A DNA stretch of 64,000 nt, from NCBI RefSeq assembly GCF_023516455.1, contig NZ_JAMGBA010000002.1, positions 272,501 through 336,500 on the forward strand. The letters run 5' to 3'. The notes beneath the pieces were generated by a model, which worked only from the letters and a program-made list of their open reading frames with translations, was not told the DNA's origin and did no database searches. This document shows, piece by piece, positions 1 through 64,000 of this stretch (position 1 is the stretch's first letter; every line of letters starts with the position of its first letter). Made by a program: the position numbers and the translations under genes. This stretch comes from Sphingomonas caseinilytica. GTDB lineage: Bacteria; Pseudomonadota; Alphaproteobacteria; Sphingomonadales; Sphingomonadaceae.

Positions 1-800
1 CCGAAGTGCAGCTGATTACCGTCCATCAGCGGCGAGTAGACGACGCGCGCTGCGCCGATCCAGCCGTCGTTGTCGAGGCTGGCGTCAATGGAGTGGGCCG
101 CCCAAAGGCCGGCCTTCGCCCGGAAATCGCCTGCGCTATTCACATAGCCGAGGTTGATGCCGAGGCGGCGCGTGTTGATGAACGCGTCGTCAAATGCTGC
201 ACGCTCGACAAAGCTGCTGAAACGCGAGCTGGTGATCTGCTCCAGGCCGTTGTTGGTTTCCTGGTTGCCGATGTCGACGCTGAACGGCTTGCCGGCCGGC
301 GCATAGCTCATGATACAGTCGCCAAAGCCGGTCGTGCCGTTGGCGAAGTCCATTTCGCACTTGTAGCCGAAGCCGCCCGGAATGGTGCCCTCGCCGCCAA
401 GGCGGATACGGCGCGCGCGGGCGTTGAAGCCCAGGTTGCGGGTGATGACGGCATCGTCCGGGTTGGAAACGAAGCCAACGTCATACTGGACGCGGCCGCG
501 GACCTTGAAGCTCCATCCGGCTTCCTTGTCTTCCAGTTGTGGCGTGCCCTTCCATACCGGCGTGACCTTGGCCTGAGCGGCCTGGATCTGGGCGATCGAT
601 TCCTGCAGCGCCTCGACCTGGGCCTGGAGCAATTCGATCTTCGCTTGCGCATCGTCGAGCGCCTGGGCCTCGGCGATGGCCGCGTCGGCGGTCGCGTCGG
701 ACGTATCGGGCTGCGCCTCGGTCTCTTGCGCCAAGGCGCCGCTGCTCATGAACATGGCGCTACCGGCGAGCAGTGCGCGAACCAAATGACTACGCTTCAT
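1..800 (-). CDS. Phosphate-selective porin O/P family protein (3' end outside window)
   Basis: Outer-membrane beta-barrel porin of the OprO/OprP family, expected to pass phosphate or polyphosphate into the periplasm. The ATG at 800 opens a signal peptide (residues 1-25, ending ALAQ), followed by a coiled-coil stretch rich in Q/A/E (about residues 40-80) typical of the periplasmic N-terminus of this family, then barrel strands such as FKVRGRVQYDVGF and RLGGEGTIPGGFGYK. About 266 residues are present; the rest of the barrel lies beyond base 1. It lies 97 bp downstream of pstS on the same strand and is probably co-transcribed under the Pho box at 2005-2032. A purine-rich ribosome binding site precedes the ATG. 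Family assignment is from recognised sequence style; the true substrate is inferred from the pstS neighbour. Confidence 0.85.
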   Translation of the reverse strand, partial: MKRSHLVRALLAGSAMFMSSGALAQETEAQPDTSDATADAAIAEAQALDDAQAKIELLQAQVEALQESIAQIQAAQAKVTPVWKGTPQLEDKEAGWSFKVRGRVQYDVGFVSNPDDAVITRNLGFNARARRIRLGGEGTIPGGFGYKCEMDFANGTTGFGDCIMSYAPAGKPFSVDIGNQETNNGLEQITSSRFSSFVERAAFDDAFINTRRLGINLGYVNSAGDFRAKAGLWAAHSIDASLDNDGWIGAARVVYSPLMDGNQLHF

Positions 801-820
801 CTTATTCCCTTTCCCCCCAA

Positions 821-866
821 CCCCGCTGCTTATTTTGCGGGGTGGTTGCGCGCCGTCACCGACGGC
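821..866 (-). other. Two intercistronic hairpins between pstS and the porin gene
   Basis: On the minus strand the pstS-porin spacer contains two inverted repeats: GCCGTC/GACGGC (852-857 and 861-866, 3-nt loop) and CCCCGC/GCGGGG (821-826 and 837-842, 10-nt loop). Neither is followed by a T-run, so they look less like full terminators than like mRNA stabilisers or partial attenuators that would make pstS more abundant than the porin. Function is inferred. Confidence 0.45.
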
Positions 867-897
867 ACGCATGTTCCTTGCGTGACTTGAATTTCGA

Positions 898-1932
898 CTA
901 TTTCAGCTCGGCGAACTTGACTGGGGTCAGCGTCCGCGCTGCCTGCTGGGCCTTTGCCCGGACCGGTCCCGGAGCGGCCACCAGGCCGCCGCTGCGCATG
1001 TAGCCGTTGGGCCCGATCGCGCTTTCCTTCGTCATCTCGGCAACGAATGCGCGGATGGCGGGGATCGCCTTCACATGCGCATTCTTGACGTAGATGTAGA
1101 GCGGGCGAGCGCCCGGATACTGGAAGGCCGCGATGGTCTGGTAGGTCGGCTGGACGCCGTTGATCGAGACGCCCTTCAGCTTGGCGGTGTTCTCTTCCAG
1201 GAAGCTGTAGCCGAAGATCCCAAGGGTGTTCGGGTTGGCCGCGAGCTTCTGGACAATCAGATTGTCATTTTCGCCGGCTTCGATGAAGGCGCCGTCCTCG
1301 CGGACCGCGGTGCAGACCGCCTTATGCTTGTCGGCATTGGCCTTCTTCAATGCGACCATGCCGGGGTTGGTTTCGCAACCGGCGGTCATGATCAGTTCGC
1401 CAAAGGCATCGCGCGTGCCGCTCGTCGGCGGCGGACCATAGACGCGGATCGGGATGGCCGGCAGCTTGCCGTTCACATCCTTCCAGGTCTTCGCCTTGTT
1501 CGGCTTACCGAACGGCGTCTTGGCCAATGCCATGTAGATGTCCTTGGTCGTCACTCCGCTCAGTGGCGTCGCCTTGGCGGTCGCAAACGCGATGCCGTCG
1601 ATGCCGATCTGGATTTCGGTGACGTCCTTGACGCCGTTGCCGGCGCATTGCTTGGCTTCCGACGCCTTCATCCGGCGCGACGCATTGGAGATGTCCGGGA
1701 AGCGCTCGCCAACGCCCGAGCAGAACAGCTTGAAACCGGCGCCGGTGCCTGTCGACTCGATGATCGGAGTGCCAAGCTTCGGATTGGCGCGAGCGACTCG
1801 CTCAGCCGCCATCTTGGCGAAGGGGTAGACGGTCGAGCTGCCGACAGCGCGGAGGCTGCGGGCGTCGGCCATCGCTGGGATGGAGAGCATCGTCGCCGCC
1901 GCGGCGGCATAGAGAGAAACTTTGGAGGTCAT
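898..1932 (-). CDS. pstS: Phosphate ABC transporter substrate-binding protein PstS
   Basis: Periplasmic phosphate-binding protein, 344 residues. A signal peptide (about residues 1-23, ending AMADA) is followed by the canonical phosphate-binding loop LRAVGSSTVYPFAKMAAE and the later ESTGTGAGFKLFCSG and PPTSGTRDAFGEL segments that ligate phosphate. Its usual partners pstC, pstA, pstB and phoU are not in the window: upstream lies the unrelated DUF4167 gene and downstream a porin, so this copy is an orphan pstS paired with an outer-membrane channel. Regulation by PhoB is indicated by the triple 11-bp-spaced repeat about 70 bp upstream. Confidence in the family is very high. Confidence 0.95.
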   Translation of the reverse strand: MTSKVSLYAAAAATMLSIPAMADARSLRAVGSSTVYPFAKMAAERVARANPKLGTPIIESTGTGAGFKLFCSGVGERFPDISNASRRMKASEAKQCAGNGVKDVTEIQIGIDGIAFATAKATPLSGVTTKDIYMALAKTPFGKPNKAKTWKDVNGKLPAIPIRVYGPPPTSGTRDAFGELIMTAGCETNPGMVALKKANADKHKAVCTAVREDGAFIEAGENDNLIVQKLAANPNTLGIFGYSFLEENTAKLKGVSINGVQPTYQTIAAFQYPGARPLYIYVKNAHVKAIPAIRAFVAEMTKESAIGPNGYMRSGGLVAAPGPVRAKAQQAARTLTPVKFAELK

Positions 1933-2004
1933 GGTTCACGTCCCTTTGGGCGGACAAACGGGGCCGCCGACAGGGATGGAACTAGCCACGCGTCGAGACG
2001 CGAT

Positions 2005-2032
2005 GGTGACGCTCCTGTTACAGTCTTGTTAC
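2005..2032 (-). promoter_or_regulatory. Pho box (three 11-bp-spaced repeats) upstream of pstS
   Basis: Read on the minus strand, the sequence carries GTAACA, GTAACA and GTCACC at exactly 11-bp intervals (plus-strand TGTTAC at 2027-2032, TGTTAC at 2016-2021, GGTGAC at 2005-2010). The spacing and core match tandem PhoB half-sites (7-bp repeats separated by 4 bp). It sits 72 bp before the pstS start codon, as expected for PhoB activation under phosphate starvation. Confidence 0.8.
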
Positions 2033-2035
2033 GCC

Positions 2036-2075
2036 GGAAAAAGGAAAAGGCGGCGGATTCTCACCCGCCGCCTTT
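2036..2075 (-). terminator. Rho-independent terminator of the DUF4167 gene
   Basis: A perfect 11-bp stem, AAAGGCGGCGG (2046-2056) with CCGCCGCCTTT (2065-2075), and an 8-nt loop. On the minus strand it is followed by a T-rich tract (2036-2045). It lies 24 bp after the DUF4167 stop codon. The opposite side also has a short T-run, so it may work in both directions. Confidence 0.8.
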
Positions 2076-2098
2076 CATTTTTCCCCGTTTACCGCGGT

Positions 2099-2761
2099 TC
2101 AGGCGGCAGGAGCGATTTCCTCGTCACCTTCCTCGGCGCGGGGCTTGCGGGCCCGGCGGCGCGGCTTCGGCGCTTCCTGTTGCTCTTCAGCCTCACCGAC
2201 GCCGATCGCCGGCGGAAGGACGCCAAGCGGAATGCGCTCGTCGACCTGAGCTTCGGATTCCTCATCGTCGGCCTGGGCCGGCGCATTGGTCCGGTACTGG
2301 GGTCGATCACGGCGCTCAAAGCGATCGCGTCCACGGTCCCGATCACGACCGCGCTCGCGGTTGCCGCGCTGACGGTCCTCGACTTCGACTTCGTCGTCGC
2401 CCGAGTCCGCCTCGGCGGTCAGTTCCTCATCTCCGTCCGAATCCGACTCATATTCATCATCATCGCGGCGCGGGCGGCGTTGCGCCTGCTGTTCTTCGAA
2501 CCGCGACCGATTCTCTTCCAGGACCCGGAAATAATGATCCGCATATTGCAGATAATATTCGGTCTGGACCCGATCGCCGGCCAGCTGCGCGTCGCGCGCC
2601 AGCGTCTTGTATTTTTCAAGGAGCTGCGCCGCATTGCCGCGCTGGCGGTTATCCTGGCGGTTGCCGGCATTGCCGGACATGCCCTGAGGGCGCGGTCCAC
2701 CGCGGCCACGACGACGGCCGCCCTGACGATTATTGATCAACTGGTTGTTTCCCTGTCGCAC
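2099..2761 (-). CDS. DUF4167 domain-containing protein
   Basis: About 220 residues. The N-terminus (MRQGNNQLINNRQ, then RRRGRGG) and the conserved core QLLEKYKTLARDAQLAGDRVQTEYYLQYADHYFRVL are hallmarks of DUF4167, an alphaproteobacterial protein of unknown function. The core is probably helical; it is followed by an acidic stretch (DDDEYESDSDGDEE), an RG/RD-rich stretch and a basic PKPRRRARKPR tail, so most of the protein is likely disordered and may contact RNA. I place the start at a GTG (2761) because homologues begin at this point; a TTG at 2854 preceded by GGGAGG is an alternative that would add 31 residues. It lies downstream of prmC across a roughly 245-bp spacer in which I see no gene. 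Confidence 0.85.
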   Translation of the reverse strand: MRQGNNQLINNRQGGRRRGRGGPRPQGMSGNAGNRQDNRQRGNAAQLLEKYKTLARDAQLAGDRVQTEYYLQYADHYFRVLEENRSRFEEQQAQRRPRRDDDEYESDSDGDEELTAEADSGDDEVEVEDRQRGNRERGRDRDRGRDRFERRDRPQYRTNAPAQADDEESEAQVDERIPLGVLPPAIGVGEAEEQQEAPKPRRRARKPRAEEGDEEIAPAA

Positions 2762-3006
2762 TGGCGCCGGTCTAACCGGTCGCCTTGGTCTTCCCTTCAA
2801 CGGAAGTGTTGCCCCTGACGCCAGTGGATCGGCCCGCGCCCCTACGAAGCGCAAGTCGACCTCCCTTTGCCGTCAACCGCTTGCTGGGCGGGAGCGCGGC
2901 GATTTCGTCGGGGGTCGGTGGCGGGGGTGCGTCATTTTCGTGAGAGCAGCCCCGTCCCTGCGGACTGATGTAATGGCCGATGTCGAAAAATCCAAGTGTT
3001 TTTACA

Positions 3007-3827
3007 TTAGCCCTTGATACAGAGCGCGCGCGGTCTTCCGCCGAGATCGCGGACAAGCGTTGCGTTATGCCCTTCCTGCTCAAGCAGCCCGGCTACCGCA
3101 TCCGCCTGGTCGAATCCGATCTCGATACCCGCAATCCCGCCGGGCGCCAGCAATCCGCCGATGACGGGCGCCAACCTGCGATAATCGTCCAGCCCATCGG
3201 GTCCGGCGAACAGCGCCTCGTGCGGCTCATATTCGAGCACGCCGGCCCCCGTTTCGGCACCCTCTGCCACATAAGGCGGATTGCACAGGATGAGGTCGAA
3301 TTTCTCTTCGATTCCGTCCGCCCAATCGCCGATCCGAAACTCCGCACGGCGGTACATTCCGAGCCGCTCGGCGTTCCGGCGCCCATAGGCCAGGGCCGCT
3401 TCCGAGGCATCCACGCCAAGCCCGGTCGCTTTCGGCCATTCGTCGAGCGCGGCAAGCAACAGCGTCCCCGGGCCAGTCCCAAGGTCGAGGACGCGCCTTG
3501 GCCCCGCAGTTCCGGAAAAATATTCAACGGCGAATGCGATCAGCGTTTCGCTGTCCGGCCTCGGCACCAGCGCGCCCGGGCCAACCTCCAGGTCGATCGT
3601 CCAGAAGGCCCGGTGACCGGTAATGTAGGCGATCGGTTCGCCCTTTGCCCGGCGCTCGACGAACTCGACAAAACCCGCGGGCGCTTCGCCGCGAGGATCA
3701 TCGAGGATCAGCCGGTCCCGACCGATGCCCAGCGCGGCGGCCATCAGCAGTTCGGCATCAAGCCTCGGCGTGTCGCTGGACTTGCTGAGCTGTTCGGTGG
3801 CCCGGCTCAGCGCTCTTGGGATGCTGG

Positions 3828-3831
<4 letters not shown>
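3007..3831 (-). CDS. prmC: Peptide chain release factor N5-glutamine methyltransferase
   Basis: SAM-dependent methyltransferase (HemK family), 274 residues, that methylates the glutamine of the GGQ motif in release factors. The SAM-binding loop LDLGTGPG is at residues 115-122 and the catalytic NPPY motif at 184-187. The start codon overlaps the stop of prfA by 4 bp (ATGA), so the enzyme is translationally coupled to its own substrate, RF1. Confidence 0.96.
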
Positions 3832-4909
<1,078 letters not shown>

Positions 4910-4913
<4 letters not shown>

Positions 4914-6118
4914 GCCAGCAACGCCTCCACCCGGGGCACATCGTTCGATTTCACGCGCCGGGTTACCTCGCCATCTGCAGCGCCGAGGACGATGATTTCC
5001 CTGGCGCCCTTCTTCACGGCGCGGTCGAACCGCTTGCGAGGGCTACCCGAGGCGACGATTTCGACCGACAGGCCGGCTTTGCGGAGCCGGGTCGCGGCAG
5101 CCCAGGCGCTGTCCATCGCGACATCGTCCTCGACTACAATCGCGGCGTCGATCAATTCGATCGCCGGCGCATCGATCATCATCGCCAGCCGCTCGATACC
5201 CGCTGCCCAGCCGACCGCCGGCGTATGCGGCCCGCCCAATTGCTCGACCAGCCCGTCGTACCGGCCGCCGGCGATGACCGTCCCCTGCGCACCCAGCTGA
5301 TCGGTGACGAATTCGAACGCGGTGTGGCGATAATAGTCGAGCCCGCGCACCAGATGCGGGTCCAGCTCATAGGCCACGCCCGCTGCGTCCAGGCCCTGGC
5401 GCACCTTCCCGAAGAAATCCTCGGCCTCGGCGGACGGGGTCATCACCGGCGCCGTTTCCACGAACTTCCGGTCGCGCGGATCCTTGCTGTCGAGGATCCG
5501 CAGCGGGTTCTTCTCCAGCCGCTCCTGGCTATCCTCGGACAGTTCGCCCCGATGTGCCGCGAAATGCTCGACAAGCTGCGACCGCCAACTGTCCCGGCTC
5601 TCCGCATCGCCCAAGGTGTTGAGCTTCAGCGTTACCGCGCCGATCCCAAGCTCGGCCAGAAGCTGCGAGCCCAGCGCAAGCAGTTCGACATCGGCTTGAG
5701 GCTCGGCCGCGCCGATGATCTCCGCATCGAGCTGATGGAATTGCCGGTAGCGCCCCTTTTGCGGGCGTTCGTAGCGAAAGGCGGCGCCATGCGTCGCGAC
5801 CTTCAATGGCACGAACCGCTGCCAGCCCTCGCTGAGATAAGCGCGGCAAATTCCGGCGGTGAATTCCGGCCGCAAGGTGATCGAATCGCCCGACCGATCG
5901 TCGAACGAATACATTTCCTTCGATACGACATCGGTGGTCTCGCCCATCGTCCGGGCAAACACCTGGGTCGGTTCGATCAGCGGCACCTCGACCCGCTTGA
6001 AGCCATAGAGCCGGCGCACGCGATCGAAGGCAGCGACCACTTCATGAAAGCGGTCTGCCTCTTCGCCAAGCAGGCTTTGGGCGCCCCTAATGGGCTGCGG
6101 TGTCTCGATCTTCGCCAT
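4910..6118 (-). CDS. hisS: Histidine--tRNA ligase
   Basis: Class II aminoacyl-tRNA synthetase charging tRNA-His. Motif 2 is visible in [16 protein letters not shown], and the histidine-specific loops appear as [15 protein letters not shown] and the motif 3 region [11 protein letters not shown]. The C-terminal anticodon-binding domain follows to about residue 400. I start it at the ATG at 6118 ([14 protein letters not shown]), which fits homologues; an in-frame ATG at 6142 would add 8 residues. First gene of the hisS-prfA-prmC operon. Confidence 0.96.
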
Positions 6119-6210
6119 CTTTGTCCGGCGCGATAGCGGCAAGCAGGGCGTTCGCCAACTGCCGGCCCGGTCCGGCGGGAAACCGGACCGGGAAGCATTC
6201 GTCGATCAGC

Positions 6211-6939
6211 TCAGTCGCCCTTGATGTCCGGACGCTCACCGGCTTCCGGCGAAAGCCAGCGATAAACGCCTCCGCCGATCACCGCGCCGACGATCGGCGC
6301 GACCCAGAAAATCCACAGCTGCTGCAAGGCGAGGCCACCGACGACCAGCGCAGGGCCGGTGCTTCGCGCCGGATTGACCGAGGTATTGGTGACCGGGATC
6401 GAAATCAGGTGGATCAAGGTGAGGCCGAGGCCGATCGCTAGCGGTGCAAACCCGGCCGGGGCGCGACTATGCGTCGATCCCATGATGATCAGCAGGAAGA
6501 AGCAGGTCATCACGATCTCGATGAGGACGCCGGCGAACATCGAGTAGCCGCCGGGAGAGTGAGACTCGACGCCGTTCACCGCTAGCCCGTTGGGCTCGAG
6601 TATATAGCCCGGCTGTCCGCTGGCGATGACGTAGAGCGTATAGGCTGCCGCGATTGCGCCGACGACTTGGGCGATGACGTAGACCGGGATATCCTTCGCA
6701 TCGAACCTGCCGCCTGCCCATAGGCCGACCGTAACGGCCGGATTAAGATGGCAGCCGCTGATATGACCGATGGCATAGGCCATGGTGACGACGGTCAGGC
6801 CGAACGCTAGCGAGACGCCGACGAGGCCAATGCCGACCTCCGGAAAGGCGGCGGCAAGTACCGCGCTTCCGCACCCGCCAAGCACCAGCCAGTAAGTACC
6901 GATCAGTTCCGCAACCGCCTTGTTAACAGTGCTGCTCAT
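6211..6939 (-). CDS. aqpZ: Aquaporin Z
   Basis: Water channel of the MIP family, 242 residues with six membrane segments. Both pore-lining NPA boxes are present: HLNPAVTVG in the first half and [11 protein letters not shown] in the second. The Arg after the second NPA is the selectivity-filter residue, and the loop resembles AqpZ rather than glycerol facilitators. A GGGAG ribosome binding site precedes the ATG at 6939. It is transcribed divergently from ppa. Confidence 0.95.
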
Positions 6940-7054
6940 GGTCCCACTCCCAAATCTAAGGGCACTAGGTTCGCAGGGCGATCGGACCCTGAACACCGGG
7001 ACAATTGCTGAGGGGTGGTCATCGCCGGTCATCGCCGCTAGAGGCGCCGCCATC

Positions 7055-7597
7055 ATGAATATCGAACTGATTCCCGCTGGGTCTGACGCCCCGCACAGCG
7101 TCAACGTGCTTATCGAAGTCCCGATCGGCGGCGAGCCGGTCAAATATGAATTCGACAAGAAAAGCGGCGCGATGGTCGTCGATCGCATCCTGCATACGCC
7201 GATGCGCTATCCGACCAACTATGGCTTCATTCCGCAGACGCTATGCGACGACGGCGATCCGCTCGACTGCCTGGTGATGACCCGCTGGACCCTGCAGCCC
7301 GGCGTCGTGATCGCCTGCCGACCGGTTGGAGTCCTCTACCTGGAAGACGAGGCTGGCGGCGACGAGAAGATCCTGGCGGTGCCGGTCACCAAGATCTCGC
7401 CTTATTACAAGGACGTCGCGAACTACACCGACCTGCCGCCGATCGTGGTCGAGCAGATCGAGCATTTCTTCACCCACTATAAGGACCTGGAACCCGAGAA
7501 GTGGGTGCGCGTCGGAACCTGGGGCGATGCCGCGGCGGCTCGTCAGGTCGTGCTTGATTCCATCGCCAAGGCGAACGCCGGAAAAGTCCCGGCCTAA
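7055..7597 (+). CDS. ppa: Inorganic diphosphatase
   Basis: Soluble family I pyrophosphatase, 180 residues, hydrolysing PPi to phosphate and pulling forward polymer synthesis. The metal-binding signature DGDPLDCLV and the substrate-binding YEFDKKSG and [11 protein letters not shown] segments are clear. The start is set at the ATG at 7055 because homologues begin MNIELIPAG; the reading frame is open further upstream without meaning. The stop codon overlaps the convergent receptor gene by 4 bp. Confidence 0.97.
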
Positions 7598-10212
7598 CTC
7601 GACGGCGTTTGTGCCCGCCGCTGGAAGAAGCGGCGGGGTATGAACAGTTTCCGGAAGGTGATCCCGACCGTCCGCCCGATCGGCTCCAGCAGGTCGGGCT
7701 GGTAGCTTAGCGGCGTCAACCCCGCCTCATCCCGAACCTTGGGCCGGTTGTTGAAGATGTTGTTGACGTCGAATCGAACCGACGTGCCGCGGAAGAAGGG
7801 GTGCTTGGACACCAGGTCGAAATTCTCGCTGAGGTTCGCGAACAACCTCAGGTCCAGGTCGAAATAGGGCGAGAATTTGAGGTCACCCGACGAACTGTCG
7901 ACTTCCGTCCCGCTCCGCCAATTGCCCTGAAGACGGGCACCATAGCCATTGTTGTAATAGCCCGTTTCGAACTGGACCTCGTGCCTTGGCCGGCCGCCGG
8001 TCTGGCCAATCGGTTCCCCATGTAGATAGTCCAGTTCAGGAACGCCGTCCGCGATCGTCACTTCGTCGACCAGGTTGAGCTGGTGGGTGAGCGAGAAAGT
8101 CAGGCGCCCGCCTTGGCGGCCGCCGCCGAAACGCCCGCCGCCGAACCCGCGGGGACCGCCTTCGCCGCCGCCCGGTCCAGCCCCTGATGGCGGACCGCCC
8201 TCGGAAGGCGGGGGCGGCTGGTCGCCCTGTCCGCCGCGTTGACCGGCGAATCGCTCGCGGAAAGCGGCCCTTGCCGCTTCGGACGGCGGGCGGCTGGTCA
8301 GCGGCTTGGTGAAGTCGAACCCCCAGCGGAAGGTGTCGCGACGCGATTCCTGGAAGTTCACGGGACGAAGGTCGACCGCGACCAGGGTGCCGCTCTCGTC
8401 CCGGACGAAGCGGTCGGGGAATGCAGCCTCCAGCGTTTCGCTGGCTCCCGAGACATTGCCCTGCGGATCGTCGATCGTCTGGCGGACATATTCGGCGCGC
8501 AAACGAAGGTCGGTTTCTTCGAACGGTTTCCAGTTGCCGCCGATCTTCAGCACGTTGCGGGTATCGGCCAGTAAATCCGGATTGCCGCCGGTGAAGGTCG
8601 TTATCAGAACTGTCTCGCCGGTCGAGAAGTCGAAGAAGCTGACGTTCGGCGTTTCAATCAGCGGATCGCCGAGCTGCTGAAGGCTCGGCGGACCTTCTTC
8701 GCGATTCCAGCTGACGGTGAGGTTGAGCCGTTCCGCCGGTGCCCAGCTTAGCCCCGCGCCCACGGTGGTGATCGTACCGAAATCGCTGAGATGCGTCGCC
8801 GACCCATTGAGATTCGCCGTCAGCCGACCGATCGACGAGCTTCGCTTGGTGACCGGCAGATCGATATTGGCGGCGCCAAGCAAGGCCGATCGGCTGAGGT
8901 CGGATTCGGTAAAGAAGCCGTCGGTGGTGGCTTCGCTGTCGATCCCCGTATTGCCGACACTCGCCCGGAAGGTCGCCGTCGCATCGCCCGCGGGAAGCGA
9001 CAGCAGGGGTCCGGTCGCGGTCCCGTCCAGCGCCAACGAATAGCGGTTCGACCGGCTTCGATCGCGCGGAAGGAGGCCGAAGGAGCCAAGGTCGCCGAGC
9101 GGATCAAAGGTGGGATCGGTATCGAGCAACGACTGCGCATTGCCAAGGTCGGGGCCATTGTCGGTGTTGCTGACGCTATGGCTGTAATCTGCACTGCCGG
9201 TCGACGACCAGCGCCACTTGCCGCTGTCCCAGTTGAGCGCCGTACCCAGGCTTAGCGATTCCGTTTTGGAATCGCGCGTTAGGGCTCCCAGTTCGGGAAA
9301 TGCGCGGAGGATCTCATCCCCGTCGTCATCGAGCGTCGCTGTCGGAACGCCGAAGCGCGACTTGCCCGTCGTCCGCTCCGCCTCGCCGTTGATGGTGGCG
9401 GAGACGTCGCCAAGGATCGTGCGGTTATGGGTGGCAGTAAGGCGCAAGTCGTTGCTGGACCCAACCAGTGTTCGGAATGGGCGTGGATCGACCGGCTCCG
9501 GCTGGCTTTCGACGGGTTGCAACGCGATGTCACGCTCGTCTTCGAACAGGGAGGAGTTTCCTTCCGCCCTGAAGCTGATCGAGGTCCGACTGCCGTCGGC
9601 GACGATCAGGCGGCCAGTCTCTACCCGGCCATTCAGATAACCGCCTTCGGTCGCGGCCTGGCCGCGTAGTTCGACATTGGTCGAGTTGAAGCGGCGGCGA
9701 AGGACGATGTTCACCACCCGCTGGTCGGCGGAATAGCCGTACTTCAGCGCGACTTCCTCGGGCAGGATCTCCATCCGCTCGATCGCCTCGGGCGGAAGAT
9801 CGCGGATTTCCCGGAAGCCGGAAATGCGCCTCCCGTTTAGCAGCGTTATTGGGCGGCCGGACGAGCGGCCGCGAGCGCTACCGATCTGCGACGCGAGGGA
9901 ATCCAATAGCTCGTTGATGCTCGTCGCGCCGGTTGCCCGAATATCGCGAGGATCCAGCACATTTTCGGGCGGGATGTCGCCGACCACTGAGCCGCGCGGC
10001 TTCTGACCCATGACGACGATGTCCTCGCCGCCATATTCGTCGATCGTTTCGTCCGAAGCTTGGCCGTTGGTCGCTTCGGGTTCTTCGACCGTTGCAGCAG
10101 GTCCGGCCGTTTCCTCGTTCGACGGGTTGGGTTGCGCTTCCTGGGCGGAAAGCGCCCCGGGTAGGAAAGCAAATGCGATGGCAGTTCCCGAAAGCAGGGT
10201 CAGGCGAGACAT
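7594..10212 (-). CDS. TonB-dependent receptor-like outer membrane protein with Gly/Pro-rich insert
   Basis: About 872 residues. A signal peptide (MSRLTLLSGTAIAFAFLPG, then ALSAQ) precedes an acidic linker and a TonB box-like region (DIVVMGQKPRG). The plug domain holds LLDSLASQIGS, ITLLNGRRISGFREI and PEEVALKYGYSADQRVVNIVL, followed by a long beta-barrel of alternating aromatic strands. Roughly residues 655-702 form an insertion of Gly, Pro and Arg repeats (GGRFGGGRQGG) inside the barrel, which is unusual for classical siderophore receptors but is seen in a sphingomonad/Caulobacter-type receptor subgroup. Substrate unknown. I start at the ATG at 10212 because the signal peptide begins there. 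Confidence 0.8.
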   Translation of the reverse strand: MSRLTLLSGTAIAFAFLPGALSAQEAQPNPSNEETAGPAATVEEPEATNGQASDETIDEYGGEDIVVMGQKPRGSVVGDIPPENVLDPRDIRATGATSINELLDSLASQIGSARGRSSGRPITLLNGRRISGFREIRDLPPEAIERMEILPEEVALKYGYSADQRVVNIVLRRRFNSTNVELRGQAATEGGYLNGRVETGRLIVADGSRTSISFRAEGNSSLFEDERDIALQPVESQPEPVDPRPFRTLVGSSNDLRLTATHNRTILGDVSATINGEAERTTGKSRFGVPTATLDDDGDEILRAFPELGALTRDSKTESLSLGTALNWDSGKWRWSSTGSADYSHSVSNTDNGPDLGNAQSLLDTDPTFDPLGDLGSFGLLPRDRSRSNRYSLALDGTATGPLLSLPAGDATATFRASVGNTGIDSEATTDGFFTESDLSRSALLGAANIDLPVTKRSSSIGRLTANLNGSATHLSDFGTITTVGAGLSWAPAERLNLTVSWNREEGPPSLQQLGDPLIETPNVSFFDFSTGETVLITTFTGGNPDLLADTRNVLKIGGNWKPFEETDLRLRAEYVRQTIDDPQGNVSGASETLEAAFPDRFVRDESGTLVAVDLRPVNFQESRRDTFRWGFDFTKPLTSRPPSEAARAAFRERFAGQRGGQGDQPPPPSEGGPPSGAGPGGGEGGPRGFGGGRFGGGRQGGRLTFSLTHQLNLVDEVTIADGVPELDYLHGEPIGQTGGRPRHEVQFETGYYNNGYGARLQGNWRSGTEVDSSSGDLKFSPYFDLDLRLFANLSENFDLVSKHPFFRGTSVRFDVNNIFNNRPKVRDEAGLTPLSYQPDLLEPIGRTVGITFRKLFIPRRFFQRRAQTPSS

Positions 10213-10335
10213 TATTGCGTACAACTCCGCAGCACCAAATTCGTGCCTTTGCCTGCAAATCGCGCCTGAATGGCATATTGCCAACCGGAAAACTCTTCGA
10301 CCAACGGCCGGCTGGGCCCGGCAGTCGGCGGCTGC

Positions 10336-10367
10336 GCGGGCCGAGGCGGGAAGCCTCCCCGGCCCGC
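10336..10367 (-). terminator. Possible terminator hairpin after the small exported protein
   Basis: Perfect 8-bp stem GCGGGCCG (10336-10343) / CGGCCCGC (10360-10367) with an inner AGG/CCT extension, 25 bp after the stop of the gene at 10393-10704. No T-run follows on the minus strand, so its efficiency as an intrinsic terminator is doubtful. Confidence 0.4.
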
Positions 10368-10392
10368 TAGCTGCCCCTCGACAGCTCCCTCG

Positions 10393-10704
10393 TTACTCGT
10401 CGTTCAAATCCCGTCCGCGATTGGGATTACATGCAAACCCCGGGATCGGAACGAACGGCACGTCCGCATTGGGATCCAACGTGCTTGGATCCAAAGGGGT
10501 CAGCCGCACATTTTGACCGTATGATTGGGTCTTGAAGCCTGGATCGCGTGGATCTCCATCAAGGTCGTTCTGGCCAGAGAAAGCGCATTCCGACCGCCCA
10601 TTGATCGTTATCGACTTGCCGTTGCCGGTGACTTCGCCGGCCTGGGCCGGATAGGCGATCGCCACCAGCGCGGTCGCAAGGGCGAGCTTCTTGAAGGTCT
10701 GCAT
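10393..10704 (-). CDS. Small exported protein of unknown function
   Basis: 103 residues; I do not recognise the family. A clear Sec signal peptide (MQTFKKLALATALVAIAYPA, cleavage after AQA) leaves a mature protein of about 80 residues that begins GEVTGNGKSITINGRSECAFSGQND and is rich in Asp, Pro and Asn, with two Cys that could form a disulfide. AGGAG lies 7 bp before the ATG. It is on the same strand and 146 bp downstream of the CadC-like regulator, so it may be co-transcribed with it or be its target. Confidence 0.65.
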   Translation of the reverse strand: MQTFKKLALATALVAIAYPAQAGEVTGNGKSITINGRSECAFSGQNDLDGDPRDPGFKTQSYGQNVRLTPLDPSTLDPNADVPFVPIPGFACNPNRGRDLNDE

Positions 10705-10850
10705 GGATTGCTCCTGTAGATTGCGTCTGGAGCCCCCCAACGGGACGGGAGGGCGGCTCCTGTCCATTGTCGCGAGACCATGCGGCCAGGCGCCATGACC
10801 TTGGACTGACCAAATGCCGATTTTTTGCCGATGATTTCAACGGGGCCACT

Positions 10851-12386
10851 TCAGCGGCGGCGATAATCCGGCAGCTTCCCGGTCGAGCGCCAATATTGTT
10901 CGATCCCGATTCCCTCGAGGATTCGTCCGAACCTGACCTCGTTCCAGAGCGTCCGCGCCTGGGGCTGGAACAGCGGATGCGCGGCACCGCCGCTCGGATC
11001 GGCGGGCCTCTTCGAACCCCAGCTTCCAACACCGAGATAACATCCCTCAAGAACGTCGAGTGCGGTTTCCCGATCGCCTAGCATCGCGATCTGGAAGGCC
11101 TGCGGAACGGGAACATGGTCCTGCCTCGCATATTGCACCAGCCCCGCCAGCGCCTTGCCCACATCGTCCGGCGCCCTGCTGATTAGGGACGTGATAAACA
11201 GGCGCCAGCGCCTGAGTTGGTCGTCCGTCGTGCCGGCGGGCCGGACTGCCACGTCATTCAGGACCGCCAGCGCGGCTTGGGGCCGGCCGGTCATCGCCAG
11301 GAGCTTGATCTTGGTCTGCCAGATGGCGCTGTGCATCGACCAGCGGAGCGCATCGTCGATTTCATGTTCTGCGTCGCTGATGTGGCCCGCACTCCATAGA
11401 GCGACGGTAAGCTTGTACCGTATCATTGGCGAATGGGCGTTCCGGTCCTTGGCGGCTTGAAGCGCAACGATGGCATCTTTCCACCGGCCAACGTCCATCA
11501 GAAGGGTGCCAAGCAGGTAGTGGCCGACCGGATGCTTCGGATATTGCCTTGCGAGGTCGCGGTAGACTGGCTCCATGTCGGACCAACGTCCGAAATAACC
11601 TCCGCCGAGCCGCCGAGCGAATGCGGCATCGGCATTGCCTGGATCGTAACGGTCGGCCTGGCGAATGGCTTCCTGCATCCGGTCCGCATAGCCGGCGACC
11701 TCCGCGGGGTCGGCATCGACGCCCAATGCTCCGCGATAGGCAAAGGCAAGCGCGCCCCAGGCTTCGCCAAAGTCGGGCGCTATCCGGACCGCCTCGCGCA
11801 AATAGGCGATAACCTGCCGATTTTCGGCATCGGTTGATGAAATGCGAAGCCCAAGCGCGCGCTGATAAAGTTCTTCTGCCTGCGGTGGCCTCCGGTTGGA
11901 ACCGAACATTTGCCAGGCCAATGTGCCGCCCGCTGCGACAACGGCGCCTGCCCCCACCAGCGACCCCATCAGCTTGCGGCGGCTAGCCCTGACGGGCCCG
12001 CCAGCCGGAACGCCATGGGCCGGGGCATCGCCATCTGCATGAAGCCGGTAGCCGACCTTGGTGATGGTCTCGACCGAAAAGCTATCTTGTCCGATCTCCG
12101 CAGCGATGTGCCGGATCCGCGAAAGCACCCGGTTGATCGCATCGTCGCCGACCACCCGGCCGTCCCAGCAGCGAGCGATCAGTTCTTCTCGCGTGACGAT
12201 TGTTCCGGCCCGGAAAAGGGCCACCAGTACCTGCATGACGCGAGGTTCGATCGTCTCGCTGCGGCTCCCCGATTTCAGCTGCCGGGTCGCGGGCTCGACA
12301 TCGAGGATGCCAAGGTGAAACGGCGGCTCGTGAGCAAGCTCGACCCTGCCCGGTACAGCCAGACCATCATGACCGATCGCCCCCAA
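10851..12386 (-). CDS. CadC-like transmembrane transcriptional regulator with TPR domain
   Basis: 511 residues. Residues 22-116 form an OmpR/PhoB-type winged helix (LVALFRAGTIVTREELIARCW, then DAINRVLSRIRHIAAE and the wing ITKVGYRL). A basic segment SRRK precedes a single hydrophobic helix (about 139-160), and the remainder is a TPR-like helical repeat domain (ELYQRALGLR, AWGALAFAYRG, HYLLGTLLMDVGRWKDAI). The positive-inside rule puts the DNA-binding domain in the cytoplasm and the TPRs in the periplasm, the same plan as CadC/ToxR one-component sensors. The start is a TTG at 12386 with GGAG upstream. The ligand or partner is unknown; the small exported protein downstream is a candidate. Confidence 0.85.
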   Translation of the reverse strand: MGAIGHDGLAVPGRVELAHEPPFHLGILDVEPATRQLKSGSRSETIEPRVMQVLVALFRAGTIVTREELIARCWDGRVVGDDAINRVLSRIRHIAAEIGQDSFSVETITKVGYRLHADGDAPAHGVPAGGPVRASRRKLMGSLVGAGAVVAAGGTLAWQMFGSNRRPPQAEELYQRALGLRISSTDAENRQVIAYLREAVRIAPDFGEAWGALAFAYRGALGVDADPAEVAGYADRMQEAIRQADRYDPGNADAAFARRLGGGYFGRWSDMEPVYRDLARQYPKHPVGHYLLGTLLMDVGRWKDAIVALQAAKDRNAHSPMIRYKLTVALWSAGHISDAEHEIDDALRWSMHSAIWQTKIKLLAMTGRPQAALAVLNDVAVRPAGTTDDQLRRWRLFITSLISRAPDDVGKALAGLVQYARQDHVPVPQAFQIAMLGDRETALDVLEGCYLGVGSWGSKRPADPSGGAAHPLFQPQARTLWNEVRFGRILEGIGIEQYWRSTGKLPDYRRR

Positions 12387-12489
12387 TTGGCGCTCCAGTC
12401 TGTTTCACCCGCCTCGACTATGCATGAAGAGGCGCGCCTGTCCATGCGCGCACGCCATTCGTATCAATTTGATGCGGGGGCCAAATCGA

Positions 12490-12804
12490 TCATGCCGTCA
12501 GCTTCAGCGCCGCGATGCAGGCGACGATGCCAAGGATAAGCAGAATTCTGATGGTGGTGGTCGGCTCGTCGAAATAGGCCATTCCGACGATGACGGTACC
12601 CACCGCGCCGATCCCTCCCCAAACCGCATAGGCAGTGCCCATTGGAATGGTCCGTGCCGCATATTCCAGCAGCCCCATGCTGAGCGCCACGGATACCAGG
12701 AACGCCAGCGTCCATGGGATGTTGCGAAAGCCCTCGACATAGCGGAGCGCCGTGGTGAACCCGACTTCGAAGAAGCCTCCAAGGATGAGGTAGAACCAGG
12801 CCAT
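12490..12804 (-). CDS. SMR family efflux protein, guanidinium exporter (Gdx/SugE)-like
   Basis: 104 residues with four membrane helices, dimeric proton-coupled exporter of the small multidrug resistance family. The membrane-embedded catalytic Glu is Glu13 (GGFFEVGFT). The segment GTAYAVWGGIGAVGT closely resembles the Gdx/SugE signature rather than EmrE, suggesting guanidinium export. Single gene, divergent from the DUF1345 gene by about 37 bp. I see no guanidine riboswitch in the short space upstream. Confidence 0.88.
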   Translation of the reverse strand: MAWFYLILGGFFEVGFTTALRYVEGFRNIPWTLAFLVSVALSMGLLEYAARTIPMGTAYAVWGGIGAVGTVIVGMAYFDEPTTTIRILLILGIVACIAALKLTA

Positions 12805-12841
12805 GTTTCAAACTCCGCTCGAGCTGTTGTAGGCTCCCCTC

Positions 12842-13486
12842 ATGGCCAAGGCGGCAGACAAGCTCAATCGGGTAGCGCCGTGGCGCTTCATTCTGTTCTT
12901 CGCATTGCTCGCTGCCGGCAGCTGGATCGGCGCGCTGCTGCTGGGCCTGGTGCCGGGGCTGCTGACCGGGTTCAACATTGCCGCGACGGTATTCCTCATC
13001 ACCTGCATCCCGACGCTCCGGGACGAACCCGGCCAGATGCGGGAGCTTGCAGCGAAGAGCGACGCAAATCGCGTCGTCCTCCTGGTCGTCAGCGCGCTCC
13101 TGACCCTGGTCATCTTTGCCGCGATCGTTGCCGAGCTCGGCCTTCGCGACCAGTTGACCCTGATCGACAAGCTGTTGGTCGTCGCCAGCCTGATCCTCGT
13201 CTGGACCTTCGGGAACGCGGTCTACGCTTTCCACTATGCCCACCTTTTCTACACCAGCGACGCGCAGGGCCGCGATCAGGCCGGCCTGCTCTTCCCGGGC
13301 ACCAAGGAGCCGGTGATGAGCGATTTCGCCTATTTCGCCTTCACGCTGGGCGTCGCGGTCCAGACGTCCGACGTGCAGGTCACGTCCCAGCACCTGAGGA
13401 AGCTGGTGACCATCCACTGCGTCATCGGTTTCTTCTTCAACCTTGGGGTTTTGGCGCTGACCATCAACGTGCTCGGCGCGGGCTAG
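12842..13486 (+). CDS. DUF1345 family membrane protein
   Basis: 214 residues with about five membrane helices (for example FILFFALLAAGSWIGALLLG and VVLLVVSALLTLVIFAAIVA). The C-terminal stretch FHYAHLFYTSDAQGRDQAGLLFPG and SDFAYFAFTLGVAVQTSDV is the conserved DUF1345 signature. Function unknown. Its stop overlaps the convergent EamA transporter by 4 bp. Confidence 0.88.
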   Translation: MAKAADKLNRVAPWRFILFFALLAAGSWIGALLLGLVPGLLTGFNIAATVFLITCIPTLRDEPGQMRELAAKSDANRVVLLVVSALLTLVIFAAIVAELGLRDQLTLIDKLLVVASLILVWTFGNAVYAFHYAHLFYTSDAQGRDQAGLLFPGTKEPVMSDFAYFAFTLGVAVQTSDVQVTSQHLRKLVTIHCVIGFFFNLGVLALTINVLGAG

Positions 13487-14385
13487 GCGAGCGCTTCCAT
13501 CTCCGGTTCGGGACGCGGCTTGTCGCGCGCGGCGAAAATGCAGCCGGCAACGATCATCGAGGCACCCAGCAGGGTGTAGGGCGAGACGGGCTCGGAGAAG
13601 ATCAGCCACCCCAGCACCGCCGCCCAAATGAATCCCGAATATTCGGTCACGGCGAGATAGCTCGCCTCGCCCCGCGCATAGGCGACAGCGAACAGCAGGA
13701 CGCCGGTGAACGACATCGCCGCGACGGCGAAGATCCCCGGCCAATGATCCCCGGGCCATGCCGGCAGACCGATTATCGGGATCGAGGCGACCATGAGGGT
13801 CGCGATTGTGACGTTCTGGAAGAAGCCGATCTCCAGCGGTTTCGCCGCAAGACTCTGCCGGCGCATCATGACGATGTTTACGGCGTAGCAGACGGCAGAA
13901 CCGAGAATGGCGAACGTACCCACCAAGACGCCTTCGCCGAGCTCGTTGCGCACCTGACCGCCGACGATCACCAGCACTCCGGCGAACGCCAGCAGCGAGG
14001 CGCCAAGGGTACGGCGCCTGATATGTTCGCCCAAGGTCAATGAAGCGAGAAAAAGCGCGATCAGCGGCGCGATGAAAGTAAGCGCGATCGCTTGTGCCAT
14101 CGGCACTCTGGCCAGGCCGAAGAAGAACAGCAGTCCCATGACGGTCACGACCGCGCCCCTCAGCACATGCAGCCGAACGACCTTAGGGGATGGCCATGCC
14201 CGGCGCTGCGGCAGGTACAGGACCGAAGACAGGCCGACGCCGACCAATGCCCGCCAGACGCTGGTGGCATAAAGGCCAATGGAAAGGACCAGCCCCTTCA
14301 TCACGGCATCCATCACCGACAGGACGGCAACCGCCGCCAGGGCGACTGCAAAGGCCAGGACGGGTTGCTGTCGCGGCGGGCTCAT
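13483..14385 (-). CDS. EamA/DMT family transporter
   Basis: 300 residues with ten hydrophobic helices in two EamA repeats, the RhaT/YdcZ-like plan of drug/metabolite exporters. Repeat 1 contains SVWRALVGVGLSSVLYL and AIALTFIAPLIALFLASLTLGE, repeat 2 the paired SGFIWAAVLGWLIFSEPV. The substrate cannot be told from sequence; relatives export amino acids or other metabolites. Confidence 0.9.
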   Translation of the reverse strand: MSPPRQQPVLAFAVALAAVAVLSVMDAVMKGLVLSIGLYATSVWRALVGVGLSSVLYLPQRRAWPSPKVVRLHVLRGAVVTVMGLLFFFGLARVPMAQAIALTFIAPLIALFLASLTLGEHIRRRTLGASLLAFAGVLVIVGGQVRNELGEGVLVGTFAILGSAVCYAVNIVMMRRQSLAAKPLEIGFFQNVTIATLMVASIPIIGLPAWPGDHWPGIFAVAAMSFTGVLLFAVAYARGEASYLAVTEYSGFIWAAVLGWLIFSEPVSPYTLLGASMIVAGCIFAARDKPRPEPEMEALA

Positions 14386-14430
14386 CCGGCCCGCCTTTAA
14401 CGGGTCAGACTTAATTGGGAACCATCTTGA

Positions 14431-14688
14431 TTATTTCGCGGACTCGGCCGCGCCAGGCTTCAAGCCCGTATCGTCCAAAATGGTCACCCGCCCAACTTCA
14501 AGCTCGTCGATCCTGAGCTTGCGGATATGCGCCTTGCCGATCCACAGCCGCCCGACCGCCAATGCTCCAAGCGCGAAAGCGCCCAGTGCCAGCGCACCAA
14601 GTGCCGCCGATCCCATGATCGCGGTACCGGTTGCGGAAGCCCCCGTGGCTGCGGCCCCAGTCGCCGAAGTCCGGGCGACCTGTTTCAT
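14431..14688 (-). CDS. Small pentad-repeat protein of unknown function
   Basis: 85 residues. From about residue 27 the chain falls into five-residue units (SAALG / ALALG / AFALG / ALAVG / RLWIG / KAHIR / KLRID / ELEVG / RVTIL), with a hydrophobic residue at every second and fourth position and Gly often fifth. This suggests a short pentapeptide-like beta-helix or a membrane-inserted hairpin with a charged C-terminal half. Its ATG overlaps the stop of ispG by 4 bp, so it is translated from the ispG message. No enzyme motif is present. Confidence 0.65.
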
Positions 14689-15809
14689 TCGGCCGCTTCC
14701 TTCGCAGCTTCAGCGGCCTCTAGCTCGGCGGCCTTCTCTTCGACCAGTCGGACGATATGGTCGATCATCTCTTCGTCGCGGACATGGTGGTCCGTGATCC
14801 CCGACAGATAGACCATATGCTTGCCCTGGCCGCCGCCGGTGATGCCGATATCCGTCTCCCGCGCTTCGCCGGGTCCGTTCACGACGCAGCCGAGGACCGA
14901 TAGCGACATCGGCGTCTTGATATGCTGCAGCCGGTCTTCGAGGGTCTGGACGGTGCGGATGACGTCGAAGCCTTGCCGTGCGCAGCTTGGGCAGGAAACG
15001 ACGCGGACACCACGATTGCGGATTCCGAGGCTCTTCAAAATCTCATAGCCAACCCGGACTTCTTCTTCCGGTTCGGCCGACAAGGACACACGGATCGTAT
15101 CGCCGATCCCGGCCCAGAGCAGTGAACCGATCCCGATCGCGGACTTGACCGTCCCACCCAGAAGCCCGCCGGCTTCGGTGATGCCAAGGTGAAGTGGGCA
15201 ATCGACCGCGTCGGCCAGCTGCTGATAGGCGGCAACGGCGAGGAACACGTCCGACGCCTTCACCGCCACCTTATATTCGCGAAAATCATGGTCCTCGAGC
15301 AGGCGAATATGATCGAGCGCGCTTTCGACCAGCGCCTCGGGGCAGGGCTCGCCATATTTTTCGAGCAGGTCCTTCTCCAGGCTCCCGGCATTGACCCCGA
15401 TCCGGATCGCGCAGCCATTGGCCTTGGCGGCATTCACCACTTCGCGCACCCGATCGGCCGATCCGATGTTGCCGGGATTGATGCGAAGGCAGGCAGCGCC
15501 CGCGTCCGCCGCCTCAAGGGCTCGTTTATAGTGGAAATGGATGTCGGCGACGATCGGCACATTGGCCGCCCGGACAATTTCCCTCAGCGCCGCGGTCGAT
15601 TCCACATCCGGGCAGGAAACCCGGATGATGTCCGCTCCGGCCTCTTCGCAGCGGCGGACCTGGTCGATCGTTGCCCTGGCGTCGGAGGTCGGCGTGTTGG
15701 TCATGGTCTGGACCGTTACGGGCGCGTCGCCGCCGACGGCGACATTGCCGACCATGATCTGGCGGGACTGGCGGCGCGTGATATCGCGCCACGGACGAAT
15801 TGAGGACAT
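14685..15809 (-). CDS. ispG: 4-hydroxy-3-methylbut-2-en-1-yl diphosphate synthase (IspG)
   Basis: Iron-sulfur enzyme of the MEP isoprenoid pathway, reducing MEcPP to HMBPP. The TIM-barrel half is seen in [17 protein letters not shown] and [17 protein letters not shown]; the cluster cysteines are in [10 protein letters not shown] and [11 protein letters not shown]. 374 residues from the ATG at 15809 ([10 protein letters not shown]); a longer frame reaching 15845 is open but not needed. Length fits the flavodoxin-dependent bacterial type. Confidence 0.96.
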
Positions 15810-15879
15810 GGACGCGCATATAGTCGCGGTCGGGATTTCGGCCAACCCAATGCGGGAGTCGCCGTAACCTCTCTGTCAT

Positions 15880-15897
15880 GTTAAACGACAATTTAAC
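15880..15897. promoter_or_regulatory. Short inverted repeat in the ispG / TIR-TPR divergent spacer
   Basis: GTTAAA (15880-15885), 6-nt spacer CGACAA, TTTAAC (15892-15897), in the 111-bp region between the divergent ispG and TIR-TPR starts. The AT-rich dyad in an otherwise GC-rich spacer could be an operator or part of a promoter. Only sequence symmetry supports this. Confidence 0.35.
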
Positions 15898-15920
15898 GGG
15901 ACTCGGGAACGGGGTGGGTG

Positions 15921-18071
15921 ATGGCCGATCTTGCCCAACTGCCACGGTCGGTTCGCGGGGCGGTGCTTCGTGCGCGCCGGCCGTCTCCCCAACGATACAT
16001 GGCGTTCCTCAGCTACAGCCATCAGGATTCGGCAATTGCCGATTGGCTTCACGAAACGCTCGAAGAATTCCGGGTTCCGCCGCAGCTGGTTGGAAGGCTG
16101 ACCGACCAGGGGCCGGTACCCAAGAAGCTGTCGCCGATCTTCCGCGACCGGCAGGAACTGGCCGCTGCCGCCGATCTCAGCGACGAGATCGAAGATGCGA
16201 TCGCCTGCTCGCGTTTCATGATCGTGCTGTGCTCGCCCGCAGCGGCGAAATCGCGTTGGATCGAAGAGGAGATCGGTTGCTTCAAGCGGGTTCATCGCGA
16301 AGATCGGATCCTGGCCGCGATCGTCGACGGAGAGCCGTTCGCGAGCGAAATTCCCGGCCGTGAACATGAGGAATGTTTCCCGGAAGCGCTTCGTTTCCAT
16401 TTCGACAGTAGGGGAAGGCCGACCAAGCAGCAGGCCGAACCGATCGCGGCCGATCTGCGCGAGCATGGCGACGGCCGGAAAATGGGCATGCTCAAGCTCG
16501 CCGCCGGAATGCTTGGCGTCGGCCTGGACGATCTTGCGCAACGCGAGGCACAGCGCCGCCACCGTCGCCTTTATGCGGTCACGGCGGCCTCCGTCGCAGG
16601 CATGCTGTTCACCAGCGGACTGGCCTACACCGCAATCGATGCGCGGGACGAAGCACGCGATCAACGGCGTGAAGCGGAAGGCCTGATCGAATTCATGTTG
16701 GGCGACCTCCGCCAGAAGCTTCAACCGGTAGGAAGGCTCGACGTGCTCGACGCGGTGGGAGTGCGAGCGCTCGAATATTATGAGCATCAGGACAAGCAGA
16801 GCCTGACCGACGACGCGCTGGCGCAACGATCGAAAGCGCTGACTCTCATGGGCGAGATTTCGGCATCGCGCGGCAATCTGGATGGGGCGTTGCGGCGATA
16901 TCGGGAAGCGCTGGCAAGTACCGCCGAATCGCTACGCCGGGCCCCGGATAATCCCCAACGCATGTTCGACCATGCGCAGAGCGTCTATTTTGTGGGTGAA
17001 ACGGCCCGTCTTCGCGGTGACCTTAAAGAGGCCGGTGCCCGATTCCGGGAGTATCGCGAGCTCGCCGATCGAATGATCGCCACCGACCCTGAAAATCCGA
17101 AATGGCAGTTGGAAGGCGCATACTCATCAACGAACCTGGGACGGGTCGAGTTTGCGCAGGGCCGATACGCGGAATCCGCCGCCACGTTCCAGCGCCTGGT
17201 TAACGCCATAGATCCCTTGCTCGCGGCTCAGCCGGCCAACGCCGACTATCTCAACCTGCTGATTGAAGCCCTTGGCGATTACGCCGGTTCGCTGGAAGCG
17301 GCCGGCAGGCTTGGCGATGCCATCCGGCAGCGCGAGCGCCAGCTGAACCTGCTGGCGCCCTATCTGGCGCAAGACCGGCCGGATGCCGAGCTTCGCCAGA
17401 AGGCGATGATTGTTCACATGGCGCTGTCGTGGATGAGCTATTTGAAGGGAGAGACCCGGCCGGCGCTCGATCACGCCGCAACCGCCGCCGACATCGGCCG
17501 CCGCCTGGTCGAACTGGAACCAACCAATGCGGATTGGTTGGGTCGCAGCGCCTCGACCCAGCTTAATCAGGCTCAACTATTGCTGCTTGCAAACCGGACG
17601 GCCGAAGCTGGTGCGGTCGCCACCCAAGGCTGCGACAAATCGACCGCCTTGATCGCGCGCGACCCGACGGTAGTCGCGTGGCGGGACCTCGGAAGATTCT
17701 GCCTGCGGATGCGGGCCGGGCTGGCACTCGCCGCGGGCTCGGGAGGCGAAAGTCTGTTCATCGCGCGTCAGCTCCTTGATGCAGCCAGGGCCGACAAGGT
17801 CGTGCTGGCCAAGGATCGCTTCGCGCTTAGCCAGGCGCAGAAGCTGGTCGGCGACATTTTGTGGCGGACCGGAGATCGCGCCGGTGCCCGCGCCGCCTGG
17901 CAGGCGGGCCTCGCCGCCTGGCCCAAGGGAATCGCTGAAACTCCCCGCCAAATGGCGGAACGCGGCGAGATGCTGCGCGGAATTGGTGAGCGTGCCGAAG
18001 GAATGCGGATCGCATCGCAGCTCGGGGCGATGGGGTACCGCCAGTCACTCAGCAATCGTGCGAGAGTGTAA
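15921..18071 (+). CDS. TIR domain - transmembrane - TPR repeat protein
   Basis: 716 residues. The N-terminal TIR domain (about 25-160) has box 1 YMAFLSYSHQDS, the RDRQEL strand and SRFMIVLCSPAAAKSRWIEEEI, where W113 and E117 form the WxxxE pattern carrying the catalytic Glu of NAD-cleaving TIRs. A very basic stretch (QRREAQ.. RRHRR, to residue 216) precedes one membrane helix (217-239), then a coiled-coil-like linker and a TPR-rich region of about 450 residues (GNLDGALRRYREALAS, LGRVEFAQGRYAESAATFQRL, GDRAGARAAWQAGLAAWP). The positive-inside rule places TIR in the cytoplasm and the TPRs outside. I start at the ATG at 15921, one codon after a GTG. A small unrelated gene follows 23 bp downstream. 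A signalling or immune role is possible; none is shown. Confidence 0.85.
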   Translation: MADLAQLPRSVRGAVLRARRPSPQRYMAFLSYSHQDSAIADWLHETLEEFRVPPQLVGRLTDQGPVPKKLSPIFRDRQELAAAADLSDEIEDAIACSRFMIVLCSPAAAKSRWIEEEIGCFKRVHREDRILAAIVDGEPFASEIPGREHEECFPEALRFHFDSRGRPTKQQAEPIAADLREHGDGRKMGMLKLAAGMLGVGLDDLAQREAQRRHRRLYAVTAASVAGMLFTSGLAYTAIDARDEARDQRREAEGLIEFMLGDLRQKLQPVGRLDVLDAVGVRALEYYEHQDKQSLTDDALAQRSKALTLMGEISASRGNLDGALRRYREALASTAESLRRAPDNPQRMFDHAQSVYFVGETARLRGDLKEAGARFREYRELADRMIATDPENPKWQLEGAYSSTNLGRVEFAQGRYAESAATFQRLVNAIDPLLAAQPANADYLNLLIEALGDYAGSLEAAGRLGDAIRQRERQLNLLAPYLAQDRPDAELRQKAMIVHMALSWMSYLKGETRPALDHAATAADIGRRLVELEPTNADWLGRSASTQLNQAQLLLLANRTAEAGAVATQGCDKSTALIARDPTVVAWRDLGRFCLRMRAGLALAAGSGGESLFIARQLLDAARADKVVLAKDRFALSQAQKLVGDILWRTGDRAGARAAWQAGLAAWPKGIAETPRQMAERGEMLRGIGERAEGMRIASQLGAMGYRQSLSNRARV

Positions 18072-18094
18072 GCGCAAGAACGGGAGGAGTAATC

Positions 18095-18511
18095 ATGGCT
18101 AACCTGAGACCATGGACGAGGACTTTGTATGTCGAAATCTCGCCAACGGCCAACCCGTGCAAACCGGATTTCAATCTGAGAGGCAGCAAGACCTTCAAGA
18201 ATGACCACAAACCTGGATTTGTTCTTTATTTCGATATTGACGATCCGCAAAAAACCGGCTGCGTTTTCGATCAGAACGATCCACTCCGCGTTGATGGCAC
18301 CAGCAATCCGCCGGTTTGCCCGCCCGCAACGCAAAGTTGGGACCAGTTCGTGGCCGTGGACGTGATCAATGACGGGACGACACTCATGGTCAGGAACAAG
18401 AACGTCACCCAAACGAAGTTTTCATTCATGTTCCGATTCCGTCGGCCGGGATGTCCGAACGTCATCACATTTGACCCAATCGGCAACAACGAGAACGGCC
18501 AGCAATACTAG
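18095..18511 (+). CDS. Hypothetical protein downstream of the TIR-TPR gene
   Basis: 138 residues; not recognised. No signal peptide or membrane helix. It is rich in Asn, Asp, Pro and aromatic residues, with four Cys (PTANPCKPD, KTGCVFD, PPVCPPA, RPGCPNV), and looks like a compact beta-rich domain (LYVEISPT, GFVLYFDID, FVAVDVINDGTTLMVRNKNV, FSFMFRF). It has a strong GGGAGGA ribosome binding site and is only 23 bp after the TIR-TPR gene, so the two are almost certainly one transcript. Base composition is less GC-rich than its neighbours, hinting at acquisition. Confidence 0.7.
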   Translation: MANLRPWTRTLYVEISPTANPCKPDFNLRGSKTFKNDHKPGFVLYFDIDDPQKTGCVFDQNDPLRVDGTSNPPVCPPATQSWDQFVAVDVINDGTTLMVRNKNVTQTKFSFMFRFRRPGCPNVITFDPIGNNENGQQY

Positions 18512-18529
18512 GCTCGGCTTATCGGCGGC

Positions 18530-18555
18530 GCGCAGGAGTTCTCCCGATCCTGCGC
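18530..18555 (+). terminator. Hairpin after the TIR-TPR / small protein operon
   Basis: Perfect 8-bp stem GCGCAGGA (18530-18537) / TCCTGCGC (18548-18555) with a 10-nt loop, 18 bp after the stop codon at 18511. No T-run follows, so termination is inferred from position only. Confidence 0.5.
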
Positions 18556-18623
18556 ACCGACGTCGCACCGAAGACTGATCGACAGTGAGCTATATTGTCG
18601 AAAAATTCCGCTAAGGGCGATTC

Positions 18624-19514
18624 ATGCCGAATCGCCTCCTCGCCGCGCTATGCGGCTTCATCGCCTTGTTCAGCTTCGCTGCCCCAGCCCAGGCCTACTG
18701 GGAATATGGGCATGAGACGGTTGCCCGCATCGCCTGGCTGCAGATGCGGCCGGACACGCGTGCGAAGGTCGCCTCGCTGCTGCGCCAAGGAAAGTTGCTG
18801 GAAACGCCCGACTGCCCGGTGGCGACATTGGAGCAGGCAAGCGTCTGGGCCGATTGCATCAAGCCACTCGGCGAGCGGTTCAGCTATGCCTACAGCTGGC
18901 ACTATCAGAACGTCGATGTGTGCAAGCCGTTCGACCTCAAGGCAGCGTGCAAGGACGGAAATTGCGTTTCCGCCCAGATCGATCGGGCAGCGAGACTGCT
19001 GGCCGACCGCACGGTCCCGGCCCGCGAGCGGCTGATGGCACTGGCATTCCTCACCCATTTCGTCGGTGACTTGCATCAGCCCATGCATGCCGGCGACCAT
19101 GGCGACCTGGGCGGCAATCGGGTGGCGGCCAATTATGGCGTTGTCAGCGGACGGGCCAATCTCCACGGAATCTGGGACGGCTGGCTCGCCGAGCGGGCGA
19201 TTTCCACGCCCCCTGCGGGCGCGGCATCGATACTGGCGCAGGTCCCTGAGGCCGATCGCAATCGCATTGCGGAGGGCACCGCCGAGGACTGGAGCCGCGA
19301 AATGTGGGAAAAGTCCCGAAGCCAGGCCTATCAGACATTGCTTGGCGATCCCTGCGCCGCGCCGCCGGCCGAGCGCCCGACCATGGACGAGACGGAAGTC
19401 AGGGCACTCATACCGCTGGTACGCGACAATGTGCTGAATGGAGGGATTCGGCTGGCCCGGCTGCTGGACGATGCGCTTGGACCGGAAGCCAAGGCGCCTG
19501 GCCAGAAGCGTTAA
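18624..19514 (+). CDS. S1/P1 nuclease family protein
   Basis: 296 residues, exported zinc-dependent single-strand nuclease / 3'-nucleotidase family. The signal peptide ends near AQAY; the mature N-terminus WEYGHETVA supplies the Trp and His that bind the zinc cluster. Further ligands are in ASVWADCIK, YSWHYQNVD, LTHFVGDLHQPMHAGDHGDLGGN and NLHGIWDGWL. Usual length for the family. Likely role is scavenging nucleotides or phosphate from extracellular nucleic acids; no Pho box is visible upstream. Confidence 0.93.
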   Translation: MPNRLLAALCGFIALFSFAAPAQAYWEYGHETVARIAWLQMRPDTRAKVASLLRQGKLLETPDCPVATLEQASVWADCIKPLGERFSYAYSWHYQNVDVCKPFDLKAACKDGNCVSAQIDRAARLLADRTVPARERLMALAFLTHFVGDLHQPMHAGDHGDLGGNRVAANYGVVSGRANLHGIWDGWLAERAISTPPAGAASILAQVPEADRNRIAEGTAEDWSREMWEKSRSQAYQTLLGDPCAAPPAERPTMDETEVRALIPLVRDNVLNGGIRLARLLDDALGPEAKAPGQKR

Positions 19515-19759
19515 TTCGGGTCGCCGCCCCGCCGCCAGCGCATCCCGCCCTTGGTCGTCCTGGCGGCAATGACCAGGTACAGGATGGTTGCCGGCAAGAT
19601 GATCGACAGCAGGATGACCGGCCGCTTAGGGAAGAAATAGGCGCCCGCGATCACGACGAGGGCATAGATTGCGGTCACGGCCCAGCCCTGCCAGGCGATC
19701 GGAAAGGCAGTGCCATAGCCGTAACGCTTGGCCGAGAACCATTCGGGCCCGTTACTCAT
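19511..19759 (-). CDS. Small two-helix membrane protein in SPFH operon
   Basis: 82 residues; no recognised family. Two hydrophobic helices (GWAVTAIYALVVIAGAYFF and VILLSIILPATILYLVIAA) flank a short FPKRP turn, with a basic C-terminus (RWRRGGDPN). Two adjacent ATGs (19762 and 19759) are possible; the second has the better spacing from AAGGAG. It overlaps the end of the ribbon-helix-helix gene, so the two are translationally coupled. Its stop overlaps the convergent nuclease gene by 4 bp. Confidence 0.65.
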   Translation of the reverse strand: MSNGPEWFSAKRYGYGTAFPIAWQGWAVTAIYALVVIAGAYFFPKRPVILLSIILPATILYLVIAARTTKGGMRWRRGGDPN

Positions 19760-19961
19760 CATAATGCTCCTTCGGCGGCCGCCCGCGCTTGACCGGCTGC
19801 GGTGCGTCCATTTTCACTCCCCGCGCCTTCAGAGCTTCCCGGATCAGGCATTCGACCTGGGCGTTGACCGAGCGCAGGTCGGCAGCGGCGGTGCGCTCGA
19901 CCGCCGCCCAAAGGGAGGGATCGACCCTTAGCGGGTAGGCCTTGCGATCCGCCGCCACCAC
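19752..19961 (-). CDS. Ribbon-helix-helix (Arc/HicB-like) DNA-binding protein
   Basis: 69 residues. The pattern KAYPLRVDPSLWAAVERTAA followed by DLRSVNAQVECLIREALKARG is the beta-strand/helix/helix of Arc/MetJ-type repressors, with the RSVNAQVE turn conserved in the Arc-like group. A basic tail (KRGRPPKEH) may add DNA contacts. It lies 6 bp after the SPFH gene and overlaps the small membrane protein. No toxin gene is next to it, so it is more likely an operon autoregulator than an antitoxin; the 16-bp palindrome at 20885-20900 is its probable target. Confidence 0.82.
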   Translation of the reverse strand: MVAADRKAYPLRVDPSLWAAVERTAAADLRSVNAQVECLIREALKARGVKMDAPQPVKRGRPPKEHYDE

Positions 19962-19967
19962 CAGACC

Positions 19968-20870
19968 TTACTGGTAAAGTGTGCCGGTGTTGACGACGGG
20001 CTGGGTGTCGCGCTCTCCGCAGAGCACGACCATTAGATTCGACACCATGGCCGCGCGCCGCTCGTCATCGAGGTGGACGACATCCTTTTCGCTCAAGGAA
20101 GCGAGCGCCATCTCGACCATCCCGACCGCGCCATCGACCAGCGTCCGCCGCGCCGCGACGATAGCCTGGGCCTGCTGCCGGCGGAGCATCGCTCCGGCGA
20201 TTTCCGTCGCATAGGCGAGGTGGGTGAAGCCGCACTCGTCGATGGTGATGCCGGCTACCGCGAGCCGTGCGATCAGCTCCTTGCGAAGCTCGGCGCCGAC
20301 CTCGTCGTGGTTGCCGCGAAGCGTGACTTCGAGATGTTCGAAATCGTCATAGGGGTAGCGCGAACCGATCGTGCGGATCGCCGCCTCGACCTGGACCCGG
20401 ACGAATTCCTTATAATCGTCGACGTCGAACAGGGCCTGCGCCGTGTCGACCACACGCCAGACGATCTGTGCCGCCATCTCGATCGGATTGCCGCGCAGGT
20501 CATTGACCTTGATCTTCTCGCTGATGAAATTGTTGGCGCGGACCGACAGCTTGCGGCGCATCAGCCAAGGCAGGACCCATCGCAGTCCGGTCGTCCGGTC
20601 GGTACCCTTATAATCACCGAACAATGTGATCGCGGCGGCCTGGTTGGGTTGCAACATGTAGAAGCCGCAGGAGACGAAGATCAGGACGATCGGCGCCACG
20701 ATCACGGTCGTGATCTGGAGCAGTCCATTGTTGTCATTTGCAAGCTGCGCGACGCCCCAGACCTGCGCGAGGATCGATAGAAGCAACAGTGCGAGCATCA
20801 TATAGCCGCTCATCGTCGATGCCAGCCTCTCGCGGTTCATGTTCAACGCAATGACGTTCGATTCGGTCAT
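19968..20870 (-). CDS. SPFH/Band 7 domain membrane protein
   Basis: 300 residues. Two N-terminal membrane helices (about 23-41 and 53-71) are followed by an SPFH domain ([69 protein letters not shown]) and a helical end ([28 protein letters not shown]). SPFH proteins form membrane-bound oligomers that organise microdomains or regulate proteases. It is first in an operon with a ribbon-helix-helix protein and a small membrane protein. Confidence 0.92.
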
Positions 20871-20884
20871 TACACCCTCCCTTT

Positions 20885-20900
20885 AATCTGATATCAGATT
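20885..20900. promoter_or_regulatory. 16-bp perfect palindrome before the SPFH operon
   Basis: AATCTGATATCAGATT is a perfect palindrome, 14 bp upstream of the SPFH start codon. ATATCA occurs at 20891-20896 and again 11 bp on at 20902-20907, giving tandem half-sites one helical turn apart, the arrangement used by ribbon-helix-helix repressors. An RHH gene lies in the same operon. Binding is inferred. Confidence 0.7.
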
Positions 20901-20960
20901 TATATCATTCACGGACAACGTCAACTGGAAACCGCTGCTCTGTCCGGCTAGGGCGAATCC

Positions 20961-21884
20961 ATGAGCTGGAAATTGGTCATTCACGGCGGGTCGGGGTCAA
21001 TGCGGCCCGGCGGACTTTCGAAGGAAATGGACGAACTCGGTAGAGCGGGCCTCAGCGCTGCGCTCGACGCTGGCGCGGCGATTCTTGAGGCCGGCGGCAG
21101 CGCGCTGGACGCGGTCGAGGCGACGGCGCGGGTGCTGGAGGAGGACGCCTGCTTCAATGCCGGCCGTGGCAGCGTGCTGGCCTATGACGGTCATGTTGAG
21201 CTGGACGCGGCAATCATGGACGGGCGCGACCGGCGCTGCGGCGCGGTTGCGGGATTGCGATCGACCAGAGCGCCGATCAGCGCCGCGCGGGCGGTCATGG
21301 AGCAAAGCCCCCATGTGCTGATGAGCTATGAAGGCGCCGACGATTTCGCCTGCGAGGCCGGGCTCGAGCAGGTTCCGAACCGCTGGTTCGTGACTCCCGA
21401 ACGGAGACGGCAGTTAGACGAGCTCCTGGCACGTGGCAGTGAAGCGTTTGACGCTGACATCAAATATGGAACGATCGGGGCCGTCGCGGTCGATGTGCTG
21501 GGACATGTGGCATCGGCGACGTCGACTGGTGGCCTCACTGCCAAAAGGTGGGGGCGGATCGGCGATTCCCCGCTGGTCGGCGCGGGCACCTATGCCGACG
21601 ACCGGGCAGCAGCCGTCAGCGCCACCGGCCTTGGCGAAGTCTTCATTCGGGCGGCTGGGGCGCACGAGCTTTGCGCCCGCGTCCGGCTTGGCGGCGAGGG
21701 GCTGCAGGAATCACTGGATGGCGTGCTGGAGGAAATCAAATCGCTTGGCGGCAATGGCGGCATGATCGCCGTTGCTCCGTCGGGCGAAGCTGCATGGGGC
21801 TTCACGACACCCGGAATGTACCGAGGTATCGCAGGGCCGGACGGGCGGCAGGTCGCGATCTACGACGAAGAGTCGGAACGATAG
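20961..21884 (+). CDS. Isoaspartyl peptidase / L-asparaginase (Ntn hydrolase)
   Basis: 307 residues, plant-type asparaginase (IaaA family) that cleaves isoaspartyl dipeptides and asparagine after self-processing. The autocleavage nucleophile is Thr171 in KYGTIGAVAVD; FNAGRGSVLAYDGHVELDAAIMDG and the downstream GVGTY/TGLGE-like segments (VGAGTYADD, SATGLGEVFIRAA) complete the active site. No signal peptide. Its end overlaps the convergent acetyltransferase-like gene by 25 bp. Confidence 0.94.
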   Translation: MSWKLVIHGGSGSMRPGGLSKEMDELGRAGLSAALDAGAAILEAGGSALDAVEATARVLEEDACFNAGRGSVLAYDGHVELDAAIMDGRDRRCGAVAGLRSTRAPISAARAVMEQSPHVLMSYEGADDFACEAGLEQVPNRWFVTPERRRQLDELLARGSEAFDADIKYGTIGAVAVDVLGHVASATSTGGLTAKRWGRIGDSPLVGAGTYADDRAAAVSATGLGEVFIRAAGAHELCARVRLGGEGLQESLDGVLEEIKSLGGNGGMIAVAPSGEAAWGFTTPGMYRGIAGPDGRQVAIYDEESER

Positions 21885-22999
21885 GGCAATGCCGCCCTCG
21901 CCCATTCCATTTCCAACCGAACCGCTTCCCGTTCCTGCACAAGGAAATCCGCCACCGCACCCCTGAAACCGGGATCGGGCAGGAAATGGGCCGACGCCGT
22001 AATCACCGGCTCATAGCCGCGCGAAAGCTTGTGCTCACCTTGCGCCCCGGCCTGGATCGTTTTCAGCCCGTGGGCGATCGCAAAGTCGATTGCCCGATAA
22101 TAGCTCAATTCGAAATGCAGGAAGGGCCGATCCTCGATCGCGCCCCAATAGCGGCCATAAAGCGTGTCCCCGCCGACAAAATTAAGTGCACCGGCGATCG
22201 GGCGCCCGCCCGAAAGCGCGAGAAACATCAGCGCCGAGTTCCCCATCGCCTCACCGGCCTGATCGAAGAAGGCGCGGGTGAGATAGGGGCGGCCCCATTT
22301 GCGGGCGCCGGTATGCTGGTAGAAGGTCCACATCGCTTCCCAGTGCGCCGGTTCGATCCCGGCGCCACGCAGTTCGACGATCTCGATTCCCTCAGTCGCC
22401 GCGAGACGCTCCTTGCGGATTGCTTTCCGCTTGCGGCTTGCAAGAGCTCCAAGGAAATCATCGAAGTTTCCATAGGCGCGATTGAGCCAATGGAACTGCA
22501 GCCCGTCCCGCCGCAGCCACCCTCGCGCAACGGCAGCCTCAAGCTCTCTGTCTTCCAGGAAAGTGACGTGCGCGGATGACAGGCCGTTCTGGACCGTCAC
22601 CGTTTCAAGCGCGGCGAGCAATGCGTTGGGGTCGTCCCCCAACAAACGCCTGCCGACGCAGGGGGTGAACGGCACCGAGACCTGCAACTTCGGATAATAA
22701 TCGCCGCCCGCGCGCTGCCACGCATCGGCCCAGCCATGGTCGAACACATATTCGCCCTGGCTGTGCGTCTTGAGGTAGGCGGGCGCCGCGGCGGTGATGT
22801 GCTCGGCCCTTTCGACCATTACCGGAAGCGGAGTCCAGCCCGTGCCTTCGCCGACGCTTCCCGACTGCTCCAGCAGCGACAGGAACGCATGGCTGAGGAA
22901 GGGATCGCCGGCGGGGGCCAGCCTGTCCCAAATCTCGGACGGCAGGTCGGAAACGCCCCGCGCAATCCGAGCGACGATTTCAAGCTCCCGGTCGGCCAT
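21860..22999 (-). CDS. GNAT/FemAB-like acyltransferase (peptidogalycan biosynthesis family)
   Basis: 379 residues. The sequence matches the DUF482 / peptidogalycan synthesis group: FLSHAFLSLLEQSGSVGEGTGW at the N-terminus, HSQGEYVFDHGWADA, the basic helix SRKRKAIRKER, and FVGGDTLYGRYWGA plus IQAGAQGEHKLSRGYEP at the C-terminus. Predicted to transfer an acyl or aminoacyl group; the acceptor is unknown. The start at 22999 is chosen for its GGGAAGG ribosome binding site and the short overlap with the GDPD gene. Confidence 0.85.
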   Translation of the reverse strand: MADRELEIVARIARGVSDLPSEIWDRLAPAGDPFLSHAFLSLLEQSGSVGEGTGWTPLPVMVERAEHITAAAPAYLKTHSQGEYVFDHGWADAWQRAGGDYYPKLQVSVPFTPCVGRRLLGDDPNALLAALETVTVQNGLSSAHVTFLEDRELEAAVARGWLRRDGLQFHWLNRAYGNFDDFLGALASRKRKAIRKERLAATEGIEIVELRGAGIEPAHWEAMWTFYQHTGARKWGRPYLTRAFFDQAGEAMGNSALMFLALSGGRPIAGALNFVGGDTLYGRYWGAIEDRPFLHFELSYYRAIDFAIAHGLKTIQAGAQGEHKLSRGYEPVITASAHFLPDPGFRGAVADFLVQEREAVRLEMEWARAALPYRSDSSS

Positions 23000-23702
23000 C
23001 GCCTTCCCAGATAAGCGCATCGGCGTGAACTTCACCTGTCCGGCCTTGGTCAGGCGAGCGGATTGTCCAGCTGTAGACCCAGCGCCCCCGTCGGGCTTTT
23101 TGTACCCATGTCCGGGTCAGGGCACCAAAATCGACCGCCAGGAAATGCGGTGAAGCCGATCGAATGGACCGCCAACGGTCGAAGGCTCCGGCGCGCCCGG
23201 AAATTACGAGCCCGCGCCGGACTTGCGGCTCGTGGCGCGCCAGCCAGCGCCCAACCGAAGGCTCGAAACTCATGACGCCTACTGGACCGGGATAGCCATT
23301 AAGCTGGGCAACGACGGCTGCAGTCACCTGCGCGGCATTGCCGCCCCGGCACTTTACCTCGACCAGCAGCGGCACCCGTCCTGCCACAAGGTCGAGCATC
23401 TCGCTCAGCCGGGGAATATGTTCACCGCTGTCGTACAGCTTTTGAGCGGCAAGGGTTGCGGCTGGCGTCGATTCGACGGCCAGCGCGGAAGCGCACAGCC
23501 GCCGCAGGTCATGATCGTGGAACACCATGACCTGGCCGTCGCCGGACAGGCGCACGTCGCATTCGATCCCAGCCCCAATGTCGAGCGCGGCACGGAAGGC
23601 CGCGAGGCTATTTTCGGGAACGCCGGGGCCGTGGAGCCCGCGGTGCGCGAACCCCATTGCCCCGGGATCTAGCGGATCAGGCTTTGACCTGAACGATCGC
23701 AT
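22980..23702 (-). CDS. Glycerophosphodiester phosphodiesterase
   Basis: 240 residues, cytoplasmic GDPD (no signal peptide). The conserved HRG (AHRGLHGPGVPENSLAAF), the metal-binding ECDVRLSGDGQVMVFHD and the EVK strand (LLVEVK) are all in place. Hydrolyses glycerophosphodiesters to glycerol 3-phosphate and an alcohol. Start at 23702 follows GAGG and overlaps ridA by 26 bp; the stop overlaps the acyltransferase start by 20 bp, so ridA, GDPD and acyltransferase form an operon. Confidence 0.93.
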   Translation of the reverse strand: MRSFRSKPDPLDPGAMGFAHRGLHGPGVPENSLAAFRAALDIGAGIECDVRLSGDGQVMVFHDHDLRRLCASALAVESTPAATLAAQKLYDSGEHIPRLSEMLDLVAGRVPLLVEVKCRGGNAAQVTAAVVAQLNGYPGPVGVMSFEPSVGRWLARHEPQVRRGLVISGRAGAFDRWRSIRSASPHFLAVDFGALTRTWVQKARRGRWVYSWTIRSPDQGRTGEVHADALIWEGDGRPGA

Positions 23703-24138
23703 CCACCTCGACCGCGACTCCAAGCGGCAAGACCGGAACGCCAACAGCCGAGCGGGCGTGACGGCCGATTTCCCCGAACACGTCCTGCATCAGTTCCGAG
23801 GCGCCATTGGCGACCTTCGGCTGGTCGGTGAAATCGCCATGGCTGTTGACGAAGACGCCGAGCTTCACGACCCGCTCGACACGGTCAAGCGAACCAAGCG
23901 CGGCCTTCATCTGGGCGACCAGCATGATCCCGCAGCGGCGAGCTGCAGCCTGTCCGGCCTCAAGGTCCATATTCTCGCCAAGCCGGCCTTTGATCAGGCT
24001 TCCGTCTTCGGCGAAGCTGATCTGGCCCGAGATGTGGAGGAGCCCGTTGGCCTCGACCGCGGGGACATAGGCAGCCACCGGAGCGGCCGGTTCGGGAAGG
24101 GTGATGCCGAGTTCGGCAAGGCGCTGTTCGATGCTCAT
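23677..24138 (-). CDS. RidA family protein (reactive imine deaminase)
   Basis: 153 residues of the YjgF/YER057c/UK114 group with the longer N-terminus typical of this subfamily (MSIEQRLAELGITLPEP). LHISGQISFAEDG, GQAAARRCGIMLVAQMKAALG, RVVKLGVFVNS and RSAVGVPVLPLGVAVEVDA match the family, including the Arg that holds the substrate carboxylate. Likely removes reactive enamines/imines from PLP enzymes. First gene of the ridA-GDPD-acyltransferase group. Confidence 0.92.
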   Translation of the reverse strand: MSIEQRLAELGITLPEPAAPVAAYVPAVEANGLLHISGQISFAEDGSLIKGRLGENMDLEAGQAAARRCGIMLVAQMKAALGSLDRVERVVKLGVFVNSHGDFTDQPKVANGASELMQDVFGEIGRHARSAVGVPVLPLGVAVEVDAIVQVKA

Positions 24139-24182
24139 GGTCGCCGTAAGCACTTGAACAATACGTAGGTCAACCCGCGCCG

Positions 24183-24253
24183 CGTCATTGCGAGCGGAGC
24201 GAAGCAATCCAGCAAAGTGGATTGCCGCGTCGCTATCGCTCCTCGCAATCACG
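24183..24253. repeat. REP-like palindromic intergenic repeat
   Basis: The 116-bp space between ridA and the SDR gene is largely filled by an imperfect inverted repeat: one arm reads TCATTGCGAGCGGAGCGAAG then CAATCCAG, and the other is its reverse complement with a few changes (TGGATTGCCGCGTCGC to CTCGCAATCACG). The GTCATTGCGAG...GAAGCAATCC unit is a recurrent dispersed repeat in many bacterial genomes. The transcript would fold into a long hairpin; it may end the SDR or protect an mRNA end. Confidence 0.7.
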
Positions 24254-24254
24254 G

Positions 24255-25004
24255 CTATTCGTTGCGGTGCACGGCAAAGCCGGCCCAGCTCTGGTTGGTC
24301 GGCATCAGCTCCAGTGTGTTGATGTTGACGTGCGGCGGCAAGGTCGCGACCCACCAGATGGTCCCGGCGAGGTCGTCCGCCGTCATCGGGTCCATATTCG
24401 CATAAAGGGCGTCGCTTGCCGCCTTGTCCCCGCCGGTTCGGACGATTGTGAATTCCGTTTCGATCATACCGGGTTCAATCGAAGTCACCCGAACGCCTGT
24501 GCCGTGAAGATCGCAGCGAAGCCCGAGCGAGAATTGGCGGACGAAAGCCTTGGTCCCGGCATAAACGCAGCCTCCCCGATAAGGGTATGTCGCCGCCACC
24601 GAGCAGAGGTTGATGACGGCGCCCTTGCGCTCGATCAGCCCCGGCAAAAGTATCCGGGTCAGGGCGACGAGGCCGGTGACATTGGTATCGATCGCGACAT
24701 CGATCGGCCCTTGCTCGGCCTCCTGCAGGGTGCTCATTGGCGGCGCGAGCCCGGCATTGTTGAGCAGCAGGTCGATCTTTCGATAGCGTTCCGGCAGAGC
24801 CTCCAGCGCCGGCTGGAAATCGTCCGGGCAGCGCATGTCGAGCATGACGGGATGAAAAAAGTCGCCGAGCTCGGTCGCCAAAGCGTCGAGCCGGTCGCGG
24901 CGCCGTCCTGTTCCGACGACTTGCCATCCCTGACTGACGAACTGGCGCGCGGTGGCGGCTCCGATCCCGGCGGTCACACCAGTAATGAAGATGGTCTTGT
25001 TCAT
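24255..25004 (-). CDS. SDR family NAD(P)-dependent oxidoreductase
   Basis: 249 residues, classical short-chain dehydrogenase. The cofactor loop is TGVTAGIGAATARQF; NNAG (LLLNNAGLAPP) and the catalytic S...YxxxK (CSVAATYPYRGGCVYAGTKAFVRQF) follow. It resembles YdfG-type 3-hydroxy acid / serine dehydrogenases in length and in the VTSIEPGMIETEF end. The ATG at 25004 overlaps the HAD stop by 4 bp. Substrate not known. Confidence 0.92.
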   Translation of the reverse strand: MNKTIFITGVTAGIGAATARQFVSQGWQVVGTGRRRDRLDALATELGDFFHPVMLDMRCPDDFQPALEALPERYRKIDLLLNNAGLAPPMSTLQEAEQGPIDVAIDTNVTGLVALTRILLPGLIERKGAVINLCSVAATYPYRGGCVYAGTKAFVRQFSLGLRCDLHGTGVRVTSIEPGMIETEFTIVRTGGDKAASDALYANMDPMTADDLAGTIWWVATLPPHVNINTLELMPTNQSWAGFAVHRNE

Positions 25005-25627
25005 TCGCCTTTGAGCCTTTCCAAAATCCATGTCGCGGCCGTCGGCCAATCGTCTATCCTGATATGGGCATGTTCCGCCGGCGGAACGGCGGGGGCGAGC
25101 CTCGGCTCGGCCACCATATGGAGCCGATGCACCTCAGGCGCATGCTTGGCGACCGATGCATGATGGACCGGAAGGTCGTCGACAAAGACGGTCGAACCCG
25201 CGCCATAGCGATCGATGATCGCGCGCGCCGGGACGCCCTTGCCGCCGCTGTTGCAAACCACTTCGTGCCGGATCCCGTGCTTGGCCAGCTGGTCTACCCG
25301 CCACGGATGCGCCTCGTCGCCCAGGTTGGTGAGAATGACGATATCGGCAATCTCGCCAATTTGCCCAAGCGCCTCAACGGCGCCTGGAACGATGGTCTGG
25401 CGATGCATCTCCTGGCGGAAGAACTGGTCGAGCAGCGGCCAAACCTGTTCGCGCGGGACGAGGTTGCCGGTTGGATTGTGGGTCATTGCCTCGCCGAAAT
25501 TGCCGGATTCGAAGGCAAAGCGGATGTCATGTGCCTCGCCCAGCCATGCGTCGAAATGCGAAACCATGTGCAGCAGCACCTCGTCGCAATCGGTGATGAG
25601 CAGCGGACGTTTGGTGGTTCCGGCCAT
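25001..25627 (-). CDS. HAD family hydrolase
   Basis: 208 residues. Motif I DCDEVLL (Asp13, Asp15) gives the nucleophile and acid/base, motif II is ILTNLG, and the metal-binding motif IV is FVDDLPVH. A helical cap (about residues 25-75) suggests a phosphatase for a small phosphorylated compound. Linked by 4-bp overlap to the SDR gene and by 1-bp overlap (TGATG) to the DUF3572 gene; the three form an operon. Confidence 0.9.
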   Translation of the reverse strand: MAGTTKRPLLITDCDEVLLHMVSHFDAWLGEAHDIRFAFESGNFGEAMTHNPTGNLVPREQVWPLLDQFFRQEMHRQTIVPGAVEALGQIGEIADIVILTNLGDEAHPWRVDQLAKHGIRHEVVCNSGGKGVPARAIIDRYGAGSTVFVDDLPVHHASVAKHAPEVHRLHMVAEPRLAPAVPPAEHAHIRIDDWPTAATWILERLKGE

Positions 25628-25905
25628 CAGCGTTCGAGCTCCGCGCGGGCGGCAACCAGCCGCTCTGGCTTTACCCCGATTGCTGCCGCAACCTGCAACA
25701 AATCAGGTTCATGGGCCTCGAGAAACGCCAGTGTTGAGGCGAGAAGCCGCCTCTCTCCGGCACGATTGCGGAGTTCGTCCGCAGTCAAACCGGTGAGGTC
25801 AAGGAACCGCAAGGCCCGACGTTCGTCGGTGAGGGTTACGGCCAATGCGGCGAGGGCGAGCGCTTCGCAATCGCCGGGCGCTTCATTTGTCGAGTGGCTT
25901 AACAT
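25627..25905 (-). CDS. DUF3572 family protein
   Basis: 92 residues, all helical by composition. EALALAALAVTLTDERRALRFLDLTGLTADELRNRA and HEPDLLQVAAAIGVKPE match DUF3572, a small alphaproteobacterial family of unknown function. Divergent from divK with only about 40 bp between the two starts. Confidence 0.85.
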   Translation of the reverse strand: MLSHSTNEAPGDCEALALAALAVTLTDERRALRFLDLTGLTADELRNRAGERRLLASTLAFLEAHEPDLLQVAAAIGVKPERLVAARAELER

Positions 25906-25946
25906 CGCCTATTCGCGTCAGGATCCAGGTTCGGGGGTAAGAAGGT

Positions 25947-26348
25947 TTGGCTAGAATATTGGTTGTCGAGGACAACGCCCTCAACATCAAGCTGTTCTGC
26001 GACCTGCTGAACGCGCACGGCCACGAGACCGAGCCGGTGACCGACAGCCGGGAGGCGCTGGACGCTGCGCGCAGCTTCAAGCCGGACCTCGTCATCACCG
26101 ACATCCAGCTCCCTTACGTGACCGGCATTGAACTGATGGAGCTCCTCCGCGCTGACGAGGAGCTGAAGGATGTGCCGATCATGGCTGTCACCGCCTATGC
26201 CGCGGCCGGCGACGACGAGCGGATCCGCGCTGCCGGGGCGCAAGCCTATGTCTCCAAACCCATTTCGGTGATGCGTTTTGCCGAAACTGTGGACCAGTTG
26301 CTGGAGGGCGGAAGACTGGATGAAGGATCCAACCATTCCAGCCAGTGA
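25947..26348 (+). CDS. divK: Single-domain response regulator DivK-like
   Basis: 133 residues, one receiver domain. The acidic pocket is VVEDN, the phosphorylated Asp is D52 (LVITDIQLP) and the signalling Lys is K104 (YVSKPI). Sequence style (NALNIKLFCDLLNAHGHETE) is that of DivK, which links PleC/DivJ kinases to CtrA control of the alphaproteobacterial cell cycle. It starts at a TTG, since no ATG/GTG lies nearby. The last 10-14 residues extend past the usual end and overlap the convergent yedK-like gene. Confidence 0.9.
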   Translation: MARILVVEDNALNIKLFCDLLNAHGHETEPVTDSREALDAARSFKPDLVITDIQLPYVTGIELMELLRADEELKDVPIMAVTAYAAAGDDERIRAAGAQAYVSKPISVMRFAETVDQLLEGGRLDEGSNHSSQ

Positions 26349-26830
26349 TCCGGCTTTGGCAGGATGATCTGCCGATGATGAAGCGTTGCAACTTCCGGTG
26401 AAGGTTCCCCGGTCAGCAGGCTGAACGCCTCGCCAACTTCGGGATGAGTCTGGGTTACGGCCGCAATGCCGATGAATTCCCCTTCGACCGGCGAGAAGAG
26501 CCATTTGTTCTTCCGCTTTGCCTTTGGGTCGTCGGGAGTTGTGAATTCGTAGAATCCGTCGGCGATCGCCAGGCAGCGCTTGGTGAATTTCCGCCCTTCG
26601 GACTTCAGGTTGAACACCGGCTTGCCATGCGTGCCCGGCCAGCTCCATCGGCGGATGATCAATTCGAGGCCGTTTTGACCCATGCGGACGATCGGCGCGG
26701 GATCGGTAATTCGGATGTCGGTCGGCTGAAGGTTGGGAATGCCTTCCGGGAAGTGCAGCTGGTGGCCCAGGCCTTCGAATATCTGCCGGATCGCGTCGGC
26801 GCCTTTGTGCAGTCGGTAAAGATTGCACAT
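26246..26830 (-). CDS. SOS response-associated peptidase / abasic-site DNA-protein crosslinker (YedK/HMCES family)
   Basis: 194 residues. Cys2 (exposed after Met removal) forms the thiazolidine link to abasic DNA; N74 (FNLKSE), E95 (DGFYEF) and H151/H152 (TLHHRQIILP) complete the active site. It protects single-stranded DNA with abasic sites. The MCNLY N-terminus is a variant of the common MCGRF. Its final ~34 residues overlap divK on the opposite strand by 103 bp. Confidence 0.92.
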   Translation of the reverse strand: MCNLYRLHKGADAIRQIFEGLGHQLHFPEGIPNLQPTDIRITDPAPIVRMGQNGLELIIRRWSWPGTHGKPVFNLKSEGRKFTKRCLAIADGFYEFTTPDDPKAKRKNKWLFSPVEGEFIGIAAVTQTHPEVGEAFSLLTGEPSPEVATLHHRQIILPKPDHWLEWLDPSSSLPPSSNWSTVSAKRITEMGLET

Positions 26831-26847
26831 CGCCTCGCGCCTTTCCC

Positions 26848-27780
26848 TTAGTCGAACAGGCTCGAGACGCTGCTTTCGTCGGCAATTCGGTGGATCGCTT
26901 CGCCGAACAGCGGTGCAATGGTGAGACGCCGGATCTTGCCGTCTTCGCTGAGGCCCTCACGGAAGATTGAGTCGGTGACGACGAGCTCGGTCAATACGCT
27001 AGCCGCGACGCGAGCCTCGGCCGCACCGGACAGGACCCCGTGGCTGCAATAGGCCATGACCTCGGTCGCGCCCTGCTCCTTCAGCGCCGCCGCGGCGTTA
27101 CAGAGCGTTCCGGCGCTATCGACGATGTCGTCGACGAGGACGCAGCAGTGACCCTCCACATCGCCGATGATATGCATCACCTCGGATTCGCCGGCGCGCT
27201 CGCGGCGCTTGTCGACGATGGCCAGCGGCGCGTTGTCCAGCCGCTTGGCGAGGCTTCGTGCACGGACCACGCCGCCGACGTCAGGTGAAACCACCATCAG
27301 CTTCTTGTTCTGGTACCGGGCCTGGATATCGGCCGCCATGACCGGTGCCGCCCAGAGATTGTCGGTCGGGATGTCGAAAAAGCCCTGAATCTGCCCAGCG
27401 TGCAGGTCCATCGTCAGGACGCGATCGGCGCCCGCAACCGTGATGATGTTGGCAACCAGCTTTGCAGAGATCGGTGTACGAGGCCCGGGCTTTCGGTCCT
27501 GACGCGCATAGCCGAAATAGGGGATGACCGCCGTGATCCGCTTTGCCGAAGCGCGCTTCAGCGCGTCGATGCAGATCAGCAACTCCATCAGATTGTCGTT
27601 GGTCGGGAAGCTGGTCGACTGGACCACGAACACGTCTTCGCCGCGGACATTTTCGTGGATTTCGACGAATACTTCCTCGTCCGCGAAGCGCCGGACGCTT
27701 GCCTGGGTCAACGGCAGCTCAAGATAATCCGCGATCGCGCGGGCGAGCGGCAGGTTCGAATTACCGGCAAGCAATTTCAT
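26848..27780 (-). CDS. prs: Ribose-phosphate diphosphokinase
   Basis: PRPP synthase, 310 residues, making PRPP from ribose 5-phosphate and ATP for nucleotide, His and Trp synthesis. [12 protein letters not shown], the flexible loop [17 protein letters not shown], the metal site [15 protein letters not shown] and the PRPP-binding [17 protein letters not shown] are all typical. It lies just upstream of yedK on the same strand and is divergent from nadE. Confidence 0.97.
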
Positions 27781-27881
27781 TGTGACGATCCCGTGTCAGC
27801 TGGCCCTTATCGCGCCCCTTAGAAAGCATGTGCCGCAAGGGCAAGGTTGCGCTGGCGGCTGGCGGCATTAAATCCAGCAGC

Positions 27882-29543
27882 GTGACGACAAGCCTTCGCA
27901 TCGCACTTGTGCAGCTGAGCCAGCGGATCGGCGATCTGGCCGGCAATGCCGAACGAATGCTGGAATGGCGCGCCAAGGCAGCCGCCCAAGGAGCCGAACT
28001 GGTTTTGGTGCCGGAATTGCAGCTGACCGGTTACCCGCCCGAGGACCTTGTCCTGAAACCTGAATTCGTGCGGCAGACGATGGAGACGGCGGAGCGGCTG
28101 GTCGATGCGACGGTCGACGGCGGACCCGCGCTCTTGTTCGGATCCATCCATTCCGAAGGCGGCGCCAATTATAATTGCGTGATCCTGGCGGAAGGCGGGA
28201 GGATCGTCGGACGGCGGTTGAAGCATGAACTGCCCAACTACGGCACCTTCGACGAAAAGCGCGTGTTCACGTCGGGTCCGCTTCCAGAGCCAATCCTGTT
28301 CAGGGGCGTGAAGCTGGGGGTTCCGATCTGCGAGGATATTTGGGCTGAGCGGGTCTGTTCGCATCTGGCCAAGCAAGGAGCCGAAATCCTGCTGTCACCC
28401 AATGGCAGCCCCTATGAGGTGGACAAGGATAGCCTCCGCCAGCGGCAGGTTCGCGAGCGGGTGATCGAAACTGGCCTGCCGCTCGTCTATCTCAATCGAG
28501 TGGGCGGCCAGGACGAGCTGGTGTTCGACGGATCGAGCTTCGTCACCAACGATGACGGGTCGATCGCGGTCCAGTTGCCGGACTTCGAGGAAGCGATGGA
28601 GCTGACCGATTGGGTGAGGACGCCTAACGGCTGGCGCTGCGAGTCTGGCCAGCGCGCCGCCCTCTCGCCCTATCCGGAGGACATGTACCGGGCGATGATG
28701 CTGGCTCTGCGCGACTATGTGGGAGCCAACGGTTTTCCGGGCGTGATCCTCGGCCTGTCGGGCGGAATCGACAGCGCATTGTCGGCGGCGGTGGCGGTGG
28801 ATGCGCTTGGCGCCGACAAGGTTTGGTGCGTGATGCTGCCTTCCAAATATACCAGCGATGAGAGTCTCGAGGACGCAGAGGCGTGTGCGAGGCTGCTCGG
28901 AGTACGTCATGACGTCATTCCCATTGTTGCCGGTGTCGGTGCGCTGGACGAGATGCTGGCCAAGGCATTTGACGGATCCCAGGCGGGTCTCGCCGAGGAG
29001 AATATCCAGTCGCGCCTGCGCATGGTGACCCTGATGGCGCTCAGCAACCGCTTCGGCCACATGCTTCTGACGACCGGGAACAAGAGCGAAATGTCGGTGG
29101 GCTATGCGACGCTTTATGGCGACATGGCGGGCGGTTATTCGGTGTTGAAGGACGCCTATAAGACGACCTGCTTTGCGCTATCGAGATGGCGCAATTCCGT
29201 GCAGCCGGAGGGAGCGTTCGGGCCGGCCGGGCCGGTGATGCCGCAGAGAGTGATCGACAAGCCGCCGACCGCGGAGCTCCGTCCCAACCAGAAGGACGAG
29301 GACAGCCTTCCGTCCTATGAGCTGCTCGACCGAATCCTCGAAGCGCTGGTCGAAAAGGAAATGTCGGTGAAGGAAGCGGCGGCAGCTACAAATGCCGACA
29401 TCGCCATCGTCGCGGATATCGAGCGGAAGCTGCTTCGGGCAGAATATAAGCGCCGGCAGGCGCCCCCTGGCGTAAAGCTCGGCACACGAAACTTCGGGCG
29501 CGATCGGCGTTACCCGATCACCAACGCCTTCCACACCAGCTGA
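27882..29543 (+). CDS. nadE: Glutamine-dependent NAD+ synthetase
   Basis: 553 residues from a GTG at 27882. The N-terminal nitrilase-type glutaminase has its triad at E45 (PELQLTGYPPED), K114 (RLKHELPNY) and C150 (GVPICEDIW); the C-terminal synthetase carries the ATP loop LSGGIDSALSA and the NKSEMSVGYATLYGDMAGG segment. Converts nicotinic acid adenine dinucleotide to NAD+ using glutamine nitrogen. The longer open frame to 27828 lacks homology. Confidence 0.95.
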   Translation: MTTSLRIALVQLSQRIGDLAGNAERMLEWRAKAAAQGAELVLVPELQLTGYPPEDLVLKPEFVRQTMETAERLVDATVDGGPALLFGSIHSEGGANYNCVILAEGGRIVGRRLKHELPNYGTFDEKRVFTSGPLPEPILFRGVKLGVPICEDIWAERVCSHLAKQGAEILLSPNGSPYEVDKDSLRQRQVRERVIETGLPLVYLNRVGGQDELVFDGSSFVTNDDGSIAVQLPDFEEAMELTDWVRTPNGWRCESGQRAALSPYPEDMYRAMMLALRDYVGANGFPGVILGLSGGIDSALSAAVAVDALGADKVWCVMLPSKYTSDESLEDAEACARLLGVRHDVIPIVAGVGALDEMLAKAFDGSQAGLAEENIQSRLRMVTLMALSNRFGHMLLTTGNKSEMSVGYATLYGDMAGGYSVLKDAYKTTCFALSRWRNSVQPEGAFGPAGPVMPQRVIDKPPTAELRPNQKDEDSLPSYELLDRILEALVEKEMSVKEAAAATNADIAIVADIERKLLRAEYKRRQAPPGVKLGTRNFGRDRRYPITNAFHTS

Positions 29544-29556
29544 TAGGATCGACCCT

Positions 29557-30009
29557 ATGACCCGCATATTGGCCGCGGCCGCCCTGCTCCTCGTCGCCGC
29601 TTGCGGCCAGCATGAGGGCCATGATGTTGCCGCCAACGAAGCTGCCGAGGCGCCTGCCGCACCGGCGGCGGCCGACAGCGTTCCTTCGCTCGACGGCGAT
29701 TGGAGCGTCGCTTCTATCGATGGAAAGCCCGTCGGATCGGGATCGATGACGGCCAGCTTTTCGGGCGGCAAGGCCAACATCGCTTCGGGCTGCGTTCGCC
29801 GCGGTTTGACCTATACGCAAAAGCGCAATGTCGTTTCGTTCGCCGTCGATCCCGGCGGAAGCGCCAATTGCGAGGGTCGGGGGACCAGCGCGGAGCATGA
29901 GGCCGCCTATGCCGCCTTGCAGGGTGCGACGATCGCCATCTTCGGGAAGGAAGGCAAAGAGGCCAATCTGTCCGGCACCGGGGGCAACCTGGCGCTTGAG
30001 CGCCGCTAG
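29557..30009 (+). CDS. META-domain-like lipoprotein
   Basis: 150 residues. A lipoprotein signal peptide ends LLLVAAC (Cys16 lipidated), then an Ala/Glu/Pro-rich linker and a domain DGDWSVASIDGKPV...ASFSGGKANIASGCV resembling META/HslJ domains. It begins 14 bp after nadE. The precise role is unknown; META-domain lipoproteins are envelope stress or drug-tolerance factors in other bacteria. Confidence 0.78.
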   Translation: MTRILAAAALLLVAACGQHEGHDVAANEAAEAPAAPAAADSVPSLDGDWSVASIDGKPVGSGSMTASFSGGKANIASGCVRRGLTYTQKRNVVSFAVDPGGSANCEGRGTSAEHEAAYAALQGATIAIFGKEGKEANLSGTGGNLALERR

Positions 30010-30042
30010 CCATTTCCGACAGGCGAGTGCTAGGGGCGCGCC

Positions 30043-31362
30043 ATGACCGTTGTTACCCGCTTCGCACCTTCGCCGACCGGCCGCCTTCATGTCGGAAATA
30101 TCCGGACCGCGCTCCATAACTTCCTGTTCTCCAGGAAGCATGGTGGGCGGTTCCTGCTGAGGATCGACGATACCGACCTTGAGCGGAGTCGCGAAGAATA
30201 TGTCGAGGCGATCGTCGACGACCTCAGCTGGCTGGGGCTCAAGACTGACGCCATGGTTCGCCAGTCGGAGCGATTTGCCCTCTACGAGCGCGAGTTTGAG
30301 CGGCTCAAAACTGCCGGCCGGGTCTATGCCTGTTACGAAACGCCGGAAGAGCTGGAGCTGAGGCGCAAGGTGCTGCTCGGTCGCGGCCTTCCGCCGGTCT
30401 ATGAGCGGAAGGCGGAAGGTTCACCCGTACCCGAGGACGTCGCACCGCACTGGCGGTTCAAGCTGGACCACGATCATCCAATCGAATGGGACGACCTTAT
30501 TCGCGGCCACCAGAAGTTCGACCCCAAGCTGATCAGCGATCCGGTGATCCGCCGCGCCGACGGAAGCTGGCTTTACCTGCTGCCCAGCGTCATCGACGAC
30601 ATCGACCTTGAGATCACCAACATCGTCCGCGGCGAAGACCATGTGTCGAACAGCGCAGTCCAGTTGCAGATGTTCGCGGCGCTGGGAGCCGAGCCGCCCA
30701 AGCTGGCCCATGAAGCGCTGCTGGTCGCGGCGGAGGGCAAGCTGTCGAAGCGGCTCGGATCCTATGGCGCGGAGCATCTGCGCGAGGAAGGCGTCGAGCC
30801 GATGGCGCTGCTTTCGCTGCTGGCGCGTATCGGTACTTCGGAGCCGGTCGAAGCCGTGCCCAGTCTCGACGGCCTGGCCGCGACATTCGACTTTGCGCAT
30901 TTCGGCCGGGCGCCGGCCCATTTCGATCCTCATGACGTCGAATTGCTCAACGCCAAGCTGCTCCACCATCTGGACCATAAGGACGTCTCCGATCGCCTGC
31001 CCGATGGCGTTGGCGAGGAAGAATGGCTCGTACTCCGCGGCAACCTCGGCCATCTCGCCGAAGCGGCCGAGTGGATCCCTGTCCTGAGCGGAGAGATAGA
31101 CGCGGCGGAAGTCGTGCAAGACGACAAGCCGCTGCTGGACGAAGCTGCAAGGCTTGCCACGTCCCTCGACTGGTCGGACGACCCCTGGCATGCGCTGACC
31201 GACCAGCTGAAGGCATCGAGCGGCCGGAAAGGCCGTGCCCTGTTCCGGCCGCTGAGGCTGGCGATCACTGGCCGCGAGTCCGGTCCGGAAATGGCGCCGC
31301 TGGTCAGGCTGATCGGCAAGGAGCGGACAGTGCAGCGGCTTCAAAAATCAGCATTGGCGTGA
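30043..31362 (+). CDS. gltX: Glutamate--tRNA ligase
   Basis: 439 residues, class I synthetase for tRNA-Glu. The HIGH-like signature is FAPSPTGRLHVGNIRTAL and the KMSKS-like loop EGKLSKRLG; ITNIVRGEDHVSNSAVQ and RIDDTDLERSREEY are typical. The anticodon-binding C-terminus (about 300-439) is short. At this length it resembles one of the two GluRS paralogues often seen in alphaproteobacteria, so it may be the one that also serves tRNA-Gln before amidation; the sequence does not settle which. Confidence 0.93.
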   Translation: MTVVTRFAPSPTGRLHVGNIRTALHNFLFSRKHGGRFLLRIDDTDLERSREEYVEAIVDDLSWLGLKTDAMVRQSERFALYEREFERLKTAGRVYACYETPEELELRRKVLLGRGLPPVYERKAEGSPVPEDVAPHWRFKLDHDHPIEWDDLIRGHQKFDPKLISDPVIRRADGSWLYLLPSVIDDIDLEITNIVRGEDHVSNSAVQLQMFAALGAEPPKLAHEALLVAAEGKLSKRLGSYGAEHLREEGVEPMALLSLLARIGTSEPVEAVPSLDGLAATFDFAHFGRAPAHFDPHDVELLNAKLLHHLDHKDVSDRLPDGVGEEEWLVLRGNLGHLAEAAEWIPVLSGEIDAAEVVQDDKPLLDEAARLATSLDWSDDPWHALTDQLKASSGRKGRALFRPLRLAITGRESGPEMAPLVRLIGKERTVQRLQKSALA

Positions 31363-31440
31363 AATCCAGCCGTTAAATTGCCTCTTGCCGAAGCAATGTA
31401 ATGATGTAACATCGCAATTATCAACGGCAGGAGATTTGCG

Positions 31441-32112
31441 ATGCTCGCTTACGCCGCCAACAGCCGCCGGGTTGCCGGCCGCTCCAACTCCCCAAGCGCC
31501 CTGGTGCTCATCGTGGCCGGACATGCCGCAGCGATTGCAGCAGTGATGGCAGCCAAGATGGATATCGTGACGATTCCGCGTATCGATCCGACGGAGCTGA
31601 TCGAGATTCCGGTCGCTCCGCCGCCGCCGCCTTCCCCGAGTCCTCCCTACAAATCCAGGCCGGCCGAACAGGTCACTCAGCCAACGTTCATCGACCGAAC
31701 GGATAGTATCGTCGACATGAACGCGCCGCTTTCATCCAGCCTCGCGCAAGGAACGGCCATCGAGGATATCGGTGCGGTCATCGGCTCCGACTTCTCCTTC
31801 GTCGACCCGCCCAAGCCGGCGCCGGTTCGCGTAGCCGCCCGCTTCAACACGCCGGCAAGCGCACTGAAGCCGCCATACCCCAACGACAAGTTGCGCCTGG
31901 AGGAAGAGGCGACACTAAGGCTCAAGTTGACGATCGATGCCCGAGGGCGCGTGACATCGGTCGAGCCGGTGGGCGCGGCCGATCCCAGCTTCCTGGAGGC
32001 GGCACGACGTCACATCATCCGGGCCTGGCGCTACAAGCCCGCGACCGAGGACGGCGTCGCGGTCGGATCTTCGACAGTGATCAATCTTTCCTTCCGGTTG
32101 GAGGAGGTGTGA
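31441..32112 (+). CDS. TonB family energy-transducing protein
   Basis: 223 residues. One N-terminal membrane helix (ALVLIVAGHAAAIAAVMAAK), a Pro-rich periplasmic spanner (IPVAPPPPPSPSPPYKSRP) and a C-terminal TonB domain (PYPNDKLRLEEEATLRLKLTIDARGRVTSVEPV...ARRHIIRAWRYKPA). Transmits proton-motive force to TonB-dependent receptors such as those at 7594 and 49087. No exbB/exbD here. Confidence 0.9.
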   Translation: MLAYAANSRRVAGRSNSPSALVLIVAGHAAAIAAVMAAKMDIVTIPRIDPTELIEIPVAPPPPPSPSPPYKSRPAEQVTQPTFIDRTDSIVDMNAPLSSSLAQGTAIEDIGAVIGSDFSFVDPPKPAPVRVAARFNTPASALKPPYPNDKLRLEEEATLRLKLTIDARGRVTSVEPVGAADPSFLEAARRHIIRAWRYKPATEDGVAVGSSTVINLSFRLEEV

Positions 32113-32198
32113 GCATCGCGGTGGCACGGGGCTGGCACTACGCCTCGTGCACTGATGGGGGCTGGCCCCGAGGGCCAGGGGGCCCTACATACGCGGCC

Positions 32199-32522
32199 AT
32201 GGCGATCCTACCCCCGATGGTCGGCCCACGTGCCGCCTTGCGTGACCTGGCCGCGTTCATGCGGCAGCGCAGCCGCGACCAGGTGATCGGAGCAATGCTG
32301 GCGGTTCTGGTGACGATTATCATCGTCATCGTTTTCATCGTCGATTCGTCGATCAACACAGCCCCGCCGCCGCAGATCGTCTATGTCGAGAATTATGGGC
32401 CGGACCGTACCGACGCCGACATTATTCGTGACCAGAAGAAAGCATCCGAGGACCGGAAGAAGGCCGAGGAAGCGCGCCGCAAGGAGTTTGAGAAACTCCA
32501 AAAAGAACTGGGCATCGAGTAG
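32199..32522 (+). CDS. Small membrane-anchored coiled-coil protein
   Basis: 107 residues from the ATG at 32199. One membrane helix (about 27-50: IGAMLAVLVTIIIVIVFIV) follows a basic N-terminal region (MRQRSRDQ), and a charged C-terminal coil (RDQKKASEDRKKAEEARRKEFEKLQKELG) extends outward. No enzymatic motif. It sits 86 bp after the TonB gene and 6 bp before ribD, so it leads into the riboflavin operon. An upstream open frame to 32109 is unlikely to be coding. Confidence 0.75.
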   Translation: MAILPPMVGPRAALRDLAAFMRQRSRDQVIGAMLAVLVTIIIVIVFIVDSSINTAPPPQIVYVENYGPDRTDADIIRDQKKASEDRKKAEEARRKEFEKLQKELGIE

Positions 32523-32528
32523 CGCGCA

Positions 32529-33497
32529 TTGAGCGACCGGCGCTTCATGCTCGAAGCGGCGCGGCTCGGCGAAGCCGCCCGTGGCCGCACCGCCCCAAAC
32601 CCCAATGTCGGCTGCCTGATCGTCAAAGACGGCGAGGTCGTCGGCCGAGGAGCGACCGCTCCCGGTGGCCGGCCGCACGCCGAAGCGGTGGCGCTGGCCG
32701 ATGCAGGTACCAAGGCAAAGGGCGCTACCCTCTATACGACCCTGGAGCCCTGCGCCCACGCCAGCGAGCGCGGGCCGACCTGCTCAACCCTGATCCCCGA
32801 GGCCGGAATCGCCCGGGTGGTGATCGGCATCAAGGATCCCGACCCGCGAACGGCCGGGCAAGGCATCAAGCTGCTGAAAGCCGCCGGGATCGAAGTGAAG
32901 ACGGGCGTCGGCCGGGAGTTCTCCAAGGACAGCATGTCCGGCTATCTGAGCCGGGTCGAGCGGGGCCGGCCGCGCATCACGTTGAAGCTTGCACTGTCGA
33001 TCGACGGCAAGATCGCGCTTCCTTCTGGCGAATCCAAATGGATCACGGGCGAGGATGCGCGCGCGCATGTCCATCTGGAACGGGCGTCGAGCGACATGAT
33101 CCTGGTTGGGCGCGGGACATATATGGCCGATCAGCCCAAGCTGGACGTGCGCCTGCCGGGGTTGGAACAATGGTCGCCGAGACGCGCGCTGTTGACCCGC
33201 GGCGAAGCGGTCAAGGGATGGGAAATCCTTTCTTCTCCGAAGGATGTCTATCGACTTCATGACGTCAACGACCTTCTGGTCGAGGGCGGTTCGGCCACTG
33301 CGACCGCATTCCTGGCGGCCGACCTGGTCGACCGGATCCTGATCTACCGGGCGCCGATCTTGGTCGGCGAGGGCAAGTCGAGCGTCGGCTACATCGGGCT
33401 GGACGCAATTGCTGACGCCCATGGCCGGTGGAAAGCCGGGGACGGCTCGCGGCTTGGCATCGACCGGCTCGAAGTCTACGAGCGCGTTCGCAATTAG
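32529..33497 (+). CDS. ribD: Bifunctional riboflavin deaminase/reductase RibD
   Basis: 322 residues. The N-terminal deaminase has the zinc ligands HAEAVAL and LEPCAHASERGPTCST; the C-terminal reductase shows PRITLKLALSIDGKIAL, SKWITGEDAR and LLVEGGSATATAFL. It performs the second and third steps of riboflavin synthesis. The start is probably TTG at 32529, right after the upstream gene. No FMN riboswitch (RFN element) fits in the 6-bp spacer. Confidence 0.95.
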   Translation: MSDRRFMLEAARLGEAARGRTAPNPNVGCLIVKDGEVVGRGATAPGGRPHAEAVALADAGTKAKGATLYTTLEPCAHASERGPTCSTLIPEAGIARVVIGIKDPDPRTAGQGIKLLKAAGIEVKTGVGREFSKDSMSGYLSRVERGRPRITLKLALSIDGKIALPSGESKWITGEDARAHVHLERASSDMILVGRGTYMADQPKLDVRLPGLEQWSPRRALLTRGEAVKGWEILSSPKDVYRLHDVNDLLVEGGSATATAFLAADLVDRILIYRAPILVGEGKSSVGYIGLDAIADAHGRWKAGDGSRLGIDRLEVYERVRN

Positions 33498-33512
33498 GAG
33501 AGCGGACCGCCC

Positions 33513-34115
33513 ATGTTCACCGGCATCATCACCGACATCGGCACTGTCCGCAAAGCCGAGCAGAAGGGCGACCTGCGCCTCACCATCGGTTGCGAATATG
33601 ACCTGGATACCGTCGACCTGGGCGCATCGATCGCCTGTTCCGGCGCCTGCCTGACCGTGGTCGACAAGGGCCAGGACTGGTTCGCGGTCGACATCAGCCA
33701 GGAGACTGTGTCCAAGACCGCGCCGGGACTTTGGACCGAAGGTGCGCGCCTCAATCTGGAGCGGGCGCTGAGGGTCGGCGACGAATTGGGCGGCCATATC
33801 GTTACCGGGCATGTTGACGCGGTCGCCACCGTGACTCGCGCCGAAGAGGTTGGCGGTAGCATCGACATCAGCATCGAGGCGCCGCGCGCGCTTGGCGGCG
33901 GCATCGCGCCCAAGGGATCGATCGCGCTCGACGGCGTTTCGCTGACCGTCAACGAAGTTGAAGATGCGGGCGATGCCACCAGCTTCACGATCAACCTGAT
34001 CCCGCACACCGCCGAGCACACTACGTTCGGCGGGATCGCGGCGGGGCGGAAGCTGAACCTCGAGATCGACGTGCTGGCGCGTTACCTCAAGCGGATGACC
34101 GACGCGCGCGGCTAA
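33513..34115 (+). CDS. ribE: Riboflavin synthase subunit alpha
   Basis: 200 residues, two lumazine-binding barrels in tandem (MFTGIITDIGTVRKAEQKG and, about residue 97, HIVTGHVDAVATVTRAEEV). Dismutates two 6,7-dimethyl-8-ribityllumazine molecules to riboflavin. GSIALDGVSLTVNEVE is the conserved second-domain site. 15 bp after ribD; AGGAG precedes the start. Confidence 0.96.
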   Translation: MFTGIITDIGTVRKAEQKGDLRLTIGCEYDLDTVDLGASIACSGACLTVVDKGQDWFAVDISQETVSKTAPGLWTEGARLNLERALRVGDELGGHIVTGHVDAVATVTRAEEVGGSIDISIEAPRALGGGIAPKGSIALDGVSLTVNEVEDAGDATSFTINLIPHTAEHTTFGGIAAGRKLNLEIDVLARYLKRMTDARG

Positions 34116-34120
34116 CGCCA

Positions 34121-35989
<1,869 letters not shown>

Positions 35990-36101
35990 GGAGGGGCCCC
36001 TAGCCGCCAATCGTGGCAAACCCAAGACGCAGAATTTCGCCAATCTGCGCTTTTCGTATCGACCGTGCTAGAAGCCGCATCATGTCCAAGGCAGTCAAAT
36101 C

Positions 36102-36569
36102 ATGAGCGTCGCCTTCCGCCGGGAAAGCGATGAAGAACATCTCGAGCCGAAGTTTGAGCTGCCGATCCCCCCTGGGCCGAATTTGGTAACGCCGCGCGGT
36201 TTCGAGTTGATCAGGGCGCGCAACGAGGAGCTGGAAGCCAAGCTTGAGAGCCAGATGTCCGAAGAGGAACGCAAGTCCGTGCTGCGCGATGCCAAATACT
36301 GGCGCCAGCGGCTGGCAAGCGCGGAGCTTGCGCCACCTGCGGATGGCAGCGAAGTCGCGCTGGGGACACGTGTCACTTTCGTGCGCAATGGCCAAACACA
36401 GACGCTGGACGTGGTCGGGCATGACGAAAGCGAACCGTCCGCCAACCGCGTCGCTTTCACTGCCCCGCTGGTTCGTGCGCTGATGGGTGCGGAAATCGGC
36501 GACGAAGTCGAGTTTGCGTCGGATGACGAACCCATTTTGATCTTGGCCGTTACGGCATCAAGCGTATAA
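36102..36569 (+). CDS. GreA/GreB family protein with shortened coiled coil
   Basis: 155 residues. The C-terminal FKBP-like domain (LGTRVTFVRNGQTQTLDVVGHDESEPSANRVAFTAPLVRALMGAEIGDEVEF) matches Gre factors. The N-terminal part (VTPRGFELIRARNEELEAK...LRDAKYWRQRLASAEL) is about 20 residues shorter than the E. coli GreA coiled coil and lacks the GDLKENAEY tip whose acidic residues act in the RNA polymerase channel. It therefore probably binds polymerase without stimulating transcript cleavage. Divergent from the ABC-F gene; its stop codon lies inside the first repeat of the ribBA operator region. Confidence 0.82.
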   Translation: MSVAFRRESDEEHLEPKFELPIPPGPNLVTPRGFELIRARNEELEAKLESQMSEEERKSVLRDAKYWRQRLASAELAPPADGSEVALGTRVTFVRNGQTQTLDVVGHDESEPSANRVAFTAPLVRALMGAEIGDEVEFASDDEPILILAVTASSV

Positions 36570-36628
36570 TGTGATACAGAGTCTGAACTGGGTCGTTTTT
36601 CCCTAGATTATCACATTATGGTGTGATA
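36566..36628. promoter_or_regulatory. Operator-like repeats (TGTGATA x3) before ribBA
   Basis: Between the Gre-like gene and ribBA three TGTGATA half-sites occur: forward at 36570-36576, reverse (TATCACA) at 36609-36615, forward at 36622-36628. The last two form a 7-bp inverted repeat with a 6-nt spacer, and ATAATGTGATA (36566-36576) is the exact reverse complement of TATCACATTAT (36609-36619). The DNA is AT-rich against a GC-rich background. Together they look like a looped or dimeric repressor site; the helix-turn-helix in RibBA is the obvious candidate binder. Confidence 0.65.
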
Positions 36629-36639
36629 GCGGCCCCGCC

Positions 36640-37926
36640 ATGTCCACGACTCTGATTGAGCGGCTGACCGCGCTGGTAGACAGCGGCGAAGCTAGCCGCA
36701 GCGGGCTGGCGCGTGCCGCCGGACTTCACCCCAATTCCCTGCGCAAGCTGGGCGCCACCGACTGGAACCCGACGGCCGATACGCTGGTGCGGCTGGAGAA
36801 GCTGATCGACGGCGGAGTCCAGGACGTTCTGGTCGGGGCCGAAGCGATCATCAACGAAGCGCGCAACGGACGCATGTTCATCCTGGTCGACGACGACGAC
36901 CGGGAGAATGAGGGCGACCTGGTCATCCCCGCGCAGATGGCGACACCCGATGCGATCAATTTCATGGCCCGGCACGGCCGCGGCCTCATCTGCCTGGCGC
37001 TGGGCAAGGAACGGGTCGACCAGCTGGGCCTGGAGCCGATGGCGCGGGTCAACGGGACGAGCATGGAGACGGCCTTCACCGTCTCGATCGAGGCCCGCGA
37101 AGGAGTGACGACGGGGATCAGCGCCGCCGACCGGGCGCGGACCATCGCGGTCGCGATCGACGCGGGCAAGGGGCCGGACGCGATCGTTTCGCCGGGTCAT
37201 GTCTTCCCGCTGGTCGCCCGTCCGGGCGGCGTGCTGGTGAGGGCCGGCCATACTGAGGCGGCGGTCGACGTATCGCGGCTTGCCGGCCTCAATCCCAGCG
37301 GTGTGATCTGCGAGATCATGCGCGAGGACGGGACGATGGCCCGGCTCGACGATTTGATGGAGTTCGCCAAGATCCACGGCCTCAAGATCGGGACGATCCG
37401 CGACCTCATCGCCTATCGGCTGAAAAAGGATCATATGGTGGAGCGGGTTGCCGAGACCCGCTTCACCTCCCGGTCCGGGGCGAGCTGGAACGCCGAGGTT
37501 TTCCGCGACAAGGCGAGCGGTGAGGAGCAGCTCGCGCTGGTTCATGGGGCGATCGACCCGGGCCAGCCAACGCTGGTCAGGATGCATTCGATCGACCTGT
37601 TCGCCGATGTGCTGGGCGAGAAGTCCCAGCGCGCCGGGCTGCTCGACGGCGCCATGGCGATGATCGAGGCGGAAGGATCGGGGGTAATCGTTGCGCTGCA
37701 TGCGGCGGCGCCGGGATCGCTGTCGCTGTCGGCCAACCTCCGATCCGGCAAGCCAGCCGAGAGCAGCCAGGCGCTGAGGAGTTATGGGATCGGAGCACAG
37801 ATCCTGGCCGCGCTCGGAATCCACGACATGATCCTCTTGTCCAATACGCGGCATTCGCCGGTCGGCCTGTCCGCCTATGGGCTGGCGATCGTCGAAGAGC
37901 GCTGCATCCAGACTCCGGAGAAATAG
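36640..37926 (+). CDS. ribB: 3,4-dihydroxy-2-butanone 4-phosphate synthase with N-terminal HTH and degenerate GTP cyclohydrolase II domain
   Basis: 428 residues in three parts. Residues 1-58 are an XRE-like helix-turn-helix ([34 protein letters not shown]). Residues about 66-270 are DHBP synthase with the active-site loop [12 protein letters not shown] (84-94), [13 protein letters not shown] and [13 protein letters not shown]. The C-terminal part resembles GTP cyclohydrolase II but where the catalytic zinc cysteines should be it reads [21 protein letters not shown], so that activity is probably lost and another gene must supply RibA. It leads into ribH. The HTH could let the enzyme bind the repeats just upstream and sense its own pathway. 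Confidence 0.92.
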
Positions 37927-37927
37927 C

Positions 37928-38347
37928 TTGGCCCATGTGCTGATTGCCGAGGCGCGATTCTACGCGCATCTCAACGACATGCTGCTGGATGGAGCGCGGG
38001 GCGCGATCGAGGCGGCCGGACACAGCCACGAGACGATCACCGTTCCGGGAGCGCTCGAGCTTCCCGGCGCGGTCGCACTGGCGGCGGAGAGCGGAAACTA
38101 TGACGCCTTTGTCGCGCTGGGCGTCGTCATCCGCGGCGAAACCTATCATTTCGAAATCGTCGCCGGTGAAAGCGCGCGCGGGCTGATGGCGCTGACCATG
38201 GACGGGCTGGCCGTCGGCAACGGCATCTTGACCGTGGAAAATGAAGCGCAGGCGATCGCTCGCGCCAACCCGAAGCACGCCAACAAGGGCGGAGGCGCGG
38301 CTGAGGCTGCCCTGGCGTTGCTGGAGCTGAAGTCGAAACTTAGCTGA
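37928..38347 (+). CDS. ribH: 6,7-dimethyl-8-ribityllumazine synthase
   Basis: 139 residues, penultimate riboflavin enzyme. [13 protein letters not shown], the [12 protein letters not shown] turn, [18 protein letters not shown] and the [16 protein letters not shown] end with the phosphate-binding Arg region match the family. The start is a TTG at 37928, 1 bp after the ribBA stop, with GGAG placed inside the ribBA end. Convergent with the SOUL gene (8-bp overlap). Confidence 0.94.
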
Positions 38348-38966
38348 GGGCGAGCCAGAGTTCGTTTCGGCGTAGCGGCCCGGGGACCATGGGCGAGTTG
38401 TAGAAGGCATATTCGGGCTCGCCCCGCGACGTCACGCCGCGTTTGGATAGCCAGCCGCGCAGGCGATCCTCCTGCTCCCGCAACAGAGCATCGGTCCATC
38501 GCCCGGAGAAACTGACGACCGCGACCTTCCGCGCCGGAAGCTCGACGAGCTCGACTCCCTCCGGCGGATCAGGGAGCTCATCGGCGCCGAGGCCCAACGG
38601 CATGACCACGCGGGTCCGCCAAGCGCCTTCCAGATCATCGTCGAACAGGGGCGGATCGCTGGCCATGGGCGCGCCTGAATCCTGGATCACCGGATTGAGC
38701 ATCGGCAATTCGTCGCCGTCCCGGGACTTGGCGGCGAGGAAGTCGGCAAGGACCCGATGGCCCTCGTCCAATGCCTCGCGGCGCGGCCCGTTGACCACCG
38801 TTTCGGCAACGATCAGCGCCGGATAGTCACGGATCTGGTGATCGCCGTCGCTTTCCAGTGCCCGGAAATCGGGCTCCTCTTGGGCACGTTCACGGAAATA
38901 ATAATAGGCCGCACCGCCGAGCAGAGCTGCGCCGACGGCCGCACCCGCCATCACGTCCTTGCGCAT
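38340..38966 (-). CDS. SOUL family heme-binding protein
   Basis: 208 residues. A single N-terminal hydrophobic anchor ([21 protein letters not shown]) is followed by the SOUL fold: [49 protein letters not shown] and [20 protein letters not shown] proteins bind heme loosely; role in bacteria unknown. ATG at 38966 follows GGGAGGA, a strong site. The OYE gene is upstream on the same strand (32 bp), so they may share a transcript. Confidence 0.88.
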
Positions 38967-38998
38967 ATCGTCCTCCCTTTGCGAAAGGGAGGAACCGG

Positions 38999-40087
38999 TC
39001 AGGCCGCTTCCTGTTCCCCAAGCGCTGGATAATCGACATAGCCTTCGGGGCCGCCGGAGTAGAATGTGCGCGGATCGCCCGGGTTGAGCGGCGCATCGAT
39101 GGCGATGCGCTTCACCAGGTCCGGGTTGGCGATGAACAGACGGCCGATGCTGACCGCGTCGGCGGTGCCCGCGGCGATACGAACCCGCGCGTCGATCCAA
39201 TCATGGTCGCTGTTGATCACGATCTTGCCGGAATAATGTTGGCGCATGGCCGGGCTGACCGGCTCGGTCGGTACCGACCCGGCCGATGTGGCCTTATAAG
39301 GTTCGCGAAGCTCAATCCACGGAACGCGGAGCTCCTCAAGCAGCTTGGCCAGCTCCGTGAAGAGCGCGATCGGGTCACTGTCCTCGACACCCTGCACGAG
39401 GATGTTGGGCGAAAAGCGGATTCCGACGCGGTCCATGCCGATAGCGCCGCCGACTGCTTCCAGCACCTGCCGGACGAAGCGGAGACGATTGTCGATCGAG
39501 CCGCCGTAGGCGTCGTCCCGGTGATTGTCGGAATCGCGGAGGAACTGGTCGACCAGATAGCCATTGGCGCCGTGGATCTGGACGCCATCGAATCCTGCCT
39601 CGATCGCGTTGCGTGCCGCCGTCACATAGTCGCCGATGATCCGGTCGATGTCGGCCTGTGTGGCGGCCCGCGCCTCTTCATAAGGCTTCTTGCCTTCATA
39701 GGTGTGGGCAAAGTCGGGCGCTGTCGTGGCGGAGGAAGAAACCGGCTTACCGCCACCGAGGTCCGAATGGACGAGGCGGCCCATGTGCCACAGCTGGGCG
39801 ACGATCCGCCCGCCGGCCCGGTGGACCTCCTGCGTTACGGTTTTCCACCCATCGACCTGCGCCTCGCTCCAAAGGCCCGGGGCATTCGGCCAGCCAAGTC
39901 CTTCGCGGGAAATTCCCGTCGCTTCGGAAATGATAAGGCCGGCACCGGCGCGCTGGGCATAGTAACGAGCCATCAATTCGTTAGGCACGCCTTCCCGGCC
40001 GGCGCGGGCGCGGGTCAAGGGCGCCATGAAGATCCGGTTGGGGAGATCGATCGATCCAAGCTGGAGCGGGTTGAATAGGCTAGGCAT
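38999..40087 (-). CDS. Alkene reductase (old yellow enzyme family, NemA-like)
   Basis: 362 residues, FMN-dependent ene-reductase. PLTRARAGREGVPNELMARYYAQRA at the start, IVAQLWHMGR, the catalytic HGANGYLVDQFL, DAYGGSIDNRLRF and AVSIGRLFIANPDL are typical of NemA/OYE. Reduces activated C=C or nitro compounds with NAD(P)H. ATG at 40087 (after AGGA) is preferred to the TTG one codon earlier. Confidence 0.95.
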   Translation of the reverse strand: MPSLFNPLQLGSIDLPNRIFMAPLTRARAGREGVPNELMARYYAQRAGAGLIISEATGISREGLGWPNAPGLWSEAQVDGWKTVTQEVHRAGGRIVAQLWHMGRLVHSDLGGGKPVSSSATTAPDFAHTYEGKKPYEEARAATQADIDRIIGDYVTAARNAIEAGFDGVQIHGANGYLVDQFLRDSDNHRDDAYGGSIDNRLRFVRQVLEAVGGAIGMDRVGIRFSPNILVQGVEDSDPIALFTELAKLLEELRVPWIELREPYKATSAGSVPTEPVSPAMRQHYSGKIVINSDHDWIDARVRIAAGTADAVSIGRLFIANPDLVKRIAIDAPLNPGDPRTFYSGGPEGYVDYPALGEQEAA

Positions 40088-40256
40088 CAAAGTCCTTTCA
40101 CGAACATGCGAGGCGTTCCCCAGCGCCGCGGCGGAAGATAGTTTCGACGGAAAACCGGTTCAATCGCGGAATCGCTGGGCATCCATAAATAGAACTTATG
40201 GGACCGAAGGTCGGTTATCGCTTCCGCTCTTGCCCAATTCCCCCTAGTGGGCGCGG

Positions 40257-41159
40257 GTGAGCAAACAGAAGTCCCAATCGCTTGCGTTTATCGCACTGCT
40301 GGTCGGCAATTTGGCGCTTGCCTGCGGCCCCTTCCTGGTTCGAACCAGCGGAGTCGGCCCAGTTGCGGCGGGATTCTGGCGGCTTGCGCTCGCGCTTCCA
40401 TTCCTTTGGGCGATTGCCTGGATGTTCCGCCAGCCGGTGCATTGGCCGCGCGCTAAGCTGACCATCGCGGTGCTGGCTGCGGCCTTCTTCTTCGCCGCCG
40501 ACCTGGCCGCGTGGCATGCCGGAATCCTGCTCACCAAGCTCGGCAACGCCACCTTGTTCGGCAATATCTCCAGCTTCTTCTTCGCGGCCTGGGGACTTTG
40601 GCTCGCCCGTAAATGGCCCACGTCGATCCAGGCGCTTGCGCTAAGCCTTGCCGCGCTAGGGTGCGGCCTCCTCATGTGGGGCAGCGCGGAGCTGTCGGCG
40701 GAGAATCTTCGCGGAGACTTGCTCGCCGCCTTGGCCGGCCTGCTCTACACCGGCTATCTGATCCTGGTCGAACGGACGCGGGGAGAGCTCCAACCTCTGC
40801 CTCTGCTGTTCCTGGCCAGCCTGTTCGGTGCTGCAATGTTGCTCCCGGCCGCGATCACCGCCGGCGAACAGATATTTCCCGAAAATTGGGCGGGCCTGTT
40901 CGCGCTTGCGCTGTGCAGCCAGGTCATCGGCCAGGGACTGCTGGTCTATGCGCTGGGACATGTGCCGCCCTTGGTCGTGGGCGTTGCGATGCTGACCCAG
41001 CCCGCGCTCTCAGCCCTGCTTGGCTGGATCTATTATGGTGAGACACTGACCGGCCGTGACTTCGCCGGAGCCGCGATGATTGTCGCTGCGCTGATCCTGG
41101 TTCGCCTGAAGCAGAAAGGCGGAGCCGCCTTGCACGAACCGGCGGTGGCGCCCAATTAG
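40257..41159 (+). CDS. DMT/EamA family transporter
   Basis: 300 residues starting at a GTG (MSKQKSQSLAFIALLVGNL). Ten membrane helices in two EamA repeats (GFWRLALALPFLWAIAWMF, LGNATLFGNISSFFFAAWGL; second repeat MLTQPALSALLGWIYYGETLTGRD). Exporter of an unknown metabolite; not closely similar to the EamA gene at 13483. Six bp upstream of the COQ9 gene, likely co-transcribed. Confidence 0.92.
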   Translation: MSKQKSQSLAFIALLVGNLALACGPFLVRTSGVGPVAAGFWRLALALPFLWAIAWMFRQPVHWPRAKLTIAVLAAAFFFAADLAAWHAGILLTKLGNATLFGNISSFFFAAWGLWLARKWPTSIQALALSLAALGCGLLMWGSAELSAENLRGDLLAALAGLLYTGYLILVERTRGELQPLPLLFLASLFGAAMLLPAAITAGEQIFPENWAGLFALALCSQVIGQGLLVYALGHVPPLVVGVAMLTQPALSALLGWIYYGETLTGRDFAGAAMIVAALILVRLKQKGGAALHEPAVAPN

Positions 41160-41164
41160 CGCGC

Positions 41165-41824
41165 ATGGACGAAGCGACTCCGACTCCGCTTGAACGCATC
41201 CGCCTGAAGCTCGCACTGGCCGTTGGAGAGAATGCGGCATTCGACGGCTGGAGCCTGAAGGCGGTTGAGAGCGCGGCAGAGCAAACCGGTATCGATCCGG
41301 CGCAGGCGCGGCTCGCCTTTCCAAAGCAGCCGGCACAAATGTTCGACGCCTATATCCATGGGATCGACGCCGCACTGGAAGCGCATTTCACGCCGGAGCG
41401 GATCGACGCGATGAAGATTCGCGATCGGATCCGAGCCCTTATCTGGCACCGGCTGGAATTGATGGCGCCGGCACGCGAGGCTGTTCGGACGGGCCTTTCG
41501 ATCTTCGCCATGCCGCTGAATATTCCGCTGGCGCTGGCCGCTGGCTGGCGTTCGGCCGACCTGATGTGGCGATTGGCCGGCGATACAGCGACCGATTACA
41601 ATCATTACACCAAGCGGCTGATCCTTTCGGGCGTCTATGGCTCCACGCTTCTGGTCTGGCTGGACGACCAGAGTGAGGGTTTGATGGAAACGGGCGCTTT
41701 CCTCGACCGGAGGCTGGCCGACGTGATGCGGTTCGAAAAATGGAAGGCAAACTGGAAAGGCAATGAGCTCCACCGGCCGAGCCTGACGCGCTTCCTGGGC
41801 CGCTTGCGCTACCCGGCTAGGTAG
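41165..41824 (+). CDS. COQ9 family ubiquinone biosynthesis protein
   Basis: 219 residues. Its TetR-like N-terminal fold without DNA-binding residues (LALAVGENAAFDGWSLKAVESAAEQTGIDPAQARLAFP) and the C-terminal ADLMWRLAGDTATDYNHYTKRLILSGVYGSTLLVWLDD are COQ9 signatures. COQ9 binds lipids and presents ubiquinone intermediates to COQ7. Common in alphaproteobacteria. Confidence 0.93.
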   Translation: MDEATPTPLERIRLKLALAVGENAAFDGWSLKAVESAAEQTGIDPAQARLAFPKQPAQMFDAYIHGIDAALEAHFTPERIDAMKIRDRIRALIWHRLELMAPAREAVRTGLSIFAMPLNIPLALAAGWRSADLMWRLAGDTATDYNHYTKRLILSGVYGSTLLVWLDDQSEGLMETGAFLDRRLADVMRFEKWKANWKGNELHRPSLTRFLGRLRYPAR

Positions 41825-41846
41825 ATTCCACACTTCCCACCAGCCA

Positions 41847-41869
41847 TTGTTATTGATAATCGATTGCAA
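41847..41869. promoter_or_regulatory. Fur-like box directly before feoA
   Basis: The 23-bp stretch from TTGTTATTGATAAT to CGATTGCAA is an imperfect palindrome with an intact GATAATC core; aligned to the 19-bp consensus, 13 positions agree. It ends at the base before the feoA ATG, leaving no room for a normal ribosome binding site, so repression would block both transcription and translation start. Fur or an Irr-type regulator may bind. Confidence 0.6.
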
Positions 41870-42127
41870 ATGACCGGCCCGATCATCCCGCTCGACCAGC
41901 TTAAGCTGGGTATCCGCGCGCGAATCGCGGCCATCGATTGGTCTGCATTGGGCGAAAAGGAGGCTTCGCGCCTTCGCCATTTCGGCTTTGACGAGGGCGT
42001 GACCGTCGAGCCGTTGCATCTTGGACCATTCGGGCGCGATCCGCTCGCGATCCGCGTTGGCAGGATGACCGTCGCCATTCGCCGGTCGCACGCCCGAGCT
42101 GTCAAAGTCGCGACAGAGGACGCATGA
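41870..42127 (+). CDS. feoA: Ferrous iron transport protein FeoA
   Basis: 85 residues, SH3-like FeoA: LDQLKLGIRARIAAIDW, EKEASRLRHFGFDEGVTVEPLH, DPLAIRVGRMTVAIRRSHARAVKV. Partner of FeoB. The ATG at 41870 has no clear ribosome binding site (the Fur-like box occupies that space), so it may be leaderless or coupled to COQ9 located 45 bp upstream. Its stop overlaps feoB by 4 bp. Confidence 0.93.
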   Translation: MTGPIIPLDQLKLGIRARIAAIDWSALGEKEASRLRHFGFDEGVTVEPLHLGPFGRDPLAIRVGRMTVAIRRSHARAVKVATEDA

Positions 42128-43974
42128 ACCCGATCCCGCTGGTGGCGGTTGCCGGCAATCCGAATGCCGGCAAAAGCGCCTTGTTCAATGCCCTGACCGG
42201 CGCCCGGCAGAAGGTTGGCAATTACCCCGGCGTCACCGTCGAACGGCATGTCGGCAAGGCCAGCCTTCCGGACGGATCGCCTATCGAGCTTGTCGACCTG
42301 CCCGGCGCCTATGGCCTGGACCCGACCAGTCCCGATGAAGAGGTTACGCGCGACGTCCTGCTCGGCAAGCAGAAGGGCGAGCGGCTTCCCAATGCGCTGC
42401 TGATCGTGGTCGACGCGTCCAACCTCGATAATCACCTACGCTTCGCATTGCAGCTGATCGACCTTGGCCTGCCGACCGTCGTGGCGCTCAACATGGTCGA
42501 CCTCGCCAAGCGCGACGGATTGGAGCTGGACGCGGCGAAGCTTCAGGAGGAGCTGGGCGTTCCGGTCGTCGAGACAGTCGCCGTCCGCAAGCGCGGCATG
42601 GCCGAAATCATGGACCAGTTGCAGTCACTCCTCCTACAGCCGCGCAAGGTCCGCGCCGGCGAGGGCCCGGGCGAGGATCTGCTCCACCTGCAGCGGCGCG
42701 CGCGCGAAATCGCGATGGGCGCGATCGTTCGGGAAACGCCGGTGCGGCGGATCACGCACCAGCTCGATGGAATTCTCCTCCATCCGGTCGGCGGGCCGCT
42801 GATCCTTGCCGCGATCCTGTTCCTGATGTTCCAGGCGGTCTTTTCCTGGTCGGCGGTTCCGGCCGATGCATTGGAAGCGCTCACGCTCGATGCAGGCCAG
42901 GCGATCGGCAATGCCCTTCCCGATGGCTGGTTCCGTTCAATGATCGTGGATGGCATCTTCGCGGGCGTCGGAGCGGTGATCGTATTCCTTCCGCAGATCC
43001 TGATCCTGTTCCTGTTCATCCTGGTCCTGGAATCGACCGGCTATATGGTCCGTGCCGCCTTCATCATGGACCGGCTGATGAGCAGCGCCGGTCTTTCGGG
43101 CCGTGCCTTCATTCCGCTTCTGTCCAGCTTCGCCTGCGCCGTTCCGGGGATCATGGCGACCCGCACGATCGAGGATCCCAAGGACCGGCTGACGACCATA
43201 TTGGTCGCGCCGCTGATGACCTGTTCAGCGCGGCTGCCGGTCTACACGCTGATCATCGCAGCCTTCATTCCTGCGATCACGGTCGGTCCGGGTATCGGCT
43301 TGCAGGGGCTGGTACTGTTCGGCCTCTATATTTCCGGAATCGTTGGCGCACTGCTTGCTTCGCTGGTCCTCAGGAAAACAGTCGTGAAGGGAGGCGGCGG
43401 CCATTTCATGATGGAGCTGCCCAAATATCAGCTTCCTCGCCTTTCCGACGTCGCCATCGGCCTCTGGCAGCGCGCCGCCATCTTCCTGAAGCGCGCCGGT
43501 ACGATCATCCTGGCCACCACCATCGTCCTCTGGGCGCTCGCCAGCTTCCCGCAGGCTGGGCCGGGCGAAAAGCAGTCCGACGTGTCGATCGCCGGCTATA
43601 TCGCCGACGGCATCCACACGGTGGTCGCTCCGATCGGTTTCAACAAGGACATCAGCATGGCCTTGCTCCCGGCAATGGCCGCGCGAGAAGTCGCCGTGGC
43701 GGCAATCGGCACCGTTTATTCGCTCGATGCGGAAAATGAGCAGGGCTTGCAGACTCTCGAGCAGAGGCTCCACGGGCGCTGGAGCCTCGCAACCGCGCTC
43801 GCCTTCCTCGCCTGGTTCATCTTCGCGCCCCAGTGCATCTCGACCATTGCCGTGACCCGCCGCGAAACCAATGGCTGGAAGTGGCCGATGTTCATGGTCG
43901 GCTACCTGTTCGTCGTGGCCTATATCGTCGCCGGCGCAACTTATTGGACAGCGGTCGCCTTCGGTCTTGGCTAA
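42124..43974 (+). CDS. feoB: Ferrous iron transporter FeoB
   Basis: 616 residues. The G-protein domain has G1 GNPNAGKSALFNALTG, G3 DLPGAY and G4 NMVDLA; the membrane part has about eight helices with the gate repeats LSSFACAVPGIMATR and LPAMAAREVAVAAIG. Imports Fe(II) across the inner membrane. Somewhat shorter than E. coli FeoB. FeoC is absent, which is usual in this group. Confidence 0.97.
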   Translation: MNPIPLVAVAGNPNAGKSALFNALTGARQKVGNYPGVTVERHVGKASLPDGSPIELVDLPGAYGLDPTSPDEEVTRDVLLGKQKGERLPNALLIVVDASNLDNHLRFALQLIDLGLPTVVALNMVDLAKRDGLELDAAKLQEELGVPVVETVAVRKRGMAEIMDQLQSLLLQPRKVRAGEGPGEDLLHLQRRAREIAMGAIVRETPVRRITHQLDGILLHPVGGPLILAAILFLMFQAVFSWSAVPADALEALTLDAGQAIGNALPDGWFRSMIVDGIFAGVGAVIVFLPQILILFLFILVLESTGYMVRAAFIMDRLMSSAGLSGRAFIPLLSSFACAVPGIMATRTIEDPKDRLTTILVAPLMTCSARLPVYTLIIAAFIPAITVGPGIGLQGLVLFGLYISGIVGALLASLVLRKTVVKGGGGHFMMELPKYQLPRLSDVAIGLWQRAAIFLKRAGTIILATTIVLWALASFPQAGPGEKQSDVSIAGYIADGIHTVVAPIGFNKDISMALLPAMAAREVAVAAIGTVYSLDAENEQGLQTLEQRLHGRWSLATALAFLAWFIFAPQCISTIAVTRRETNGWKWPMFMVGYLFVVAYIVAGATYWTAVAFGLG

Positions 43975-44025
43975 TGCTCAAGCCCGTCCTAACGCTAATC
44001 CGACAAGCGAATATGGGAGAGTGAG

Positions 44026-44520
44026 ATGGCGGGCGTGAACAAGGTGATTTTGGTCGGCAATCTTGGCGCCGACCCCGAGTCCCGCTCGCTCAACAATGGC
44101 GGCGAAGTCGTCAACATGCGCATCGCCACGTCGGAAAGCTGGAAGGACCGCGACGGAAACCGCCAGGAGCGGACCGAGTGGCACAATGTGGTGATCTTCA
44201 ACGAGAATCTGGGCCGGGTCGCCAAGAGCTACCTGCGCAAGGGCAGCAAGGTCTATCTTGAAGGCCAGCTGCAGACCCGCAAATGGACCGACCAGAACGG
44301 CAACGACAAATATACGACCGAGGTGGTGCTGCAGCGTTTCCGCGGCGAACTCGTCCTGCTCGATAGTCGCGAGGGTAGCTCGGGCGGAGGCTATGGCGGC
44401 GGTGGCGGCGGCAGCTATGGCGACGATTTCGGCGGCGGCGGTGGCGGCGGATCCAAGCCGCAACAGCGCCCGCAGCCTGCGGCGTTCGACACCGACCTGG
44501 ACGACGACGTTCCGTTTTAA
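44026..44520 (+). CDS. ssb: Single-stranded DNA-binding protein
   Basis: 164 residues. OB-fold ([35 protein letters not shown], residues 5-110), a Gly-rich linker ([20 protein letters not shown]) and the acidic tip DLDDDVPF that binds repair and replication partners. No start ambiguity; AGAGTGAG precedes the ATG. Confidence 0.97.
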
Positions 44521-44531
44521 AGGACGCCCAA

Positions 44532-44617
44532 ACGTCTCCCTGAACGTGTTTCAGGGTCCATTTTCGAGCGCCCGCGGATTTCTCCGGTGTGGATGCTGAA
44601 ACAGGTTCAGCATGACG
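44532..44617. repeat. Pair of inverted REP-like hairpins
   Basis: Between the convergent ssb and DUF177 genes lie two related hairpins in opposite orientation: CCCTGAA/TTCAGGG (44538-44544 and 44550-44556) and TGCTGAA/TTCAGCA (44594-44600 and 44606-44612). Each also has a shared GTTTCAG core and a GTCC/GATCC-type edge. The stems differ in bases that still pair. This resembles the dispersed CTGAAC...GTTTCAG repeat of sphingomonads and may work as a two-way terminator. Confidence 0.6.
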
Positions 44618-44624
44618 CCGCTTC

Positions 44625-45143
44625 TTACTTCCCTAGCTTTTCCTTGAGCGCGGCCAGCGCGGCGAAGGGGCTTGCTTCCTCTTCGCTCATCACGCCTGCT
44701 TCCTTGAGCGCTGCGTCCGCACCCGCGCTGCGGGGGTAAGGATCGAGCGAAAGCGAAAGCGTATCGGCAATGGCGCTGCCAAGGTCGATCGCCGAACCAT
44801 CGTGAAAGACGGTGTCCAGTTCGCCTGCCCCCAGCTCGATCTCATCGTCCGCACCGCCGCCCTTGGGTTCGGGGACGAACAGCAGGTCGAACGGCTCATC
44901 GACATGTGCCGGAACCGGATCGCCGGTCGCAACGCAGCTTTGATCGAGCGCAGCCTTCAGTCGCCCATTGGCCCTGACCTTCTGCCCGTCACGCGTCAGG
45001 ACGGCGTGCGCTTCGAACCGGTCGAGATTCAACAGTCCCAGTCGGTCGGCGACCGCGGCGCGCTCTTCATCGTCGGCGACGATATCCAGCCGGTCGCCGT
45101 CGCGAATCTGATCGAGCGCAAGCCGATGGGCAAAATCGCTCAA
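44625..45143 (-). CDS. DUF177 (YceD-like) protein
   Basis: 172 residues from a TTG at 45143 (SDFAHRLALDQIRDGDRLDI). The conserved core VRANGRLKAALDQSCVATGDPVPAHVDEPFDLLF and the tail ...ASPFAALAALKEKLGK are typical of the alphaproteobacterial DUF177/YceD family, which in other bacteria is linked to 23S rRNA processing and to rpmF. The TTG overlaps the stop of the upstream gene by 4 bp. rpmF is not adjacent here. Confidence 0.87.
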   Translation of the reverse strand: MSDFAHRLALDQIRDGDRLDIVADDEERAAVADRLGLLNLDRFEAHAVLTRDGQKVRANGRLKAALDQSCVATGDPVPAHVDEPFDLLFVPEPKGGGADDEIELGAGELDTVFHDGSAIDLGSAIADTLSLSLDPYPRSAGADAALKEAGVMSEEEASPFAALAALKEKLGK

Positions 45144-45655
45144 TCGATGCGGCCCTGCATGATTTCCCGGTCGGACTTCCCGTCCAGCCCTTCGTTGAAG
45201 CGCCGCAGCGCCTCCGAACAAAATGTCACCGGCGGTTCCATAACGGGCGGATCGTCGCGATAGATGCTGAGGCGAACTGCGTCTCCCCAATCCAACTCGC
45301 CCGCCCGTGCACGCCGCCACCAGTCGACTCGGCTGGCCAGCGCACCGACCATGAAGCGGACCTGCTTTCCGATCGACGGGTCGCCGAAACCGTTCTGGCG
45401 CATTTGGGCGTCCATGTCGGAAATGAAGCTTTCCGTCAGTGCAACCGAATGGCGCACCGCGTCCTCTTCGCCGTCCTCGAGCCGGAGGATGGTGATTGCA
45501 GCCAGGCTGGAGAGTACCGCGAATCGGCCGTCGAGGCTGTCCTCGACTCCGCCCTCCCGATACCAGGCGGGGCGCCGGGCCTCGTTGACCACCGAGCCAT
45601 AGAGCGCTCCGGCATCGGGCGCCTTGGGCCTCAGTTTTGCCATCAACGAGCGCAT
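45140..45655 (-). CDS. Ubiquinol-cytochrome c chaperone family protein
   Basis: 171 residues (CBP3/UQCC1-like). LYGSVVNEARRPAWYREGGVEDSLDGRFAVLSSLAAITILRL, SFISDMDAQMRQNGFGDPSIGKQVRFM and WWRRARAGELDWGDAVRL match the family, which assists cytochrome bc1 assembly. Start at 45655 gives better spacing from AGGAG than the ATG at 45661. Precedes DUF177. Confidence 0.9.
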   Translation of the reverse strand: MRSLMAKLRPKAPDAGALYGSVVNEARRPAWYREGGVEDSLDGRFAVLSSLAAITILRLEDGEEDAVRHSVALTESFISDMDAQMRQNGFGDPSIGKQVRFMVGALASRVDWWRRARAGELDWGDAVRLSIYRDDPPVMEPPVTFCSEALRRFNEGLDGKSDREIMQGRID

Positions 45656-45762
45656 CTCCATTCTCCTTATGCGGTCAGCGACTTGCGCCAGCCCTGCCGC
45701 TCCGCATATTGAGCCTCGACGCGCTGTTGGACAAGCGCGATCGATTGGAGACGAGATTCAAA

Positions 45763-46218
45763 ATGGCGAAGCGCAGTCTAGTTGCGGCTATCAGTATGGC
45801 GCTTGCGCTGTCGGCCTGTGCCGGTTCACGCGATCACAAGGGCTTCGTGCTCGACCCGACCCTGGTCGATTCGATCCAGGCGGGCGTGGACAATAAGGAA
45901 TCGGTTACCCGCACGATCGGCCGTCCGACCTATACCAGCCAGTGGGACCCGAACGACTGGTACTATGTGTCGCGCAACACCGCGCAGCTGGCATTCCGCG
46001 ATCCGAAGGTCACCGAGCAGACCGTGCTTCGGGTGAAGTTCGACGCCGCCGGCAACGTCGTGTCGGTCGAAAAGACGGGCAAGGAGACGATCGCTCAAGT
46101 CGATCCGTCGGGCGACAAGACCCCGACCCTCGGCCGCAAGCGGAGCTTCTTCGAAGAACTGTTCGGCAATATCGGGACGATCTCGCAACCGGGACTTCCG
46201 GGCGCCAGCCAGCAGTAG
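45763..46218 (+). CDS. bamE: Outer membrane protein assembly factor BamE
   Basis: 151 residues. Lipoprotein signal MAKRSLVAAISMALALSAC gives a lipidated Cys19; the BamE/SmpA fold follows (VDSIQAGVDNKESVTRTIGRPTYTSQWDPNDWYYVSR). Part of the BAM complex that inserts outer-membrane barrels. The upstream open frame to 45637 is not part of it because the lipoprotein signal fixes the start. Confidence 0.94.
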   Translation: MAKRSLVAAISMALALSACAGSRDHKGFVLDPTLVDSIQAGVDNKESVTRTIGRPTYTSQWDPNDWYYVSRNTAQLAFRDPKVTEQTVLRVKFDAAGNVVSVEKTGKETIAQVDPSGDKTPTLGRKRSFFEELFGNIGTISQPGLPGASQQ

Positions 46219-46233
46219 TCGCCGATTTTCATT

Positions 46234-46278
46234 GAGCATCATGCTCGCCTCCCTGCGTCGGCGTGCCCCCGGCACGCC
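46234..46278 (+). terminator. Hairpins after bamE
   Basis: Two stems lie after the bamE stop: GAGCAT/ATGCTC (46234-46246) with almost no loop, and GGCGTGCC (46260-46267) / GGCACGCC (46271-46278) with a 3-nt loop. The second is a strong perfect hairpin but has no T-run, so bamE termination here is inferred. Confidence 0.5.
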
Positions 46279-46352
46279 ATACTAGGGAGCTCCCCCGGAA
46301 AGGCTGCGCGTGCTGCTTGTCGACATCCGCTATGCCGCCTAAGCGTTCGCGC

Positions 46353-47120
46353 ATGACCGCGACGCCCGCCGGCATGACCTATGCCGATTATCTGAAGCTC
46401 GATACTTTGCTGTCCGCCCAGCAGCCGCTGAGCGACCTGCATGACGAGATGCTGTTCGTCATCATCCACCAGACCAAGGAACTGTGGATGAAGCAGATGC
46501 TGCACGAGGTGCAGCTGGCGATCTCGCTGATCGGCGAGGATCGTTTCGCCGAAGCCTATAAGGCGATGGCGCGGATCAGCCGGATCCAGTCGGTGATGAC
46601 CTTGTCCTGGGACGTCCTTTCGACGCTGACCCCGGTCGATTATCTGAAGTTCCGCGATGTGCTGGGGACATCGTCCGGCTTCCAGTCTTCGCAATTCCGC
46701 GAAATCGAGTTTCGCCTCGGGCTCAAGGAACCGAACTTCATCAATCATTATGCCGAGGGCAGCGAAGATCAGGCGAAGCTCCGCCGCGCGCTGGCGGAAC
46801 CGAGCCTACGGGAAGCCGCGCACGGGGCGTTGCAGCGCGCGGGGTTCGATCTTGGCGACGGCTCGACCGAGGCTGTCGCCGCGGCCTGGCTGCAGGTCTA
46901 TCGCGATGCGGACCGCTGGTTCGACCTATACGAACTGGCGGAAAAGCTGGTGGACATCGATGACGCGCTTGCGGCGTGGCGGCACAAGCATGTGCTGACC
47001 GTCGAGCGGATCATCGGCAATCGTCCGGGCACGGGCGGGTCGGCGGGCGCGCCTTATCTTCGCAAGACGCTTGAGAAGCGGGTCTTCCCCGAGCTTTGGT
47101 CGCTCAGGACGGAATTGTGA
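46353..47120 (+). CDS. kynA: Tryptophan 2,3-dioxygenase
   Basis: About 255 residues, heme enzyme opening the indole ring of Trp to N-formylkynurenine. The motifs MTYADYLKLDTLLSAQQPLS, HDEMLFVIIHQTKELWMKQ, GTSSGFQSSQFREIEF and the heme His region AWRHKHVLTVERIIGNRPGTGGSAGAPYL are diagnostic. The start is uncertain: I use the ATG at 46353 but an ATG at 46332 is possible, and neither has a good ribosome site. Followed 13 bp on by a kynureninase-like gene. Confidence 0.95.
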   Translation: MTATPAGMTYADYLKLDTLLSAQQPLSDLHDEMLFVIIHQTKELWMKQMLHEVQLAISLIGEDRFAEAYKAMARISRIQSVMTLSWDVLSTLTPVDYLKFRDVLGTSSGFQSSQFREIEFRLGLKEPNFINHYAEGSEDQAKLRRALAEPSLREAAHGALQRAGFDLGDGSTEAVAAAWLQVYRDADRWFDLYELAEKLVDIDDALAAWRHKHVLTVERIIGNRPGTGGSAGAPYLRKTLEKRVFPELWSLRTEL

Positions 47121-47133
47121 GAGGGCTTGGACT

Positions 47134-48300
47134 TTGAGCTTCAAGCCGATGTTCGCGAAGAGCCTGGGCGCGGACCCGGCGCGGCTGCATTTCGCGGCGC
47201 ATAGCCATCACCTCTGGCCCGACGCCTCCTTCGAAGGCCAGGTGCAATGTTGGGAGGACGCAGCTGCACTCGCCGACAACAAGTGGGACAAGGTGATGGG
47301 CGAGGTTTGGCCCGAGGCGCAGGCGCATGTCGCGAAGGAACTTGGGTCGGGCGATCCTTCGGCGATCGTCTTTGCGTCCAACACCCACGACCACATCATC
47401 CGCCTGGTTGCCGCGTGCCCGAGACAGGAAGGCAAGCCACTTCGGGTCCTCACAAGCGACGGCGAATTCCACTCGGCGCGGCGGCAGATGGCGCGTTGGG
47501 CGGAAGGTGGCGAGATCAGCCTTTCAAAGGTTGCGGCCGAACCGTTCGACGATTTCTCCGAGCGATTCCTGGGCGAGGCGCGGAACGGAAAGCATGACCT
47601 GATCATGGTCAGCCAGGTGCTGTTCAACAGCGGCCGGCTGTACGATCTTATCCGCGAATTGGCCGAACTGGCGCGAACCGAAGGCCCGTGGGTTGTAGTG
47701 GACGGCTATCACGCCTTCATGGCGGTCGAAGCCCCGATCGATGCGGCCGTGGCGTCGTCCATCTTCTACCTCGGAGGTGGCTATAAATATGCCATGGCCG
47801 GAGAGGGCATGGGCTTCATGCATTGCCCGCCGGGCTTCGGCCCGCGCCCGCCGATCACTGGCTGGTATGCGGAGTTCGGCGACCTCACGGCGCCGCCGGG
47901 AAGCCAGGTCGGTTATACCAGGGACGCCATGCGTTTCATGGGCGCGACCTTCGATCCGTCGGCGCTTTATCGGTTCAACGCAATCCGGCGGACGCTGGAG
48001 GAGAATGGAATCAGCACCGGCCGGGTCGCCGCGCGAGTGGCGGGATTGCAGGCGTTGATGCTCGATTTGGTCCGCGACACGGCGCTCGGCGAGGCAGAGC
48101 TTCTCAATCCATTGGATAACAAGCCGCACGCCCGCTTCTTCGCCCTCCGCGATTCCCGGGCGCAGCGGTGGTGCGCAGACCTGATGGCGCGAGGATGCGT
48201 CACCGACGTTCGCGGCGACGTGCTGCGCATCGGCTTTGGCCTTTATCATGACGAAGAGGATGTGGCGGCCTTCGCCGCGCTGGCGGGCGAGCTGAGCTAG
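47134..48300 (+). CDS. Kynureninase-like PLP-dependent enzyme (class V aminotransferase fold)
   Basis: 388 residues. The PLP Lys lies in FYLGGGYKYAMAGEGMGF; the aspartate pairing with the pyridine nitrogen is in WVVVDGYHAF. HFAAHSHHLWPDASFEGQ at the start resembles this family of enzymes found next to kynA. Most likely hydrolyses kynurenine to anthranilate and alanine. The start is a TTG at 47134 with GAGAGGG upstream. The stop overlaps the convergent TetR gene by 4 bp. Confidence 0.82.
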   Translation: MSFKPMFAKSLGADPARLHFAAHSHHLWPDASFEGQVQCWEDAAALADNKWDKVMGEVWPEAQAHVAKELGSGDPSAIVFASNTHDHIIRLVAACPRQEGKPLRVLTSDGEFHSARRQMARWAEGGEISLSKVAAEPFDDFSERFLGEARNGKHDLIMVSQVLFNSGRLYDLIRELAELARTEGPWVVVDGYHAFMAVEAPIDAAVASSIFYLGGGYKYAMAGEGMGFMHCPPGFGPRPPITGWYAEFGDLTAPPGSQVGYTRDAMRFMGATFDPSALYRFNAIRRTLEENGISTGRVAARVAGLQALMLDLVRDTALGEAELLNPLDNKPHARFFALRDSRAQRWCADLMARGCVTDVRGDVLRIGFGLYHDEEDVAAFAALAGELS

Positions 48301-48977
48301 GGCTTGAGGCCGCGCGCGATCAGTTCGTTCGCGTGGGCCGCGACAAGCTCCGCATCCTGCCGGCCCCAGACGCCGAAACGCAGACCCAGGAAGACGTTCA
48401 TCCCCATGATCGCCCACGCGCGAACCTCGGTGGCGAGCGCCCCGTCGTCGCGCATCTGTCCCTTTGCGGTCGCCTCCTCGAGGCGGGCGGCAATGCGCGC
48501 GGCTGCCGTTTCATAGTGGGTTCTAAAGCCTGCCGGGTCGACGAATTCGGCTTCGTCGATGATACGGTAGACTTCCTTATGATCGAATACGAAGCGGAGG
48601 TAGGAGGCCAGCGCGAGCCGTTCCCGATCGATCTCGTCGGCTACGCCCTCGATGTCCGGAGCGACATGATCGCGCACCTGCCGGGACATATCGCGGACCA
48701 GTGCGGCGAATACTGCCTCCTTGCTGTCGAAATAGGTGTAGAAGGTCCCGAGCGCGACTTTTGCCCGGCCGGTAATGCCGACGATCGAACTGTCGTGGAA
48801 TCCGCGCTGACCGAACTCGAGCAATGCGGCATCAAGGATTTTACGGAGAGTCTTCTCGCCGCGCGCCGTTCGCGGCGCCTTGCCCTTGCTGGCCGGAGAA
48901 GTCGTTCGCCCCACGGAACCATCCGCTAACCGCTGACCCCTACGCTTGTCCACTGCCACCCCCAAATGCATAGCCAT
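48297..48977 (-). CDS. TetR/AcrR family transcriptional regulator
   Basis: 226 residues. After a basic flexible N-terminus (about 40 residues, TTSPASKGKAPRTARG) comes the TetR HTH (KILDAALLEFGQRGFHDSSIVGITGRAKVALGTFYTYFDSKEAVFAAL), then a helical ligand domain (YLRFVFDHKEVYRIIDEAEFVDPAGF). Divergent from the TonB receptor operon; a palindrome lies between them. It probably controls that operon or the kyn genes that converge on it. Confidence 0.92.
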   Translation of the reverse strand: MAMHLGVAVDKRRGQRLADGSVGRTTSPASKGKAPRTARGEKTLRKILDAALLEFGQRGFHDSSIVGITGRAKVALGTFYTYFDSKEAVFAALVRDMSRQVRDHVAPDIEGVADEIDRERLALASYLRFVFDHKEVYRIIDEAEFVDPAGFRTHYETAAARIAARLEEATAKGQMRDDGALATEVRAWAIMGMNVFLGLRFGVWGRQDAELVAAHANELIARGLKP

Positions 48978-48985
48978 GATTTCAT

Positions 48986-49007
48986 AAGTTGAAAGCCGGT
49001 TCAACTT
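48986..49007. promoter_or_regulatory. TetR-type operator palindrome
   Basis: AAGTTGAA (48986-48993) and TTCAACTT (49000-49007) form a perfect 8-bp inverted repeat with a 6-nt spacer (AGCCGG). It is 9 bp upstream of the TetR start and 79 bp upstream of the TonB receptor start, the normal position for autorepression and divergent control. Confidence 0.72.
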
Positions 49008-49086
49008 TCATTATGCATTGCCTCAAGGCCGTCGATCGGGAACGCCCGGCAAGGCCAGTATCAGGGACCCAAGGGGAGGAATTTTC

Positions 49087-51579
49087 ATGTCTTACCGGAC
49101 CGTCAGTGCCGCGCGCGCCATTCTGCTCGCGGGATCTGCCGCCATCGTTGCCATCCCGACGCAGGCGCTTGCGCAAGATGCCGAACAGGTTGCCGCCGAA
49201 GCCAATGAACAGGCTGACGAAGCCGCGGCAGATTCGGGCGAGATCGTCGTAACGGCGCGGCGCCGCGCGGAAGCGCTGCAGGACGTTCCCATCGCCGTTA
49301 CCGCCTATTCGGGTGCGCAGCTCGAGCGCGAGGGCGCCATCGATATCACCGATATCGGCGACACCACTCCGAACGTTACGCTGGAAACTTCACGCGGCAC
49401 GAACACCACCCTTACGGCCTTCATCCGCGGCGTAGGTCAGCAGGATCCGGTCGCCGGGTTCGAGCAGGGCGTGGGCATCTATTTGGACGATGTCTATCTC
49501 AACCGTCCGCAAGGCGCGGTGCTCGACATTTACGACGTGGAGCGGATCGAAGTGCTGCGCGGCCCACAAGGCACACTTTACGGCCGCAACACGATCGGCG
49601 GCGCGGTCAAATATGTCACGCGCGGCCTTCCCGACGATCCAGAATTGAAGGTGCGCGCCAACGTCGGAACCTATGGCCAGGCCGACCTGGTCGTGTCGGC
49701 CGGCGGAGCGTTGACCGAGGGCTTCCGCATCGGCGGATCGGCCGCCCGCCTGTCCCGCGAAGGGTTCGGCAAGAACCTCACGACCGGCGATGAAAATTAC
49801 AACAAGGACATCTGGGCGATCCGCGGGACCATGGAAATGGAGCCGGTGGACGCCATCTCAGTCCGCGTTTCCGGCGACTACACCTGGGACGATAGCGAGG
49901 CGCGCGGCGGACATCGGTTGATCCCCAGCCTGTGCGACGCCCTGTGCGGACATACGAGCTATCCGGTGCTCGACGACGAGTTCGATACCAGGGGCGGGCT
50001 CACTGATCCCGAGCAGAAGGTTCGCGGCGGCGGCATTGCCGGCCACCTGACCTGGGACATCGCCGACGGCTATACCTTCAAGTCCATCTCGGCCTGGCGG
50101 CACAACAAGAGCCATACACCGATCGACTTCGAGTCGCTGCCTGAGATCGACGTCGACGTCCCGGCAATCTACGAGGACGATCAGTTCAGTCAGGAAGTGC
50201 AGCTGGAGATCGACCGCGGTCCGTTCGCCGGTATCGTCGGCGCCTATTATCTGGACGCCAACGCCAACAACATCTTCGATGTCCGCCTCTACACCACTTG
50301 TCCGACCGTTCCCCGGCCGGGATGCGTGATTGCACTGCCGGGTCTGTCGGCCGTTACCCAAGGCGATGTCGATACCAAGACCTGGGCGATCTTCGGCGAC
50401 TTCACCTACGACATCACCGACCAGTGGAGCGTGTCGCTGGGCGGCCGTTACACCAGCGACAAGCGGCACGCGACGGTGTTCCGCGCCAACTATGTCTTCG
50501 GTGGCCAACCCGGCCTCGGCGGCGTTCCGCCCTTCGGCGATGGCGTACAACTCGGCGCTGCGACTTCCGATTTCGACGGCAAGCGCAAGGACACGGATTT
50601 CACCCCGCGTGCGTCCATCAGCTTCAAGCCCAACGAAGATCACAATATCTATCTGAGCTATTCGGAAGGCTTCAAGGGCGGCGGGTTCGACCCGCGTGGC
50701 CTGACGACTGCCACCCCGCGGTCGAGCCCGACCGTCCCGCCGACCGAAGAAGAGATTTACGAGTTCATGGCGTTCGAGCCCGAGACGGTCAGAAGCTATG
50801 AACTGGGTTGGAAGGGAGCGCTGTTCGACAAGCGGCTGAGAATGGCCGTCGCCCTGTTCCGCGCCAACTATAAGGACGTCCAGGTCCCGGGTTCGGCCGG
50901 CGGCGTGACCGCGGGCGGCGTTCCGACCTTCGTCGGAATCACCACCAACGCCGGCAAGGCGCGCTTCCAGGGTGTCGAAGTCGAAGCCAATTGGGCCGTC
51001 GCGGAAGACCTTGCGACTAGTGGCGACCGCCTGAACCTGGCCGGCACGGTCGGCTTCCTCGACGCCGAGTATCGGGAATTCCTGACCGTCGTGAACCGTA
51101 ACGAAGCCGGTGCGCCGATCGCCCCGATCGAAGTCGACATGGCTGACTTCCGCGAAGTGCAGAACACACCCAAGTGGACGTTGAGCGGTAGCGTCAATTA
51201 TGACACCCCGCTCGCCAGCGGCCGACTGAACTTCAATAGCTCGCTGTCCTATCGCAGCAGCAGCCAGCAGTTCGAGATTGCCACGCCAGGTATCGACGAA
51301 AACGGCTTCGCACTCCTCGACGCCAGCCTCGTGTGGCGGTCCGCCGGAGATCGCTGGTCGATCGGGCTGCACGGGAAGAATCTGACCGACACCAAGTACA
51401 TCACTGCCGGATACAACTTCCTGCTGCAGAATCCGTACACGGGCGACTTCATCCAAGCGAGCGGAGCGCCGGCGACGACCCCATCGCAGCTTGTCCCGGC
51501 CTTGGGACGGGAAGGCGTGCTGAACGCGTTCTACGGAAACCCGCGGCAGGTATTCCTGTCCTTTGGCGCGAAGTTCTAG
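49087..51579 (+). CDS. TonB-dependent receptor
   Basis: 830 residues. Signal peptide to about 29 (AIPTQALAQ), TonB box-like EIVVTARRR, plug domain (LQDVPIAVTAYSGAQLE, FIRGVGQQDPVAGFEQGVGIYLDDVYLNRPQG, EVLRGPQGTLYGRNTIGGAVKYVTR) and a barrel ending FLSFGAKF, with the terminal Phe needed for BAM. The sequence is of the Sphingomonas type that takes up aromatic or other small organics, not a classical siderophore receptor. Strong GGGAGGA site. First gene of a receptor-hydrolase-MFS operon. Confidence 0.95.
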   Translation: MSYRTVSAARAILLAGSAAIVAIPTQALAQDAEQVAAEANEQADEAAADSGEIVVTARRRAEALQDVPIAVTAYSGAQLEREGAIDITDIGDTTPNVTLETSRGTNTTLTAFIRGVGQQDPVAGFEQGVGIYLDDVYLNRPQGAVLDIYDVERIEVLRGPQGTLYGRNTIGGAVKYVTRGLPDDPELKVRANVGTYGQADLVVSAGGALTEGFRIGGSAARLSREGFGKNLTTGDENYNKDIWAIRGTMEMEPVDAISVRVSGDYTWDDSEARGGHRLIPSLCDALCGHTSYPVLDDEFDTRGGLTDPEQKVRGGGIAGHLTWDIADGYTFKSISAWRHNKSHTPIDFESLPEIDVDVPAIYEDDQFSQEVQLEIDRGPFAGIVGAYYLDANANNIFDVRLYTTCPTVPRPGCVIALPGLSAVTQGDVDTKTWAIFGDFTYDITDQWSVSLGGRYTSDKRHATVFRANYVFGGQPGLGGVPPFGDGVQLGAATSDFDGKRKDTDFTPRASISFKPNEDHNIYLSYSEGFKGGGFDPRGLTTATPRSSPTVPPTEEEIYEFMAFEPETVRSYELGWKGALFDKRLRMAVALFRANYKDVQVPGSAGGVTAGGVPTFVGITTNAGKARFQGVEVEANWAVAEDLATSGDRLNLAGTVGFLDAEYREFLTVVNRNEAGAPIAPIEVDMADFREVQNTPKWTLSGSVNYDTPLASGRLNFNSSLSYRSSSQQFEIATPGIDENGFALLDASLVWRSAGDRWSIGLHGKNLTDTKYITAGYNFLLQNPYTGDFIQASGAPATTPSQLVPALGREGVLNAFYGNPRQVFLSFGAKF

Positions 51580-51607
51580 CGGGGGCTCAGGACCGGAAAG
51601 CCGGACC

Positions 51608-52477
51608 ATGTCCGCCTATCAGGAACGCCGCTGGACATCTCGCGACGGCCTCACCCTCTTTGCTCGCGACTATCCGGCCGCGGGCGAAGGGGGGCGGCTG
51701 CCGGTCATCTGCCTCCACGGGCTGACGCGAAACTCGAAGGATTTCGAGGAGATTGCCCCGGTCATTGCCGGTTGGGGACGTCGGGTCATTGTCGCCGACG
51801 TCCGCGGCCGCGGCCAGTCGGGGTGGGATCCCAACCCGAAGAATTACAAGCCGCCCGTCTACGCCCGTGACGTGGTGGAAATGATGGCCGCTCTGGATAT
51901 CGAACGGGCCATCTTCCTCGGCACGTCGATGGGCGGGCTCATCACCATGACCCTGATGGCGGTCCGGCCCAGGGCGATCGCGGCTGCAGTCCTGAACGAT
52001 GTGGGTCCCGCCGTTTCCCCGGAGGGCATTGCACGCATCCTCGGCTACGCCGGCAAGAAGACGGCGATCAACGATTGGAACGACGCCGCCAATTATGTGC
52101 GGCAGACGCAAGGCGTCGCATTCCCGGACTTCCAGGACGAGGACTGGCATCGCTTCGCCCAACGGACATTCCGCCAGGGACCGGATGGGCCTGAGCTGGA
52201 CTATGACCCGGCAATTGCGTCTCCTTTGTCGAAGCCGCCTTCGAAGCTTGCGCCGTGGATCGCGGGCTTTCTGTTCCGGCGCCTGGCGCGAAAAAGGCCC
52301 ACCTTGCTGATCCGGGGCGGGATTTCCGACTTGATCAGTAGCGACATCGCCGATCGGATGCAGCGCCAGGCCCCAGGCATGAAACGCGTCGACGTGCCCA
52401 ATGTCGGACATGCGCCAATGCTGACCGAACCGGCCGCTGTTGACGCCATCGACAAATTCCTGCGAACGGTACCGTGA
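51608..52477 (+). CDS. Alpha/beta hydrolase
   Basis: 289 residues. The nucleophile is in GTSMGG (FLGTSMGGLIT), the oxyanion segment HGLTRNSKDF, the acid after LLIRGGISDLIS and the His in VPNVGHAPML. Esterase or lactonase-like; no signal peptide, so cytoplasmic. Placed between an outer-membrane receptor and an MFS permease, it likely acts on the substrate these bring in. It could also supply a kynurenine formamidase step, but nothing in its sequence shows this. Confidence 0.9.
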   Translation: MSAYQERRWTSRDGLTLFARDYPAAGEGGRLPVICLHGLTRNSKDFEEIAPVIAGWGRRVIVADVRGRGQSGWDPNPKNYKPPVYARDVVEMMAALDIERAIFLGTSMGGLITMTLMAVRPRAIAAAVLNDVGPAVSPEGIARILGYAGKKTAINDWNDAANYVRQTQGVAFPDFQDEDWHRFAQRTFRQGPDGPELDYDPAIASPLSKPPSKLAPWIAGFLFRRLARKRPTLLIRGGISDLISSDIADRMQRQAPGMKRVDVPNVGHAPMLTEPAAVDAIDKFLRTVP

Positions 52478-52514
52478 ACAGCGGCGATCGGCCGACAATC
52501 TGAAAGGTGAGGGG

Positions 52515-53786
52515 ATGAGTAAGGAGTCGGGCGCCGTCCCAGCACCCCGGGCCAATGCGGTGCTCGCGCTGCTGCTTTTGGCCTATATCTTCAACTTCCT
52601 CGACCGGCAGATCCTGGGAATCCTGGCCGGCCCGATCATAACCGAACTGAAGCTGACTGACGCCGAGTTCGGCGCGATCGGCGGGCTCGCTTTCGCGCTG
52701 CTCTATTCGGTTCTAGGAGTGCCATTGGCGATGCTGGCCGACCGGACAAGCCGGAGCAAGGTCATCGCCGGTGCCGTTGCCGTCTGGAGCGCTTTCACGG
52801 CGCTATGCGGGACCGCCGCGAATTTCGGCCAGCTATTCCTCTATCGACTTGGCGTCGGCGTCGGCGAGGCCGGTGGCGTCGCCCCGGCCTATGCGCTGAT
52901 CGCCGACTATTTTCCTCCGCATCGGCGAGCCCGGGCCCTGGCCATATTCTCGCTCGGCATTCCGCTTGGCCTTGCCAGCGGAACCTTGATCGGCGCCTAC
53001 CTCGCATCTTGGGTAAGCTGGCGTGCAGCCTTCATCGTGATGGGCGTTGCGGGACTCATCCTTGCCCCGATCATGCTGATCTTCGTTCGCGACCTGCCGA
53101 GGCCGAAGGTTGCCGTGGCCGATCAAGTTCCGCTGTCGCGTGCATTCCCGATCATCGCCAAGAAGCCGACGTTCTGGCTGATGGCATCGGCGGCATCGTG
53201 CAGCTCGCTGGCAGGCTATGGATTGGCCCTCTGGGTTCCCTCGGTTTTGGAGCGCAGCTTCGGATTCGGATTGCTGGAGCGCGGCCACTTCCTGGCCTCG
53301 ATCTTCCTTATCGGCGGCACCGCAGGCGTATTCCTCGGCGGCTGGCTGGCCGATCGGCTTGGTCAGAGCGATCGCCGCTGGTACGGGCGCCTTCCGGCAA
53401 TTGCCTGGCTGATCACCGCGCCGACCTTTGCGATCGGGCTGATGTCGCCGGATCCGTGGCTGGCCTGGCCTCTGCTGCTCATTCCCAACGCGCTAAACAT
53501 CCTTTGGCTGGGACCGGTGACCACGGCGGTCCAGCACCTCGTGCCGCAGCCGATGCGCTCGACCGCCTCGGCGAGTTTCCTGCTGATCAACAACCTTATC
53601 GGTCTTGGCGTCGGGCCGACCCTGATCGGTGCCTTGTCGGTGATGTTCAAGGAAAGCTACGGCACCGAAGCGCTTCGTTACGCTGCCGTCAGCGTCGTCG
53701 GTTTCTACGTCATCGCAGCTATCCTCATGTTTTTCGCAGTCCGGCGCCTGCGAGAGGACTGGGTGGACGATTCAGCCGCAGCCTGA
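52515..53786 (+). CDS. MFS transporter (spinster-like)
   Basis: 423 residues, twelve membrane helices. The DRQILGILAGPIITELKLTDAEFGAIGGLAFALLYSVLGVPLA N-terminus and GVGEAGGVAPAYALIADYFPPHRRA are those of the spinster-type MFS group common in sphingomonads, often next to TonB receptors. Inner-membrane transport partner of the receptor at 49087. Start at 52515 follows GGTGAGGGG. Confidence 0.93.
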   Translation: MSKESGAVPAPRANAVLALLLLAYIFNFLDRQILGILAGPIITELKLTDAEFGAIGGLAFALLYSVLGVPLAMLADRTSRSKVIAGAVAVWSAFTALCGTAANFGQLFLYRLGVGVGEAGGVAPAYALIADYFPPHRRARALAIFSLGIPLGLASGTLIGAYLASWVSWRAAFIVMGVAGLILAPIMLIFVRDLPRPKVAVADQVPLSRAFPIIAKKPTFWLMASAASCSSLAGYGLALWVPSVLERSFGFGLLERGHFLASIFLIGGTAGVFLGGWLADRLGQSDRRWYGRLPAIAWLITAPTFAIGLMSPDPWLAWPLLLIPNALNILWLGPVTTAVQHLVPQPMRSTASASFLLINNLIGLGVGPTLIGALSVMFKESYGTEALRYAAVSVVGFYVIAAILMFFAVRRLREDWVDDSAAA

Positions 53787-53822
53787 CCCGCTCGCGAATC
53801 TGAACGCCAGCTAAACGATCGG

Positions 53823-53847
53823 GGAACGCGCTCCCTTTTGGGCCGTT
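53823..53847 (+). promoter_or_regulatory. EcfG-type general stress promoter
   Basis: GGAAC (53823-53827), exactly 16 nt, then CGTT (53844-53847): a perfect match to the alphaproteobacterial EcfG sigma factor consensus GGAAC-N16/17-CGTT. The next gene starts 24 bp further on, giving a short leader with a GGAGAG ribosome site. This places the tandem-repeat protein in the general stress regulon. Confidence 0.78.
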
Positions 53848-53871
53848 TTTTGGGCTTGAAGGAGAGATTCC

Positions 53872-55263
53872 ATGTTGAAATGGATGCTTGCTGCCGGCGC
53901 AGCGGCGCTGGCGATCGCCGCTCCGTCGGCCGCCGAGCGCGGCGGCGGACAGGGCGGCCAAAAGGATCATTCCGCCCATGGCCAGAAGGCCGATCGTGGC
54001 GGCGGCGGCCAGAAGGCACGCGCCCAGCGTGGCGGCGATCGTCAGGTCAATGCCAATCGCAGTGGCGACCGCCAGCGGTCCCACCAGACGCGCTCGGCTC
54101 AGAATGACGACCGGCGCGGACGCGGCGGCGATAAGGTTCGCTCAGGCAATCCCGACAGCGATGGCGGCCGTAACCAGGCGAGGTTCGCAAATCGCCAGGG
54201 CGACAACCATCAGGGCAATCAGGGAAATCGCAGGTTCGAGGATCGCCAGGGCGACAATCTCCAGGGCAGCCAGGGCAACCGGCGGTTCGAGAATGGCAAT
54301 TGGGACCGCTCGAATGTTCGAACGGTCAAGGTCGACCGCGACCTGAATCGCGGTAATGGCAAGGGCCGGTTCGCTGTTGTCGATGGCAATGACATCGTCC
54401 GGGTTCGCGACTTTAATCGCGGGGTCGTGCGCGTGCACGACATCGACCGCGACGATGTGTTCGTGCGCAGGCTCGGCTTCGGTGCCGGTGGCTGCCCGCC
54501 GGGATTGGCCAAGAAGGCGGTAGCCTGCATGCCTCCGGGTCAGGCTGCAAAGCTGATCGGACAGCCGTTGGTTGTGGCCGATCGATACGGAGCGCTTGCG
54601 CCGGTTCCCTTGGCGATGCGCAACTTCTACTATGACGATGACGATTATTATTACCGCTACGGCGGCGGATATATGTATCGCGTCGACCGGGGCGATAACC
54701 TTATCGCTTCGATGATACCGCTGTTCGGGGCCGCACTGATCGGCCAGCCGCTGCAGCCGAGCTACGTCAACAGCTATTACCAGCCGTCATACTTCAATTC
54801 ATTCTACCCGAACTCGCCCTACGATTGTTATCGGAACGGCTACGGCTACGTTTATGAAACGGACTGTATGACCGGCATGGTCGAGAACGTCATCCCGAAC
54901 TACGGCTACGGCTATGGTGTCGGGCAGATGCTGCCGTCCAGCTACGGCTATTACAATTTGCCCTATACCTATCGCAGCTACTTCAACGATAATGACGATT
55001 ATTATTACCGATACGCGCCGGGCGCCATTTACCAGGTTGACCGCGAAACGGCGCTGATCTCGTCGGTGGCGGCGTTGCTGACCAACGGGCTTTCCGTCGG
55101 ACAGCCCCTGCCGGTGGGTTACGGCGCCTATAATGTGCCGATGGCCTATCGGGCGAATTATTACGACACGCCGGACGTCATGTACCGCTACGACAATGGC
55201 TATATTTACGCCGTCGACCCAAGCACCCGAATGGTGAACTCGGTCGCCTATGCCATTGTGTAA
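53872..55263 (+). CDS. Exported tandem-repeat protein with RcnB-like motif
   Basis: 463 residues, unknown function. Signal peptide (1-21). Residues 22-165 are disordered, with Gly/Arg/Gln/Asn-rich near-repeats (RQGDNHQGNQGNRRFED, RQGDNLQGSQGNRRFEN). A CPPGLAKK...CMPPGQAAK motif (208-226) recalls RcnB-like proteins. Four degenerate repeats rich in Tyr and Asp follow at about 253-294, 311-355, 370-414 and 430-463 (YYYRYGGGYMYRVDRGDNLI; YYYRYAPGAIYQVDRETALI; VMYRYDNGYIYAVDPSTRMV), with GQPL before the next unit. Driven by an EcfG promoter, so likely an envelope stress protein. Confidence 0.78.
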   Translation: MLKWMLAAGAAALAIAAPSAAERGGGQGGQKDHSAHGQKADRGGGGQKARAQRGGDRQVNANRSGDRQRSHQTRSAQNDDRRGRGGDKVRSGNPDSDGGRNQARFANRQGDNHQGNQGNRRFEDRQGDNLQGSQGNRRFENGNWDRSNVRTVKVDRDLNRGNGKGRFAVVDGNDIVRVRDFNRGVVRVHDIDRDDVFVRRLGFGAGGCPPGLAKKAVACMPPGQAAKLIGQPLVVADRYGALAPVPLAMRNFYYDDDDYYYRYGGGYMYRVDRGDNLIASMIPLFGAALIGQPLQPSYVNSYYQPSYFNSFYPNSPYDCYRNGYGYVYETDCMTGMVENVIPNYGYGYGVGQMLPSSYGYYNLPYTYRSYFNDNDDYYYRYAPGAIYQVDRETALISSVAALLTNGLSVGQPLPVGYGAYNVPMAYRANYYDTPDVMYRYDNGYIYAVDPSTRMVNSVAYAIV

Positions 55264-55283
55264 AAATCCAACTGACAGTGAAT

Positions 55284-55308
55284 GGCCTCGGCGGTGATCG
55301 CCGGGGCC
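55284..55308 (+). terminator. Hairpin after the tandem-repeat gene
   Basis: GGCCTCGGCG (55284-55293) pairs with CGCCGGGGCC (55299-55308) across a 5-nt loop, with one G-U pair. It is 21 bp after the stop codon. No T-run, so it may terminate weakly or stabilise the message before the fasciclin gene. Confidence 0.5.
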
Positions 55309-55335
55309 GCTGATGAGAATATGGGAGTAAAGCAA

Positions 55336-55902
55336 ATGACCAGAAGCAAGCTTACGCTGGTCCTCGCGATGGGCCTGTGCGCAGCTTCGGCCTGCAGCAA
55401 GAATGAAACGTCCGACACCGCAGCCAAGGGCGCAGCGGCGGTCAAGGAGGCCGGCAACACGACGATTGCCGCAGGGCTCAATCAGAAGGGCGAATTCTAC
55501 ACATTGGCCAAGGCCGCGGGGCTCGACGCCACGCTGGCCGGACCTGGGCCCTACACGGTGTTCGTTCCTGAGGACGCTGCTTTTGCCAAGCTTCCGGCCG
55601 GAACTGTGGACAGCTGGTCGAAACCCGAAGCGCGGACGGACCTTACGCGGACGCTGACCTACCACATCCTGCCGGGCACGGTGCTTGCCGACGATATCGG
55701 CAAGGCCATCGACAGCGCCAACGGCAAGGCTGAACTCGCGACCATGGGCGGCCAGGTCCTGACGGCGACGAAAGAGGACGGAAAGATCGTGATCTCCGAT
55801 GCCGCCGGCGGAAAGGCGGTAATTACGAAGGCCGACGAAACCCGCGCCAACGGCGTCGTACACGAGACCAACGCCGTGCTGATGCCGTCGACGGCGACTT
55901 AA
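55336..55902 (+). CDS. Fasciclin (FAS1) domain lipoprotein
   Basis: 188 residues. Lipoprotein signal ending LCAASAC; the FAS1 domain has the H1 motif YTVFVPEDAAFAKLP and H2 motif NGVVHETNAVLMP. FAS1 domains mediate adhesion or matrix contacts. GGGAG before the ATG. Separated from the stress-driven gene by a hairpin; may be partly co-expressed with it. Confidence 0.9.
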   Translation: MTRSKLTLVLAMGLCAASACSKNETSDTAAKGAAAVKEAGNTTIAAGLNQKGEFYTLAKAAGLDATLAGPGPYTVFVPEDAAFAKLPAGTVDSWSKPEARTDLTRTLTYHILPGTVLADDIGKAIDSANGKAELATMGGQVLTATKEDGKIVISDAAGGKAVITKADETRANGVVHETNAVLMPSTAT

Positions 55903-55914
55903 GTATCAATGACA

Positions 55915-55936
55915 GGTGATGCCCGCTGGCATCACC
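55915..55936 (+). terminator. Hairpin after the fasciclin gene
   Basis: Perfect 9-bp stem GGTGATGCC (55915-55923) / GGCATCACC (55928-55936), loop CGCT, 12 bp after the stop codon. No T-run follows. Probably ends the fasciclin transcript and separates it from dnaN. Confidence 0.55.
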
Positions 55937-56049
55937 AATTGGTCGAGCTCGACATGGTGCTGTCCCCGCAGAACCATTTCGCTCATTTCCCCTTTCGTGC
56001 GGCTTGTCGCTCGCTATAACGAGGTGACAAGACGCGCGAAGGGGCGAAA

Positions 56050-57153
56050 ATGAAGGCGACGATCGAACGGGCGACCCTCCTCAAGAGCCTGGGCCATGTC
56101 CAGTCGGTGGTCGAGCGCCGCAACACCATCCCCATCCTCAGCAACGTGCTCATCGAAGCCAAGGACGACGGCTCGCTGCGGCTGATGGCGACCGATCTCG
56201 ACCTGCAGGTCGACGAGAGCGTACCGGCGCAGGTCGGACAGGCCGGCGCGATCACCGTTTCGGCCCACACATTCTTCGACATCGTCCGCAAGCTGCCCGA
56301 GGGAAGCCAGGTCGAACTGACCGCGGCCGACGGCAAGATGCAGGTCATCGCAGGCCGTTCGCGCTTCAATCTTTCAACACTGCCTCGCGACGATTTCCCG
56401 GTCATTGCCGAAGGCGAATTGCCGACCCGGTTTGAGCTTCCGGCCCAGACGCTTCGCCAGATCATCGACAAGACGCGCTTTGCGATCTCCAGCGAAGAGA
56501 CGCGCTATTATCTGATGGGTATCTTCCTTCACGTCGCGGACGAAAAACTGAAGGCCGCGGCAACCGACGGCCATCGCCTGGCCCGCGTCACCGTCGACAA
56601 GCCGGAAGGCGCGGATGGAATGCCGGACGTGATCATTCCCAAGAAGTGCGTCGGCGAGCTCCGCAAATTGCTGGAAGAAGTCGAGGGTACGGTCGAAGTG
56701 TCGCTGTCTCCGACCAAGGTTCGCTTCGGCCTGGGCAATGCCGTCCTGACCAGCAAGCTGATCGACGGGACTTTCCCCGACTACAACCGGGTTATTCCGA
56801 CCGGAAACGACAAGCTTCTGAAGCTTGATCCCAAGAGCTTCATGGAGGGTGTCGACCGCGTCGCGACAATCGCCAGCGAGAAGACGCGAGCAGTGAAGAT
56901 CCACGTCGACCGCGACAAGGTGACCCTTTCGGTTACCTCGCCCGAAAGCGGCACGGCGACTGAGGAGCTGCCGGCGGATTATGGCGCAGACGGGATCGAG
57001 ATCGGCTTCAATGCGCGCTACCTCATGGACATATTGCATGAGATCGAGGGCGAGACCGTCGAAGTCCATCTCGCGGACGCAGCGGCCCCGACCCTGCTTC
57101 GCGAAAACGACAAAAGCTCGGCGCTTTACGTCCTGATGCCGATGCGCGTCTGA
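56050..57153 (+). CDS. dnaN: DNA polymerase III subunit beta (sliding clamp)
   Basis: 367 residues, three clamp domains: MKATIERATLLKSLGHVQSVVERRNTIPILSNVLIEA; TRYYLMGIFLHVADEKLKAAATDGHRLARV; and the end SALYVLMPMRV with the conserved partner-binding pocket. It is followed two genes on by recF and then gyrB, part of the usual dnaN-recF-gyrB grouping, but dnaA is not adjacent. Confidence 0.98.
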   Translation: MKATIERATLLKSLGHVQSVVERRNTIPILSNVLIEAKDDGSLRLMATDLDLQVDESVPAQVGQAGAITVSAHTFFDIVRKLPEGSQVELTAADGKMQVIAGRSRFNLSTLPRDDFPVIAEGELPTRFELPAQTLRQIIDKTRFAISSEETRYYLMGIFLHVADEKLKAAATDGHRLARVTVDKPEGADGMPDVIIPKKCVGELRKLLEEVEGTVEVSLSPTKVRFGLGNAVLTSKLIDGTFPDYNRVIPTGNDKLLKLDPKSFMEGVDRVATIASEKTRAVKIHVDRDKVTLSVTSPESGTATEELPADYGADGIEIGFNARYLMDILHEIEGETVEVHLADAAAPTLLRENDKSSALYVLMPMRV

Positions 57154-57178
57154 TCAAGGGCGAACGGGGGCGATTTCA

Positions 57179-57928
57179 ATGCGTAGTCTGATTGCTTTGG
57201 GCGTGGCGTTGATGATCGCCGCGCCGGTTGGGGCAATGGCGTCGTCCGACGCTGTCCCGCCGACAGCGCAAGCATCGCCCGCGGAAGCAATCGCGCTGGC
57301 GCAGTTGATGAGCCCGCGCGACCTTCTGATCGACATGGAAGTTCGCGAATTCGACAAGCATTTCGTGCCCAGCCTGGGCGCGGACCCGGAAATGAAGGCG
57401 CTGGAGGATCAGTATCCCGGCCTGTTCGAAGCGATGCACAAGGCCAGCCGCGGCCTGGTTGTGGAAGCGACGGGACGGAGCGTCGGCAAGATCCATGTTT
57501 CCGTCGCCAAACTGATCCAAAGCAATTTTACGCCGGCGGACATCGTTGAACTTTCGGATTTTTACAGATCACCCGTCGGCCAGAAAACGCTCCGGCAAAT
57601 GGCCGCGGCCGCCGACGCCGGCCAAGTCTACCAGCGCGCCGTCGCCGAGACCGACTTCAAGCTGACCGAAGACCAGATCGCAGCCCAACTGCACGACAGC
57701 GCGCAGAAGACGGCGCAGAGCTTCACGCCGGAAGAACAGACGGCAATGCTGCTATTCATGGCCAAGCCCTCGTTCGGCAAACTGGCCAGGACGCAGCCGC
57801 AGATTCAGAAATTGCTCGCCGACGAGTTCAACGCGCCCGATCCCGATTTCGACCGGCAGGTTGAGCAGGCGATAAGCGCCGCAATCGAGCAGCATATTGC
57901 ATCGTTCGAGAAACCCGGCGGGCAGTGA
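57179..57928 (+). CDS. DUF2059 domain-containing exported protein
   Basis: 249 residues. Signal peptide (MRSLIALGVALMIAAPVGAM). The C-terminal DUF2059 region includes FTPADIVELSDFYRSPVGQKTLRQMAAAADAG. The second half repeats a helical theme (FTPEEQTAMLLFMAKPSFGKLA). Function unknown. 25 bp after dnaN. Confidence 0.85.
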   Translation: MRSLIALGVALMIAAPVGAMASSDAVPPTAQASPAEAIALAQLMSPRDLLIDMEVREFDKHFVPSLGADPEMKALEDQYPGLFEAMHKASRGLVVEATGRSVGKIHVSVAKLIQSNFTPADIVELSDFYRSPVGQKTLRQMAAAADAGQVYQRAVAETDFKLTEDQIAAQLHDSAQKTAQSFTPEEQTAMLLFMAKPSFGKLARTQPQIQKLLADEFNAPDPDFDRQVEQAISAAIEQHIASFEKPGGQ

Positions 57929-57935
57929 GCGCGCA

Positions 57936-58259
57936 ATGATCTGCCGATTGTGGCGCGGCTGGACGACACCGGAAAATGCCGATGCATATGAACGCGTGGT
58001 TCGTGGCGAAGTGATTCCGGGGATCGAGGCCCGCGATATTCCAGGCTTTCGGCACATCGACCTCATGCGCCGCGACCTGGGCGACGAGGTGGAATTCCAG
58101 ACCTTGATGTGGTTCGATAGTCTGGATTCGATCATCGCGTTCATGGGCGAGGATCATGCGATCAGCCATGTGCCGCCGCAGGCCCAGGCGGTGCTGAAGC
58201 GGTTCGACGATCGCGCTGCCCATTTCGAAGTCATCGACCGGCGCGGGCAGGATGGGTAA
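57936..58259 (+). CDS. Antibiotic biosynthesis monooxygenase (ABM)-like small protein
   Basis: 107 residues. Ferredoxin-like dimeric alpha-beta barrel pattern: MICRLWRGWTTPENADAYERVV, IPGFRHIDLMRRDLGDEVEFQTLMWFDSLDSIIAFMGED. Relatives are small oxygenases or heme-binding proteins; the catalytic residues are not clear here. 7 bp after the DUF2059 gene and 12 bp before recF. Confidence 0.72.
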   Translation: MICRLWRGWTTPENADAYERVVRGEVIPGIEARDIPGFRHIDLMRRDLGDEVEFQTLMWFDSLDSIIAFMGEDHAISHVPPQAQAVLKRFDDRAAHFEVIDRRGQDG

Positions 58260-58271
58260 GCCGGGCGGCCG

Positions 58272-59339
58272 ATGACCGCCGTTACCCGCCTTTCGCTTAC
58301 TGATTTTCGCAATTATCGCGACGAGCGGATCGAGGCCGCCGATGGTTTCGTTCTGCTGAGCGGACCGAATGGCGCCGGCAAGACCAATGTGCTGGAGGCC
58401 GTGTCGCTGCTGACGCCCGGCCGGGGCCTTCGGCAGGTGCCGATCGCCGAAATGTCGCGGACCGACGGACCCGGCGGCTTCGCGGTCGCCGCTCAACTGG
58501 CCGACCTTACGGAGATCGGGACCGGAACGGTTGCAGCCGCACCTGAGCGGCGGCAGGTCCGCATCAATGGCGCGCCTGCCGCAGTCAATTCGCTGGGCGA
58601 GCGGCTGGCGGTCCTGTGGCTCACGCCGGCGATGGATCGCCTGTTTACCGAAAGCGCTGGCGGGAGGCGGCGCTTCCTTGATCGCCTGACTCTGGCCTTG
58701 GAACCCGGTCACGCCCACCACGCCGCCCGTTACGAAGCGGCAATGCGCTCGCGAAACAAGCTGCTTGGCGATCCTCGGACCGCTGACGGCACATGGCTAA
58801 CCGCTCTCGAAGTTCAAATGGCCGAGCATGGCATAGCGCTGAGCTCAGCTCGCCACCGAACCGTCGCGGCGCTGAGCGGCGCTATTGCCGGGCTACCAAG
58901 CGACGATTTCCCGCGAGCGGCACTAGCGCTGGACGGATGGTTGTCCGGAGATCTGGCTCGCTCCCTTCACGCCAATCGAAATCGCGATGCGGCCGCCGGG
59001 CGAACCACCGAAGGCCCGCATCGCCAGGACTTGCAGGTTACCCACCTGGCGAAGTCCCTGCCCGCCGCGCGCGGATCGACCGGCGAGCAAAAGGCGCTGC
59101 TGCTGGGTATTGTCCTTGCCCATGCCGAACTGGTGGCGGAAAGGCGCGACTCTGGTCCGATCCTGCTGCTGGATGAAGTTGCTGCCCACCTCGATCCTGC
59201 CCGCCGCGAAGCTCTATTCTCCCGCCTCGATGGCCGTGGGCAGGTGTGGATGACCGCGACCGAAGCGGCGCTGTTCACCGGGATTAGCGGCAAAGCATCA
59301 GCCTTTCATGTCGAGGCAGGAACGATTTCCGCCGCCTGA
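58272..59339 (+). CDS. recF: DNA replication/repair protein RecF
   Basis: 355 residues, SMC-like ATPase loading RecA at gaps. Walker [15 protein letters not shown], the [25 protein letters not shown] loop, signature [19 protein letters not shown] and Walker [18 protein letters not shown] are present. Part of the dnaN-recF-gyrB region. Confidence 0.96.
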
Positions 59340-59552
59340 CTGGACTTTTTCAACTTTCTCTCTATATTGCACTGCAACACGAGGCGCCTTGCAAGCGGCG
59401 TGATCGGTCTCTCAGCCACGATGGCACAGAGGTCCCGGCCCGCGTCTCGACCCAGCTTTCATGCTCTCCTTTTCACGCGGGGTGCTCAACCAACCCCGGC
59501 GGGTCCGTGCCAATCATGGTGCGGACGTTCGCCTTGCATATTGGAAATTCAA
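59340..59552 (+). other. Long leader upstream of the DEAD-box helicase
   Basis: 213 bp between recF and the helicase start without a convincing gene. The reading frame stays open into the helicase but its codons show no homology. A long untranslated leader is common for cold-induced DEAD-box helicases; promoter and folding are not resolved by eye. Confidence 0.4.
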
Positions 59553-61151
59553 TTGACCAAATTCACCGACCTTGGCCTGTCCAAGCCGCTTATCGATGCG
59601 CTTGCCGCCAAGAATTATGATGTCCCGACGCCGATCCAGGCGCAGGCCATTCCGATCGTCCTGTCGGGCCGCGACCTGTTGGGCATCGCCCAGACAGGTA
59701 CCGGCAAGACGGCGGCGTTCATGCTGCCGTCGCTAGACCGGCTGGTTGCAGCGTCGCGCAACCGCCCGGCGCCGGGCCGTGCCCGCATGCTGGTACTAGC
59801 CCCGACCCGCGAGCTTGCGGCGCAGATCGCCGACAGCGCTCGTACCTATGCCAAGGGTCAGCACCTCAGCGTCGGCGTGATCTTCGGCGGCGTGCCCGTT
59901 CCGCGCTCGATCCGAGAAGTTTCGCGCGGGCTCGACGTGCTGGTTGCAACGCCGGGCCGCCTGCTCGACCTGGTCGATCAACGCGTGCTCGACCTGTCGG
60001 CGCTGGAAATCCTCGTCCTCGACGAGGCCGACCAGATGCTCGACCTCGGCTTCATCCATGCGCTGAAGCGCATCGTCCAGCTGATCCCGAAGCAGCGGCA
60101 GACCCTGTTCTTTTCGGCCACCATGCCGAAGAGCATCCGCCAGCTGGCCGACGCCTATCTGACCAACCCGGCCGAAGTGGCTGTGACTCCGGTCGCATCC
60201 ACCGCCGAGCGGGTTTCGCAGACCGTCACCTTCGTCAACCAGGCGGAGAAGCAGGCGCTTCTGACCCTATTTTTCCAGGCGACCCAGATCGACCGGAGCC
60301 TGGTGTTCAGCCGCACCAAGCATGGCGCCGACAAGATCGTCCGCTTCCTTTCCGCCAGCGGCATCGACGCCAATGCGATCCACGGTAACAAGAGCCAGGC
60401 ACAGCGCGAACGCGCCCTTGGCCTGTTCCGTTCGGGCGAGGTTCCGATCCTGGTCGCGACCGATATCGCAGCGCGCGGGATCGACATTCCTGGTGTCAGC
60501 CATGTCGTCAATTTCGACCTGCCCGATGTCCCGGAGCAATATGTCCACCGCATCGGCCGCACTGCACGCGCCGGCGCGGAAGGCGAAGCGATCGCCTTCT
60601 GTTCGCCCGACGAGCGGATCAACCTTCGCGACATCGAGAAGCTGGTTCGCATGAAGCTGGCGGATCGCCCGCTTCCGGAAGGATTCATGGCCGCCGTCGA
60701 GGCGATCAAGCGCCTGAAGCCCGCGCCGCGTCGCGACGATGTGCGCGAGCGCCAGCCGCATAGCGGCCGCCGCTTCAAGCCGACCGCATCGATCAAGGCC
60801 GATCGCCGTGAAGACGGCCGCCGCCGCGAAGACCGCAACGAGCGGCAACAGCAGCAGCGTGCCGAAGGCGGACAGCGCCGTGACGAGCGGAATGAACGCC
60901 AGGGTCAGCAGCAGCGCCCACAGCGTCACCCGCATCGCACCGACGGGCCTTCCGCCCATCGCGCCGATGGCGGGCAACGCCGCGATGGCCGCAACGAGCG
61001 GCAAGGTGAGCAGCAGGGCGCACGCAATCACGGGCAGCAGCGCCACCCGCATCGCGCCGATGGCCATCCCGGACATCGTCAGGGCGGTCGGCCGAAGCGG
61101 CCGTTCCATGGCCGTGGTCGTGGGCCCAACAACAACCGGGCCCAGGGCTAG
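59553..61151 (+). CDS. DEAD/DEAH-box RNA helicase with RG/Q-rich tail
   Basis: 532 residues from a TTG at 59553 (TKFTDLGLSKPLIDALAAKNYDVPTPIQ). Q motif, AQTGTGKT (46-53), DEAD (VLDEADQML), SAT and HRIGRTARAG mark an RhlE/CsdA-like helicase. After about residue 385 a low-complexity tail of RRDxRNERQ and Q/H/R-rich repeats likely binds RNA. The start is uncertain because no clear ribosome binding site is seen. Confidence 0.92.
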   Translation: MTKFTDLGLSKPLIDALAAKNYDVPTPIQAQAIPIVLSGRDLLGIAQTGTGKTAAFMLPSLDRLVAASRNRPAPGRARMLVLAPTRELAAQIADSARTYAKGQHLSVGVIFGGVPVPRSIREVSRGLDVLVATPGRLLDLVDQRVLDLSALEILVLDEADQMLDLGFIHALKRIVQLIPKQRQTLFFSATMPKSIRQLADAYLTNPAEVAVTPVASTAERVSQTVTFVNQAEKQALLTLFFQATQIDRSLVFSRTKHGADKIVRFLSASGIDANAIHGNKSQAQRERALGLFRSGEVPILVATDIAARGIDIPGVSHVVNFDLPDVPEQYVHRIGRTARAGAEGEAIAFCSPDERINLRDIEKLVRMKLADRPLPEGFMAAVEAIKRLKPAPRRDDVRERQPHSGRRFKPTASIKADRREDGRRREDRNERQQQQRAEGGQRRDERNERQGQQQRPQRHPHRTDGPSAHRADGGQRRDGRNERQGEQQGARNHGQQRHPHRADGHPGHRQGGRPKRPFHGRGRGPNNNRAQG

Positions 61152-61162
61152 TTTTCTCTCTT

Positions 61163-61211
61163 AGTCACGCGCGTGCGCACATGCGCATGCGTTACGCGCA
61201 CGCGCGTGACT
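61163..61211. promoter_or_regulatory. Perfect 16-bp inverted repeat of alternating Pu-Py sequence before gyrB
   Basis: AGTCACGCGCGTGCGC (61163-61178) and GCGCACGCGCGTGACT (61196-61211) are exact reverse complements around a 17-nt loop that itself contains ATGCGCAT. From 61166 to 61192 and 61193 to 61208 the sequence alternates pyrimidine-purine with one phase break, mostly CG and CA/TG steps. It lies 12 bp after the helicase stop and 30 bp before gyrB, with no T-run. It can form a hairpin/cruciform or Z-DNA. Confidence 0.75.
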
Positions 61212-61222
61212 TCCGCCGCTGA

Positions 61223-63736
<2,514 letters not shown>

Positions 63737-63770
63737 GGAACCGGCACATGCGGCGCGGGTTGGCAGGACG

Positions 63771-64000
63771 ATGACCACCGTCCCGACCATCACCGTCGCC
63801 AGCTATAATATGCGCAAGGCGATCGGGACCGACCGGCGACGGCGGCCCGACCGGGTTCTGCATGTACTTCAGGAAATCGACGCCGACGTCGTCGCGCTAC
63901 AGGAAGCCGACAAAAGGATCGGCGGGCGCGGCGCAGCGGTTCCACATGAGCTGATCGACGACCATGGCCTGTACAAGCCGGTGCCATTCCGGGTTCGCCA
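63771..64000 (+). CDS. Endonuclease/exonuclease/phosphatase family protein (5' part)
   Basis: The first 76 codons are present: MTTVPTITVASYNMRKAIG begins the EEP fold, with the metal-binding Asn in SYNM and the catalytic Glu in VVALQEADKR. Relatives hydrolyse phosphodiester bonds in nucleic acids or lipids. The rest lies beyond the window, so the exact subfamily cannot be given. 34 bp after gyrB. Confidence 0.85.
   Translation, partial: MTTVPTITVASYNMRKAIGTDRRRRPDRVLHVLQEIDADVVALQEADKRIGGRGAAVPHELIDDHGLYKPVPFRVR

Follow-up and report, generated by a model that had tools for sequence, protein, structure and literature searches.

The window, by which we mean the whole 64-kb stretch of DNA analyzed, contains a riboflavin enzyme gene, ribBX, that is preceded by a palindrome and followed by ribH. 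The features of this locus, with coordinates in the window, are as follows.

32529..33497, + strand: ribD; TIGR00326 above cut-off; about 3.1 kb upstream of ribBX; no operator.
33513..34115, + strand: ribE (riboflavin synthase); NF006767 above cut-off; about 2.5 kb upstream of ribBX; no operator.
36102-36569: gene for a GreA/GreB-like factor; Pfam C-terminal domain E 2.2e-13; under the NCBIfam cut-offs.
36543..36570, + strand: promoter-like TTGGCC-16-TATAAT; 10/12 bases; 1 found versus 0.3 expected in shuffles.
36566-36576, + strand: outer half-site ATAATGTGATA; 11-bp inverted copy of the left half of the operator.
36609-36628, no strand assigned: predicted operator palindrome TATCACATTATGGTGTGATA; 20 bp; contains the conserved element.
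36640-37926, + strand: open reading frame of HTH-RibBX; 428 aa; ATG at 36640.
36640..36813, + strand: N-terminal Cro/CI-type helix-turn-helix (HTH) domain, residues 1-58.
36841..37416, + strand: RibB (DHBP synthase) domain, residues 68-259; Pfam DHBP_synthase E 1.1e-82; DRENEGD motif intact.
37441..37899, + strand: RibX domain, GTP-cyclohydrolase-II-like, residues 268-420; Pfam GTP_cyclohydro2 E 4.8e-32.
37928..38347, + strand: ribH (lumazine synthase); Pfam DMRL_synthase E 1.2e-40; the next gene after ribBX, on the same strand.

ribE is separated from ribBX by a gene on the opposite strand, assigned by eye to the ABC-F type, and by the Gre-like gene. The latter directly precedes the outer half-site, and the promoter-like TTGGCC/TATAAT sits inside its last codons. 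ribH is the probable co-transcribed partner of ribBX; among the matches listed in the family search described below, it lies directly downstream in at least 79 of the 115 loci whose RibBX carries the HTH, the remaining 36 being left out.

The DRENEGD motif of the RibB domain is invariant in 84 of 84 aligned rows. The C-terminal domain scored 40.9 bits against the TIGR00505 ribA model, for which the cut-off is 205.85, and no cysteine is kept in its zinc-site stretch (residues 310 to 335) across the 84 aligned rows. Within residues 265 to 428, cysteine occurs in more than three rows at column 269 only (12 of 84), outside the zinc-site stretch. Because the zinc-site cysteines are gone from the C-terminal domain, the protein is, as judged from its sequence, HTH-RibBX. 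A bifunctional RibBA was rejected on sequence grounds, namely the missing zinc cysteines and the score below the ribA cut-off. A true RibA scoring above the cut-off is encoded elsewhere in the source genome (G000:C2:352695-353216), and RibA above the cut-off was found in 142 of 149 Sphingomonadaceae genomes.

Taken as a single sequence, the HTH of this protein remained below the Pfam and NCBIfam cut-offs, and it gave no HTH_3 match alone. The domain was recognized through its relatives, since HTH_3, HTH_26 and HTH_31 match family members; with HTH_3 (Cro/CI), 38 of 63 family members give a match at E values of 0.1 or better, the best being 1.6e-5. Eleven HTH columns are invariant across the 63 rows (A24, G28, L29, H30, N32, L34, R35, W42, N43, P44 and T48), the same set is invariant in the 84 full-length rows, and the conserved core includes WNPTxxTLxKL. 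The AlphaFold (AF2) model of the HTH has a pLDDT of 84, with a regular third (recognition) helix not assigned. A Foldseek search with this model returned SinR, DdrO and phage repressors at probabilities of up to 0.98 (SinR, E 0.3) and E values of 0.3 or worse, and when the HTH profile was run against PDB sequences, the best hit (E 0.09) was chance-like. The earlier note had described the protein as RibBA with an N-terminal HTH at residues 1-58. The HTH is borne out by the HTH_3 matches of its relatives, whereas the enzyme is better named RibBX, given the lost zinc cysteines.

Upstream of the gene, there are two copies of TGTGATA, at 36570 and 36622, and one of its reverse complement, TATCACA, at 36609; the 64 kb hold one further copy of either word, at 62741. 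The last half-site ends at 36628 and is followed by 11 bases and then by the ATG. The three half-sites before the gene, and the 11-bp perfect inverted repeat with a spacing of 32 bp that had been described there earlier, were confirmed by coordinates, the repeat consisting of ATAATGTGATA (36566-36576) and TATCACATTAT (36609-36619). The earlier note had stressed this repeat and had not picked out the palindrome at 36609-36628, which is what contains the conserved unit. The outer TGTGA is 41 bp away from the TCACA of the operator, on its upstream side. This is roughly double the spacing in many relatives, where TGTGA starts at -20 (24 loci) or -21 (22 loci) among the 115 HTH-carrying loci of the matches listed. 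In the window genome, the best promoter match is the upstream TTGGCC-16-TATAAT, which overlaps the outer half-site, its -10 element running into it; the promoter embedded around the operator is weak (5/12). Protein bound at either promoter arrangement could hinder the polymerase.

The protein was used to search 149 family genomes, 146 of which gave a match, some with two or three loci; named relatives include Sphingomonas, Sphingomicrobium, Novosphingobium, Sphingobium and Erythrobacter. The 150 RibBX loci studied are the matches listed in this search, and further matches exist. Among these listed loci, the HTH is present in 115 and absent from 35, and the split is clean: scored against the HTH of the window, the weakest HTH-carrying locus reached 44.2 bits and the best HTH-less locus 2.2 bits. 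An operator was called when at least 10 of 12 bases matched TCACATNNNNATGTGA within 165 bp around the start. By this measure the operator is present in 113 of the 115 listed HTH-carrying loci, 60 of which have a perfect 12/12 site; the two others, L080 and L092, reach only 9/12. None of the 35 listed HTH-less loci has a site at this level in the 165-bp window, which for these loci was anchored on the RibB core and therefore takes in some coding sequence (best, 8/12), and none has one when the window is widened to 415 bp (best, 9/12). Among the controls, a site was called in 8 of 575 dinucleotide shuffles, in 4 of 573 windows placed within the genes and in 4 of 345 windows further upstream. In a second named sample of 80 loci, whose HTH-carrying loci were found by a motif of the HTH, the operator is present in 77 of 77 HTH-carrying loci, with 71 absent from the first draw; the remainder are two loci with neither HTH nor site and one too short to judge. 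The earlier note had named relatives that keep the HTH and lose the repeats as the case that would speak against it. That case was looked for, and these counts (113 of 115 versus 0 of 35 listed loci, and 77 of 77) go the other way.

A FastTree tree was built from the enzyme minus its HTH. On this tree the HTH label changes 7 times, and at least 5 of the changes are forced by supported branches. Because the label changes repeatedly, the link between HTH and operator is not one inherited accident; the site follows the domain and not just the lineage. Covariation of HTH residues with operator bases gave signals, from statistics that ignore relatedness. Among the matches listed, ribE lies directly before ribBX in 38 HTH-carrying loci, with a gap of at least 40 nt, and in 25 of the 35 HTH-less loci, with a gap of 7 to 44 nt. 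Since those 25 HTH-less genes sit in an operon behind ribE, part of the contrast between the two groups is a matter of having a promoter at all. The operator is present at all 38 of the listed HTH-carrying genes found behind ribE. Both HTH-RibBX and at least one HTH-less RibBX occur in G085 (L082/L129), G122 (L107/L147), G127 (L053/L151) and G133 (L120/L130/L144). G010 and G090 gave only weak matches to the query (E values of 1e-6 and 2e-7, respectively) and have RibA over the cut-off, with no RibBX found.

When the upstream regions were aligned on the palindrome, TTG-like bases preceded it, TGATA closed it and little conservation was seen further out. In relatives, the operator often lies between -35-like and -10-like elements. 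Promoter hexamers flanking the operator, scored at 16- to 18-bp spacing only, reach at least 7/12 in 54 of the 115 listed HTH-carrying loci, compared with 4.7% when the flanks are taken from elsewhere. The start codon follows the 16-mer by 10 to 15 nt in 78 of the 115 HTH-carrying loci among the matches listed. Because the start codon follows the site at once, this arrangement suggests a leaderless ribBX mRNA in many relatives.

The number of sites per genome is small. The pattern ATCACATN4ATGTGAT occurs exactly in 31 of the 149 genomes, in one copy each, and 30 of these copies are at ribBX; the reversed pattern occurs in none of the 149. The odd site out, in G017, is at an unrelated place (L185), where the open reading frames look unlike rib genes by eye. 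In the source genome, the ribBX site is alone at 0 to 1 mismatch, and at 2 mismatches three other sites appear, the same number as for the reversed control. At 1 mismatch, the 149 genomes contain 81 forward sites and 3 sites of the reversed control. Sorted by eye from their coordinates, the 75 forward sites listed comprise 63 at ribBX and 12 elsewhere; six lie outside the 75 listed, four of them in G017. G017 has four sites at 0 to 1 mismatch though its two listed RibBX proteins are without the HTH. The extra 1-mismatch sites looked scattered in the four stretches read (five of the 12 sites). In G101, which has HTH-RibBX, two ribBX-type operator sites lie 110 bp apart just before a phage-terminase-like gene (L343:1985-2112, by eye); this pair reflects either chance or a phage that uses the repressor of its host.

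A wider regulon was rejected on the basis of the single 0- to 1-mismatch site in the source genome and of 2-mismatch sites at the level of the control. Because the source genome has just one site at 0 to 1 mismatch, the controlled unit is probably ribBX(-ribH). The pattern looks like self-control of ribBX and probably of ribH, not a regulon, with a few extra targets possible in single genomes. The earlier proposal, an enzyme that would repress its own operon, is supported by an operator tied to the HTH; what it controls is probably not the whole rib pathway, the one site being at ribBX.

The absence of an FMN riboswitch at the rib genes, noted earlier, held up. Within the window there was no Rfam match at the gathering score and no RF00050 upstream. 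Across the family, a search with stricter filters, by which some weak matches are lost, found an FMN riboswitch in 0 of 149 genomes, compared with 7 of 14 control genomes. FMN riboswitch control of ribBX was therefore rejected, the window and the 149 genomes being without a match. Judged by sequence comparison, ribBX is very probably under the control of its own product, a role that usually falls to a flavin riboswitch.

We consider it likely, with good confidence, that HTH-RibBX is an autorepressing biosynthetic enzyme, that is, a trigger enzyme, and from the sequence we infer its binding, its repression and the geometry of its dimer. In the proposed mechanism, the Cro/CI-type DNA-binding domain fused to RibBX would act as a pair. 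DHBP synthases are dimers, so the twofold symmetry would be supplied by the enzyme; once the RibB domain has dimerized, two HTHs would face the palindrome TCACATNNNNATGTGA in the promoter of the enzyme's own gene. The bound enzyme would keep RNA polymerase off, and transcription of ribBX(-ribH) would drop as the enzyme accumulates. The domain most likely to sense a ligand, and so to tune DNA binding to the level of flavin or of a precursor, would be RibX, which has no zinc cysteines; that its ligand is a flavin or precursor is a guess.

Among the other explanations, the strongest is that the HTH binds the palindrome as an activator of its own promoter, or keeps expression at a constant low level, without metabolite input; we regard this as unlikely. 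MerR-type activators, too, bind between -35 and -10, the position the operator often occupies here. MerR spacers are long, however, and the embedded promoters score well at 16 to 18 bp, the sole spacings tried. The second half-site upstream also resembles repressor operators, and negative feedback without a ligand would still count as autorepression. On the other side, PMC3518464 describes two XRE-type proteins of Wolbachia, wBmxR1 and wBmxR2, that bind the ribA promoter and activate a ribA reporter. Because XRE-type proteins activate a riboflavin gene reporter in Wolbachia, the sign of regulation is the least certain step of the autorepression mechanism.

It is much less probable that the palindrome is the site of a separate regulator and that the HTH of RibBX does another job, such as partner binding or folding. 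The site is known by sequence only, and CRP-type sites use TGTGA and TCACA words too, which leaves this reading some room. Against it, the site tracks the HTH (113 of 115 versus 0 of 35 listed loci) through 5 or more changes of the label, and the genomes that have a site mostly have a single one, which is no regulon. The arms read TCACA-N6-TGTGA, the reverse of a CRP site, and a CRP-type site was rejected on this reversed arm order. Least probable of all is that the motif owes its conservation to some other role in the promoter or RNA, such as a start signal or a leader hairpin: it overlaps an extended -10-like TGATA and often adjoins the start codon, but it is absent before the listed HTH-less ribBX genes, both of its arms are conserved while conservation is near 0 at most flanking positions, and the operon position behind ribE (25 of the 35 listed HTH-less genes) explains only part of the contrast, as all 38 listed HTH-carrying genes behind ribE have the site.

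Relatives of the HTH point to where this domain may have come from. In searches of 385 class genomes, scored on at most 16 first-look candidates per genome, and of 118 order genomes, all matches with E values below 1e-20 fall in Sphingomonadaceae, and none of ten weaker-match loci read outside the family has the HTH on RibB. A 94-aa stand-alone HTH (L244) is divergent from an S24-type repressor-like gene, by eye, in what looks like a prophage-like switch, and L190 is a 78-aa stand-alone HTH of the same kind. Each is preceded by three 16-bp sites that match TCGCATNNNNATGCGA at 10 to 11 of 12 bases and the ribBX operator at 8 to 9 of 12; the TCGCATNNNNATGCGA consensus was set by eye from these same sites and is one base per arm off the ribBX operator. 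At each locus one site ends 10 to 12 bases before the start codon. The chance values for the best site at each of the two loci are modest (0.013 and 0.09), but chance is a poor explanation for six sites of the same form in two genomes. The region before the HTH of L191 has no clear palindrome (P 0.59).

In a sister family, f177, 2 of 29 genomes carry a related HTH fused to the N terminus of CoaBC, at the following places.

L243:1714-3186, - strand: HTH-CoaBC.
L245:696-2177, - strand: HTH-CoaBC.

The fusion partner, named from its sequence, we take to be CoaBC, a flavoprotein of coenzyme A synthesis. The protein search links these proteins to the N termini of HTH-RibBX (E values down to 2.6e-8), and the regions before the two HTH-CoaBC genes have no clear palindrome (P 0.57 and 0.93). 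The HTH of RibBX is probably of prophage-repressor descent. A fuller history can be put forward tentatively, as one we find possible and on balance doubtful: Sphingomonadales would have turned a small Cro-like DNA-binding domain of a prophage into a plug-in autorepressor, joined in separate events to two enzymes of cofactor synthesis, RibBX in Sphingomonadaceae and CoaBC in the sister family. On RibBX, this domain would have taken the place of the FMN riboswitch, and the cyclohydrolase-like domain would have found a new use as a sensor of flavin or precursor.

For a large group without a detected FMN riboswitch, HTH-RibBX offers a concrete candidate answer to how riboflavin is controlled, and with it a possible role for the RibX domain. 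It would also be a natural example of an enzyme in which a DNA-binding domain and its operator have come or gone as a pair several times, a system for studying phage regulators turned to housekeeping and perhaps a means of influencing vitamin B2 production. Known kinds include trigger enzymes, RibBX and, in archaea, RbkR; in the open-licence PMC literature, we found no report of an HTH fused to RibB or RibBX with an operator, the combination predicted here.

RbkR is an HTH fused to a CTP-dependent riboflavin kinase that controls riboflavin genes in a wider regulon. HTH-RibBX is like it in joining a riboflavin-pathway enzyme to a DNA-binding domain and unlike it in its enzyme, its HTH and its single site in the source genome, RbkR being archaeal. 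BirA, PutA and NadR are enzyme-repressors, metabolic enzymes that bind DNA and control their own pathway; HTH-RibBX differs from them in serving another cofactor pathway and in having an HTH of the phage Cro/CI type. HTH-less relatives of HTH-RibBX occur in the same family, and therefore gain and loss of the HTH can be traced on the tree. With the Cro/CI (HTH_3) phage repressors it shares the HTH, by profile, and palindromic 16-bp sites at a promoter; unlike them, it has the HTH fused to a housekeeping enzyme, from which dimerization would be expected to come. The RibBX proteins of Shewanella oneidensis and Aeromonas salmonicida are described in PMC10012899 as an active RibB with a GTP-cyclohydrolase-like domain that lacks critical zinc residues, and the X domain of the Shewanella protein is reported there to regulate the activity of RibB, the mechanism being unknown. 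Those proteins share with HTH-RibBX the RibB-X fusion, the loss of the zinc residues and a separate RibA in the genome; the description of them there mentions no N-terminal HTH or operator, and the term "helix-turn-helix" occurs 0 times in the main text. Like wBmxR1 and wBmxR2 as described in PMC3518464, HTH-RibBX would pair an XRE-type protein with the promoter of a riboflavin enzyme gene, a pairing predicted here from sequence; the Wolbachia proteins are stand-alone activators of reporters that also bind the promoters of secretion genes.
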